From: Candidatus Dormiibacterota bacterium
GTDB lineage: Bacteria > Chloroflexota > Dormibacteria > Dormibacterales > Dormibacteraceae
Reading direction: 5' to 3'
DNA: 40,793 bases
NCBI GenBank assembly: GCA_003151935.1
Contig: PLYZ01000007.1
Coordinates: 50,599-91,391, forward strand
Positions 1 to 40,793 of this stretch are shown in pieces. Position 1 is the first letter of the stretch; the number at the start of each line of letters is the position of its first letter. The notes beneath the pieces are model-generated. The model saw only the letters and a program-made list of their open reading frames with translations. It was not told the origin of the DNA and made no database searches. Both the position numbers and the translations under genes were made by a program.

Positions 1-149
1 TTCGGCGATCGGCCGGTGTGCTTGCCGGTCTCGGCGGTCAGGGCTCCGGAGGACACGATCACCGCCTCACCTCGCCGGATCGCGTACTCGTAGAGGGCCG
101 CCGGGCTCAGGTTGCGGCGCTCGGGCGCGGGCTTATTCCAGGCGGGCAT
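1..149 (-). CDS. pckA: Phosphoenolpyruvate carboxykinase (ATP), N-terminal part
   Basis: Only the first 49 codons lie in the window; the gene runs off the left edge. PckA converts oxaloacetate and ATP to phosphoenolpyruvate in gluconeogenesis, in the cytoplasm. The translated start carries the family N-terminal signature: an [13 protein letters not shown] stretch, then a glycine-rich segment ending TGKHTGRSP, which in ATP-type PEPCKs is near-invariant. The GTP-type enzyme lacks this motif. The ATG at 147-149 is chosen because an earlier ATG is out of frame and a TATGAT box lies 8 nt upstream; a GAGG just before the ATG could also act as a ribosome site. It follows the VWA gene on the same strand after 28 nt. 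Confidence 0.9.
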
Positions 150-157
150 CGTCCTCG

Positions 158-163
158 ATCATA
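158..163 (-). promoter_or_regulatory. Putative -10 box of pckA
   Basis: TATGAT on the minus strand, 8 nt before the pckA ATG. This spacing implies a leaderless or nearly leaderless transcript. No convincing -35 is visible. Confidence 0.45.
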
Positions 164-177
164 GGGAAAGCGCGTCG

Positions 178-2163
178 TTACGCGATTCGGGAGCGACGCG
201 AGCTCGCCCGCCGCCGCTGCTTGCCGCTCACGTAGTCGACCAGGACGTACTCGCCCAGCCGGTCGGGCGACACGAAGAACGCCCGGCCCTTGTTGATGCG
301 GGTCATCTGGTTGATGAACTCGGTCAGGTACGGGCCGCGCTCGAGCATGAAGGTGTTGATGACGATCCGATCCCGCGTGCACCGCTTGACCTCGCGCAGC
401 GTCTGCTGGATGGTCTGAAAGGTCGGCGGATACGCGAAGTAAGCCTTGCCGTTGTCAGCCAGGTGGGCGGTCGGCTCGCCGTCGGTGATCATGATGATCT
501 GGCGGTTTCCCCGGTGCTTCGCGAGCAAAGAACGCGCGAGCTGGAAGCCGTGCTGCATGTTGGTCCCGTAGACGTAGTCGTTGAGCGCGAGCTGAGGGAG
601 CGTGTGCGGCTTGAGCTCAACCGCATAGTTGGAAAACCCGACGACGTACAGGGAGTCGCGCGGATACTGGCTGCGGATCAGGGAGTCGAGCGCGATCGCC
701 ACCTTCTTCGCGGCGAGGAAACATCCGCGCAGGAACATCGAGCGGCTCATGTCGATCATCAGAACGGTCGACGCCTGAGTCACGTGCTCCGTGCGATGGA
801 CGATGAAATCGGCCGGGGCCATCTTGACCGGCACCTTCGGACCCTCGCGGACAATCGAGTTGAAGAGGGTCTCTTTCAGGTCGAGCAGGAAGGGATCCCC
901 GTATTCGTAGCCCTTGAGCTCGTCGGAGGCGTCGTTGCCGATGCCGCCGCGCCACAGCTGGTGCTGTCCCATGCGGCTCTTCTTGAGCTGATCGAAGACG
1001 TCGCGCAGCGCCGACTGGCCGATTCGCCTCATGCCGCGCGGCGTGAGCTCCATGCGCCGGCCCTTGCGCTCCACGTAGCCGGCCTTCTCCAGCACCTCGG
1101 TGAGCTTCCGGAGCTGATCGAGCGACTGGCGCGCCTCGTCGCCGAGAAGTTGCTGCGCCAGCGAACGGTCGACGTCGTCCGGACGGAAGCTTCCCCGCTC
1201 GAGCTGCGATTCGAGCCTGTCCATCTGCTGGAGGCGCTCCATCAGGCCCATCGCCTCGCCCATGCTCAGCGGGTCCTCTCCGAAGAACGGGTAGCGCTCG
1301 CTCAGCTCAGACGGCGGCATCATCGCCTGCATGAAGCCCGACAGCCGCGCGAGCTCCAGCCGAAGGGAGTCGTCCTGCAGCAGAGCGTCCATCATCTGGC
1401 GCAGCTCCTCGCGCGCCTCCGGGCTCATGCTCTGAAGTAGGGACTGCATCTGGGCCATCTGCCGCTGCAGGTGCTCGAGCAATTCGTCGAGGCTGTTGAT
1501 GCCTGGCGGAAACATGTCGCCGAACCGCTCCATGAAGCCGTTGAAATCGGGCGTGCGGCCCTCCATGCGCTGCTCGAGCATCTTGTTCAGCTCGCGGACC
1601 ATGTCGCGCACGCGTGAGAGGTCCTGGCCCTGCATCTGCTGGATCGAACTCTTCATGCCCTGGAACATCTGGTCGACCATCTGCTTCTGCAGCTTTTCCA
1701 TCAGGTCCTCGAATTTCTGGCGTGCCTGATCGTCGACGAACTCGTAATCGCGAAGTCCCTTGACCCGGCCTCCGAGGTCGTCGGGCAACCGGTCGAGCTG
1801 GTCGTTGCGCTGCTTTGCGATCCGATCCATCAGCTTTTTGGCCTCGGAGCTCTCAGCCTCGTTCAGCCGGCGGTCGATCCCGCCCTTCTCCGTATCGATC
1901 ACGTCCTGCACCTGCTCGCGCAGCTGCTCGACCGTGGAGTCGAGGTTGTAGCGGCCTAGCTCACGCTCGCGCGCCTCGCGCAGCTGCTTGAGCAGCTGCT
2001 CGAGACCCTGCATGTTGGGCGTGCCCCAGCGAAGCAAGCGCTGCAGCGCGGCGTTCAGGTCGCCGTAGTTCATCAGGTCGTCCGAGAGCGCGTCCAGGAC
2101 GTCCCCAGCGTCGAGATCGTCCAGCTTCTGAGTCCCGTCCCACCTGGAGTACCGGAACTTCAC
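178..2163 (-). CDS. VWA-domain protein with long helical N-terminal region (COG4867-like)
   Basis: 661 residues. Residues about 50-400 are Gln/Met/Leu/Glu-rich and predicted by eye to be helical or coiled-coil. A von Willebrand factor A domain follows from about 465: the MIDAS metal site is visible as D471-M-S473-R-S475, with T534 and a TDGEP at 560-564. Such cytoplasmic VWA proteins usually work with a MoxR-type AAA+ ATPase in metal insertion or complex assembly, but no MoxR gene is in this window. The start is a GTG at 2161-2163 whose last two bases overlap the amidase TGA (GTGA overlap at 2160-2163), so translation is probably coupled to the amidase. Client and exact role are unknown. Confidence 0.8.
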   Translation of the reverse strand: MKFRYSRWDGTQKLDDLDAGDVLDALSDDLMNYGDLNAALQRLLRWGTPNMQGLEQLLKQLREARERELGRYNLDSTVEQLREQVQDVIDTEKGGIDRRLNEAESSEAKKLMDRIAKQRNDQLDRLPDDLGGRVKGLRDYEFVDDQARQKFEDLMEKLQKQMVDQMFQGMKSSIQQMQGQDLSRVRDMVRELNKMLEQRMEGRTPDFNGFMERFGDMFPPGINSLDELLEHLQRQMAQMQSLLQSMSPEAREELRQMMDALLQDDSLRLELARLSGFMQAMMPPSELSERYPFFGEDPLSMGEAMGLMERLQQMDRLESQLERGSFRPDDVDRSLAQQLLGDEARQSLDQLRKLTEVLEKAGYVERKGRRMELTPRGMRRIGQSALRDVFDQLKKSRMGQHQLWRGGIGNDASDELKGYEYGDPFLLDLKETLFNSIVREGPKVPVKMAPADFIVHRTEHVTQASTVLMIDMSRSMFLRGCFLAAKKVAIALDSLIRSQYPRDSLYVVGFSNYAVELKPHTLPQLALNDYVYGTNMQHGFQLARSLLAKHRGNRQIIMITDGEPTAHLADNGKAYFAYPPTFQTIQQTLREVKRCTRDRIVINTFMLERGPYLTEFINQMTRINKGRAFFVSPDRLGEYVLVDYVSGKQRRRASSRRSRIA

Positions 2164-3449
2164 CCGACCACGCTAGCAGGCCGCCAGCCGCCGAACGCCC
2201 TCTCGATGGCGTACGCGGCGCGGAGCGCGACGTCGTCGTGCCAGTTCCGGGCCACGACCTGCACGCCGATCGGCAGGCCTTCGTGCGACGTGCCCGCGCG
2301 CACCACCACGCATGGGTTGCCGCTCAGGCTGTAGGGGCTCGTGTAGCTGTACATGTTCGGGGTCACCACTTTGGAGCGGTAGAGGGGAGCGATGTCGGGC
2401 GCGACCGGGCTCACAATGAGATCGAAACCGGTCATGAAGCCCAACATCTCGGTTCTGAACGCATCCCACCGGCGGTAGAGCCGCTCGTGGCTCATCCGCT
2501 TGTCGCCCCAGTAGCCGAGCGTGACCTGGTGGGCCTCGTGAAGAGCGGGCGGCCGCGCCTCGGTGATCACGCATCCGGCCTCGGCCAGCGCGTGGGCCGA
2601 GGCCCGGACCGCGGCGGCGATGGCGGCCGTGGGCTTGGCGATGCCGTCATCGGAATACCACGCGACCCTGAGGCCCTTCAACTTGGGCGTGCGCTTGGCA
2701 AGGGGCACCGGGACCACACCCGAGTCGACCCCATCCGGCCCGACCAGCACAGGCAGCATCAAAGCGAGATCCGATACGAAGCGAGCCATCGGGCCGACCT
2801 GGCTGCGAGGGTCGCTGAGCCCCCCAGGCAGGGCGTAGGCGCCGGTGCTTGGCACCAGGCCGGTCGTCGGCTTCAGGGCGGCAATGCCGCAGTAGTGCGC
2901 AGGCATCCGGATGCTGCCGCCGGAGTCGCTGCCGAGGCCGGCGGGGGAACCGCCCGCGGCGATGATGGCCGCCTCGCCGCTGCTGCTGGCGCCGGGCGAG
3001 CGGGCAATGTCGTACGGGTTGCGCGTCCCTCCGTGCAGCGAGTTCCAGCTGTCGCCGTCCACACCTCCTGGCGGGCAGAGCGTCTTGCCGATGAGGATCG
3101 CGCCCGCGGCACGCATGCGAGCGACGACGGTGGCGTCGCGGTCGGGGATGTTGCTCCTGAGCATGCGAAGCCCGGCGGTGGTTGGAAGCCCGGCGGTGTC
3201 GAAGATGTCCTTGGCCGTGAAAGGCACGCCATGCAGCGGACCGAGCACGGATTTGCTTTTGTTCCGGCGGTCGGCGGCGCGGGCCTGCTTCAGCGCGCTC
3301 TCGCCCGTGGCGAAGACCACCGCGTTGAGCCTCGGATTGACCGTGTGAATATGCTCGAGGTGTGCCCGCACCACCTCGAGTGAGGAAACCTTTTTCGTCC
3401 GGATCGCGCGCGCCAGCCAGCCGGCGGGCGCGCCGATGATGTCTCTCAT
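2160..3449 (-). CDS. Amidase-signature family amidase
   Basis: 429 residues, full length for the family. Hydrolyses an amide bond using a Ser-cisSer-Lys triad. The pieces are visible: K80 in HGVPFTAKD, cis-Ser S156 in GASSSGEAA, and nucleophile S179 in GSDSGGSIRMPA. GatA would be expected beside gatB/gatC and carries a longer C-terminal region; neither is seen, so a stand-alone amidase is more likely than a tRNA amidotransferase subunit. ATG at 3447-3449. Its stop overlaps the GTG start of the VWA gene by 4 nt. The substrate cannot be read from sequence. Confidence 0.87.
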   Translation of the reverse strand: MRDIIGAPAGWLARAIRTKKVSSLEVVRAHLEHIHTVNPRLNAVVFATGESALKQARAADRRNKSKSVLGPLHGVPFTAKDIFDTAGLPTTAGLRMLRSNIPDRDATVVARMRAAGAILIGKTLCPPGGVDGDSWNSLHGGTRNPYDIARSPGASSSGEAAIIAAGGSPAGLGSDSGGSIRMPAHYCGIAALKPTTGLVPSTGAYALPGGLSDPRSQVGPMARFVSDLALMLPVLVGPDGVDSGVVPVPLAKRTPKLKGLRVAWYSDDGIAKPTAAIAAAVRASAHALAEAGCVITEARPPALHEAHQVTLGYWGDKRMSHERLYRRWDAFRTEMLGFMTGFDLIVSPVAPDIAPLYRSKVVTPNMYSYTSPYSLSGNPCVVVRAGTSHEGLPIGVQVVARNWHDDVALRAAYAIERAFGGWRPASVVG

Positions 3450-3486
3450 TTACGCGCGGCAGCCGCCCATTTACGCGTAGCTAACG

Positions 3487-4197
3487 TCAGACCGTGTCTC
3501 CCGGGTTGATATCCAGCACTTTCACTCCCGGGCCGACCAGAACCTGAAGCGCTTTCGGCCGGCCGGTCAGCGCAGGGAACGTGCCGAAATGCATGGGCAC
3601 GACCGTTTTCACACCGAGCAGGGACACCGCCCTGGCGGCGCGATCCGGACCCATGGTGTAAAAGTCCCCGATCGGTAAGAAGGCCACGTCGAACTCGCTG
3701 AGCTCTGAGATCAGCGTCATGTCGCCGAACACGTCGGTGTCGCCGGCGAAATAGATCGTGAAGCCGTTTTCGAACTCGATCACAAAGCCGCATGCAGTTC
3801 CGCCGTACAGGATCTTGTCGCCGTCCGAGATGCCGCAGCTGTGCTCGGCGTGCACCAGCGTGATCTTGATGCCGTCCACATCCACGGTCCCGCCCTGGTT
3901 GATGCCGATGATGCTGTCGCCCTCGACTCCCTTCGACCCGAGCCAGGCGCCAATCTCGAAGTTGGTCACGATCTTGGGCTTGGTGGCTTTCGCAATCTCT
4001 AGCGCGTCATGGACGTGGTCGAAATGGCCGTGCGTGATGAGCATCAGGTCGCAGCGCTCGACCTTCTTCAGAGCATCCGGGGCGACCGGGTTGTTCATGA
4101 CCCATGGATCGATGTAGATGATCTTTCCTTTGGCGCTGCGGGCCTTCCAGGTCCCGTGGCCGACCCATGTGAAGCTGACCTCAGCGTTCAGCGCCAT
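3487..4197 (-). CDS. UPF0173-type metal-dependent hydrolase (metallo-beta-lactamase fold)
   Basis: 236 residues. The metal-binding signature THGHFDH (H56, H58, D60, H61) is intact, further conserved His residues appear near HAEHSCG, and GDTDVF supplies the bridging Asp. The overall length and the N-terminal WVGHGTW motif match UPF0173 (YtkL-like) cytoplasmic hydrolases, whose substrate is not generally known. The ATG at 4195-4197 lies 17 nt inside the end of the upstream membrane-protein gene, indicating co-transcription. It ends 37 nt before the amidase start. Confidence 0.87.
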   Translation of the reverse strand: MALNAEVSFTWVGHGTWKARSAKGKIIYIDPWVMNNPVAPDALKKVERCDLMLITHGHFDHVHDALEIAKATKPKIVTNFEIGAWLGSKGVEGDSIIGINQGGTVDVDGIKITLVHAEHSCGISDGDKILYGGTACGFVIEFENGFTIYFAGDTDVFGDMTLISELSEFDVAFLPIGDFYTMGPDRAARAVSLLGVKTVVPMHFGTFPALTGRPKALQVLVGPGVKVLDINPGDTV

Positions 4198-5440
4198 GCC
4201 CTACCTCCCTCTCGATACCCGTGGCGGACCGGAAAACGCGATTTTCCCACACGCCCAGGAAGAATATGCCAATCGCCGCGAGCGTCCAGATGTTCGGGAA
4301 GATGAGATCGCACGGGGCTCGGTAGAAGCCGAGCAGCAGGACGGCCAGCACGGCGAGAGAGCCGTATCTCCGCCGTTCGATTCCGCGCACGGCCAGCAAG
4401 AGCACCAGCGGCAGCAGCGGCAGCCACTGGTACGGCCAGACCTCGTTGGGTATGAGGGCGCCGAGGGCGAACCCGAGCGACATTCCGTAGACCGGGTTCC
4501 ATCGGCTGCGCCATGCGGCCCACACGGCCGCCGTGGCGAACGCGAGGGCGCTCAGGTAGGACAGGGCGAGCGCGACCTCAGGTAGATGGATTGGTGAGCT
4601 GACGAGCATGTAGCCGGAGCTCGTTGGTTGCGCGTATTGCTCCCCGCCGATCGTGCGCGTGAAAAGTGTACGGACCGAGTCGTAAGCGCAATCGGGGTTG
4701 TGCGATCCCAGCGACGGGAGCAGGACGTGCTGGAAGTAGAAGACAGCGCCGCCAAATCCGAGCGGGATGAAGCTGGCGACGGTGACGATCACCAGCACGG
4801 CGCCAAGCGCGACCGCGTATCGAATGCGATGCGCGGGCCGCGTACCGATCACCATCGCGGCCGGGTAGTACTTGAGCGCCGCGACCAGGCCGCCTGCCAC
4901 TCCCGCAAGCGCTGGGCGGTTCGCCTCGAGCCCGATCGAGGCGATCGCACCCAGCAGGAGGATGCCTCCGCGCTGCCCCGCAACGACATCGGAGAAGAGC
5001 GGCGGGAAGTAGGCGGCGACCAACCAGAAAATCGGGCGCGCCAGCGGATGCCGGCCGGCCACCAACCGGTAGAGCAAGAAGAGCGCGATCAACAGGGCCG
5101 CCGAGTCGATGCCGGTCCAAACCTGGACGGCGACGCTCTTGGGCAGCAGCGCGATAGGCGCTGCCAGCGCCGCCAGCGGAGGCGGGCTCACGAACTCGTC
5201 CAGGCCGCCGGGCGGCGCGATGATGTGAAAGCGCGCGATGTAATTGGCAGCCGCGTCGTACATGTGAGACGGGTCGGTCAGATACGCATGTGCGCCCTCC
5301 CACATGCCCTCAGCGTCGTAGCGACGAGGGGTGAGCACTGTGAGGATCGCCACTCGAAGCCAGAAGGCGGCGGCGATCGCCCAGTAAAGGGCCGGCCGCG
5401 AAAGCACATCGGCGGCCGCGCGGCGCAGGCCCCTGGTCAA
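4181..5440 (-). CDS. GT87-like (DUF2029) multi-pass membrane protein, probable mannosyltransferase
   Basis: About 419 residues with some ten hydrophobic segments spread over its whole length, starting with one at about 18-38. An early loop has charged residues (RRYDAEGMWEGAHAYL) and a later VSPPPLAAL motif resembling the GT-C fold of GT87 polyprenyl-phosphate-mannose-dependent transferases. Function is inferred from this pattern only. The start is uncertain: the longest frame begins with TTG at 5438-5440, which lies inside a 32-bp tandem repeat; a GTG at 5405-5407 is an alternative. It follows the LysR gene by 60 nt on the same strand and overlaps the downstream hydrolase by 17 nt. Confidence 0.65.
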   Translation of the reverse strand: MTRGLRRAAADVLSRPALYWAIAAAFWLRVAILTVLTPRRYDAEGMWEGAHAYLTDPSHMYDAAANYIARFHIIAPPGGLDEFVSPPPLAALAAPIALLPKSVAVQVWTGIDSAALLIALFLLYRLVAGRHPLARPIFWLVAAYFPPLFSDVVAGQRGGILLLGAIASIGLEANRPALAGVAGGLVAALKYYPAAMVIGTRPAHRIRYAVALGAVLVIVTVASFIPLGFGGAVFYFQHVLLPSLGSHNPDCAYDSVRTLFTRTIGGEQYAQPTSSGYMLVSSPIHLPEVALALSYLSALAFATAAVWAAWRSRWNPVYGMSLGFALGALIPNEVWPYQWLPLLPLVLLLAVRGIERRRYGSLAVLAVLLLGFYRAPCDLIFPNIWTLAAIGIFFLGVWENRVFRSATGIEREVGHGAER

Positions 5441-5508
5441 TCGGCCGCCGCGCGGCCCTGGCGCGCGGTCAATCGGCCGCCGCGCGGCCCTGGCGCGCGG
5501 TCAATCGG
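5435..5508. repeat. 32-bp tandem repeat, two full copies plus a 10-bp partial third
   Basis: Unit at 5435-5466 is repeated exactly at 5467-5498, and a third copy starts at 5499 but diverges after GGTCAATCGG. The unit is GC-rich with internal palindromes. Each unit contains, on the minus strand, GATTGACC. In the third copy the TGA of this string is the LysR stop codon (5501-5503); in the first copy the TTG is the proposed start of the downstream membrane-protein gene. Confidence 0.95.
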
Positions 5509-6460
5509 TCGGAGGTCCGAGGTGGCCTGGCGCACCGACACGGGTGAGCCAGCTGGTGCCCTTCAAGAACTCGATGAAGGCGAGCACAGACGTAGGGAGG
5601 CGGCGCCGCCTCAAGTGAACGATGTGCCAGTCGCGGCGGATCGGGAAGCCCCGCACATCCAGCTCGACCAGGCGTCCACTGGAAAGCTCGAGCGCGCAGG
5701 CATAGCGCGAGATCACCGCCAGCCCGAGGCCCGATTCGACGGCGTGCTTGATCGCTCCGTTGGAGCCGAGCTCCATGGCGACGTTCAACTTCGCGCCCGC
5801 CTTGCGCGCTGCCTTTTCGAGCTCCGAGCGGCTGCCCGAAGCCGGCTCGCGCATCACAAATGGCTGGTCTTGCAGATCCTTGAAGGCGAGACCCCGCCGG
5901 CCGGCGAGCTCGTGGTTGGCCGGCGCGACGACGACGAGCTCGTCGCTGATAAACGGAAGAATGGCGAGGTCGGGATCCTTGAGCGCGGGCCCCACCACCG
6001 CGAGGTCGAGCTCGTTGAGCAGCACCTGTTCCTGGACGCGGGCGCGCGTTCCGATCTCCAACGAGATGACAAGCCCCGGATGGAGCTTCTTGAAGGCACC
6101 GAGTGCCGCCGGCAGCAGGTAGATACCGACGGTCGTGCTGGCGCCGACTCTCAGCTTTCCGCGCTTGATCCCATTCATCTCCTCGAGCGCAAGCGAAGCC
6201 TCGTCGAGCACGTCCAGGGCTCGCCTTGCGTACGAGTAGAGGACCGAACCCGCCTCGGTGAGCTGAACTTTCTTCCCGAGACGATCCAGCAGTGGCATTC
6301 CGATCGCCTCCTCCAGCTCTTTGACCTGGTAGGAGATCGAAGACTGGCTGAGACGAAGCTGCTGTGCGGCGAGGCTGAAACTGCTCAGGTCGGCGACCGT
6401 CTTGAACGTTCGCAGCTGACGCAGCGTCACGGAGCGGTCCAGGTCGAGGCCATCGGGCAT
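5501..6460 (-). CDS. LysR-family transcriptional regulator
   Basis: 319 residues. The N-terminal winged HTH is at about 11-70, with the recognition region AAQQLRLSQSSISYQVKELE and the usual following LTEAG. The rest is a two-lobe periplasmic-binding-protein-like effector domain. The frame stays open far upstream (to 6745) but that part runs through the divergent carboxylase gene; the ATG at 6458-6460 gives the normal family N-terminus and lies 7 nt after a TATCGT box. Divergent arrangement with 21 bp separation suggests that it regulates the acyl-CoA carboxylase gene, itself, or both. The effector is unknown. Confidence 0.9.
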   Translation of the reverse strand: MPDGLDLDRSVTLRQLRTFKTVADLSSFSLAAQQLRLSQSSISYQVKELEEAIGMPLLDRLGKKVQLTEAGSVLYSYARRALDVLDEASLALEEMNGIKRGKLRVGASTTVGIYLLPAALGAFKKLHPGLVISLEIGTRARVQEQVLLNELDLAVVGPALKDPDLAILPFISDELVVVAPANHELAGRRGLAFKDLQDQPFVMREPASGSRSELEKAARKAGAKLNVAMELGSNGAIKHAVESGLGLAVISRYACALELSSGRLVELDVRGFPIRRDWHIVHLRRRRLPTSVLAFIEFLKGTSWLTRVGAPGHLGPPTD

Positions 6461-6466
6461 CGCGCC

Positions 6467-6473
6467 TACGATA
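6467..6473. promoter_or_regulatory. Shared bidirectional -10 element (TACGATA)
   Basis: In the 21-bp gap between LysR and the carboxylase gene. Plus-strand TACGAT (6467-6472) ends 9 nt before the carboxylase ATG; minus-strand TATCGT (6468-6473) ends 7 nt before the LysR ATG. One 7-bp sequence can serve both genes as leaderless promoters. Confidence 0.6.
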
Positions 6474-6481
6474 TATGCGCT

Positions 6482-8119
6482 ATGGCTGCCAGGAGACCAA
6501 AATCGCTGACGCCGGTCCGCCGGACCACCCCCACTCTCGAAGGCATCGAGGCGCCGCATCGAGCTCAGACCACAGTCTCGGAACAGAAGATCAACCAGTA
6601 CCGCAAGCGCCGTTACCAGGCCTTGCACGCGGAAACCGCGGCCGCCAACCGGCGGCGCGCGGCAGGCAAGGCGACCGCGCGGGACCGCATCGAGATGCTC
6701 CTCGACGGCGGCTCGTTCGTAGAGCTCGACGTCTTCGCACAGCATCGTGCGTACGGGTTTGGCATGGAGGAGCGGCGGATCTCAGGGGATGGCGTCGTCG
6801 CGGGTTTCGGCGAGATCGATCGGCGTCCGGTCGCCGTGTACGCGTACGACGCAACCGTCTTTGGCGGTTCCCTGGGCGAGGTCACGGCGGAGAAGATCGT
6901 CAAGGTCCAGGAGCTCGCTTTGCGCAACCGCGTGCCGATCATCGGAATCAACGATTCCGGCGGCGCACGGATACAGGAGGGCGTAGTTGCGCTCGCGGGC
7001 TACGCCGACATCTTCCTGCGCAACGTCCGCTCGTCCGGGGTGATACCGCAGCTCAGCGTGATCGCGGGGCCATGCACGGGCGGTGCCGTCTACTCACCGG
7101 CGATCACCGACTTCATCTTCATCGTCGCGGGTCAGGGATACATGTTCATCACTGGCCCTGAGGTGATCCGCGTCGTGACAGGTGAGGCCGTCTCGTTCGA
7201 CGAACTGGGCGGCGGCGACGTGCACAACGCGACTTCCGGGGTGGCTCATTTCCTGCCACAGACCGAGGAAGCTTGCGCGGCGGGCGTCCGGAAGCTCCTC
7301 TCCTTTCTCCCCTCGTCGAACGGCGAGCGTCCGCCCTTCGTCCCCACCAGCGACGATCTGGAACGAGCCGATCCTGAGCTCCAGACCATCGTTCCGGAAT
7401 CCCCGAACAAGCCCTACGACATGCGCGAGCTCGTCTCGCGGGTCCTCGACAATCGCGAGTTCTTCGAGGTGCAGCCGTTCTTTGCGCCCAACATCGTCAT
7501 CGGTCTGGGGCGGCTGGGCGGGCATGTCGTCGGCATCGTCGGCAACCAACCCAAGGTGCTGGCGGGCGCGATCGACATCAACGCATCGGTCAAGGCGGCG
7601 CGCTTCATCCGGTTCTGCGACGCGTTCGGCATCCCGATCATCTCGTTCGTGGACGTCCCGGGTTACCTGCCGGGGCGCGACCAGGAGCACGGCGGGATCA
7701 TCCGGCACGGCGCCAAGCTCCTCTACGCCTACGCGGAGGCGACCGTGCCGAAGCTGACCGTGATCACGCGAAAGGACTACGGCGGTGCCTACTGCGTGAT
7801 GTCCCCCAAGCAGATGGGGGCCGACCTCAACCTCGCGTGGCCGACCGCCGAGATCGCCGTCATGGGGCCGGATGCGGCGGTGAACATCATCTACAAGCGC
7901 GACCTGGCGGCCGCGAAGGATCCCGCACTCAGGCGCAAGGAGCTCGTCGCGGAGTACACGGCGAAGTTCGCGAACCCTTACGTCGCCGCCGAGCGAGGCT
8001 ACATCGACGACGTGATCGAACCGAGCCAGACCAGGCGAGAGCTCATCCGCGGCCTGCAGCTATGCCTGCGCAAGACGGTGGAACGCCCGCCCCGCAAGCA
8101 TGGAAACATCCCCCTATAG
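6482..8119 (+). CDS. Acyl-CoA carboxylase beta subunit (carboxyltransferase, PccB/MmdA type)
   Basis: 545 residues. Transfers CO2 from carboxybiotin to an acyl-CoA such as propionyl-CoA. Two crotonase-like carboxyltransferase domains are clear: the N-half has GKATARDRI, GGSLGEVTAEKI, INDSGGARIQEG and PCTGGAVYSPA; the C-half has FVDVPGYLPG, RKDYGGAYCVM and a TAEIAVMGPDAAVNI segment. About 35 residues precede the conserved region, slightly more than usual. ATG at 6482-6484, just after TACGAT. The open frame extends upstream to 4628 but that part is antisense to other genes. No biotin carboxylase or biotin carrier gene is in the window; birA is at 25153. Propionyl- versus acetyl-CoA preference cannot be decided. 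Confidence 0.92.
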   Translation: MAARRPKSLTPVRRTTPTLEGIEAPHRAQTTVSEQKINQYRKRRYQALHAETAAANRRRAAGKATARDRIEMLLDGGSFVELDVFAQHRAYGFGMEERRISGDGVVAGFGEIDRRPVAVYAYDATVFGGSLGEVTAEKIVKVQELALRNRVPIIGINDSGGARIQEGVVALAGYADIFLRNVRSSGVIPQLSVIAGPCTGGAVYSPAITDFIFIVAGQGYMFITGPEVIRVVTGEAVSFDELGGGDVHNATSGVAHFLPQTEEACAAGVRKLLSFLPSSNGERPPFVPTSDDLERADPELQTIVPESPNKPYDMRELVSRVLDNREFFEVQPFFAPNIVIGLGRLGGHVVGIVGNQPKVLAGAIDINASVKAARFIRFCDAFGIPIISFVDVPGYLPGRDQEHGGIIRHGAKLLYAYAEATVPKLTVITRKDYGGAYCVMSPKQMGADLNLAWPTAEIAVMGPDAAVNIIYKRDLAAAKDPALRRKELVAEYTAKFANPYVAAERGYIDDVIEPSQTRRELIRGLQLCLRKTVERPPRKHGNIPL

Positions 8120-8259
8120 GGGTCGCGACACGGCCTGACCTCTGCCGGGCGATCTCGAGACCCACCAGAACCCTGCGAGTAGGAAGATCCACGTCGCGCC
8201 TTGCAGAAACGCCCCCACAGGCACGCCGGCCCTCAGGGCGCGCCGGAGAGCCGACGCTG

Positions 8260-10275
8260 TTACCGGCTGGGGCTCGGTCGCGGAGGAACAGTTGGGTTCG
8301 CGGTACGGCGCAGCCGCTCTGACATGCGGCAGAACTCATCCACGGTGACGATCAGCTCGGCGTGAGACCACGTCAGCGGCGACACCGACAGCGGCGCTCC
8401 CGTGTTGGGATCGAGCTGCTCCGAGAGAAGTCCGCCCGGCAGCTGGTGCGCCACGACCCAGTCGATGATGCCCCGCGCGGGCTTGAGGTCGGCGGGGTCC
8501 TTGGCGATGGCGATGTACCACTGCGCGAGCCACAAAGTGCACATGAACCATGGGTTGCCCGGAACCTTCTTCGTGTCAGGCTCGACCTTGAAGTAGTAAT
8601 CGTCCTGGTACCTGGCGACTCCCCCGGAGGCAGCCTTGTTCGAAAGTTGATCGCGGATGGCGTTCATCGTGTCCGTGATCCGCTGGTCCGTCGCCGGATA
8701 CATGCCGAAGCGCCAGAGACCGTAGATCGCGCTGTCGATGATCATGTCCACGGTCTGAGTTCCGTCTTCCTCTACGGCGATGCGGCGAGCGAACCGGCCT
8801 AGGTCATCGCTGTAAAGGTGGAGGTCGGTCGCCTTGCGCAGCCGGTCGGCGGCGTCGCGGTATCGGACGTAGGCGGCGACGTCGCCGAACAGGTCGGCGA
8901 AGTTCCGGGCCGCGTCCAGCCCGCCCCATACCGCCCCGACCGTGAACGCGTGCACGCCCCAGCGCTCCTCCCAGAGATCCCAGGACGGCATCAACAGCCC
9001 GTTCCTCTCGTCGACGTACGTGACCATCCACTCGGCGGCGGGCACGATCAGGGTCGTGTAAAGGCCGACCACGAAATCGAGGTTGCCGTGTATCCGGTAG
9101 TGCTGCCAGAGCGCCCACAAGACCAGGCCCGTCTCATCCTCCTGGATCGGGAGCGTGCGCACTCCCTGGGAGTCGACCCAGGGAAGCCACGAGCTTCCCG
9201 GAAGGCAATAGGGCGTGTACTTGTGCAGGAAGAATCCTTCCTCCACCAGCGCCTGCTGGCAGAACTGGAAGAACTGGCGCGTGATGTCCTGGTGGCCGGC
9301 CCGGTCGAGAGCATTGGCTACGATCGCGCCATCTCGCGGCCACGCATAGGCGTATGTGTCACGGGCGAACTTCGTGATGTCGAAGTCGGTGGACGCGATG
9401 ATCGCGCCGTGGTTGTCCGCGTGGGTGCGCGCGGTGAGGATGCTGCGCCGGTACAGCTGCGTGACGTCGGAGCCGAGCTCCTCATCGATGTGGCGATGGT
9501 CCTTCTCCGACCAGACGCGCCAGTAGGTGAGAGTCCGGCCGTGATACGTGTCCGGCCCGCGACCGACGATCAGGTCCTGGCCGTAAGTTGTGACCTCGCT
9601 GAGCCGCGTACCCATGCAAACCCAATGAGTGAGGGTGCGGGACTCCATGGGTTTGGCGGGAGCGAGGTCGAAGCCGACCGTGCAGTCCACCGAGCCCTGC
9701 TCGATCGGGTTCTTGCCCAGGATCCCGTCTTCGGCGTCGACCCACGTGCCGGCCGCGCCGTTGCCCTTCTTGCCATTGGCCCACGTGTCGATGCCAAACT
9801 CGGGTCCGCGGTCACCACCGACCAGGAAGTAACGGTTGCCCTTGTACGCGATGATCCCGCGATGTCGCGGGTCGAAAGCCACCGTGTTGCCGATGTCGGT
9901 GCCCTCGATGTACCAGTCGTAGTGAAAGAAGACGCGGCCTGTGCTGAAGCCGGCCGAGGACTGGACCTCGACGTTGCGAATGAACCAGTTGCGGGCCAGG
10001 TCGACATAGTCCGCGAACGTGACCGTGATCCCCAACCCCGGGTGCTTCAGGGTCACGTCGGTGACGAGCGAATCCTCTGCGTAGCCAAGGTGCCGTTCCC
10101 ACGCCGGATCGTCGAGCCATGCGAACTTGCCGTCGATGAAGAAGCCCGTTCGGCAGGCGTTGCCCATCGTTTGATTCGCATCCCCTACGCGCGGGAAGTA
10201 GAGATCGCGGACCGAATAGGTGGCGTCGAAGCCTACGAGGATGTTGCCATTTCCGATGACGAGGCTTCTGGGCAC
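8260..10275 (-). CDS. Glycoside hydrolase family 15 protein (glucoamylase/trehalase-like)
   Basis: 671 residues. Hydrolyses alpha-linked glucose from oligosaccharides or trehalose. An N-terminal beta-sandwich domain (about 1-270) precedes the (alpha/alpha)6 barrel. Barrel motifs are visible: AYAWPRDGAI near 316-325 and PSWDLWEERWG near 425-436, the latter holding the catalytic Glu region, followed by FTVGAVWGGLDAA. There is no signal peptide, so it is probably cytoplasmic, as are bacterial GH15 trehalases and glucoamylases acting on glycogen products. The start is a GTG at 10273-10275, giving the typical MPRSLVIGNGN N-terminus. It converges on the carboxylase gene with a 140-bp spacer in which I see no convincing terminator. 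Confidence 0.9.
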   Translation of the reverse strand: MPRSLVIGNGNILVGFDATYSVRDLYFPRVGDANQTMGNACRTGFFIDGKFAWLDDPAWERHLGYAEDSLVTDVTLKHPGLGITVTFADYVDLARNWFIRNVEVQSSAGFSTGRVFFHYDWYIEGTDIGNTVAFDPRHRGIIAYKGNRYFLVGGDRGPEFGIDTWANGKKGNGAAGTWVDAEDGILGKNPIEQGSVDCTVGFDLAPAKPMESRTLTHWVCMGTRLSEVTTYGQDLIVGRGPDTYHGRTLTYWRVWSEKDHRHIDEELGSDVTQLYRRSILTARTHADNHGAIIASTDFDITKFARDTYAYAWPRDGAIVANALDRAGHQDITRQFFQFCQQALVEEGFFLHKYTPYCLPGSSWLPWVDSQGVRTLPIQEDETGLVLWALWQHYRIHGNLDFVVGLYTTLIVPAAEWMVTYVDERNGLLMPSWDLWEERWGVHAFTVGAVWGGLDAARNFADLFGDVAAYVRYRDAADRLRKATDLHLYSDDLGRFARRIAVEEDGTQTVDMIIDSAIYGLWRFGMYPATDQRITDTMNAIRDQLSNKAASGGVARYQDDYYFKVEPDTKKVPGNPWFMCTLWLAQWYIAIAKDPADLKPARGIIDWVVAHQLPGGLLSEQLDPNTGAPLSVSPLTWSHAELIVTVDEFCRMSERLRRTANPTVPPRPSPSR

Positions 10276-10356
10276 GTCTATGCGGGGCCAATCCTAGGGG
10301 AAGGGGCTCGGCCGCGCCGTTAACAACCTGGGGCTCCCGTCAGGCTCGGGCCTGCC

Positions 10357-10362
10357 TACAAT
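10357..10362 (+). promoter_or_regulatory. Putative -10 box (TACAAT) of the YgjP-like gene
   Basis: TACAAT, 40 nt before the TTG start, followed directly by a small inverted repeat CTCGG-CAA-CCGAG (10363-10375). With a normal start site this gene would have a leader of about 34 nt, unlike the leaderless neighbours; a GGAG lies 8 nt before the TTG. Confidence 0.4.
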
Positions 10363-10402
10363 CTCGGCAACCGAGTTTCTGCAAACAACGGAGCACAACG
10401 TC

Positions 10403-10930
10403 TTGGAACACGATTCTCAAGATTCGAAAGGATTCTGGCCACCCATTCGGATAGTCGCCTCGAGGCAGCGGCGTAGAACGGTGGCCGCACGCCTCCGTTC
10501 AGGCGTCCTGGAGCTCCTCGTGCCTTCTTCGATGCCTCACGCCGAGCGGGAGCAGTGGGCGGAGACGATGCGCCGGCGCCTGGAGCGCCGGATGCAGCGA
10601 GCGCGCCCTACGGACGAACGCCTGGCTGAGCGCGCCCGAACCCTCAACTCTCGGCACTTCGGCGGCCGCCTCCGCTGGACCTCGATCGGGTTCGCGGACA
10701 TGGCCCACACCTGGGGCAGCTGCACGTTCACCACGGGCGCGATCCGCATCGCCCAGCGCGCGGCCGGGCTGCCGGACTGGGTGCTCGACTACCTGCTCGT
10801 GCACGAGCTCGCGCACCTCGAGCACAGCGACCACGGGCCGGCGTTTCACGAGCTCGAGAACCGCTACCCGCTGACCGAGCGGGCGCGCGGCTACCTGATG
10901 GCTATCGACGGGGGAATGGCTAAGGAGTAA
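10403..10930 (+). CDS. YgjP/WLM-like zinc metallopeptidase (DUF45)
   Basis: 175 residues. The HExxH zinc motif HELAH is at 134-138, followed by HSDHGPAFHELENRYP, which matches the third-ligand region of YgjP/DUF45 proteins. The segment LNSRHFGGRL and the WGSCT motif in the middle are also diagnostic of this family. No signal peptide or membrane segment, so cytoplasmic. The start is a TTG at 10403 with GGAG upstream; no ATG or GTG in frame lies nearby. Substrate unknown; some relatives sit with type I restriction systems, but no such genes are near here. Confidence 0.8.
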   Translation: MEHDSQDSKGFWPPIRIVASRQRRRTVAARLRSGVLELLVPSSMPHAEREQWAETMRRRLERRMQRARPTDERLAERARTLNSRHFGGRLRWTSIGFADMAHTWGSCTFTTGAIRIAQRAAGLPDWVLDYLLVHELAHLEHSDHGPAFHELENRYPLTERARGYLMAIDGGMAKE

Positions 10931-10948
10931 GAACGATCTTTAGCACGG

Positions 10949-10964
10949 GGGAGGCATGCCTCCC
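10949..10964. repeat. 16-bp perfect palindrome
   Basis: GGGAGGCATGCCTCCC, 19 nt after the YgjP-like stop. It could form a hairpin in transcripts from either side, but no T-run follows on either strand. Confidence 0.8.
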
Positions 10965-10982
10965 TCGTGGACCGTGTAGCAC

Positions 10983-11055
10983 ATTGCCTGGAGGCGTCTG
11001 GAAGAGGGCATAGGTTAGGCCGGAGTGAATCCGGCCTAACGTTCCACTGGAGGTA
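10983..11055 (+). repeat. Dispersed structured element, copy 1
   Basis: Conserved blocks in order: ATTGCC (10983), GGAGGCGTCTGGAA (10990-11003), a perfect 11-bp inverted repeat with a GTGAA loop (stems 11014-11024 and 11030-11040), then GTTCCACTGG (11041). The same blocks in the same order occur at 29551-29632. A TGGAA/TTCCA pairing could enclose the hairpin. This copy lies between two convergent genes. Not recognised as a known family. Confidence 0.7.
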
Positions 11056-11060
11056 CTTAT

Positions 11061-12098
11061 CTACGGAGTGAGGACGATCTTCGTCGCTTCCCGGGCGGCG
11101 AACATGCGGTAGGCCTCCTCGGCCTGGTCGAGCTTCATCCGGTGGCTGATGATCATGTCCGGCTTCAGCCGCCCCGCGGCGATCAGGTCGAGCAACGGCC
11201 TCATGTATTTCTGCACGTTGCAGCGGCCCGAGCGAAACGTGAGCGACTTCTCCCACATGTGGTAGTAGGGAAAGTCGGCCGTGAACTCGCTCGGGACCCC
11301 GACGACAGAGATCGTGCCGCCACCGCGTACGCACTGAATGGCTGTGTCAACCGAGGCTGTGAGGCCCACCGCTTCGATGCTCGAGTCGGCGCCGATGCCA
11401 CCGGTGTAGCCGGCGATCGATTCCACCGGGTGCGCGAGAGAAGCGTTGATGGGCGTCCCGCCAAGCTCCTGCGCGATCTCGAGCCGCGACTCGACCATGT
11501 CGACCACGAGCACACGTGCCGGCCCGAACAGCTGCGCACACATCGTGGCCATCAAGCCGACCGGCCCGGCGCCGATCACGGCCACCACATCGCCGGGGTG
11601 GATCTCGGCCCGCTCTGCGGCGAACATGCCGGTGGAGAGAATGTCTCCGACGAAGATCGCCTGCTCGTCGGACATACCCTCGGGAATGAGCTCCATCGAA
11701 TGGTCGGCGAGAGGCACGACCACGTACTCCGCCTGCCCGCCACCGAGGCCACCTAGAAGCTCGCCGAACCCGAAGGTGGCCATGTTGAGGCACTCGTTGA
11801 ACCAACCCTTGCGGCAGAGCGCGCAGTGGCCGCACGCCGTGTAGAAGCTGACCACCACGCGATCCCCGGGCTTGAACCGCTTGACTGCAGGTCCAACCTC
11901 CTGGATCACGCCGACGAACTCGTGCCCGAGCAGCTCGCCGGCGACCATCGGGATGCGCCCGTGGTAAGCGTGCAGGTCCGATCCGCAGATGGCGCCCAGC
12001 GTCACCTTCAAAAGCGCCTCGTCGGGCGAGTGAATCGAGGGCTTGGGCACCTCGAGGACCTTGACCTCGTGCACGCCCTGGAAAGTCGCCGCCTTCAT
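11061..12098 (-). CDS. Zinc-dependent alcohol dehydrogenase (MDR family)
   Basis: 345 residues. Oxidises an alcohol (or reduces an aldehyde) with NAD(P). Catalytic zinc ligands C38 (ICGSDLH) and H59/E60 (GHE) are present, as are the four structural-zinc cysteines C89, C92, C95 and C103. The nucleotide-binding loop is GAGPVG near 176-181. The closest recognisable type is the sorbitol/threonine/formaldehyde dehydrogenase-like branch; substrate not predictable. ATG at 12096-12098, preceded by TAGAAT with a 6-nt spacer, indicating a leaderless mRNA. Divergent from the SDR gene. Confidence 0.9.
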   Translation of the reverse strand: MKAATFQGVHEVKVLEVPKPSIHSPDEALLKVTLGAICGSDLHAYHGRIPMVAGELLGHEFVGVIQEVGPAVKRFKPGDRVVVSFYTACGHCALCRKGWFNECLNMATFGFGELLGGLGGGQAEYVVVPLADHSMELIPEGMSDEQAIFVGDILSTGMFAAERAEIHPGDVVAVIGAGPVGLMATMCAQLFGPARVLVVDMVESRLEIAQELGGTPINASLAHPVESIAGYTGGIGADSSIEAVGLTASVDTAIQCVRGGGTISVVGVPSEFTADFPYYHMWEKSLTFRSGRCNVQKYMRPLLDLIAAGRLKPDMIISHRMKLDQAEEAYRMFAAREATKIVLTP

Positions 12099-12104
12099 GC
12101 CCGG

Positions 12105-12110
12105 ATTCTA
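12105..12110 (-). promoter_or_regulatory. Putative -10 box of the alcohol dehydrogenase
   Basis: TAGAAT on the minus strand, 6 nt before the ATG: a leaderless-type arrangement. Confidence 0.55.
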
Positions 12111-12118
12111 GGCCGACT

Positions 12119-12124
12119 TATGCT
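12119..12124 (+). promoter_or_regulatory. Putative -10 box of the SDR gene
   Basis: TATGCT, 6 nt before the ATG at 12131. With the divergent TAGAAT box it makes a back-to-back leaderless promoter pair in a 32-bp gap. Confidence 0.55.
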
Positions 12125-12130
12125 GCGGGC

Positions 12131-12934
12131 ATGAGGCTGAAGGGAGCGGTGGTGCTGATCACCGGCGCGTCCAGCGGGATCGGGGCCGCCACCGCGGTCG
12201 CTTTCGCAAAGCGCGGCGCGAAGCTCGAGCTCGGCGCGCGCCGCGTCGACCGCCTCGAAGCGGTCGCCGAGCGCTGCCGCAAGGCCGGGTCGCCGGAGGT
12301 GAACGTCCGCCGCCTCGACGTCAGTCAGAGTGCAGACGCCCGCGCATTCGTCGCGGCCGCGCTTCGCACGCACGAACGGCTCGACGTGCTGGTCAACAAT
12401 GCCGGCGCCGGCTGGATGGGCCGGCTGCACCAGATGCCTGAGGACAGGGTCGACGAGCTGATCGCCACCAACCTGAAGGGTGTGATCGCGACGACGCAAG
12501 CGACACTTCCCTGGATGCTCGAGCGCCGCCGCGGAGTGATCATCAACGTGGCCTCCATCGTCGCTTTTCGCGCGTCGCCTTACTCGGCCGTCTACTCGGC
12601 CACCAAGCACGCTGTCGCCGGCCTGTCACACGCCCTGCGCGGAGAGCTGTCGGGCACCGGCGTGAAGGTCTGCGTCGTCTATCCAGGGGTGACGGCGGGC
12701 ACCGAGTTCTTTGCGGCTACGGAGCGCCCAGTCGGCCCGCAATACCCTGCGTCCTGGGTCGCCAACCTGATCGTCCGCACCGCGCAGTTTCCACGCCGCG
12801 ATGCGATGGTGGCGCCGATCCGGGCCGTGCACCTGGCCGAGCCGGTGCTTGGCGGCCTGATGGACCACGCGATCGGCGAGGCCCGGCGGCTGGCTTCCCC
12901 TCAGCTCGGAGGAACCGGCGTGCCGAGGAGCTAG
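12131..12934 (+). CDS. Short-chain dehydrogenase/reductase
   Basis: 267 residues, a classical SDR. Cofactor loop TGASSGIG at 11-18, NNAG near 91-94, catalytic S142, Y155 and K159 (YSATK). An Arg-rich stretch after the second strand (GARRVDRLE) is compatible with NADP(H). Substrate unknown. ATG at 12131, directly after a TATGCT box. It faces the alcohol dehydrogenase head-to-head, and its stop lies 4 nt from that of the convergent DUF72 gene. Confidence 0.9.
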   Translation: MRLKGAVVLITGASSGIGAATAVAFAKRGAKLELGARRVDRLEAVAERCRKAGSPEVNVRRLDVSQSADARAFVAAALRTHERLDVLVNNAGAGWMGRLHQMPEDRVDELIATNLKGVIATTQATLPWMLERRRGVIINVASIVAFRASPYSAVYSATKHAVAGLSHALRGELSGTGVKVCVVYPGVTAGTEFFAATERPVGPQYPASWVANLIVRTAQFPRRDAMVAPIRAVHLAEPVLGGLMDHAIGEARRLASPQLGGTGVPRS

Positions 12935-12938
12935 CCGG

Positions 12939-13841
12939 TTATTTCTGCCACGCCTCCAGCAGCTTCTCGAGCTGCTGGGCGTTCTTGACCGAATAGTTGG
13001 AGTAGTTGTTGTTCATGAGCGCGTGCACCTGCTTGGCGGAACGCTCCATCTCTTTGATCCGGGGCACCCACTCCGCCAGCTCCGCGTCCTTGTAGTCGTG
13101 GCGAAAACGGAGGTTCGGAGGCGCGCCCTTGATGTCCCAGGTTTCGTGGTTGCGGCCGTGAAAGCGGACCACGGCGAGCTTGGTTGATGTCACCTCGAAC
13201 ACCGCGGGCATGCTCGTCTTGTGCCCGGGAGGGACGTCCACGGCCACAAACGGGATGTCGCGCGAGCGCAGGAAGGCCAGAGTCCCTTCGAGGTGACGCG
13301 CGTCCAACCATTCAGGCTTGCGGAACTCGACCGCAACCTGGAACCCGAACATGCGCTCCTGGCATTGCTCGATGTACGCCAGCGAGCGCGATGAGGGCAG
13401 GAACCAGGGCGGGAACTGGAAGAACACCGCGCCCAGCCTGCCCGCGGCCCGCAGCGGCTCCAGGGCCGTCCGGAACCGTTCCCAGGACTCGTCCAGCAGC
13501 TCGTCGGGCATCTGCTCGAGGTAGATGTTCTTTTCGCGCAGCTTTTCGGGCAGCTCATCCCGAATGTCTTTCGGGAGGGCCATCGGCTTGGTGGGGTGGT
13601 TGGTGAAAAGGGAGAAGGATTTGACGTCGAACGTGAAGCCTTCGGGCGTGCGCGCCACCCACAGCTCGGAGTTCTCGGGTTTCGGCATCCCGTAATACGT
13701 CGAGTCCACCTCGACCAGCGAGAACTGGCTCGCGTAGAAGTTCAACCGTTCCTCGGAGGTCTTGACGTTGAGCGGGTAAAAGAGCTTGGAGTCGATCAGC
13801 GACTTGTCGATCCAGCCCGCGATGCCAACTCGCACGGTCAT
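12939..13841 (-). CDS. DUF72 (YecE-like) TIM-barrel protein
   Basis: 300 residues covering the DUF72 domain. Family marks seen: the start VRVGIAGWID, the FSLVEVDSTYYGMP segment, FDVKSFSLFTNHP, FFQFPPWF, VAVEFRKPEW, FVAVDVPPG and the C-terminal ALMNNNYSNYSVKNAQQL. The biochemical role of this widespread family is not established. ATG at 13839-13841. Divergent from the adenylate cyclase gene with 26 bp between starts; no clear -10 of the TANNNT type lies in that gap. Confidence 0.9.
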   Translation of the reverse strand: MTVRVGIAGWIDKSLIDSKLFYPLNVKTSEERLNFYASQFSLVEVDSTYYGMPKPENSELWVARTPEGFTFDVKSFSLFTNHPTKPMALPKDIRDELPEKLREKNIYLEQMPDELLDESWERFRTALEPLRAAGRLGAVFFQFPPWFLPSSRSLAYIEQCQERMFGFQVAVEFRKPEWLDARHLEGTLAFLRSRDIPFVAVDVPPGHKTSMPAVFEVTSTKLAVVRFHGRNHETWDIKGAPPNLRFRHDYKDAELAEWVPRIKEMERSAKQVHALMNNNYSNYSVKNAQQLEKLLEAWQK

Positions 13842-13867
13842 GGGTCCGATCGTGTCATAAGGGCGAT

Positions 13868-16099
13868 ATGATCCGGGCGCGCGTGAGCCGCTACATCCGC
13901 TATTGGTACACGTACCGCACCGCGGTCGCAGTCCTCATCGCGGTCGTGCTCAGCGGAGCCATCTACTGGCTCTACACCCAGCAGGTGGCATGCGACCGGA
14001 ACAGCTTCGACCCATCCTGCCACATCAACGTGTCGGTGCATCCAGAGGACCGCTTTGTCCAACTGGCGAAGCCAGATCCGAATGTCGTCATCGTGGGCAT
14101 TGACGACCCGAGCGTGCAAAAGATCGGGGCATTCCCGATCACACGCAACTACTACGCGGATGCTCTCCGGAACCTTGAGAAAGCCGGCGCGGCGGTGGTT
14201 GCGTTCGACATTACTTTCGCTGACGCCCGAGACATCGCCCAGGACGACGAGTTCGCCAAAGCGCTCGCAACCAGCACCATCCCGGTGATTCTGTCCTACC
14301 CGGGAGAGAACGCCTTGCCCGCAAACGGCAAAATCGTCCAGAGCGGCCCCAACACCATTCCCAAGGGAATCGACCAGATCCCGCTGCGCAAGTTCTGGTG
14401 CGCCGACTCGACTCAGGACCCAAGCGCTGGCTGCCAGAATCCCTATCCGAATGTCATTTTGGCGTCGACCGACTTCACGACAGATCCGGATGGTGTGATT
14501 CGAAGGGTGCCAATGTTCGTGGAACCTGCTTGTTTCACAACACGCGCTTGCAGCACACCGGTCATCAATTCATTTTCTTTTGCCGCTTACCGGGCGTTCT
14601 TTCCCTTCGCCGGCAACTTGAATGAATCCAATGGCCAGGTGACGCTTGGCACTACCTGGGCTCAACCGTTGCAGGTGGACAGCGCGGGGGAGGCCGTGAT
14701 CAACTTCACCGGCCCAACCGACAACTTCAAAACGAACAACCAGTACTTGTCTTTCAGCGACGTAGCCAGCGGTAACTTCTCGCCGAATATGGTCCAGTAC
14801 CTGGACAGTCTGAACAAATCTGAAGGCAAAATAGTCCTGGTCGGGGCATACAACCTGACGGGGGTCAACGACAACCACCTGGTCACGACCAGCGCCGGCT
14901 CGAGTGGCGCGACCATGCCCGGGGTTGAGATTCACGCCGACGCGATTCACATGTTCTTGCACGCCAACCCGCTGGCGGGAGAGCCGTCCGCATTCATTAC
15001 GTCTGAGTCGCCACAGCTTCTTTTCCTGATCGTTCTGATCCTTTGCGTGGCCACAGCGATAGGCGTTTCCCGAGTGAGTGTGCTGTGGGGCCTCGCGGGT
15101 ACGGTAGTGGCGTTGGTTGTATTCACGTTCGCCATGAGCGCGTGGGCGAACTTCACCAGCTTCGTCCCCGACCTCTTCCATCCCTGGTTGGCCATTGCCC
15201 TGACGTACTCAGGAGTTACGGCCTACCGCTTTCTCTATGAGGACCGAGAGAAGCGCAAGGTCACCCGGCTGTTCGGGGTGTATCTCAAGCCCGAGATCGT
15301 CGCCCAGCTGGCCAGGACCCGGGGCGGCGTGGACGACATCATGCGAGGCGGCGAGCGGCGCGACGTGACGCTTCTCTTCGTCGACATCCGGGGCTTCACA
15401 TCGATGTCCGAGTCGATGGCTGCGCACGACGTGACCGAGGTCGTCCAGATGTACCTCGACCATCTGAGCGGGATCATCTTCACCTGGGACGGGACCGTCG
15501 ACAAATACGTAGGCGACGAGATCGTCGCGTTTTGGAACGCGCCCCGCCTTCAGGAAAACCACGCGCTGCTGGCGGTGCGCTGCGCGTACGACCTGGTGAA
15601 CCGCGCACCCGAGCTGCAGCAGCGCCTGCTGGCCAAAGGCCTGCCGCCGATCCGCTGGGGCATCGGCGTCAACACGGGACCTGCCGTCGTCGGGATGATG
15701 GGTTCGCGCAGCCGGCTTCAATACACCGCCCTGGGGGACACCGTGAACACGGCGGCCCGATTCTGCAGCCAGGCGCCTGCTTTCCATCTGCTCATCGGGC
15801 AGCAGACCTATGAGATGTGCAAGGACTACATCGCCGTCGATTTGGTGCCAGGCGTGCAGCTGAAGGGCAAATCAGCCGAGACCTTCCGCATCTACCAGGT
15901 GACCGCGATCCGCGAGACGCCGGCTTCGCCATGGGTCCACTTTCCGACCGAAATGGCCACGCAGGCGCACCAAACCTTCACCTCGCAGTACACGCAGCAG
16001 AGCGTCATCGCCGCTGGCGAGTCGGGTTCGCCTGACATCCTGGTCGGCGAAGCTGCGGAGCAGGCCCTGTCAGGGATGCAGGACCCATCGCAGAACTAG
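13868..16099 (+). CDS. Adenylate cyclase with CHASE2 sensor domain
   Basis: 743 residues. Membrane segment at about 17-36; extracytoplasmic CHASE2 domain about 60-375 (VVIVGIDDPSVQKIG, VVAFDITFAD, GKIVLVGAYN); two or three further membrane segments at about 383-455; class III cyclase domain about 490-690. Metal ligands are D506 (FVDIRGF) and D550 (YVGDE); K547 and the later TALGDTVNTAARF motif favour ATP over GTP. It makes cAMP in response to an unknown external signal. ATG at 13868, with AAGGG just upstream. Its stop overlaps that of the kinase gene on the other strand (CTAG at 16096-16099). Confidence 0.93.
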   Translation: MIRARVSRYIRYWYTYRTAVAVLIAVVLSGAIYWLYTQQVACDRNSFDPSCHINVSVHPEDRFVQLAKPDPNVVIVGIDDPSVQKIGAFPITRNYYADALRNLEKAGAAVVAFDITFADARDIAQDDEFAKALATSTIPVILSYPGENALPANGKIVQSGPNTIPKGIDQIPLRKFWCADSTQDPSAGCQNPYPNVILASTDFTTDPDGVIRRVPMFVEPACFTTRACSTPVINSFSFAAYRAFFPFAGNLNESNGQVTLGTTWAQPLQVDSAGEAVINFTGPTDNFKTNNQYLSFSDVASGNFSPNMVQYLDSLNKSEGKIVLVGAYNLTGVNDNHLVTTSAGSSGATMPGVEIHADAIHMFLHANPLAGEPSAFITSESPQLLFLIVLILCVATAIGVSRVSVLWGLAGTVVALVVFTFAMSAWANFTSFVPDLFHPWLAIALTYSGVTAYRFLYEDREKRKVTRLFGVYLKPEIVAQLARTRGGVDDIMRGGERRDVTLLFVDIRGFTSMSESMAAHDVTEVVQMYLDHLSGIIFTWDGTVDKYVGDEIVAFWNAPRLQENHALLAVRCAYDLVNRAPELQQRLLAKGLPPIRWGIGVNTGPAVVGMMGSRSRLQYTALGDTVNTAARFCSQAPAFHLLIGQQTYEMCKDYIAVDLVPGVQLKGKSAETFRIYQVTAIRETPASPWVHFPTEMATQAHQTFTSQYTQQSVIAAGESGSPDILVGEAAEQALSGMQDPSQN

Positions 16100-17454
16100 T
16101 GCAGGTACGTCCCAGCCAGTAGGGCAACCAGCGCCGCCAGAGACAGCGTTCCGACGAGCGCGCCCATGCATCCGGCCGATTGCTTGACCACCGGCTTGAC
16201 GGGAGGTGCCGGGTTGTAGACCGCCTGCGCCGGAACCGCCATCGCCGGCTGCTGGATGGCGATGGCGATCGGCGTAGCCGGCATCATCACTGGTTGAGGC
16301 GCGGCTCCCGGAACCATCTTCGAGAGGTCCGCGCCGGGTTCGAGGCTGCGCTGCCAGCCGGGGAAGATGCGGTCGGCGATCCGCGAGATCGCGTCATCGA
16401 ACTCCTGCCCTGTCTGGAAACGATCCTCGGGCCGTTTCGAGATGGACTTGAGGATCGCCTCCTCCAGCACCGGATCGAGTCCAGGCCGGTGAACTGACGG
16501 GGGCTTCGGCGGCGCCTGCACGTGCTTGGCCATCAGGGTGAAGGGGCCATCGGATTCGTTGGCCGTGAACGGCGCCTGGCCGGCCACCAGCTCGTAGAAC
16601 ATGATCCCGGCCGAGTAGAGGTCGCTGCGCCCGTCGACCTTGCTCGAGGCGACCTGCTCAGGCGACATGTACTGCGGCGTGCCGACCGTGGTCCCTGTCT
16701 GGGTGGCCGTCCCGCCAAGGCCGGTGTCGTCGGTCAGCCTCGCGATCCCGAAGTCGGCAACCTTGACCATTCCGTCGTCGGAGAGGAGGACGTTCTCAGG
16801 CTTCATATCCCTGTGCACGATCGCGTGCTTGTGGGCGTAGTCCAGGGCCTGCAGGACGCCGTGCATGACCGCGAAGACCTGGGGCGGGGGAATCGGGCCG
16901 CGGTTGAGCCAGTCCCGCAGTGACTTGCCGCGTACGAACTCCAGGACGATGTAGTTCGCCTCGCCGGTGAGCTCGAGGTCGTGGACCTGGACCAGGTTGG
17001 GATGGCTGGTCCTCGCCATCACCTGAGCCTCCTGCAGAAAGCGTTTCAGGGCCAGCGGATCGGTGGCGGCCGACTGGATGAGCTCCTTGATCGCGACCTC
17101 GCGCCCAAGACCCGGTTGCTCCGCGAGGTAAACGGTACCCATCCCGCCGCGGCCGAGCTCGCCCTTGACGCGGTATTTGCCGATGAAACGCTCCCGGGTC
17201 GGTGTTGTAGACGTGATCATCACCGGGATCGGCGGCGGAGGAGTCGACGGGGGCGGCACGGGGATCAGCCGCATCGTGGCGGCGACGTCAGCGACGAACG
17301 GAACCCCGGACGCGGGGGCGGGCGTCGCCGGGGCAGGCGGTAGTGGTGCCGGTCGGGATGCTGGTGGGTCCTCGGGCGCGGCGTCATGCGAAGACGGAGC
17401 CCACGGAGGAACGTCCGGTGCCTGCGAATCGGGCGGAAGACCGGAATCGGTCAT
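16096..17454 (-). CDS. PknB-type serine/threonine protein kinase with C-terminal membrane anchor
   Basis: 452 residues. A Pro/Ala-rich N-terminal extension (1-88) precedes the kinase domain (about 93-365): glycine loop GELGRGGMG, K123 in AIKE, HRD 214-216, DFG 234-236, and a Thr-rich activation loop (TATQTGTTVGTPQYMSPEQ). The C-terminus has a single membrane segment (about 430-450) and ends right after it, so there are no PASTA repeats. The long N-terminal disordered region in front of the catalytic domain is unusual for PknB-like kinases. ATG at 17452-17454 with TAGGCT 9 nt upstream. Targets unknown; convergent with the cyclase gene. Confidence 0.95.
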   Translation of the reverse strand: MTDSGLPPDSQAPDVPPWAPSSHDAAPEDPPASRPAPLPPAPATPAPASGVPFVADVAATMRLIPVPPPSTPPPPIPVMITSTTPTRERFIGKYRVKGELGRGGMGTVYLAEQPGLGREVAIKELIQSAATDPLALKRFLQEAQVMARTSHPNLVQVHDLELTGEANYIVLEFVRGKSLRDWLNRGPIPPPQVFAVMHGVLQALDYAHKHAIVHRDMKPENVLLSDDGMVKVADFGIARLTDDTGLGGTATQTGTTVGTPQYMSPEQVASSKVDGRSDLYSAGIMFYELVAGQAPFTANESDGPFTLMAKHVQAPPKPPSVHRPGLDPVLEEAILKSISKRPEDRFQTGQEFDDAISRIADRIFPGWQRSLEPGADLSKMVPGAAPQPVMMPATPIAIAIQQPAMAVPAQAVYNPAPPVKPVVKQSAGCMGALVGTLSLAALVALLAGTYLH

Positions 17455-17463
17455 CTCTTCGGG

Positions 17464-17469
17464 AGCCTA
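17464..17469 (-). promoter_or_regulatory. Putative -10 box of the kinase gene
   Basis: TAGGCT on the minus strand, 9 nt before the ATG; leaderless or nearly so. Confidence 0.4.
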
Positions 17470-17542
17470 GCAGAGTGCATTACGATCAGATCAAGTTCAG
17501 GCCAAGTGCGGTCTGGCTATGGTGTTTTCGCTGCGTTCGACC

Positions 17543-17580
17543 CATAATCGGCGCGCAGCAACCAGCCAAAAGGAAGGAGA
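17543..17580 (+). promoter_or_regulatory. Promoter and strong ribosome site of the DUF4870 gene
   Basis: A CATAAT -10 candidate (17543-17548) and an AAGGAAGGAG Shine-Dalgarno (17570-17579) 9 nt before the ATG. This is one of few genes here with a classical leader and ribosome site. Confidence 0.6.
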
Positions 17581-17588
17581 GATAGCCC

Positions 17589-17987
17589 ATGTCGCAGATC
17601 CCACCCCCGCCCCCATCGCAACCGTCCCCAATGGGTGGAATGCCGAGCGCCGCGGGCAGCAACAAGAAGTCCTACTCGATCCTCGCTTACATCCTGGGGT
17701 GGATCACAGGAATCATCTTCCTGTTCGTCGGCAAGGACGACCCGGACGTCAAATGGAACGCGGCCAACTCAGTCGTCGTCTTTGGCGGACTGTCGGTCAT
17801 CATCCTCATCCTCGGGTTCATTCCGATCCTCGGGATAATCTCGGCCCTACTCACCCTCGTGGGTTTCATCTACTGGGCCATCTTCCTGATCAAGGGCGTT
17901 CAGGGAACCGGCCAGCGTCTCCCGGCCCCGCTCGTCGGCCCCTACATCAACCAGTTCGTGGACCAGCTGGCAAACTCGGTCAAGTAA
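17589..17987 (+). CDS. DUF4870-type small membrane protein
   Basis: 132 residues. A Pro-rich cytoplasmic N-terminus (1-25), then three hydrophobic segments at about 30-47, 62-78 and 80-103. The order YSILAYILGWITGIIFLF, then KFNAANS-like VKWNAANSVVVF, then IYWAIFLIKGVQ matches DUF4870/Tic20-like proteins. Function of the family is not known. It has the strongest Shine-Dalgarno in the window and a clean terminator, suggesting high expression as a single-gene unit. Confidence 0.82.
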   Translation: MSQIPPPPPSQPSPMGGMPSAAGSNKKSYSILAYILGWITGIIFLFVGKDDPDVKWNAANSVVVFGGLSVIILILGFIPILGIISALLTLVGFIYWAIFLIKGVQGTGQRLPAPLVGPYINQFVDQLANSVK

Positions 17988-17998
17988 TCCGATTTCCA

Positions 17999-18035
17999 AA
18001 GGGCCCCGCCCATGGCGGGGTCCTTTCTTTTTTTC
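17999..18035 (+). terminator. Rho-independent terminator after the DUF4870 gene
   Basis: A 10-bp stem (one G-T pair) with a CAT loop at 18001-18023, followed by TTTCTTTTTTT. It is the only textbook intrinsic terminator I see in the window. Confidence 0.9.
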
Positions 18036-18316
18036 TAGAGCTCCGACATCTGTTCGAGGACGTGCTCGATGCTTGCCCGCAGCTCGTCGCGCTCTTCGCG
18101 CATCAGCCCAGCCTCGGCCCTCGCCGACGCGAGCTGATACCTGAGCCGCTCGATCTCGCCCTGGAGGTCGCGCACCCGAGGGTCCGGGCCCGCGGCGGTC
18201 GTCTTGACCTCGGCCAGGTCCAGCCGCAGACGCTCGACCGTGACCTTCAGCTCGCGGCGCTCGGCGAGCAGCTGCTGGACGAGCGATTCAGACGGCTTGG
18301 TCGGCTCTTTCGACAT
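18035..18316 (-). CDS. Small coiled-coil protein, unknown function
   Basis: 93 residues from the ATG at 18314-18316. Residues about 15-90 are a charged heptad-like helix (LLAERRELKVTVERLRLDL, then EIERLRYQL and REERDELRASIEHVLEQM) with no Cys and no membrane segment. Its start overlaps the end of the upstream 98-residue gene by 29 nt on the same strand, so the two are probably one transcript. No ribosome site is obvious. I do not recognise the family. Confidence 0.5.
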   Translation of the reverse strand: MSKEPTKPSESLVQQLLAERRELKVTVERLRLDLAEVKTTAAGPDPRVRDLQGEIERLRYQLASARAEAGLMREERDELRASIEHVLEQMSEL

Positions 18317-18584
18317 AACGACAAAGGCCCGGCTGGAACTCGCGCAATCGCAGGTGCTCCATCTCGCCGCGCAGGTAGCGCGCCTTGACGTCAAGCCCTC
18401 TGATGCCCTTGGCGGTCTCGAACGGGAACCTGTAGAGCTTTCCCGAATCGACCAGCAGGCACACCGAGAGCTTTTCGCCGTCCTTCTCGATCACGTGCTT
18501 GTAGCAAGGCACGGTCCGGCGTGCGATCTCCATCTTCTTGAAGCCGCCCACCCTACCGGCCAGCACGTCGATCGGACCTCGCAT
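18288..18584 (-). CDS. Unknown 98-residue protein
   Basis: No family recognised. The sequence is mixed alpha/beta in character, basic, with KLSVCLLVDSGKLYRFPF in the middle and a helical, charged end. The ATG at 18582-18584 is supported by a TAGGAT box 6 nt upstream, the leaderless pattern seen elsewhere here. It lies 18 nt after the radical SAM gene and overlaps the following coiled-coil gene by 29 nt, so the three may be expressed together in part. Confidence 0.5.
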   Translation of the reverse strand: MRGPIDVLAGRVGGFKKMEIARRTVPCYKHVIEKDGEKLSVCLLVDSGKLYRFPFETAKGIRGLDVKARYLRGEMEHLRLREFQPGLCRYVERADQAV

Positions 18585-18590
18585 GTGGGA

Positions 18591-18596
18591 ATCCTA
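18591..18596 (-). promoter_or_regulatory. Putative -10 box of the 98-residue gene
   Basis: TAGGAT on the minus strand, 6 nt before the ATG, in the 18-bp gap after the radical SAM stop. Confidence 0.5.
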
Positions 18597-18602
18597 AAGC
18601 GG

Positions 18603-19524
18603 TCAGGCGAGAAGGGAGAGCTGCTCGGGCTCAGGCGGAGGGTTCAGGATGACCCGGCGCCGGTCCGACACCCCGTGGAGTGCTCGAAGGCGGGTCACCG
18701 TTTTCATCGTCGCCTCGCCAAAGGCCTGCGGTAGGTAGGCGCGGTCCCGGTATGCCGCTTCGTATCGTGGCACCAGCTCGGGCCAGTGCTTGCCCAGGAC
18801 CGACATGAAGTGCTCTCGGGTTCCGTCCTTGAGGTGAAGCATTCCAGCCCAGAGCCCGGTCGCGCCCGCAGCTCGTGCGGCCTTGATCACGTCCTCCAGA
18901 CGATCCGGCCGGTCGGACAGTCCGGGCAAGATCGGCGCTAAGCCGACGCCGACGTCGATGCCGGCGGCGACCAGCTCCTCGATCGCCCGCAACCGCTGTT
19001 TCGGATGCGCGGTGCCCGGCTCGGTGCGGCGCCAGACCTCGTCGTCAACGGTGGGGATGCTGAACGTGATGTGCAGGTTCGCGCGGCGCGCAAGCTCCGA
19101 CAGGACGTCGATGTCCCGGACGATCATCGGGCCGCGCGTGATCATCGCGGCGGGATTGGAGAGATCCCGGAGCACCTGCAGGCACTGGCGAGTCAGTTTG
19201 TAGCGCCCTTTCGCGGGCTGGTATGGGTCGGTGGCGGCGCCGATGACCACCGTTTCCCTGCGCCATGACTTTCGCGACAGCTCGCCGCGCAACACCGCGG
19301 CCACGTTGACCTTGACGCGAATCGCCCGGCCGTAACGATCGTCCGAGGGCCGGGCGGCGCGGAGCTCGAAGGCGCGGACGTAGCAGAACGCGCAGCGGTG
19401 CTCGCAGCCGGTGTAAGGGTTGAGCGACCAGGCAAAGCCCATTCCCTTGACCGGGTTCAGGGCGGACTTGCACTGAAACCTCGAGGTATTCGACGTCGGC
19501 GAGCCTGGGCTCCGGACAGTCCAC
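18603..19524 (-). pseudogene. Rv2578c-type radical SAM protein, apparent 1-base frameshift near the N-terminus
   Basis: The body shows the radical SAM site C-x3-C-x2-C in NPYTGCEHRCAFCYVR, then IGAATDPYQPAKGRYKLTR and ITFSIPTVDDEVWRR, as in the SPL-like Rv2578c family. The conserved start of that family reads roughly E-V-x-CKSALN. Here GTG at 19522-19524 opens a frame giving ADVEYLEV, but CKSALNPVKGMGF is in another frame. Removing one base from the A-run at 19476-19478 (T-run on the coding strand) fuses them into EVQCKSALN and yields about 306 residues. So this is either a sequencing or assembly error or a real lesion. No ATG/GTG/TTG start gives CKSALN unless the frame is run back through nth. 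Promoter: see the SOS box entry. Confidence 0.82.
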
Positions 19525-19530
19525 CCCGCG

Positions 19531-19559
19531 ATGGTAGAACAGATGTTCGCTCTTAACAA
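19531..19559 (-). promoter_or_regulatory. SOS-type promoter of the radical SAM gene (LexA box between -35 and -10)
   Basis: On the minus strand: -35 TTGTTA (19554-19559), exactly 17 nt, -10 TACCAT (19531-19536), then 6 nt to the GTG start. The spacer contains CGAACATCTGTTC (19537-19549), which matches the Gram-positive/actinobacterial LexA box CGAAC-N4-GTTCG in all but the last base. Its position would block the promoter. Confidence 0.7.
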
Positions 19560-19654
19560 GCAGTGTTGGTCTCCGGCGGTTTCAAGTGGTTTGCTGGGCG
19601 CTTGGCGTGCCGGTTGGGGGCGGAATCGGCCCGGGAGGAGGGTGGGCCCTTGGA

Positions 19655-20374
19655 TTAAGCCGCCGGTTTGCGGCGGGGCCGCTTCGGGCGTGTCGTCGAG
19701 GATGGGCAGAAGTCGTTCAGAACGCATTCCTCGCAGCGCGGCCGGCGGGCGATGCAGATCCGCCGGCCGTGCAGGATCAGCCGTAGCGACAGGCCCGTCC
19801 ACTCCTCCTTCGGCACCATCGCGCACACCTGGTGCTCGATCTTCACAGGGTCGCGGGTTGCCGCCAACCCGAGGAGGTTGGTGAGCCGCGTGACGTGAGT
19901 GTCGACGGCAAAGCCCGGCACGTTGAACCCAACCCCAAGGATGACGTTCGCGGTCTTACGACCGATGCCCGGGATCTTGACCAGATCGTCCAGCGTGGCT
20001 GGAACCACCCCGCCGAACAGCTCGACGATCCGCCGGCTGGCGTCGATGATCCGTCGCGTCTTGAGCCTGAAAAACCCCGTCGGCTTGATCAGCTTCTCGA
20101 TCTCGGTGGAATCGGCGGCCGCGAGGTCGGCCGCCGTGGGGTAGCGCTTGAACAGCTCCGGTGTGACCAGGTTCACGGACTTGTCTGTGGTTTGCGCGGA
20201 CAGGATCGTCGCGATCACGAGCTGGAAAGGATCCTGGTGGGCAAGCTCGGTGACGGCGGGGTACAGGTCGCGCAACCGCTCGCACGTGAGCAGCGCTCGC
20301 TTCTTCGCCCCCCGCGGCGAAGGGGGCGACATCCATGACGGCTTGCGCTTAACTCGGGGCCCCCGCGAACTCAC
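19655..20374 (-). CDS. nth: Endonuclease III
   Basis: 239 residues. Bifunctional glycosylase/AP lyase for oxidised pyrimidines in base-excision repair. The helix-hairpin-helix LVKIPGIGRKTANVIL contains catalytic K140; catalytic D158 is in VDTHVTRL. The [4Fe-4S] ligands C207-x6-C214-x2-C217-x5-C223 are intact. The N-terminus is about 25 residues longer than E. coli Nth and basic, so a start after the GTG at 20372-20374 is possible. It follows the YqeY-like gene by 27 nt and precedes the SOS-type radical SAM gene, giving a small repair neighbourhood. Confidence 0.95.
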   Translation of the reverse strand: MSSRGPRVKRKPSWMSPPSPRGAKKRALLTCERLRDLYPAVTELAHQDPFQLVIATILSAQTTDKSVNLVTPELFKRYPTAADLAAADSTEIEKLIKPTGFFRLKTRRIIDASRRIVELFGGVVPATLDDLVKIPGIGRKTANVILGVGFNVPGFAVDTHVTRLTNLLGLAATRDPVKIEHQVCAMVPKEEWTGLSLRLILHGRRICIARRPRCEECVLNDFCPSSTTRPKRPRRKPAA

Positions 20375-20401
20375 GGCGAAGCCTCTGGGTTCGTGGGGTT
20401 T

Positions 20402-20854
20402 TTAGGGGCCAAGCAGCTTGCGGGCCGCGGCCGCGATCTGCGCGCCCTCGGCCCGGCCGGCAAGTCGCGCGGTCGCCTCCTTCATGACCATCCCGAAGCC
20501 CTTCGGACCCTCGGGCTTAAGCACTGCAATGACAGCAGCCACCTCAGCTTCCACGTCGCCCTCGCTCATGGCCGCTGGAAGGAAAGCCTTCAAGACCTCC
20601 TTCTCCGCTTCCTCGCGGCGCGCCGACTCCGCGCGCCCTGCTTTGCGGTAGACGTCAATGGCCTCCTCGCGGCGCTTCACCTCTTTGCGCGCCAGGCGCA
20701 CGACGAGCTCATCGTCGATCCGCCCGCCTGCCGCCGCCTCCTTGCTCGCCTTCACCAACTCGCTCTTCAAGAGCGACAGAGTGTCAAGCGTCACGCCGTC
20801 GCGGCGCCTCCGTGATTCGACCAACTCGGCCTGGATACGATCGTAGAGAGCCAC
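20402..20854 (-). CDS. YqeY/GatB-tail family protein
   Basis: 150 residues from the GTG at 20852-20854. The helical YqeY fold marks are present: ALYDRIQAELVESRRRRD, LSLLKSEL, KEVKRREEAIDVYRKAGR, EKEVLKAFLP and the C-terminal GFGMVMKEATARLAGRAEG. Related to the tail domain of GatB; a role in tRNA-related amidotransferase function is suggested for the family but not proven. The frame is open further upstream, but GACAAT 7 nt before this GTG and the family length support it. Probably co-transcribed with nth. Confidence 0.9.
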   Translation of the reverse strand: MALYDRIQAELVESRRRRDGVTLDTLSLLKSELVKASKEAAAGGRIDDELVVRLARKEVKRREEAIDVYRKAGRAESARREEAEKEVLKAFLPAAMSEGDVEAEVAAVIAVLKPEGPKGFGMVMKEATARLAGRAEGAQIAAAARKLLGP

Positions 20855-20861
20855 GGCGGCG

Positions 20862-20867
20862 ATTGTC
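20862..20867 (-). promoter_or_regulatory. Putative -10 box of the YqeY-like gene
   Basis: GACAAT on the minus strand, 7 nt before the GTG start; leaderless type. A second candidate GATTAT lies at 20887-20892. Confidence 0.35.
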
Positions 20868-20885
20868 ACACATGCACCGATCGCC

Positions 20886-20891
20886 GATAAT
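20886..20891 (+). promoter_or_regulatory. Putative -10 box of the Pro-rich membrane protein gene
   Basis: GATAAT, 9 nt before the ATG at 20901. Read on the other strand the same bases give GATTAT (20887-20892), so this site may also fire both ways. Confidence 0.4.
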
Positions 20892-20900
20892 CGGCGCCTA

Positions 20901-21695
20901 ATGCCTATTGCTCTGGTGGTCGGCCCGGCTGCGGCTCTGATCGGAATCGTGGCGATCTTCTTCGTGCTGCGCCGGAAGTCTGTCGAGAAGCGCTCCATGT
21001 ATTCCGCGCGTCGCTCGCAGATCGAGCACAAAGTCCGCGCCGCGCGCCAGCGCACTCTCACCCCGCACGGAAGGGCCGACAACCTCGAGGAGGCGGGAGT
21101 TCCCGCGCCGGCATCCCCGTTCGGAGCGACACAGGCGCCCGGGGCCACGTATGAACCTTCGGCCTATGAACCGCCCCCAGCCGCCGCTGCGCCCATGGAA
21201 ACGGGCGCCCGTCCAGCGCCGGCCGGATCGCCGTGGGACGTCGGACCGGCCACCCAGCCGCCGCCGCCAGAGCAGTTCGAGGCTCCGGCGTCTCCTACCC
21301 CGATTCCCTTTGAGCCCGGTCCTGTTGAGCATGTGTGGACGCCTGCCCCGGCCCCTGCGCCCGCGCGACCCGCCGAGCCGGCGACGCCGGTTGAACCCGC
21401 CCGCCCGGCGATGACCCCGGCGACCCCGGCCGCCTGGTCGGTGGTGGGCGAATCGAAAGCGTCGGCAGTCTCCGGGGAGCCTGAACCCAAGAAGAAGAAA
21501 GGAAAAGACCGGGAAGGCGCCCCCGCCGGTTCGTGGCAGCTGGCCTCAGGCAACGCGCCAGGCGTGGAATCCGAAGAGGTGATCAAGGCGCCAGGCCAGG
21601 TGGTCGCGATCGCTCAATATGCGGTGCTGGTCGTGGGGTTGATCGCGGTGCTAATCGGAGTGCTGATCATTCTGGCCGGGTCGCCCGTCAAATAA
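20901..21695 (+). CDS. Pro/Ala-rich protein with membrane segments at both ends
   Basis: 264 residues, family not recognised. A hydrophobic segment at about 3-22 is followed by a basic stretch (VLRRKSVEKR). Residues about 75-190 are Pro/Ala-rich and probably disordered. A KKKKGKDR cluster comes near 200, and a second hydrophobic segment is at about 236-260, near the end. The likely topology is a hairpin-like tether with the low-complexity loop on one side. The ATG at 20901 is supported by GATAAT 9 nt upstream. Its end overlaps that of cofD on the other strand by 8 nt. Confidence 0.72.
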   Translation: MPIALVVGPAAALIGIVAIFFVLRRKSVEKRSMYSARRSQIEHKVRAARQRTLTPHGRADNLEEAGVPAPASPFGATQAPGATYEPSAYEPPPAAAAPMETGARPAPAGSPWDVGPATQPPPPEQFEAPASPTPIPFEPGPVEHVWTPAPAPAPARPAEPATPVEPARPAMTPATPAAWSVVGESKASAVSGEPEPKKKKGKDREGAPAGSWQLASGNAPGVESEEVIKAPGQVVAIAQYAVLVVGLIAVLIGVLIILAGSPVK

Positions 21696-22596
21696 ACGCT
21701 TCGAGCATCCTTCGCGCCAGCGCGCCGCCGCCATCGGCCATCACCGTGTCGAAAACGAGCGTCCGGAATCCCATCTCCTCCGCCTCCACAGCCAGCTCGT
21801 TGTCACGGATGTCGAGCACGAAGGTGGCGGCGAAGTCGCGGTACATCCGAGCCACCTCGATCGGTGTGGGTGGCGGACCGACCGCTCGCATCATCTCGAC
21901 CGTCGGACCTTTCAGCGAGGCGCCGCGAACAATCGGCGTGATCGCCACGGACCGCTCACGTGGAATGTGCGCGCCGATGACCTCGAGGATCGGAGCGATC
22001 GAGATCAATGGGTTGGACGGCCCGATGATGACCAGCCCTGCTTCGTCGAGCGCCGACACCACCTCGAGCGTCGGCCGCGCTGAATCGATTCCAGCGAACT
22101 CGATCGCCTGAAGGGCGGGTCCTAGCCGCTCCCGCACGAAATACTCCTGAAACGAAAACTCTCCGCGGTCGGTGAGGAACCGTGTCCTCACGCGCTCGTT
22201 CGTCATCGGCAGGACACGCGTTCCAACGCCGAAGCGGCCGCACAGCGCAAGCGCGCACTCGGTGAGGGTGCATCCACGCCCCAGCATCTCGGTTCGCAGC
22301 ACGTGAGTCGCAAAGTCCTTGTCCCCGATGCGAAACCACCCCGGTTCGCCAAGTCGCTCGAGCGCATCGAGGACCTGGAAGGTGTCGCCCTTCATTCCGT
22401 AGCCGGCGATATCGTTGAACACACCGGCCAGCCGGTAGATCACGGCGTCCACGTCGGGAGACACCAGGTGACCCCAGAACTCGTCGTCGTCCGCCGTGTT
22501 CGCGATCACGGTCAGGTCTCCTGGCTCCAGCAGCGGCTGCATCGCGGCCGCCAGCTTCGCGCCGCCGGTGCCGCCGGCCAGGAGGACGGTCTTCAG
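21688..22596 (-). CDS. cofD: 2-phospho-L-lactate transferase (FbiA/CofD), CTG start
   Basis: About 302 residues. Transfers the phospho-lactate or phosphoenolpyruvate moiety to the deazaflavin Fo, making F420-0 or dehydro-F420-0. Conserved marks: LLAGGTGGAKL at the N-terminus, VIANTADDDEFWGHLVSPD, GDKDFATHVLRTEML and IGPSNPLISIAPIL. The glycine-rich N-terminal loop binds GDP/substrate and is essential in the family. It is only included if translation starts at CTG 22594-22596; the first in-frame ATG (22540-22542) would delete it, and no ATG/GTG/TTG lies upstream in frame near the gene boundary. The CTG overlaps the cofE stop as CTGA. Last gene of the F420 operon. Confidence 0.93.
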   Translation of the reverse strand: MKTVLLAGGTGGAKLAAAMQPLLEPGDLTVIANTADDDEFWGHLVSPDVDAVIYRLAGVFNDIAGYGMKGDTFQVLDALERLGEPGWFRIGDKDFATHVLRTEMLGRGCTLTECALALCGRFGVGTRVLPMTNERVRTRFLTDRGEFSFQEYFVRERLGPALQAIEFAGIDSARPTLEVVSALDEAGLVIIGPSNPLISIAPILEVIGAHIPRERSVAITPIVRGASLKGPTVEMMRAVGPPPTPIEVARMYRDFAATFVLDIRDNELAVEAEEMGFRTLVFDTVMADGGGALARRMLEAFI

Positions 22597-23330
22597 CGGA
22601 AGAGGTCCTCGGCCGCGGGCCTCACCAGGTCCCGACCCGTGCCGTGTCCCTGCAATCCGAGCCCGCGCACGATGACCACCGGAGCCCGATTCGTCTTGCC
22701 CATGACGAGTCCGGCTGCCGCGGCCAGCTCGTCCGCAGGAGCAAGCACGGTTGCCTGAAGCTGCTTGCCCGCGTCGTCAACGCTGCCCCGCAGGTCGAGC
22801 AGCGCGGGCAGGCCCGCGACACCGAGCGCGACGTTGACGATGCCAAGCCTCCACGGCCGGCCGAAAGTGTCCGAGACGATCACGCCGACGTCGACACCGG
22901 CCAGCTCCCGCAGCCGGCCGCGCAGCCGGTTCGCGCTTGCATCCGGATCCTCGGGCAGCAGCGTCAGCTCATCGTCACCTGGGACGTTGGAGTGATCGAC
23001 GCCGCCGTTCGCGCATACGAATCCATGCCGGGTCTCGGTGATCAGGACTCGCTCCGATCGAAGCACTCGGACGCTCTCGTCGAGAATCACCTGAACCATC
23101 CGCGGATCCGGAGATGCCACAAGCTGCGACGCGATGCGCACCGCCTCTTCACCGGCCCTTACCGAGCGAAGGTTGACGAGGCGTCCTTCGGACTTGGACA
23201 CCACCTTCTGAGCGACGACGAGAACATCCCCCGTTTCGAGCGTTGCTCGCGAGCTGATGAGCTCACCGAGGTCGTCGCCGGGGCGGACCTCAGGCAGGCC
23301 CTCCACTCCGATCAGCTCGAGGCGCGTCAC
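22593..23330 (-). CDS. cofE: Coenzyme F420:L-glutamate ligase
   Basis: 245 residues. Adds L-glutamate to F420-0 with GTP. Family motifs: VVAQKVVSKSEGR, ETRHGFVCANGGVDHSN, IVSDTFGRPWRLG and LAAAAGLVMGK. The length equals archaeal CofE; the C-terminal nitroreductase-like domain of mycobacterial FbiB, which reduces dehydro-F420-0, is absent, so if this organism uses the dehydro route that reductase must be encoded elsewhere. Start GTG at 23328-23330 overlaps the cofC stop (GTGA); its own stop overlaps the CTG start of cofD. Confidence 0.94.
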   Translation of the reverse strand: MTRLELIGVEGLPEVRPGDDLGELISSRATLETGDVLVVAQKVVSKSEGRLVNLRSVRAGEEAVRIASQLVASPDPRMVQVILDESVRVLRSERVLITETRHGFVCANGGVDHSNVPGDDELTLLPEDPDASANRLRGRLRELAGVDVGVIVSDTFGRPWRLGIVNVALGVAGLPALLDLRGSVDDAGKQLQATVLAPADELAAAAGLVMGKTNRAPVVIVRGLGLQGHGTGRDLVRPAAEDLFR

Positions 23331-23920
23331 ACCGCACGCCGCAACCGCGCCAGGTCGCCAGGCTCGTCCAGGTCGAGCGCCATGGCGTCGGAGTGGTGGA
23401 CCACGAAGGTGACCCCGAGGCTCTGCGCCTCCTGCCGGAACTTGGCGAGCGAGTCCGAGCCGAAATGGAGCGCCACCGCGTGCGGAGGGCGAAGGTACAG
23501 CGCGTTGGTGCCACCGCGTCCGACGGCCGGCACGGCAATGGCCACCGGGGCGTCCAGTCGCGTCGCGGATTCGAGCACGTCACGGACTGCCTCGACCGTG
23601 ACGAGCGGCAGGTCGCTCGAGAGGAGCATCACCGCGTCGGCGCCGCCGTCCACCGCCTTTGCTATCCCACGCGCCGCTGCCACGTTCTGACCCTCTTGTC
23701 GCGGCTCCGCGAGGACTTCCGCCCCCCATCCCCGGGCCAGCGCGGCCACTTCCTCGCTGCCGGCCACCACCAGCACCCGATCGCCAGCCGCCGCCGCACG
23801 GACGGCGAGCTGTGCATTGCGCCGCGCGAGATCTCGGCGCGCCTTCGGCCCGAGCGCAGGCTCCAGCCGCTGCTTCGCAGAGTCGAAATCCTTGATCAGA
23901 ACGATGACCCAGGTGGACAC
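23327..23920 (-). CDS. cofC: 2-phospho-L-lactate/PEP guanylyltransferase (CofC/FbiD)
   Basis: 197 residues. Activates phospholactate or phosphoenolpyruvate with GTP for CofD. Nucleotidyltransferase fold marks: VIVLIKDFDSAKQRL at the start, LLSSDLPLV with the metal-binding Asp pair, and GGTNALYLRPP. The GTG at 23918-23920 is preferred over a TTG at 23933-23935 because it follows the fgd stop by 2 nt and gives the usual family N-terminus. Operon position between fgd and cofE fits the pathway. Confidence 0.92.
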   Translation of the reverse strand: MSTWVIVLIKDFDSAKQRLEPALGPKARRDLARRNAQLAVRAAAAGDRVLVVAGSEEVAALARGWGAEVLAEPRQEGQNVAAARGIAKAVDGGADAVMLLSSDLPLVTVEAVRDVLESATRLDAPVAIAVPAVGRGGTNALYLRPPHAVALHFGSDSLAKFRQEAQSLGVTFVVHHSDAMALDLDEPGDLARLRRAV

Positions 23921-23922
23921 GT

Positions 23923-24924
23923 CTAGCCGCCCCAACGCTTTCTCAGGCGCGGCAGGATCTGCGTGCCGTACAGCTTCAAGAAACGCGCCTGGTCGTCGCC
24001 CGGTGCGTGGAAGACGAGGTGATTGAACCCGAGATCCAGGTACGGCTTCAGCTGCTCGATGTGCTCATCCGGGTCGTCCGACACGAGCCAGCGCCGGTGC
24101 GCGACATCCTCGACGCCCCGCGCCAGGCGCTCCATCTCGCGAGGATCGTCGACCCCAGCCTTAGCTTCCGCCGGCAGGGCCAGCGCCGCCCAGATCTTCG
24201 TATCCTCCATCGCACGCGACCGATCCGTGTCGTAGGACACCTTGACCTCGATCATCCGATCCAGCTCGCTCGCGTCGCGACCCGATTCTTTGGCTCCATC
24301 TGCGAACGACGGGAGCAACTGCTCCGAGTAGAGCTCCATTCCCTTCCCTGAGGTGCAGATGAGCCCGTCTCCGGCGCGACCTGCGTACTTCGCCACCTGT
24401 GGTCCTCCGGCGCCCACGTAGATCGGCACAGGTTGGTCGGGGCGGTCGTAGATCGTCGCGTTGCGCGTGTGGTAGTACTCCCCGTCGAAGGTGACCGACT
24501 GTTCGGTCCACAGGAGCCGGATCAGCTTGACCGCCTCGCGCAGGCGCGCGAAGCGCTCCTTGTTGTCAGGCCACGGGATGCCAAGCGCGCCTTCATTCAA
24601 GTGTTCGCCAGTGCCGACTCCGAGGATGACGCGGTGCGGAAACAGCGACCCCAGAGTCCCAAACGCCTGCGCCACGATCGCTGGGTGATACCGGAAGGTC
24701 GGAGTCGCCACCGAGGTGCCGAGAGCAACGCGTTTCGTCCGCTCGCCGGTGGCCGCGAGCCAGGCGATCGCAAAGGGCGCGTGCCCATCCGAATGACGCC
24801 AGGGCTGGAAGTGGTCGCTGACGAAGACGCTCTCGAAGCCGTTGTCTTCGGCGGCGACCGCGAAATCGAGCAGCTCACGCGGACCGAATTGTTCGGCGGA
24901 AGCCTTATAGCCCAGGCGCAGCAT
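23923..24924 (-). CDS. fgd: F420-dependent glucose-6-phosphate dehydrogenase
   Basis: 333 residues of a luciferase-like TIM barrel. Oxidises glucose 6-phosphate to 6-phosphogluconolactone with reduction of F420. The N-terminus [15 protein letters not shown] and the segments [22 protein letters not shown] and [10 protein letters not shown] are nearly those of mycobacterial Fgd1. Active-site residues correspond: D37, H38, W42, E107 and K194. This makes it a true Fgd-type enzyme rather than a general luciferase-like F420 oxidoreductase. ATG at 24922-24924, 2 nt after the upstream stop. It heads the F420 genes, so the cofactor and its main reductant are made together. Confidence 0.94.
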
Positions 24925-24926
24925 CG

Positions 24927-25130
24927 TTAAAGCCGGGAGCGAGGAACGCGCTTGTAGTAGCGGCCCCAGCTGAAGGCAACGCCGCTGATCGCGCTGACGA
25001 CGACCACCACGACCAGCGCGATGAGGCTGCGGCTATCGAAGTTCCGGACCGCGCCGGCGGTCATGAAGACGATCAAACCGGCGGCCATGAGCATCATCAC
25101 CACCAGCGTGGCGGCGCGGTGGAGCCTCAT
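24927..25130 (-). CDS. Small two-helix membrane protein
   Basis: 67 residues with hydrophobic segments at about 7-26 and 37-55 and a basic C-terminus ([12 protein letters not shown]). I do not recognise it. It is the first gene of the F420 operon, 2 nt before fgd. ATG at 25128-25130 with AGGA 2 nt upstream and a TAAGCT box 9 nt upstream. Divergent from birA. Confidence 0.72.
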
Positions 25131-25138
25131 CGTCCTGT

Positions 25139-25145
25139 TAGCTTA
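25139..25145. promoter_or_regulatory. Shared bidirectional -10 element (TAGCTTA)
   Basis: In the 22-bp gap between the F420 operon and birA. Plus-strand TAGCTT (25139-25144) ends 8 nt before the birA GTG; minus-strand TAAGCT (25140-25145) ends 9 nt before the ATG of the small membrane protein. Confidence 0.6.
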
Positions 25146-25152
25146 CCGGCGC

Positions 25153-25779
25153 GTGGGTCAGCCAAGCCCGAGGGTCGTGCGGCTGGAGTCGGTCACCTCG
25201 ACGCAGGAGGTCGCGCGCCCGCTGCCGATCGGATCGATCGTCGTCGCCGAGCATCAGACGGCGGGCCGGGGGCGCCTCGACCGCCGGTGGGAGGCTCCGC
25301 CTGGAACGTCGCTTCTCGTCTCGTTCGTGCTGCGTCCAAACCCCGTCTTGAGCCTGGCCGCCGGGGTCGCCGCCGCCCACGCATGCGGTGGAGGAGTCCG
25401 CCTCAAGTGGCCCAACGACCTGCTGGTGGACGGTCTCAAGGTGGGCGGGATCCTCGTCGAGGTCACACCCGCGACGGCGATCTGCGGCGTCGGCATCAAC
25501 CTGACATGGGCGCCCCCAGGCGCCGCGAAGCTCGACCAGGACCGAGACCGGCTGCTGGACCGGCTCCGCGAGGAGCTCGACCGTTGGGCCTACGCGGACC
25601 TCCAAGACGTTCTTGCCAGCTGGCGTGAGCTCTCCGACACCCTGGGCAGGCGCGTGCGCGTCGAGCCGGCCGGAAAGGTCGGAAAGTTCATTGAAGGTAT
25701 CGCCCAGGACATAGGACCCCGTGGCGAGCTGATCGTCGACGGCACTCTGGTGAGCTTCGGCAGCGTCACCCACCTATGA
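25153..25779 (+). CDS. birA: Biotin--protein ligase, catalytic form without HTH
   Basis: 208 residues, shorter than most BirA proteins. Joins biotin to the carrier protein of carboxylases. The biotinyl-AMP loop GRGRLDRRW (38-46), EHQTAG, KWPNDLLV (85-92) and KVGGILVE (with the catalytic-loop Lys 96) are intact, followed by a C-terminal SH3-like part. There is no N-terminal HTH, so it is not a repressor. An open frame continues upstream to 25021 but overlaps the divergent gene; the GTG at 25153 is supported by TAGCTT 8 nt upstream. Its end overlaps the sirtuin gene by 14 nt. Confidence 0.9.
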   Translation: MGQPSPRVVRLESVTSTQEVARPLPIGSIVVAEHQTAGRGRLDRRWEAPPGTSLLVSFVLRPNPVLSLAAGVAAAHACGGGVRLKWPNDLLVDGLKVGGILVEVTPATAICGVGINLTWAPPGAAKLDQDRDRLLDRLREELDRWAYADLQDVLASWRELSDTLGRRVRVEPAGKVGKFIEGIAQDIGPRGELIVDGTLVSFGSVTHL

Positions 25780-26533
25780 GGGCGGCGATCTCCGGCAGGA
25801 CCTTGCCTGATTTGCCTTGGACGACCACCGTAGCGAGCTCGTCGAACGGTGTTGGTTCCGCGTTGACGACGATCAGCTGCGCGCCGGACCTCAGCGCGAT
25901 GAGCGGAAGGTCCGCCGCCGGGTAGACGACCAGGGAAGAACCCACGACGAGCATCACGTCCGCCTCGCGTGCGAGGGCGAACGCCTGCTGGATCGCCGGC
26001 TGCGGCAGCGGCTCGCCAAACAGAACGACCGTCGGCTTGAGGAAGATCCCACCGCAGTGCGTGCAGCGCGGCGGCATCTCGACGTCGAGCCTGGCCTGGA
26101 CCTCGCTGCGCGCCTCTCGGTTTCCACAGTCGAGGCACATCACGGTGCGGCCGGATCCATGCAGCTCGATCACATTGCGGCTGCCCGAATCCTGGTGAAG
26201 CCCGTCGGTGTTCTGTGTCGCAACGGCGACCAGGCGCCCGGAGGCCTCGAGCGCGGCGAGCGCGCGGTGGCCTGCGTTCGGGCTGGCCGCCAGCGCGACG
26301 CGGCCGCGCTCTTTCGACACTTTCCAGTACGCGCTGGGATCCGCCATGAAGTATTCGATGGAGGCGACCTTGACCGGGTCGTACTGGGTCCACAGGCCGC
26401 CCTCGCCGCGGAACGTCGGGATGCCGCTCTCCGCCGAGACGCCGGCGCCAGTGAGCGCCAGGCCTCTGCGGGCGTTCCGAATGAGCTCGGCTGCACGCGC
26501 GACCGTCATGACAGCCGTCCGATGAAATGACAT
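25766..26533 (-). CDS. Sirtuin-type NAD-dependent protein deacylase
   Basis: 255 residues. Removes acyl groups from protein lysines using NAD. GAGVSAESGIPTFR at 29-42, QNTD at 107-110, catalytic H125, and zinc ligands C133, C136, C157 and C160. The later GSSLVVYPAADLP and NAEPTPFD are typical. The Y/R pair of desuccinylase-type sirtuins is not evident, so deacetylase is the default. ATG at 26531-26533; an internal ATG eight codons in (MTVARAAEL) would also fit the family. Protein acetylation control of acyl-CoA enzymes is a possible role. Confidence 0.92.
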   Translation of the reverse strand: MSFHRTAVMTVARAAELIRNARRGLALTGAGVSAESGIPTFRGEGGLWTQYDPVKVASIEYFMADPSAYWKVSKERGRVALAASPNAGHRALAALEASGRLVAVATQNTDGLHQDSGSRNVIELHGSGRTVMCLDCGNREARSEVQARLDVEMPPRCTHCGGIFLKPTVVLFGEPLPQPAIQQAFALAREADVMLVVGSSLVVYPAADLPLIALRSGAQLIVVNAEPTPFDELATVVVQGKSGKVLPEIAALIGG

Positions 26534-26548
26534 GACACCAACGGCCGG

Positions 26549-26555
26549 TATCTTA
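26549..26555. promoter_or_regulatory. Shared bidirectional -10 element (TATCTTA)
   Basis: Between the sirtuin and the MFS gene. Plus-strand TATCTT (26549-26554) ends 6 nt before the MFS GTG, with ATGACA 16 nt upstream as a possible -35. Minus-strand TAAGAT (26550-26555) lies 16 nt before the sirtuin ATG. Confidence 0.55.
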
Positions 26556-26560
26556 GGTTC

Positions 26561-27772
26561 GTGCGCGTGGCCGTCCCCGACTCGCGCCGGACGGTTGCGC
26601 TCTACGTGGCCGCCGGTGCTTCATTTGCTGCGCTTTCAGCCCGTGGTCTCACCGTGCCGCTGTACGCGCACGAGCTGGGCGCAAGCAGGTTCGAGGTTGG
26701 CGCGCTGTTCTCGGTCTCGACCCTCGCCGCCGCGCTGCTGTCGCTCCCGTCCGGCATCCTGATCGATCGGTATGGCGCCCGCCTGCTGCTGGGCATCTCA
26801 TTCGCGCTGGCGGCGGGGTCACAGCTCGCAACGGCCGCCACCGCGACTGTCGCACCGCTCTTCCTGTGGCAGGTGATCGGTGGATTGGCCGCCGGGATAC
26901 AGCAAGCCGCGCTGTTCAGCGCTGTGACCGAATCCACCTCCGGCAGCCGCCTTGGACGCGCCATGGGCTGGCTGACCTTTTCGATGCAGATTGGTTTTTT
27001 CCTGGGCCCGTCCGTCGCAGGCATTGCGCTGAGCTGGGTCGACATCAGGACCGATATCGCCGTGACAACGGTCCTTCTTCTGTTCGCGATCCCCGCAGCG
27101 ATCGCAGCCAGCGGGACGCGGCAGCAAGCAGGTCGCGGCCTGTCTTTGCGCGCGCCGCTGCGAGCTCTGTTTGGGCAGCGCTCGTTTGTGCCGGTAACCA
27201 TCGGGCTGATCGCGGCCACCTTGCTTTGGGGAACCGTCGGGGCGTTTCTCCCGGTGTTCGGGAGGGAGGCTTTAGGGCTGCCGAGCGCCCAGGTTGGATA
27301 CCTGCTCGCGCTGCAGGCCGTCGTCAACGGGCTCTCAAGGCTCCCGGGCGGCCGGCTGGTCGACCGCGCCCGCCATCGCTGGCCGATCGTATTCGTCGGA
27401 GTGCTTGGCTTTTCCGCTGCGCTGGTCGTGCTCGGTCACACGACCGGCTTTGTCGCCCCGGCGATCGTGCTCGCCGTCGGCACGCCGTTTACAGCGATCG
27501 CGTTCGTCGCGATGGGCGTCGTTTTCGGCGACCTGTCCGCCGCTTCGACGCGCGGAGTCACGATGGGCATGTACGGCACCATCCTGTTCTTCGGGCTGGC
27601 AGCCGGCCCATTGCTCTTCGGGCCGCTGATCCAGGGCTTCGGCTACGCGGCGGGCTTCACCGCTTGCGCCGCGGTTGCGTCGGCGCTTGCGATGGTGATG
27701 GCCGCCTTGCACGCGGAGCCCCTGCGCGGACGGACCGAGGTGCCTCTACCACCGGCAGCGCCAGGGACTTGA
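26561..27772 (+). CDS. Major facilitator superfamily transporter
   Basis: 403 residues with about twelve hydrophobic segments and a central basic loop near 185-205. The loop motif GILIDRYGARLLLG between helices 2 and 3 is MFS motif A, and its second-half copy is GGRLVDRARHRWPI. It resembles drug/metabolite exporters of the DHA1 type. Substrate unknown. GTG at 26561, 6 nt after a TATCTT box. The last 116 nt overlap the 3' end of the NUDIX gene on the other strand. Confidence 0.9.
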   Translation: MRVAVPDSRRTVALYVAAGASFAALSARGLTVPLYAHELGASRFEVGALFSVSTLAAALLSLPSGILIDRYGARLLLGISFALAAGSQLATAATATVAPLFLWQVIGGLAAGIQQAALFSAVTESTSGSRLGRAMGWLTFSMQIGFFLGPSVAGIALSWVDIRTDIAVTTVLLLFAIPAAIAASGTRQQAGRGLSLRAPLRALFGQRSFVPVTIGLIAATLLWGTVGAFLPVFGREALGLPSAQVGYLLALQAVVNGLSRLPGGRLVDRARHRWPIVFVGVLGFSAALVVLGHTTGFVAPAIVLAVGTPFTAIAFVAMGVVFGDLSAASTRGVTMGMYGTILFFGLAAGPLLFGPLIQGFGYAAGFTACAAVASALAMVMAALHAEPLRGRTEVPLPPAAPGT

Positions 27773-28271
27773 GGTACTCGGCGACCACCGTCCTGTGGCT
27801 CGGAAAGGCCAGGGGCGGAAGGGCGTCGAGCTGGAACACGCCGACCTCGAGCATCTCGGCCCCTGCCGACGGACGGGCGCCGTCGCCCAGCCGGCCGCGG
27901 TAGGCGATGCCCACCATGCTCGATGCGTCGGTCTTGGGGATGTGATAGACGCCGATCAGACCGGTCAGCTCGACCGGCGCGCTGATCTCCTCGAGACACT
28001 CGCGCGCCGCCGCAGCCGCTGGATCCTCGTCGTCGTTGACGAATCCCCCGGGCAGGCACCATAGGCCGTAGCCGGGCTCGATCGCCCTGCGCCCCAACAC
28101 GATGCCGCCATCGACCTCGATGACCACGGCCGTCGAAACCTTCGGGTCGTGCCACAGGACGAAGCTATCGTTCGGACAGGCTTCCACCTCGCGGCCTTCG
28201 ATGACGCGCTGCACCAACGCGGCGCCACAGTTGATGCAGAAATGCCCCACTCCAGTGGACTGTACCGGCAC
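27657..28271 (-). CDS. NUDIX hydrolase with N-terminal zinc-ribbon-like segment
   Basis: 204 residues. A CxxC pair (C12, C15) and C32 form a reduced zinc ribbon. The NUDIX box runs from GGFVNDDE (75-82) to RECLEEIS (90-97), with all acidic metal ligands present; the final Gly is Ser. The C-terminal 35 residues are Pro/Arg-rich and lie in the 116-nt overlap with the MFS gene. Substrate unknown; ADP-ribose, NADH or dinucleotides are possible. GTG at 28269-28271, 7 nt after the GGDEF gene stop, so the two are probably co-transcribed. A second GTG eight codons in could be the start. Confidence 0.88.
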   Translation of the reverse strand: MPVQSTGVGHFCINCGAALVQRVIEGREVEACPNDSFVLWHDPKVSTAVVIEVDGGIVLGRRAIEPGYGLWCLPGGFVNDDEDPAAAAARECLEEISAPVELTGLIGVYHIPKTDASSMVGIAYRGRLGDGARPSAGAEMLEVGVFQLDALPPLAFPSHRTVVAEYLKSLALPVVEAPRSVRAGAPRARRPSPSQAPTQPRRKR

Positions 28272-28278
28272 GACGAGG

Positions 28279-29430
28279 TTACGTTTGGGCGGGGGCTGTG
28301 TGCTGCTGCTGCTTGGCCGGAGCCTTCATATCGGCGACGCGCACCTGGTTGCGGCCGCCCTGCTTGGCGGCATAGAGCGCCTGGTCGGCCCGCTCCATCA
28401 ACGTCGTGAACAGGGCCGGTTCATCGGTGGCGGCGACACCGATGCTGATGGTGAGCTTCAGCCCGCCTGGGAAGGTGGCCGCCGCGACCTTCGCCCGGAT
28501 GCGTTCGGCGAGCGTCCGCGCTCCAGGCTCGGTCGTCTCGTGGAGGATCATTCCGAACTCCTCGCCGCCGTAGCGGGCGCACACATCCGATTCGCGGGCG
28601 CCGCTGACGAGGATCGAAGCCAGCTCCGCCAGGACGGCGTCGCCGTTGAGATGGCCGTATGTGTCGTTGACCTGTTTGAAGTGGTCGAGGTCGATCATCA
28701 AGAACGCAATGGCGTTGTGGTGGCGTCGCGCGCGCTGCATCTCCTGCAGGAAGCGCTGCGCCAACGCGCGCCGGTTCGGCAGCTTGGTCAGCTCGTCGGT
28801 GAGCGCGTTCTCCTCCTGCGCCTGGAAGAGCTGAGCGTGCCGGATCGCGATCGCGGCCTCAGAGGCGACACCGTTGAGGAGGTCGGCCTGATCTTCGGTC
28901 AGCTCCCGCCACGCGTTGAGGTAGAGCTCCATCGCACCCATCAGCTGGCCCGAACGCTGCACCGGCACGACCAGCACGTGCTGCGGATGGCCGCCTCCCT
29001 CGATGCCCGGCGCAGTCCGCTCGTCGAGCTTGACGACGAGGGGACGCATGGCGGCGATCGCGGTGTGCACCGGCTCCTCGTCGAGCTTGCGAACCGCGCC
29101 CCGGGCGCGATGGGTCAGGTTGTACTCGGCCTCCCGGTGCATCTCGGACTTGTCCTGCTGGACGAGGTACATCGACCCGGCGACAGCACCCATGATCCGG
29201 CCCGCGTGCGTGAGCGCGACGTTGAGGACTTCCTCCAGGGCCAGCGAGGAGTTGACGGCGGACGCGATCGCCAGCAGCAGCGCCGCCCGGTCTCGCGCCC
29301 CGCTCTCGTCGTCGAGGGCGGCTTGAAGCTCCCGCGTCGTCCCGCGGAGCCGCATCAGCGACACGGTCAGGAGCAGGAAGGCGAAGACCAGCAGGACTGA
29401 CGTGACGAGCAGAACGGCCGCGAGATCCAA
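28279..29430 (-). CDS. Diguanylate cyclase, TM-GAF-GGDEF
   Basis: 383 residues. One membrane helix at about 4-26, a GAF-type sensor at about 45-195, and a GGDEF domain at about 205-370. The active site is GGEEF at 288-292, with the allosteric RxxD I-site at 279-282, five residues upstream, so both catalysis and product inhibition look intact. It makes c-di-GMP from GTP. The TTG start (29428-29430) is preceded by GGGAGGG at a distance of about 10 nt. It is followed by the NUDIX gene after 7 nt. Confidence 0.94.
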   Translation of the reverse strand: MDLAAVLLVTSVLLVFAFLLLTVSLMRLRGTTRELQAALDDESGARDRAALLLAIASAVNSSLALEEVLNVALTHAGRIMGAVAGSMYLVQQDKSEMHREAEYNLTHRARGAVRKLDEEPVHTAIAAMRPLVVKLDERTAPGIEGGGHPQHVLVVPVQRSGQLMGAMELYLNAWRELTEDQADLLNGVASEAAIAIRHAQLFQAQEENALTDELTKLPNRRALAQRFLQEMQRARRHHNAIAFLMIDLDHFKQVNDTYGHLNGDAVLAELASILVSGARESDVCARYGGEEFGMILHETTEPGARTLAERIRAKVAAATFPGGLKLTISIGVAATDEPALFTTLMERADQALYAAKQGGRNQVRVADMKAPAKQQQHTAPAQT

Positions 29431-29502
29431 AAGACCAAAACCCTCCCGGGCTGAAGTTGTCTTAGGTTAACGCTCGAGCCCGGGAGTTGGTTCGAAGGGC
29501 CG

Positions 29503-29541
29503 GACCCCCTCCTCTGCGCGCAAGCGGCGATAAGGAGGGGA
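29503..29541. repeat. Inverted repeat upstream of the GGDEF gene
   Basis: CCCCTCCT (29506-29513) pairs with AGGAGGGG (29533-29540), flanked by near-matching GGAC/GACC. It sits just before structured-element copy 2, as the 10949-10964 palindrome sits before copy 1. Confidence 0.6.
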
Positions 29542-29550
29542 CCAATAGAT

Positions 29551-29632
29551 TGCCCGCAGGACGTTGGGAGGCGCCTGGAATGTGCACGCAGGGGTTTCGG
29601 CCGGAGTAAATCCGGCCTTCAGCTCCACTTGG
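29551..29632 (+). repeat. Dispersed structured element, copy 2
   Basis: ATTGCC (29549-29554), GGAGGCGCCTGGAA (29567-29580), a 7-bp inverted repeat GGCCGGA-GTAAA-TCCGGCC (29599-29617), then GCTCCACTTGG (29622-29632). It has the same block order and almost the same spacing as 10983-11055. This copy lies between two divergent genes, so the element is not tied to gene ends. Confidence 0.7.
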
Positions 29633-29660
29633 CATTTAGCCTGAGGGGACGCTATCGGGC

Positions 29661-29666
29661 TATACT
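29661..29666 (+). promoter_or_regulatory. Putative -10 box of the MaoC-like gene
   Basis: TATACT, 9 nt before the proposed CTG start at 29676. No good -35 at normal distance. Confidence 0.5.
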
Positions 29667-29675
29667 CGGGCCGAT

Positions 29676-30488
29676 CTGGAGCCGCTCTCTTTCGACGACC
29701 TCCCGCTAGGCGGCGAATGGACCACCCGCCGCCGCACCATTTCCGAATCTGAGATCGCACTGTTCGCCGGGGTCTCGGGGGATTTCTCGCCGCTCTCGAT
29801 CGAAGCCGCCCCTGGCCACGTACGCGTGGCGCCGCCCGCCCTGCTCGTGGCCGTGGCCGTCGGGCTGGGCACGATCGACATGCCGGTGCCATCGGTCGAG
29901 GAGTGGGAATGGCTCAACTGGAGATTTCCGCGCCCCGTGCACGCCGGCGACACGATCTACGCTCGCTGGACCCTGACGCAGAAGCGGCCCCCGATCGGCG
30001 GGGCGCCGACCTCGATCGTCGTGTGGCGCGTCGACGTTCACACCCTGGATGGCGCGCTGTGCGCCGAAGGCGAGGTTGGAGCCAAGGTCAGGCGTCAGGT
30101 TAGATCGAAGGAGAGCGAGCGCCCAGCCCCCGAACCCGCAGCCACCGGTGCCTCCGGTGCTCCCGGCACCTCCACGGCTGCTCCCCGAAGGCGCCGGAGG
30201 CGACGGCCCGCCGGCGCCACAGGGCCGGTGACGGAGCCCGCGCCGGGCCCAGCGCCGCTTCCCACCGCCGCCAAGCCAGAACGAGCGGCGGGCGCGCCCA
30301 GAAGACGGCGCAGGCGGCGGCCGGCCGGCGGCTCAGCAACGCATGGTGGCGAGCAAGCTGACGGGAGTCCGCCCCCTCCGGCGCAACCTGCGCCTGCGCC
30401 TGCCCCGGCCCAGCCAAGCTCAGCTGCGGCCGAGCGCGGCGGCTTGAGCGGCGTCATACGGCGCCTGCGGCAGCCGAGAAAGGCTTAG
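29676..30488 (+). CDS. MaoC-like hot-dog protein with Arg/Pro-rich tail, CTG start
   Basis: 270 residues if started at CTG 29676. A MaoC-type hot-dog domain (about 1-140) begins EPLSFDDLPLGGEWTTRRR, then ISESEIALFAGVSGDFSPLS. The hydratase dyad Asp is D36, but the usual His five residues on is Ser (S41), so hydratase activity is doubtful. Residues about 145-270 are disordered, with two identical basic blocks of seven Arg plus PAG at 171-180 and 209-218. A stop codon at 29637 and the lack of any ATG/GTG/TTG before 29826 leave CTG 29676 as the only NTG codon giving a complete domain. The function may be acyl or RNA/DNA binding; unknown. Confidence 0.76.
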   Translation: MEPLSFDDLPLGGEWTTRRRTISESEIALFAGVSGDFSPLSIEAAPGHVRVAPPALLVAVAVGLGTIDMPVPSVEEWEWLNWRFPRPVHAGDTIYARWTLTQKRPPIGGAPTSIVVWRVDVHTLDGALCAEGEVGAKVRRQVRSKESERPAPEPAATGASGAPGTSTAAPRRRRRRRPAGATGPVTEPAPGPAPLPTAAKPERAAGAPRRRRRRRPAGGSATHGGEQADGSPPPPAQPAPAPAPAQPSSAAAERGGLSGVIRRLRQPRKA

Positions 30489-30499
30489 AGGCGCCTCTA
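30486..30499. other. 14-bp perfect palindrome holding both convergent stop codons
   Basis: TAGAGGCGCCTCTA. Its first three bases are the MaoC-like gene stop and its last three, on the minus strand, are the ispH stop. It might serve as a weak two-way 3' hairpin; there is no T-run. Confidence 0.6.
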
Positions 30500-31366
30500 G
30501 GCTGGGATCTCCAGGGCCTCCAGGTACTCGATCACCCGCCGGGTGAGCTGGGTCGGAGTCGAGGCGCCGCTGGTCACGCCGACCCTTTTCATGCCCACGA
30601 ACCAGCTGAGATCCAGGTCTTCGAACTTGTCGACCAGGTAGGCGGGCTTCCGGCCAAGCTTCTTGACCACCTCGACGAGGCGCAGCGAGTTCGACGAGCG
30701 CGGGCTGCCGACCACGATCACGAGGTCCACGTGCTGCGCCGCCTCTACCGCGGCCTCCTGGCGCTCCTGTGTGGCCCTGCAGATCTCGTTGTGCACCTCG
30801 GCTTGCGGATAACGCGCCTTGACGCGGCCGATCAGGTCCTCGGTGTCCCATACGGAAAGCGTGGTCTGGCACGTGACGGCGATCCGGTCCCTTTGGAGGT
30901 CAAGCGCGTCGATGTCCTCTGGATCCTGTACGAGATGAACCTTGCCGGGCGCCTCGCCCATAACACCTTCGGGCTCCGGGTGTCCTTTGCGCCCGATGTA
31001 GACGACGTCATAACCCTTGTTGGCGAGATCGGCGACCAGCTCATGGGTACGCACCACGTCCGAGCACGTGGCGTCGACGGGCTTCAGGCCGAGCTCAACC
31101 GCGCGCTGCTTGACCTGCGGTGAGACGCCGTGAGCGGTGAAGATGACCGTGCCCTCCTTGATCTGGCTCAACCCGGCGAACCGGTCCGGCTGATCCACGA
31201 GGGCGATGCCCTGGGCCTGGAGGTCGTCGGTCGCGTGGGTGTTGTGTACGAGCATGCCGAGCATGTGCACGGGCCCGTCGGTCTCCTCGCGCACCCGCTT
31301 GGCGATCCGGAACGCGTCCACCACGCCGTGGCAATACCCGCGCGGCGTGATCTTGAGGACTTCCAT
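30497..31366 (-). CDS. ispH: 4-hydroxy-3-methylbut-2-enyl diphosphate reductase
   Basis: 289 residues. Last step of the MEP isoprenoid pathway, yielding IPP and DMAPP with a [4Fe-4S] cluster. Cluster cysteines are C12 (GYCHGV), C101 (DATCSDV) and C196 (NEICRATQ). Substrate-binding H41, H79 (TAHGVSP), H129 and E131 (GHPEPE) and the Thr of TTLS are present. The residues after the second Cys (SDVVRTH) differ from the common PLVTKVH form. ATG at 31364-31366. The next gene upstream, LmbE-like, ends 54 nt away. Confidence 0.95.
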   Translation of the reverse strand: MEVLKITPRGYCHGVVDAFRIAKRVREETDGPVHMLGMLVHNTHATDDLQAQGIALVDQPDRFAGLSQIKEGTVIFTAHGVSPQVKQRAVELGLKPVDATCSDVVRTHELVADLANKGYDVVYIGRKGHPEPEGVMGEAPGKVHLVQDPEDIDALDLQRDRIAVTCQTTLSVWDTEDLIGRVKARYPQAEVHNEICRATQERQEAAVEAAQHVDLVIVVGSPRSSNSLRLVEVVKKLGRKPAYLVDKFEDLDLSWFVGMKRVGVTSGASTPTQLTRRVIEYLEALEIPA

Positions 31367-31420
31367 GGTCTTTTTTGAGTCTACGCGGCGAGCCGAGGGC
31401 GCTACCCCAGGTGACCGGTT

Positions 31421-32224
31421 CTAGCTGATGCCGGCGAACAGATCGTCTTCGGGTAACGAAGAACCCGGCTTTCCACGAGCCAGCTGGAAGTATTCGGTGC
31501 CGAACGCGAGCTCGTAGATCTGGCTCGCCATGGTCGCGAACCACGAGTTGGGGTCGTTCTGGCTCACGTGTGCGCCGAAAGCCTTGCGCTTCTGGTCGAC
31601 GTAGTCGTGGACGTCGACGCGGGTCGTCACCAGCTCATCGGGCGTACCGGCGATGCGCATATTCGTGTTCTGGCGCTGAGCCTCTTCCGGCATCTGCGCC
31701 ATAAACGCTTCCATCATCGATCGCGGAATCGCGGTGTAGTAGACCTTTTTGGGCGACCAGCCTTCGCGCTGGAGCAAATCCAGCGCCGCGTTCGTGACGT
31801 GGTGCGCCTTGACGTGGTCCGGGTGTCCGTACACGCCGTCTTCGGCATACGTCACGACCACGTCCGGCCTCTCGTCGCGCATGAGGACCGCTAGCTTGGC
31901 GGCCGCTTCGTCAAGCCGCGCCTGGTGGAACGAGCGCGGGTCCTTGTTGTCAGCCGTGTCGACCATCCCTGAGTCGCGGTAGCCCAGAAACTCGATCCGG
32001 TCGACCCCGAGCGTCTCGCCCGCTGCCTTCAACTCTTCGGTCCGGATCTCGCCGAGCCGCGGACGCGATGACTCCTCGTCCATGTTGTGGATCTCGCCGA
32101 CCTCCCCCCGCGTCGCGGTGGCAAGGACCACGCGATGGCCATGGGCTTTCGCCTTCATCATCACGCCGCCGGTCGAGATGGACTCGTCGTCGGGATGCGC
32201 ATGGACCAGGAGGAGGGTTCCCAT
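31421..32224 (-). CDS. LmbE/PIG-L family zinc deacetylase (Mca/MshB-like)
   Basis: 267 residues. Zinc-dependent deacetylase or amidase acting on N-acylated glucosamine groups. AHPDDE (9-14) with zinc ligands H10 and D13, and the third ligand H137 in GHPDH, are intact. The C-terminal part (RVDVHDYVDQKRKAFGAHVSQND) resembles mycothiol S-conjugate amidase more than plain PIG-L proteins; the rest of mycothiol synthesis is not in the window, so this is tentative. ATG at 32222-32224 shares its A with the stop of the HAD gene (TGATG). An open frame to 32353 is an upstream extension over the HAD gene. Confidence 0.9.
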   Translation of the reverse strand: MGTLLLVHAHPDDESISTGGVMMKAKAHGHRVVLATATRGEVGEIHNMDEESSRPRLGEIRTEELKAAGETLGVDRIEFLGYRDSGMVDTADNKDPRSFHQARLDEAAAKLAVLMRDERPDVVVTYAEDGVYGHPDHVKAHHVTNAALDLLQREGWSPKKVYYTAIPRSMMEAFMAQMPEEAQRQNTNMRIAGTPDELVTTRVDVHDYVDQKRKAFGAHVSQNDPNSWFATMASQIYELAFGTEYFQLARGKPGSSLPEDDLFAGIS

Positions 32225-33033
32225 CAGTGCGCTCCAATCAACATGTCGGCGAGCTGCTTGATTCCCCCGTGGCCGGGTCCGGGGATGGTTCGATCGGCCG
32301 CGCCGACCACCTCGGGCGGTGAGCCTTCGACCGCAACACCCAGTCCGGCCCACTCGATCATCGATGCGTCGTTACGCCCGTCTCCCACCGCCACACACTG
32401 ATCTTGCGGGATGTTGAGCCTGTCGCACAGGAAGGCGAGAGCGGATGCCTTGTCGCTCTCGACGCTGGTGAACTCGAGATAGGTCGGCACCGAGGTCGCC
32501 ACATTGAGGCGGCCCTCCCACCGCTTCCGAACCTCGGGGAGGAGCTCCTCCAAGGTCGACGCGGTCGAAACGATGACGAGCTTTGGCGTCGTCGGCCCCA
32601 TCGCCCCATCGAGGTCACCGACTACGTTGATCTCCATGCCGGCGTGGTTCGCATACTCATGGGCCTCCGGCCTGTCCCGCTCGACGATCAGCTTGTCGTC
32701 TCGGTACGCCTGGACATGCAGGTCCCGCTCGCGCGCGAAGCGGATCACCTCCATTGCAAGGTCGTGCTTCACGCCGCGGTCGAGGACCTTCGTGCCGTCC
32801 GGCAGGCGAATCTCAGCGCCCTGGTAGCAGATGATCGGCCCGTCGAGGCCGAGGCGCTCGGCCCACGGCTGGGCGCCCGGAAACGGGCGGCCGGTGCAGG
32901 CGACGACCGTGACGCCGGCGAAGACGATCTGGCCAAGTGCCTCGACGTCGCGCGGGTCCAGGTTCAATTTCAGGTCCAGGATCGTGCCGTCAAGGTCGAG
33001 GGCCACCAGGCGGTAACGCAAGCCTAGAGGCAC
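32224..33033 (-). CDS. Cof-type HAD-superfamily phosphatase
   Basis: 269 residues from the GTG at 33031-33033. Nucleophile and acid D13/D15 in VALDLDGTILD, motif II CTGRP, and motif IV GDGRNDASMIEWAG are present, with a large C2b-type cap domain between. Hydrolyses a small phosphorylated metabolite, often a sugar phosphate. The frame remains open to 33111 through the 49-bp repeat; a TTG at 33019-33021 is another possible start. It lies 175 bp after the hydroxyacid dehydrogenase gene, so it may have its own promoter. Translationally coupled to the LmbE-like gene. Confidence 0.9.
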   Translation of the reverse strand: MPLGLRYRLVALDLDGTILDLKLNLDPRDVEALGQIVFAGVTVVACTGRPFPGAQPWAERLGLDGPIICYQGAEIRLPDGTKVLDRGVKHDLAMEVIRFARERDLHVQAYRDDKLIVERDRPEAHEYANHAGMEINVVGDLDGAMGPTTPKLVIVSTASTLEELLPEVRKRWEGRLNVATSVPTYLEFTSVESDKASALAFLCDRLNIPQDQCVAVGDGRNDASMIEWAGLGVAVEGSPPEVVGAADRTIPGPGHGGIKQLADMLIGAH

Positions 33034-33091
33034 GGCGCGGAGCTTCGGCGAGAGCTGCGGTGCCCAGATGGTCCAGATGCTGGGCGCGGCC

Positions 33092-33140
33092 GAGCATCGG
33101 AGCGAGCGCATCCGTCGATGCGGGAGCGAGGAGCGCAGGC
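33092..33140 (+). repeat. 49-bp dispersed repeat, copy A
   Basis: Matches copy B (40446-40494, other strand) without gaps at 43 of 49 positions by hand count. It contains CGCATC-CGTC-GATGCG, a 6-bp stem with a 4-base loop, flanked on both sides by GAGCGA-like purine blocks. It lies in the 175-bp spacer before the HAD gene. Confidence 0.8.
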
Positions 33141-33208
33141 CGCAACAACGCAGATGGGCCGCATGGGCGCCGCAGATCCGTCGAAGATTCCGTGCCGGGC
33201 CTCTTGGG

Positions 33209-34192
33209 CTATCTCTTGACCTCTGGGTTGAGGAGGTTCGGCGGGCGACCGCCTCGAACCGCCGTCGCCATGTTGCGCGCCGCCATCGCCGACATCTCCG
33301 ATCGGGTACTGACGGTGGCGCTTGCGATGTGCGGGGCCAGCACGACGTTCGGCATCGGTATGAGCCCTGGGTGAACGGCCGGCTCGCGCTCGTACACGTC
33401 GAGCCCCGCTCCGGCGATCTTCTTGGCGTTCAGCGCCTCGACCAGGGCCGCCTCGTCGACCACCGGCCCGCGCGAGGTGTTGATGAGGATCGCGGTTCTC
33501 TTCATCTGCCCGAACTGCGGCGTGCTGAGCAGGTGGTGCGTCTCTTGCGTCAACGGCACGTGCACGGACACGAAGTCGGACTCGGCGAGCAGCCTTCCCA
33601 TGTCGACGCGCGCTGCGCCAAGCTCCTGCTCGGCGTCCGGTGGCAGCGGATGCGGGTCGTAATAAAGGACGCGCATGTTGAACCCCTTGGCTCGATGAGC
33701 GACGCCGCGACCGATCCGGCCGACGCCGATCAGGCCCAGGGTAGCGCCATGCACGTCGGCGCCCAGCATCATGTCGATCGCCCAGCCTCGGAACTTTCCC
33801 TGGCGAGTGAAGCTGTCGGCCTCGACGATTCGCCGCGCGGTCGCCATGATCAGGGTGAAGGCGAAATCGGCAGTCGCGTCGTCGAGCACGCCGGGAGTGT
33901 TGGTCACCATCACCTTGTGCGACGTGGCGGCCGGGACGTCGATGTTGTCGAACCCGACCGCCACGTTGCTGACGATCTTCAGACCGGGCGTGGAGAGGAC
34001 GGTCTCGCGAATCGGGTCCATCAGCTGGCTCACGATGCCGATACACCCTTCGGCGGCGCGCCGGATGCTCGCCTCGTCCAGCGGCTGGTTGACGGGGTAG
34101 GCGACCACCTCGGCGGCCTCGGCCAGGATCGCCGGACCCGGGTCGAGGATCGGGTGCATCAGCAGGATCCGAGGTCGCCCGCCCGTGCTCAT
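33209..34192 (-). CDS. D-isomer 2-hydroxyacid dehydrogenase (glyoxylate reductase-like)
   Basis: 327 residues. NAD(P)H-dependent reduction of a 2-keto acid. The nucleotide loop GVGRIG is at 156-161; the catalytic trio is R241 (NTSRG), E270 (DVYEREP) and H288 (APHIASAT). The length and SNVAVGFDNIDVPAA favour the glyoxylate/hydroxypyruvate reductase branch over PGDH, which would carry a C-terminal ACT domain. ATG at 34190-34192 overlaps the HD gene stop as ATGA. Confidence 0.91.
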   Translation of the reverse strand: MSTGGRPRILLMHPILDPGPAILAEAAEVVAYPVNQPLDEASIRRAAEGCIGIVSQLMDPIRETVLSTPGLKIVSNVAVGFDNIDVPAATSHKVMVTNTPGVLDDATADFAFTLIMATARRIVEADSFTRQGKFRGWAIDMMLGADVHGATLGLIGVGRIGRGVAHRAKGFNMRVLYYDPHPLPPDAEQELGAARVDMGRLLAESDFVSVHVPLTQETHHLLSTPQFGQMKRTAILINTSRGPVVDEAALVEALNAKKIAGAGLDVYEREPAVHPGLIPMPNVVLAPHIASATVSTRSEMSAMAARNMATAVRGGRPPNLLNPEVKR

Positions 34193-34755
34193 GGATTCAG
34201 TCCCAGCTCCTGTGCGATCGGCTTCAGGGCATCGCGGACGAACTCCACGTGCTCGTCGAAGGGTATACCGAGCGCCTCTGCGCCGGCGACGAGCTCCTCA
34301 CGATGCACGCCGCGTGCAAACGCCTTGTCCTTCATCTTCTTACGCACGGTGCTCGGCTCGACCGCGCTCAACGACTTGTCGGGCTTGACCAGGGCGCAGG
34401 CGATGATGAAGCCGCACATCTCGTCCACGGCGTTGAGCGCCTTGCGGATGTTCGAGTTGCGCGGGACGTCCAGGTAATCGGCGTGCGAGGCGATGTCATC
34501 GAGGATGTCCTCAGGCCAGCCTCGCTCGCGCAGCATCTGTATCCCGCGCATTGGATGGAGGTCGAGCGTCGGGCCTGACTCATAGTCCCAATCGTGGATG
34601 AGGCCCAGCACCGCCCAGCGCTCCTCGTCTTCGCCAAAGCGTCGCGCATAAGCGCGCATCGCTGCTTCGACGCTTCGCATGTGACGGCGCAGCTGGTCCG
34701 ATTTCGTCATCGATGCAACGAGCTCCCAGGCTTCGTCTCGGGTCGGCGTGGTCAA
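34189..34755 (-). CDS. HD-domain hydrolase
   Basis: 188 residues. HD signature: H25 (RRHMRSVE), H54-D55 (LIHDWDYE) and a later Asp near the KALNAVDEMCG segment, giving a metal-dependent phosphohydrolase fold of the HDIG kind. Substrate unknown. The start is a TTG at 34753-34755 overlapping the hisC stop (TTGA), and its stop overlaps the next ATG (ATGA), so it is coupled on both sides. Confidence 0.86.
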   Translation of the reverse strand: MTTPTRDEAWELVASMTKSDQLRRHMRSVEAAMRAYARRFGEDEERWAVLGLIHDWDYESGPTLDLHPMRGIQMLRERGWPEDILDDIASHADYLDVPRNSNIRKALNAVDEMCGFIIACALVKPDKSLSAVEPSTVRKKMKDKAFARGVHREELVAGAEALGIPFDEHVEFVRDALKPIAQELGLNP

Positions 34756-35807
34756 ATCAGGATCTCCTTCAGGGCTGACAGGAGGCGCTCGTGCTGGACG
34801 CGTGTGCCGACCGTGATCCGGAACCAGCCGGCGATCGGGTCACGATCGTAATAGCGGACGAGGATCCGCCGCTGGCGCAATGCGTCGACGACGGCGGCCC
34901 CAACATTGCCCATCGTCGGCTTGACGAAGACGAAGTTGGCCTCCGACGGCGAGTGCTCAAAGCCAAGCTCGTGCAACTGGAGCTCCAACCAGCGGCGCTC
35001 CCCGACCACGTGGTCGACGATCTTGCGGTGATGCTCCTCATCCTGGATGGCGGCGGTCGCCGCCACGATGGCGAGCCGGTCCAGGTTGTAGGAATCCTTG
35101 ACCGCATCGAGTGCCGCGATGAGCTCTGGGCTCCCCAGCGCGAAGCCGATCCGCATGCCGGCCAGGGCGTAGGACTTGGACATCGTGCGCAGGATCAAGA
35201 GGTTGTCGTGCTTCGCCAGCAGCGCGACCTGCGACTCGAAAGCGAAATCGACGTATGCCTCGTCCAGCACGACGACGCCCTTCGATCGCTTCACGACACG
35301 CTCGACTGACGGGCCGCCATGCCAGGTTCCGGTCGGCGAGTTGGGGTTCACCAGGAACTTCAGCGGCGCCGGGTCGTCCATGAGCTCGGGGGACCAGGTG
35401 AACAGCTCGCCGCTAGGGTTCGGCGAGGGGACGGCATCGTGAAGGCGGCACAGAGGCTCCAGCAGTGGATAGGTGGGCGTGGGATAGGCGACGCGGTCTC
35501 CGGCGCCGGCGAAAGCGCGCAGGCACATCTCGATCAGCTCGTCCGCGCCGTTTCCAAGCGTGACCTGCATTGGAGCGAGGCCGAAGTGCTTTGCGATGGC
35601 CTGCCTCGCCGGAGCAGCGGTCGGACTGGGATACAGGCGTAGTGACTCGTCGGTCGCGGCCTTGATGGCTTCGATCACCCTTGGGGAGGGCGGAAGCGGC
35701 GACTCGTTCGTGTTGAGCTTGATCCAGTCCTCGCCATCCGCCGGCTGCTCGCCGGGGACATAAGGCTCGACGCCCTGGAGGCTCTTTCTCAGGAAGCTTT
35801 TCGACAT
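34752..35807 (-). CDS. hisC: Histidinol-phosphate aminotransferase
   Basis: 351 residues. PLP enzyme of histidine synthesis; some also act on aromatic amino acids. The PLP lysine is K211 in RTMSKSYALAGMRIG; further family marks are KLNTNESPLPPSP, LGNGADELI, NPNSPTG and LDEAYVDFA. ATG at 35805-35807 lies 19 nt inside holB. No other his genes are near, so it sits in a mixed run rather than a his operon. Confidence 0.93.
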   Translation of the reverse strand: MSKSFLRKSLQGVEPYVPGEQPADGEDWIKLNTNESPLPPSPRVIEAIKAATDESLRLYPSPTAAPARQAIAKHFGLAPMQVTLGNGADELIEMCLRAFAGAGDRVAYPTPTYPLLEPLCRLHDAVPSPNPSGELFTWSPELMDDPAPLKFLVNPNSPTGTWHGGPSVERVVKRSKGVVVLDEAYVDFAFESQVALLAKHDNLLILRTMSKSYALAGMRIGFALGSPELIAALDAVKDSYNLDRLAIVAATAAIQDEEHHRKIVDHVVGERRWLELQLHELGFEHSPSEANFVFVKPTMGNVGAAVVDALRQRRILVRYYDRDPIAGWFRITVGTRVQHERLLSALKEILI

Positions 35808-36739
35808 TCGAGCAAGAAAGTCTCGAGCGCGAGGCGTGGGCTGACGTTCTGCTCGAGGTAGCCAAGCGTGTCGTAGGAGAGCTCGATCAGCCGGGCCCAG
35901 CGTCCCTGCTCGCGGCCCCGGCTCGCCAGCATCCTCTTGCGCAGCTCGATCTGCCAGGTGGCGATCGCGAAAAGGGCCGGATCCTCCGCCTCACCCTCGG
36001 TCCGCCGCCACGCCATCTGCCCGGCGTCCAGCTCGGCCGCAACCCGCAGCGGCACGTCCGCGTGGGCGCCGAACACCTCGTCAAGGCGGCGAGTCCACTC
36101 GTGGTGGAGCTCGATCACTCCCTGGTCGCCCGCCACCCGCGCCGCCCAACCGGGACGGCCGCGCGCGAGCTCGGCGATGAGGCGCGCCCGGCCGGACTCG
36201 ACCCCTTGCCCGGCCAGTAGCTTCTCGATCTCGGGCGACGGCACAGGATGAAAGAAGACTCGCTGACAGCGCGACACGACCGTGGGCAGCACCACGAATG
36301 GGTTGAGGCTGGGAGTCGTAAGGACGATGACCCGACGCGGATGGGGTTCTTCGAGTGTCTTGAGCAGCACGCTCTGGTCCTGGTCGCGCAGGCGGCCGAC
36401 GTTGGCGAGCAGCGCCACACGCCGGGTACCCACGGCGGGCTTGAGATTCAAGAATGCCTGCAGCGACAGCTCGTGAAACTCGGGCGGCTTCTCGGGCAGC
36501 AGACGGATCTCGTTGATCGAGAGCGGCTTGATCCGGTCGTCCTCCCAGTAGTCGGGATGACGGGCAAGCGGCGCTTCCGGAAGCAGGGCCGCCGCGAGGA
36601 GTCGCGCGACGGTGGCCTTGCCGAGGCCGGCCTCACCGACGAACAGGTAGGCGTGGGCGAGGCGGCCGCTCTCGACCTGCGACCGCAGCTGTTCCAATGC
36701 CTGAGGCTGCCCCGCGACGATCGAGAATGGATCGGTCAC
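35789..36739 (-). CDS. holB: DNA polymerase III delta-prime subunit
   Basis: 316 residues. Clamp-loader AAA+ subunit. The P-loop-like GEAGLGKAT (35-43), the LLKTLEEP segment and the SRC motif (156-158) with its arginine finger are present. The zinc-binding cysteines usually found after the P-loop are absent: that stretch is cut short to PEAPLARHPDYWEDD. GTG at 36737-36739 overlaps the stop of the PIP synthase gene (GTGA); the open frame upstream of that is antisense-like readthrough and was not used. Confidence 0.91.
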   Translation of the reverse strand: MTDPFSIVAGQPQALEQLRSQVESGRLAHAYLFVGEAGLGKATVARLLAAALLPEAPLARHPDYWEDDRIKPLSINEIRLLPEKPPEFHELSLQAFLNLKPAVGTRRVALLANVGRLRDQDQSVLLKTLEEPHPRRVIVLTTPSLNPFVVLPTVVSRCQRVFFHPVPSPEIEKLLAGQGVESGRARLIAELARGRPGWAARVAGDQGVIELHHEWTRRLDEVFGAHADVPLRVAAELDAGQMAWRRTEGEAEDPALFAIATWQIELRKRMLASRGREQGRWARLIELSYDTLGYLEQNVSPRLALETFLLECRKAS

Positions 36740-37401
36740 GGCGTCTGAGGAGGCGCTGCCCGGCGGGCCTTGGTCTCGCGCTCGATGGCCAGGCGCTGCG
36801 CGCGCCCCTGCAGCCACACCTCGCGGATTCGCTGCAGCGCGGTCAGGTTGGTGAGCACTGCCAGCAGGAAGACGACCGCGTAGAGCACGACTCCGCCCAA
36901 AAATCCAGAAAAGACGAGCCCGATCACCGTCACGACCACGCGCTCTGGCCGTGCGAAAAGCCCCGAGTCGCAGGTAAAACCGAGGCTCTGCGCGCGCGCC
37001 CGCACGTAGCTCACCAAAAACGAGCCGGCAAGCGCGGCAAGCGTCGCCAGTACAAGCCATCGCTCGAGCGGGCCGCCCACGCTGATGAAGTACGCCGTGA
37101 GGCCGGCATAGATCGCGCCTTCCGAGTAGCGGTCGAGGGTCGAGTCGAGAAACGCGCCGTACGGGTAGCTCGCATGGGTCGACCGCGCCAGGGCTCCGTC
37201 GAGGATGTCGCAGGTGCCCGCGAAGATCAGCACGACGCCGGCCCACTGCAGGTGGCCAAAGGCGATCAGCACCGCGGCGACGAACGTAAGCATCAATCCC
37301 ACGATCGTGACCTGGTTCGGCGTCAAGGGCACGCGCCCGACGGCCGACATCAACGCTTCGGCTCTGCGGCGGACCCAGGCTTCAAACCGCGTTGTGAACA
37401 C
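36736..37401 (-). CDS. Phosphatidylinositol phosphate synthase-like CDP-alcohol phosphatidyltransferase
   Basis: 221 residues with about six hydrophobic segments. Joins CDP-diacylglycerol to an alcohol phosphate, here most likely inositol 1-phosphate. The CDP-alcohol motif is complete: D65-I-L-D68-G-A-L-A-R, then G82 and D86, D90. The C-terminal RARAQSLGF and ARPERVVV resemble mycobacterial PIP synthase. An ino1 gene at the right edge and a PimA-like neighbour support the assignment. GTG at 37399-37401, 20 nt inside the glycosyltransferase gene. Confidence 0.92.
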   Translation of the reverse strand: MFTTRFEAWVRRRAEALMSAVGRVPLTPNQVTIVGLMLTFVAAVLIAFGHLQWAGVVLIFAGTCDILDGALARSTHASYPYGAFLDSTLDRYSEGAIYAGLTAYFISVGGPLERWLVLATLAALAGSFLVSYVRARAQSLGFTCDSGLFARPERVVVTVIGLVFSGFLGGVVLYAVVFLLAVLTNLTALQRIREVWLQGRAQRLAIERETKARRAAPPQTP

Positions 37402-38548
37402 GACTCTCCTCAGCACGTCGCGGCGCTTCACGTGCAGCCTCGCGCGCTTCCTCATAGACCTCGATCACCTGAGAGGCGACAGCGTCCCAGTCGTAGCGCC
37501 GGGCCTTCTCGTGCCCATAAGCGCCCATGCGAGCTCTCAGTTCGGCATCCCGGGCCAGGATGATCAAGGCAGCGCCTAGCTCGGCCCATCCCTTGGGTCG
37601 CACGGTAAGGCTGTCACGGCCGGGCTCCAGCACGGACATGTAGCCAGGAACCTCCGTGGCGACCACGGGCAGACCCGAGGCCATCGCCTCCAGGAGCACG
37701 ATGCCGAAGCTCTCCGCGCCGGTGGCCGGAGCGCAGAAGATGTCTGCGCTGTTGTAATAGCGAGGCTTCACCGAGTCGGGGACGTAGCCGGCCAGCACGA
37801 CGTTGGGCAACCGGTGGCGCGAGATGTACGACTCGACCTGGCCTCGAAGCGGTCCGTCGCCGACGATGATCAGGCGGCTGTGCGGAACGCGCTCGCGCAT
37901 GAACTCGTAGCCGCGCAGCAGGTCGCCCAGCCCTTTTCGCTTTTCCAGCCGCCCGACGAAGAGGATGTTGACGTTCTCGTCGCGGAGGTGACGGATGGGT
38001 GAAAGGCCCGGCTTGAACACGTTGAGGTCGATCCCGTTCGGAATGACCCGGAGAGGAAAGTCGGGGAAGTAGCGGTTGAAAAACGTGCGCGCGGGTTCGC
38101 TAACTGCGATGCCGCGATGGATGTGGTCGAGGTATGGATGCAGGATGCCGCGTCCGTAGAAGTACCCGATGTTGGAGTGCGAGAAAGCGTGGAAGGTGCC
38201 TACGTTTGCGGTGGTCGACATCCGCAGCATTGTGAGCGGCAGCGCCGGCATCAGGGGCTCGTGGAAATGCAGGACGTCGAAGTGCTCCTGTTCGATGATC
38301 GCGGCCACTCGGTTGCCAAGGTGGAAGCTGAGCGTGATCCGCGCCACCGAGTCGTTGGCCGGCACTGCGATGGGGCTGCCGATGCGATAGAACTCGCGCG
38401 TGTCGAAGTCGATGTCGGCTCGGCTGGACGGGGCGAAGATGCGCACCTGCTGGCCGTGATTCCGGAGCCGCCCGGCCAGGTACCTGACGTGGTCGGTCAC
38501 CCCGCCCGGCGAAGCGAAGTCGTAGGGGGAGACGAGCCCGACTTTCAT
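37382..38548 (-). CDS. PimA-like GT4 glycosyltransferase
   Basis: 388 residues, GT-B fold. Probably transfers mannose from GDP-mannose to phosphatidylinositol at the inner face of the membrane. GGV at 15-17, H120 (TFHAF, equal to the PimA catalytic His), IPNGID, and the E-x7-E motif E279/E287 in GAESFGIVLLEAM are present. N-terminal VGLVSPYDFASPGGV closely follows PimA. ATG at 38546-38548 with AGGGAG 6 nt upstream. Some actinobacterial-type GT4 enzymes use other lipid acceptors; the neighbours favour PimA. Confidence 0.87.
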   Translation of the reverse strand: MKVGLVSPYDFASPGGVTDHVRYLAGRLRNHGQQVRIFAPSSRADIDFDTREFYRIGSPIAVPANDSVARITLSFHLGNRVAAIIEQEHFDVLHFHEPLMPALPLTMLRMSTTANVGTFHAFSHSNIGYFYGRGILHPYLDHIHRGIAVSEPARTFFNRYFPDFPLRVIPNGIDLNVFKPGLSPIRHLRDENVNILFVGRLEKRKGLGDLLRGYEFMRERVPHSRLIIVGDGPLRGQVESYISRHRLPNVVLAGYVPDSVKPRYYNSADIFCAPATGAESFGIVLLEAMASGLPVVATEVPGYMSVLEPGRDSLTVRPKGWAELGAALIILARDAELRARMGAYGHEKARRYDWDAVASQVIEVYEEAREAAREAPRRAEESRVHNAV

Positions 38549-38554
38549 GAGCTT

Positions 38555-38575
38555 CTCCCTCTCCCCATCGGGGAG
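38555..38575 (-). promoter_or_regulatory. Ribosome site and hairpin before the PimA-like gene
   Basis: Minus strand: hairpin CTCCCC-GAT-GGGGAG (38561-38575), then AGGGAG (38555-38560) 6 nt before the ATG. The string CTCACCCCGGCC further upstream, with CCCCGATGGGG, recalls the REP-like repeats common in many high-GC genomes. Confidence 0.5.
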
Positions 38576-38650
38576 CAATCAGTAAGTCCCATCCTCATCG
38601 CCGCTTTGCGCGTAGGGCCGGGGTGAGAGGCTTAAACAGCAATGAGCGCG

Positions 38651-39523
38651 TCAAGGAGAGTTGGCCCAGATTGCGTGTGGAACATGCCATTGCTCGGGAT
38701 GGCGCCGGATGAAGTTCTCGAGCTGGCGCAGCACCTGCTCGGTGGCCCGGATCTGGTCCCCCCGAGGATCGCCGGTGTCCTTGGCGAAGACCAGCGGCGC
38801 GCCCTCGGCCTGGTAGGTGTCGTCCGGCAGCCGGTAGACGCACACAGGAAAGATCGGAGTCCCTGTACGCAACGCGATGGCGGCCGGCCCAAGCGGAATC
38901 GGCGCGAGCCGGCCGAAGAATGGCATCGGATGACCGGTGCCGACGATGTCGCGGTCGATTGCCGTGACCACCATCTCCTCGTCGCGCAGGGCCTGGAGGA
39001 CCCTGCGAAGACCCCCGGTGTCCAGCGTCAGGACGCTGATCCCGAGCCGGGCCCGGGTGTCGCGGTACCACTCGAACAGGGCTCGGGGTTCCAGCTCCTC
39101 CGCGAAGAGGCTGACCGGCGTGAGAGTCGCCGACCAGATCGCCGATACCACTTCGTACGAACCCATGTGGCATGAGACCACGAGCACTCCTTTGCCGATC
39201 GCGCGGGCCTGCTCGAGATACTCCATGCCCTGCACCTTCAGCCACGGCCGCATCGTCTCGACAGAGGTCCTCGGCAGCATCATCAGGTCGGCGTAAGCCT
39301 TGGCGTGGTTCCGAAAGTTGAGCCACGAGAGACGGCGCAGCTCGCGCGGGTCCGTCTCCAGCTCCGGGCAGGCGATCTTCAAGTTGTACTCCAGCCGCGG
39401 CCGCGCCAGCGGCGAGAACCTCCACGCCAATCTGGCCGCCAGCACCGCGAGTGCGTAAGCAAGCGAACGCGGCAGCCGCTCCACCACCGACTGCACGGAC
39501 TTGAACGCGCGGTAGCGCCACAC
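38651..39523 (-). CDS. LPLAT-type acyltransferase (PatA/HtrB family), first copy
   Basis: 290 residues, membrane-associated. Transfers an acyl chain to a glycolipid such as phosphatidylinositol mannoside. The HX4D/E catalytic motif is H119-MGSY-E124 in VVSCHMGSYE; a later FFGRLAPIPLGPAAIALRTG matches the family acceptor region. GTG at 39521-39523 follows directly on the stop of the other acyltransferase gene (TGAGTG). It differs clearly from its neighbour, so the pair is an old duplication or two separate functions. Confidence 0.88.
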   Translation of the reverse strand: MWRYRAFKSVQSVVERLPRSLAYALAVLAARLAWRFSPLARPRLEYNLKIACPELETDPRELRRLSWLNFRNHAKAYADLMMLPRTSVETMRPWLKVQGMEYLEQARAIGKGVLVVSCHMGSYEVVSAIWSATLTPVSLFAEELEPRALFEWYRDTRARLGISVLTLDTGGLRRVLQALRDEEMVVTAIDRDIVGTGHPMPFFGRLAPIPLGPAAIALRTGTPIFPVCVYRLPDDTYQAEGAPLVFAKDTGDPRGDQIRATEQVLRQLENFIRRHPEQWHVPHAIWANSP

Positions 39524-40468
39524 TCACCGCTCGGCCGGTGTGAACATCGGCCGGAACGCGTACCACTGGTCGGGACGCTCTTTGATGAAATCCTCGAAAC
39601 GGCCGACCACCCGCTGCATCAATCCCTCCTTGGTTTCCCCAGCCTCGACCGTGAGCGAAGGGTCCAGGTGGACGTGATGGTGGCCGGGCGAAGTCACGTA
39701 CTGGCACGCTGGTATCAGCGGCGCGCCGGTCTTGAGCGCGATCGCTGCGGGCCCGCCCGGCACGACCGCATTCCTGCCGAAGAATCGAACCCTCACGCCC
39801 GGGCCCTGCTCGAGATCACACAGCAAAGCGACGACGGAATTGGCCTCGAGCGCTCGGATGATCGCACGGACCGCTGAACGCCCCATCGTGATGACGTCGA
39901 GACCGAACCGCTGCCGCGTACGCACCACCGCGTCATTCAGCGATCCCGGAAAGCGCTCCGTCACGGCGGAGACTCGATAACCCAGAGCGCCGGCACACGC
40001 CCCGGCCATATCCCACGAGCCCATGTGGGGCACGGCCATGATCGCCCCGTGCCCCTTGGCAAGCGCGGCATCCACCTGGTCGAGACCGTCGATGGTCACG
40101 CGCTCGAGGAGCTCTTCACGATTGAGGCTGCCCACAAGCAAGAACTCCGTGAGCATCCGGCCGTAGTTCTGAAAAGCCCGGCGCGCGACGCGCCCAACTT
40201 CAGGGTCAGAGCGCTCCCGACCCAGAGCGGCGGCATAGTTGTCGAGCGCGGCGCGGCGCTGGCCCGCGTTGAGCCAGAACCAGGCCGCCCCACCTGGCGC
40301 CGCAGCCGCGTGGCGAAGTCCCGGCGGAACGGCCCGCAGGACTGTCGCACCAACGTGGTAGGAAGCCCCGAGCAGCGCGAAGTCGCGGCCCTGCGGCGAG
40401 CTAGACGGCCGATCGGCGCCCTTCGGGCGCCTAGCCGGCGTCACCGCCTCCGCTGCTCGCTCACGCAT
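39524..40468 (-). CDS. LPLAT-type acyltransferase (PatA/HtrB family), second copy
   Basis: 314 residues as drawn. Catalytic motif H148-MGSW-D153 in AVPHMGSWD; FFGRNAVVPGGPAAIALKTG is the acceptor-side region. The HX4D form is the classical one, whereas the downstream copy has Glu. The proposed ATG (40466-40468) lies inside repeat copy B, so about the first 28 residues may be repeat-derived; GTG at 40442-40444 or a later start is possible. Upstream is ino1. Confidence 0.85.
   Translation of the reverse strand: MRERAAEAVTPARRPKGADRPSSSPQGRDFALLGASYHVGATVLRAVPPGLRHAAAAPGGAAWFWLNAGQRRAALDNYAAALGRERSDPEVGRVARRAFQNYGRMLTEFLLVGSLNREELLERVTIDGLDQVDAALAKGHGAIMAVPHMGSWDMAGACAGALGYRVSAVTERFPGSLNDAVVRTRQRFGLDVITMGRSAVRAIIRALEANSVVALLCDLEQGPGVRVRFFGRNAVVPGGPAAIALKTGAPLIPACQYVTSPGHHHVHLDPSLTVEAGETKEGLMQRVVGRFEDFIKERPDQWYAFRPMFTPAER
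40384..40437. repeat. Left arm of an imperfect inverted repeat around copy B
   Basis: Read on the minus strand, CGGCCGTC-TAG-CTCGCCGCAGG and about 25 following bases match the plus strand from 40511 with roughly three-quarters identity by eye. This arm is inside the N-terminal coding region of the acyltransferase. Confidence 0.55.
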
Positions 40469-40494
40469 CTACGGATGCGCTCGCTGCGCTGCTC
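40446..40494 (-). repeat. 49-bp dispersed repeat, copy B
   Basis: Inverted copy of 33092-33140, 43 of 49 identical. The hairpin CGCATC-CGTA-GATGCG contains the ATG used as the acyltransferase start. Confidence 0.8.
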
Positions 40495-40510
40495 GGCGCT
40501 TCCTTGGCTT

Positions 40511-40560
40511 CGGCCGTCGATCTCGCCGCAGGTCTCGCGCCTCCACGCTGCGCGGGACTA
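40511..40560. repeat. Right arm of an imperfect inverted repeat around copy B
   Basis: Plus strand CGGCCGTC-GAT-CTCGCCGCAGG and onward to CGGGACT; partner of 40384-40437. It ends at the ino1 stop codon. Confidence 0.55.
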
Positions 40561-40793
40561 GCGCCGAGCAGACGAAGTCGCGGTCTTGGTGCGAGCGACG
40601 CGTCGGGATACGCCGCCGTTGGCTCCAGCCTTATCACCTTCGATGAACTCCTCCACCAGGCGCATCGCCTCGTTGTCGCTGTACTGCACAGGCGGTGACT
40701 TCATGAAGTACGAGCTGGGGCCTTCCAGCGCGCCACCGATGCCGCGGTCGAGGGCCAGCTTGACGCACCGGACGGCGTCGATCACGATGCCGG
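40558..40793 (-). CDS. ino1: Inositol-3-phosphate synthase, C-terminal part
   Basis: About 78 codons; the 5' part lies beyond the right edge. Converts glucose 6-phosphate to inositol 3-phosphate with NAD. The visible end, [20 protein letters not shown] then [14 protein letters not shown], is the diagnostic C-terminal region of actinobacterial Ino1. A non-conserved tail of about 20 residues, Arg/Thr/Ser-rich, follows. It is the first seen gene of the phosphatidylinositol cluster. Confidence 0.9.

Follow-up and report, generated by a model that had tools for sequence, protein, structure and literature searches.

Probable miniature mobile elements, each a single long hairpin, at the stop/start junctions of genes in Dormibacterota

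What kind of element do two inverted copies of a short hairpin repeat represent, and how can such an element lie between the genes of compact operons? The window, i.e. the whole 40,793-nt stretch of Candidatus Dormiibacterota DNA that was analysed, was described in an earlier note as carrying a 49-bp repeat of REP type at two sites. Recomputation reproduced the description of the pair: both coordinates and the inverted orientation are correct, 33092-33140 and the reverse complement of 40446-40494 align ungapped with 43 identities in 49 positions, and the stem CGCATC/GATGCG is the same in both copies, with the loop CGTC in one and CGTA in the other. A 23-nt piece of the repeat, allowing up to 3 mismatches, occurs at only these 2 sites in the window, compared with 0 in 100 dinucleotide-preserving shuffles. 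The likeness between the two sites reaches past the 49 bp (84 nt at 77%), and the 49 bp are just the tip of a far longer hairpin which had gone unnoticed. The features concerned are as follows.

32224..33033, minus strand: Cof-type HAD hydrolase gene, downstream of copy 1 (PF08282, TIGR00099)
33031..33033, minus strand: predicted GTG start codon of the HAD hydrolase gene, within the element foot and in frame with the HAD domain
33025..33208 (approximate limits), plus strand (the better-folding strand): element copy 1, single rod, z −8.87, model match
33092..33140, plus strand: 49-bp tip of copy 1, 43/49 identical to the tip of copy 2
33209-33211, minus strand: TAG stop codon of the dehydrogenase gene, adjoining copy 1
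33209..34192, minus strand: D-2-hydroxyacid dehydrogenase gene, upstream of copy 1 (PF02826, PF00389)
34189..34192, minus strand: ATGA stop/start overlap of an HD-domain gene and the dehydrogenase gene, empty form (element-bearing in loci L036 and L083)
39524..40468, minus strand: open frame of a PIM-type acyltransferase, downstream of copy 2 (PF03279, NF005919)
40372..40560 (approximate limits), minus strand: element copy 2, hairpin, z −5.52, model match
40446..40494, minus strand: 49-bp tip of copy 2, 43/49 identical to the tip of copy 1
40558..40560, minus strand: TAG stop codon of an inositol-3-phosphate synthase-like gene, at the edge of copy 2

The element is approximately 180-190 bp long with a G+C content of about 70%, and folds end to end into one imperfect hairpin rod. 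The segment 33020-33220 forms a single rod nearly throughout at −131.1 kcal/mol, against a shuffled mean of −90.6 kcal/mol (z −8.87), while its opposite strand folds at −106.9 kcal/mol; the fold of copy 2 has a z of −5.52. As far as the open frames show, this long, multi-copy stem-loop is non-coding. Of the 96 extracted copies, 41 were used to build a covariance model, which matches 33044-33186 on the plus strand with 149.5 bits and 40400-40537 on the minus strand with 70.2 bits. Two more weak matches of this model in the window (E 0.13 and 0.96) are not credible.

The genome-wide search proposed in the earlier note returned further copies. A 15-base core pattern occurs exactly 13 times in the 2.94-Mb genome (reversed control 0), and the covariance model gives 29 matches at E ≤ 0.01 among 150 candidates scored, so the repeat is not confined to the two sites first seen. 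Across the class, 68 of 110 genomes hold a match at E ≤ 0.001; since 29 candidates were scored per genome, counts close to that number are minimum values. When each GTDB species was represented by a single genome, a scan returned 76 stretches, every one from a MAG titled Chloroflexi, Dormiibacterota or Dormibacteraeota. Cargo of phages or plasmids was rejected as an explanation, as the exact pattern has 0 matches in IMG/VR and blastn with one copy found none in phages or plasmids. A riboswitch or other known RNA was likewise rejected, given that Rfam yields 0 matches at gathering scores in the window and 0 at E ≤ 1 in 15 loci; the lone match is at chance level (15.5 bits against a cut-off of 40). 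For the comparisons below, 100 distinct copies were collected with patterns of three core spellings only, and 96 extracted copies were used for alignment and offset counts.

The comparison of orthologous junctions suggests that the element is mobile. The gene downstream of copy 1 is present in 42 of 42 genomes of the family. Among the 30 genomes in which the orthologous junction was read, 27 are without the core, the window and the same-genus genome G002 are filled, and one junction (L135) was not located by the motif used. The cleanest insertion is found at L036, which reads ...CCATGAGCACGC[element]CCGTGAGCACGCCC..., with the duplication TGAGCACGC flanking the element on both sides. At the same gene pair, an HD-domain gene followed by a 2-hydroxyacid dehydrogenase gene, the window has the unbroken ATGA overlap CCATGAGCACGGGC, and the empty site corresponds to ATGAGCACG. 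The target duplication at L036 comprises 8-9 bp and includes the stop/start overlap.

Similar polymorphism is observed elsewhere. The L026 junction is empty in G001 (GTGACGCTGG), is a stub in G002 with GTGACGCT at its left end, and is filled in the window's genome and, by eye, in G008 (L251, missed by the core pattern). The purS junction is filled in the window's genome and without the core in G002, G008, G020, G005 and G001, and at the remaining gene pairs compared, some genomes are likewise filled and others are not. Only the foot of the hairpin is left in stubs at a ccmE-like site, at a mraY-like site and at two sites in G002; L244 has a tip deletion, and two copies in the window's genome are without tips. 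The target duplication is partial at the L026 and L021 sites, and its length varies from the 8-9 bp of L036 to about 3 bp or none visible at TAA/TAG-type sites. Targeting of the TA dinucleotide, as by ERIC, was considered and rejected: it fits the TAA/TAG-type sites but not L036, whose target ATGAGCACG is without TA. The genes at several empty sites are those that we take, by eye, to be ccmE, mraY, apt, purF, mreC and uvrC. When 10 N-terminal pieces from empty-site genes were compared with Pfam, PurS and an NTP transferase (galU-like) passed the cut-offs, SecY stayed below its cut-off, and 7 had no match.

How the element lies relative to its neighbours was determined with our own codon-usage gene caller, which is crude. 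It placed 79 of the 100 distinct copies, the others lying in short loci or too close to the end of a locus; by this crude caller 67 of the 79 are intergenic and 12 lie within predicted genes. Both neighbours are antisense to the better-folding strand in 38 of the 67 intergenic copies and sense in 15 (two-sided binomial p 0.002), a p value that is optimistic because the orthologous sites L003/L056 and L036/L083 are counted twice and the element-rich genome G046 weighs heavily in the junction counts. Divergent and convergent neighbours account for 7 copies each. A stop codon stands at the element edge, 76-102 nt from the core, in 46 of the 67 intergenic copies, and the stop-to-core distances pile up at 88-90 and at 94; the near stops comprise TGA (22), TAG (14) and TAA (12).

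At offset 81, 14 of 96 copies have a start codon that opens a frame of 60 codons or more, compared with 0-5 copies for any other single offset between 60 and 109, and 11 of these 14 start codons have a GAGG-like motif upstream; the other 82 copies have no start codon at this offset. In some places, the following gene seems to take its start signal from the element, and, judging from the sequence, the start codon and GAGG motif at the element foot are presumably used in translation. In the window, copy 1 is situated between the dehydrogenase stop (33209-33211) and the GTG of the HAD gene (33031-33033), which has the offset of 81 from the core shared by the 14 copies. Copy 2 is situated between the stop of the inositol-3-phosphate synthase-like gene (40558-40560) and the acyltransferase frame, in which the sole ATG, GTG or TTG codons upstream of the domain fall within the element.

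To describe the fold, 42 copies of one outer-arm type were picked by hand from the 96 extracted copies and aligned. RNAalifold gave one rod of 59 pairs, 40 of which have changes on both sides. In this alignment, 96.2% of the cells are paired compared with 80.3% in shuffles, a percentage that is favoured because the structure was derived from the same alignment, while the double changes (363 cells vs 97.3 in shuffles) are less exposed to this effect. When the partners are slid by 1-3 columns, pairing falls to 35-40%. Mismatches in the tip are kept, with GAGCGAG facing GAGCGAG.

The two strands are not equivalent. On the strand reading GCATCCGTNGATGC there are 191 G.U cells vs 21 A.C cells, which indicates that one strand is selected as the folded strand. 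The counts are 63 vs 20 on pairs predicted from both strands and 192 vs 27 on their union. The complement has a consensus energy of −60.0 kcal/mol vs −94.1 kcal/mol for the GCATCCGTNGATGC strand, which is the better-folding one in 97 of 100 copies, and G.U exceeds A.C in 42 of 42 copies. The ratio of G.U to A.C is 95:3 in the 19 copies whose flanking genes read from the other strand and 31:10 in the 8 copies whose flanking genes read from the GCATCCGTNGATGC strand. As the excess is present in copies lying either way to the genes, the constraint is that of the element and not of the host mRNA. Either RNA or single-stranded DNA could produce this G.U bias.

The complementarity continues to the very ends of the element. 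The outermost arm bases differ among copies yet remain complementary, and between 9 and 24 double changes are counted among the 42 copies for each pair in columns 9-14 with 185-190. At the site shared by L036 and L083 there is a coupled change between two species, GAGC/GCTC in L036 vs GATC/GATC in L083. In L036, one side of the complementary outer arms is derived from the target. The flank is affected as well, either by selection on the fold or by template-switch correction; of the two, the strand bias favours selection, at least within the element. An invariant GTAG or CGTC tag is absent from the variable ends of the 42-copy alignment, where CGTC is found in the loop only.

Directly observed are the copies themselves, their polymorphic insertion, their geometry at the junctions, the covariation of the arms and the asymmetry of the strands. 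These observations are best explained, in our judgement, by a Dormibacterota family of miniature mobile elements, non-autonomous and about 180-190 bp long, which probably fits into the stop/start junctions of genes in such a way that operons survive. The element lies at gene edges, chiefly where the stop codon of a gene touches or overlaps its neighbour's start codon, and 8-9 target bases containing this overlap are duplicated in the cleanest insertion. The upstream gene would retain a stop codon after insertion, and the downstream gene, in one group of copies, would gain a start codon at the element foot behind a GAGG motif; with the stop kept and the start given, the operon would survive. 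The copies would be made by a transposition enzyme, which we infer from the duplication and the polymorphism only, and the single folded strand may be what this enzyme, or a function at the RNA level, recognises.

Which enzyme could move such an element bears on several alternative readings. A family of REPs or BIMEs, moved as single-stranded hairpins by a REP-associated tyrosine (Y1) transposase, would account for palindromic, multi-copy elements near stop codons with one strand selected as the folded form. However, the Y1 transposase (PF01797), for which the earlier note had suggested looking, has 0 matches in the window's genome and is absent from 21 of the 22 genomes searched, the sole Y1-bearing genome (G013) has no element match, and the element is too large at 180-190 bp, so that the REP/RAYT reading was rejected as extremely improbable. 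The earlier comparison with REPs holds for a dispersed, palindromic and mostly extragenic repeat, but not for a REP in the RAYT sense. Mobilisation by a reverse transcriptase is not supported either: of the 22 genomes searched, 4 have PF00078, 3 of them with a match above the cut-off, and the other 18, including the window's genome, have none. We find it possible, with tentative confidence, that the element is a double-stranded-DNA MITE of a DDE transposase and that the fold bias reflects a later role of the transcript, in line with the inverted-repeat ends, the 8-9 bp duplication in L036 and the variable short duplications elsewhere. Yet the G.U bias is present even where the operon reads the other strand (95:3), and a search of the window's genome with the arm pattern found no longer, autonomous parent with a transposase between such arms. 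This pattern had 42 matches at up to 3 mismatches, many by chance (reversed control 15), among them two tip-deleted copies, L241 and L242, and one stretch, L243, that is not element-like.

Two further readings were weighed. A vertically inherited, immobile cis-regulatory RNA, either riboswitch-like or an intercistronic control element, would agree with the strong covariation and with the frequent position between co-directional genes, but it is very unlikely in view of the presence and absence at orthologous junctions, the unrelated neighbouring genes, the occurrence in both orientations (38 and 15), the lack of an Rfam match and a fold bias which, in most copies, is on the strand antisense to the operon mRNA. 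The arms could also be kept complementary during replication, by template-switch correction of imperfect palindromes, rather than by selection of a folded strand. The coupled GAGC/GCTC vs GATC/GATC change, in which complementarity enters target-derived flank, is consistent with this, and the stubs and tip deletions point to hairpin instability; nevertheless, such correction should treat the strands alike, whereas the union counts are 192 G.U vs 27 A.C, and the internal tip mismatches remain conserved, making this account distinctly unlikely. A more specific form of the mobile element is conceivable though rather doubtful, namely an element of structured RNA or single-stranded DNA that moves as its folded plus strand. 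Its carrier would be an enzyme other than a Y1 transposase and, in the window's genome, other than a reverse transcriptase; pairing of the element's terminal bases with each target would bring it to stop/start overlaps, where it would restore both codons.

Among known systems, the closest kind for the proposed mobile family appears to be the ERIC/YPAL-like miniature palindromic elements, judged by description. According to PMC2229807, ERIC (IRU, RU-1) of enterobacteria is a non-autonomous, intergenic long stem-loop of about 127 bp that is co-transcribed within operons and has no known transposase. The present element shares the non-autonomous character, the long stem-loop, the intergenic position and, presumably, co-transcription in operons, and it likewise has no known transposase, but ERIC has TA termini and is A+T-rich, whereas our element is about 180-190 bp long with about 70% G+C, differs in sequence and taxon, and carries a start codon at its foot in one group of copies. 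YPAL (RU-2) of Yersinia, described in PMC2229807 as about 168 bp long and not A+T-rich with target duplications of 3-26 bp, resembles it in size, varying duplication length, higher G+C content and filled and empty sites between species; its targets, as given there, span or adjoin dyad symmetry, unlike the stop/start overlaps seen here. RU-1 insertions can extend or replace gene ends (PMC2759123). BOX of pneumococcus also encodes the stop codons of adjoining genes, 36 of 58 copies in one genome overlapping genes (PMC3049150), but is modular (boxA, B, C), whereas the present element is a single rod in which the G.U bias falls on one strand and the position of the start codon is fixed. REPs and REPINs with RAYTs share the palindromic form and the extragenic position near gene ends; the former are 20-40 bp long with a GTAG or CGTC tag at one end (PMC3733652, with further background in PMC12306157), while our element is about 180-190 bp long, shows CGTC only in the loop of certain copies, and had no Y1 transposase alongside it in the genomes searched.

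In the literature covered, which leaves out most subscription papers, we found no report of this family in Dormibacterota, nor of a miniature element that brings a start codon into gene overlaps, and in a word search of a 2024 review of MITEs (PMC10969869) start codon, stop codon and overlap were all absent. Novelty of this as yet nameless family is likely, not proven. If our reading is correct, the element suits the tightest places of a compact genome, the overlapping stop and start codons of conserved operons, and breaks neither gene on entry because the start signal comes along with it. Two coupled genes would then be parted in one step, so that pairs of species with filled and empty sites would be natural experiments on translational coupling. 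The one-strand G.U bias in both gene orientations makes the movement of palindromic repeats without a known transposase testable. The hosts are a group of uncultured soil bacteria.

Upstream of copy 2, the inositol-3-phosphate synthase-like frame extends 27 codons past the end of its family profile (window 40558-40641), up to a TAG at the edge of this copy. Therefore, the C-terminus of the encoded protein may have been altered by copy 2 or by its insertion. In copies L003, L011, L037 and L056, an ATG within the tip of the hairpin begins a frame (MRSLRCS...) that continues uninterrupted into the gene downstream, which makes an N-terminal peptide coded by the element possible in these four cases.

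At the orthologous junctions of copy 1 that lack the element (L136-L162), the conserved start of the HAD hydrolase gene contains no ATG, GTG or TTG. The frame at these empty sites opens with ATA or GTA, overlapping the TAG stop of the upstream gene, and the resulting ATAG or GTAG has the look of a non-standard start that has been conserved, or of a site of reinitiation. A (T/A)AGATTGTC-like box is conserved a few bases 5′ of the ATG of a galU-like gene in several genomes, whether the junction is filled or empty (L257-L263); this box is possibly the promoter of a leaderless transcript.

Variant and arrayed copies of the element were also observed. An extra hairpin of ~35 nt (GGGGTCCCTCC...GGGGACCCCAG) is inserted within one arm of copies L043, L044, L052, L091 and L115. 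Four element cores follow each other in direct order in the element-rich genome G046, with spacings of 256, 128 and 128 bp, forming a local tandem array (L094:495-1028). At the purS junction of genome G001 (L164), ~20 bp of the stop/start junction are present as a tandem duplicate with no element between the duplicates. Within the window, a 32-bp unit is repeated three times in tandem at 5408-5503, two of the three units being identical.
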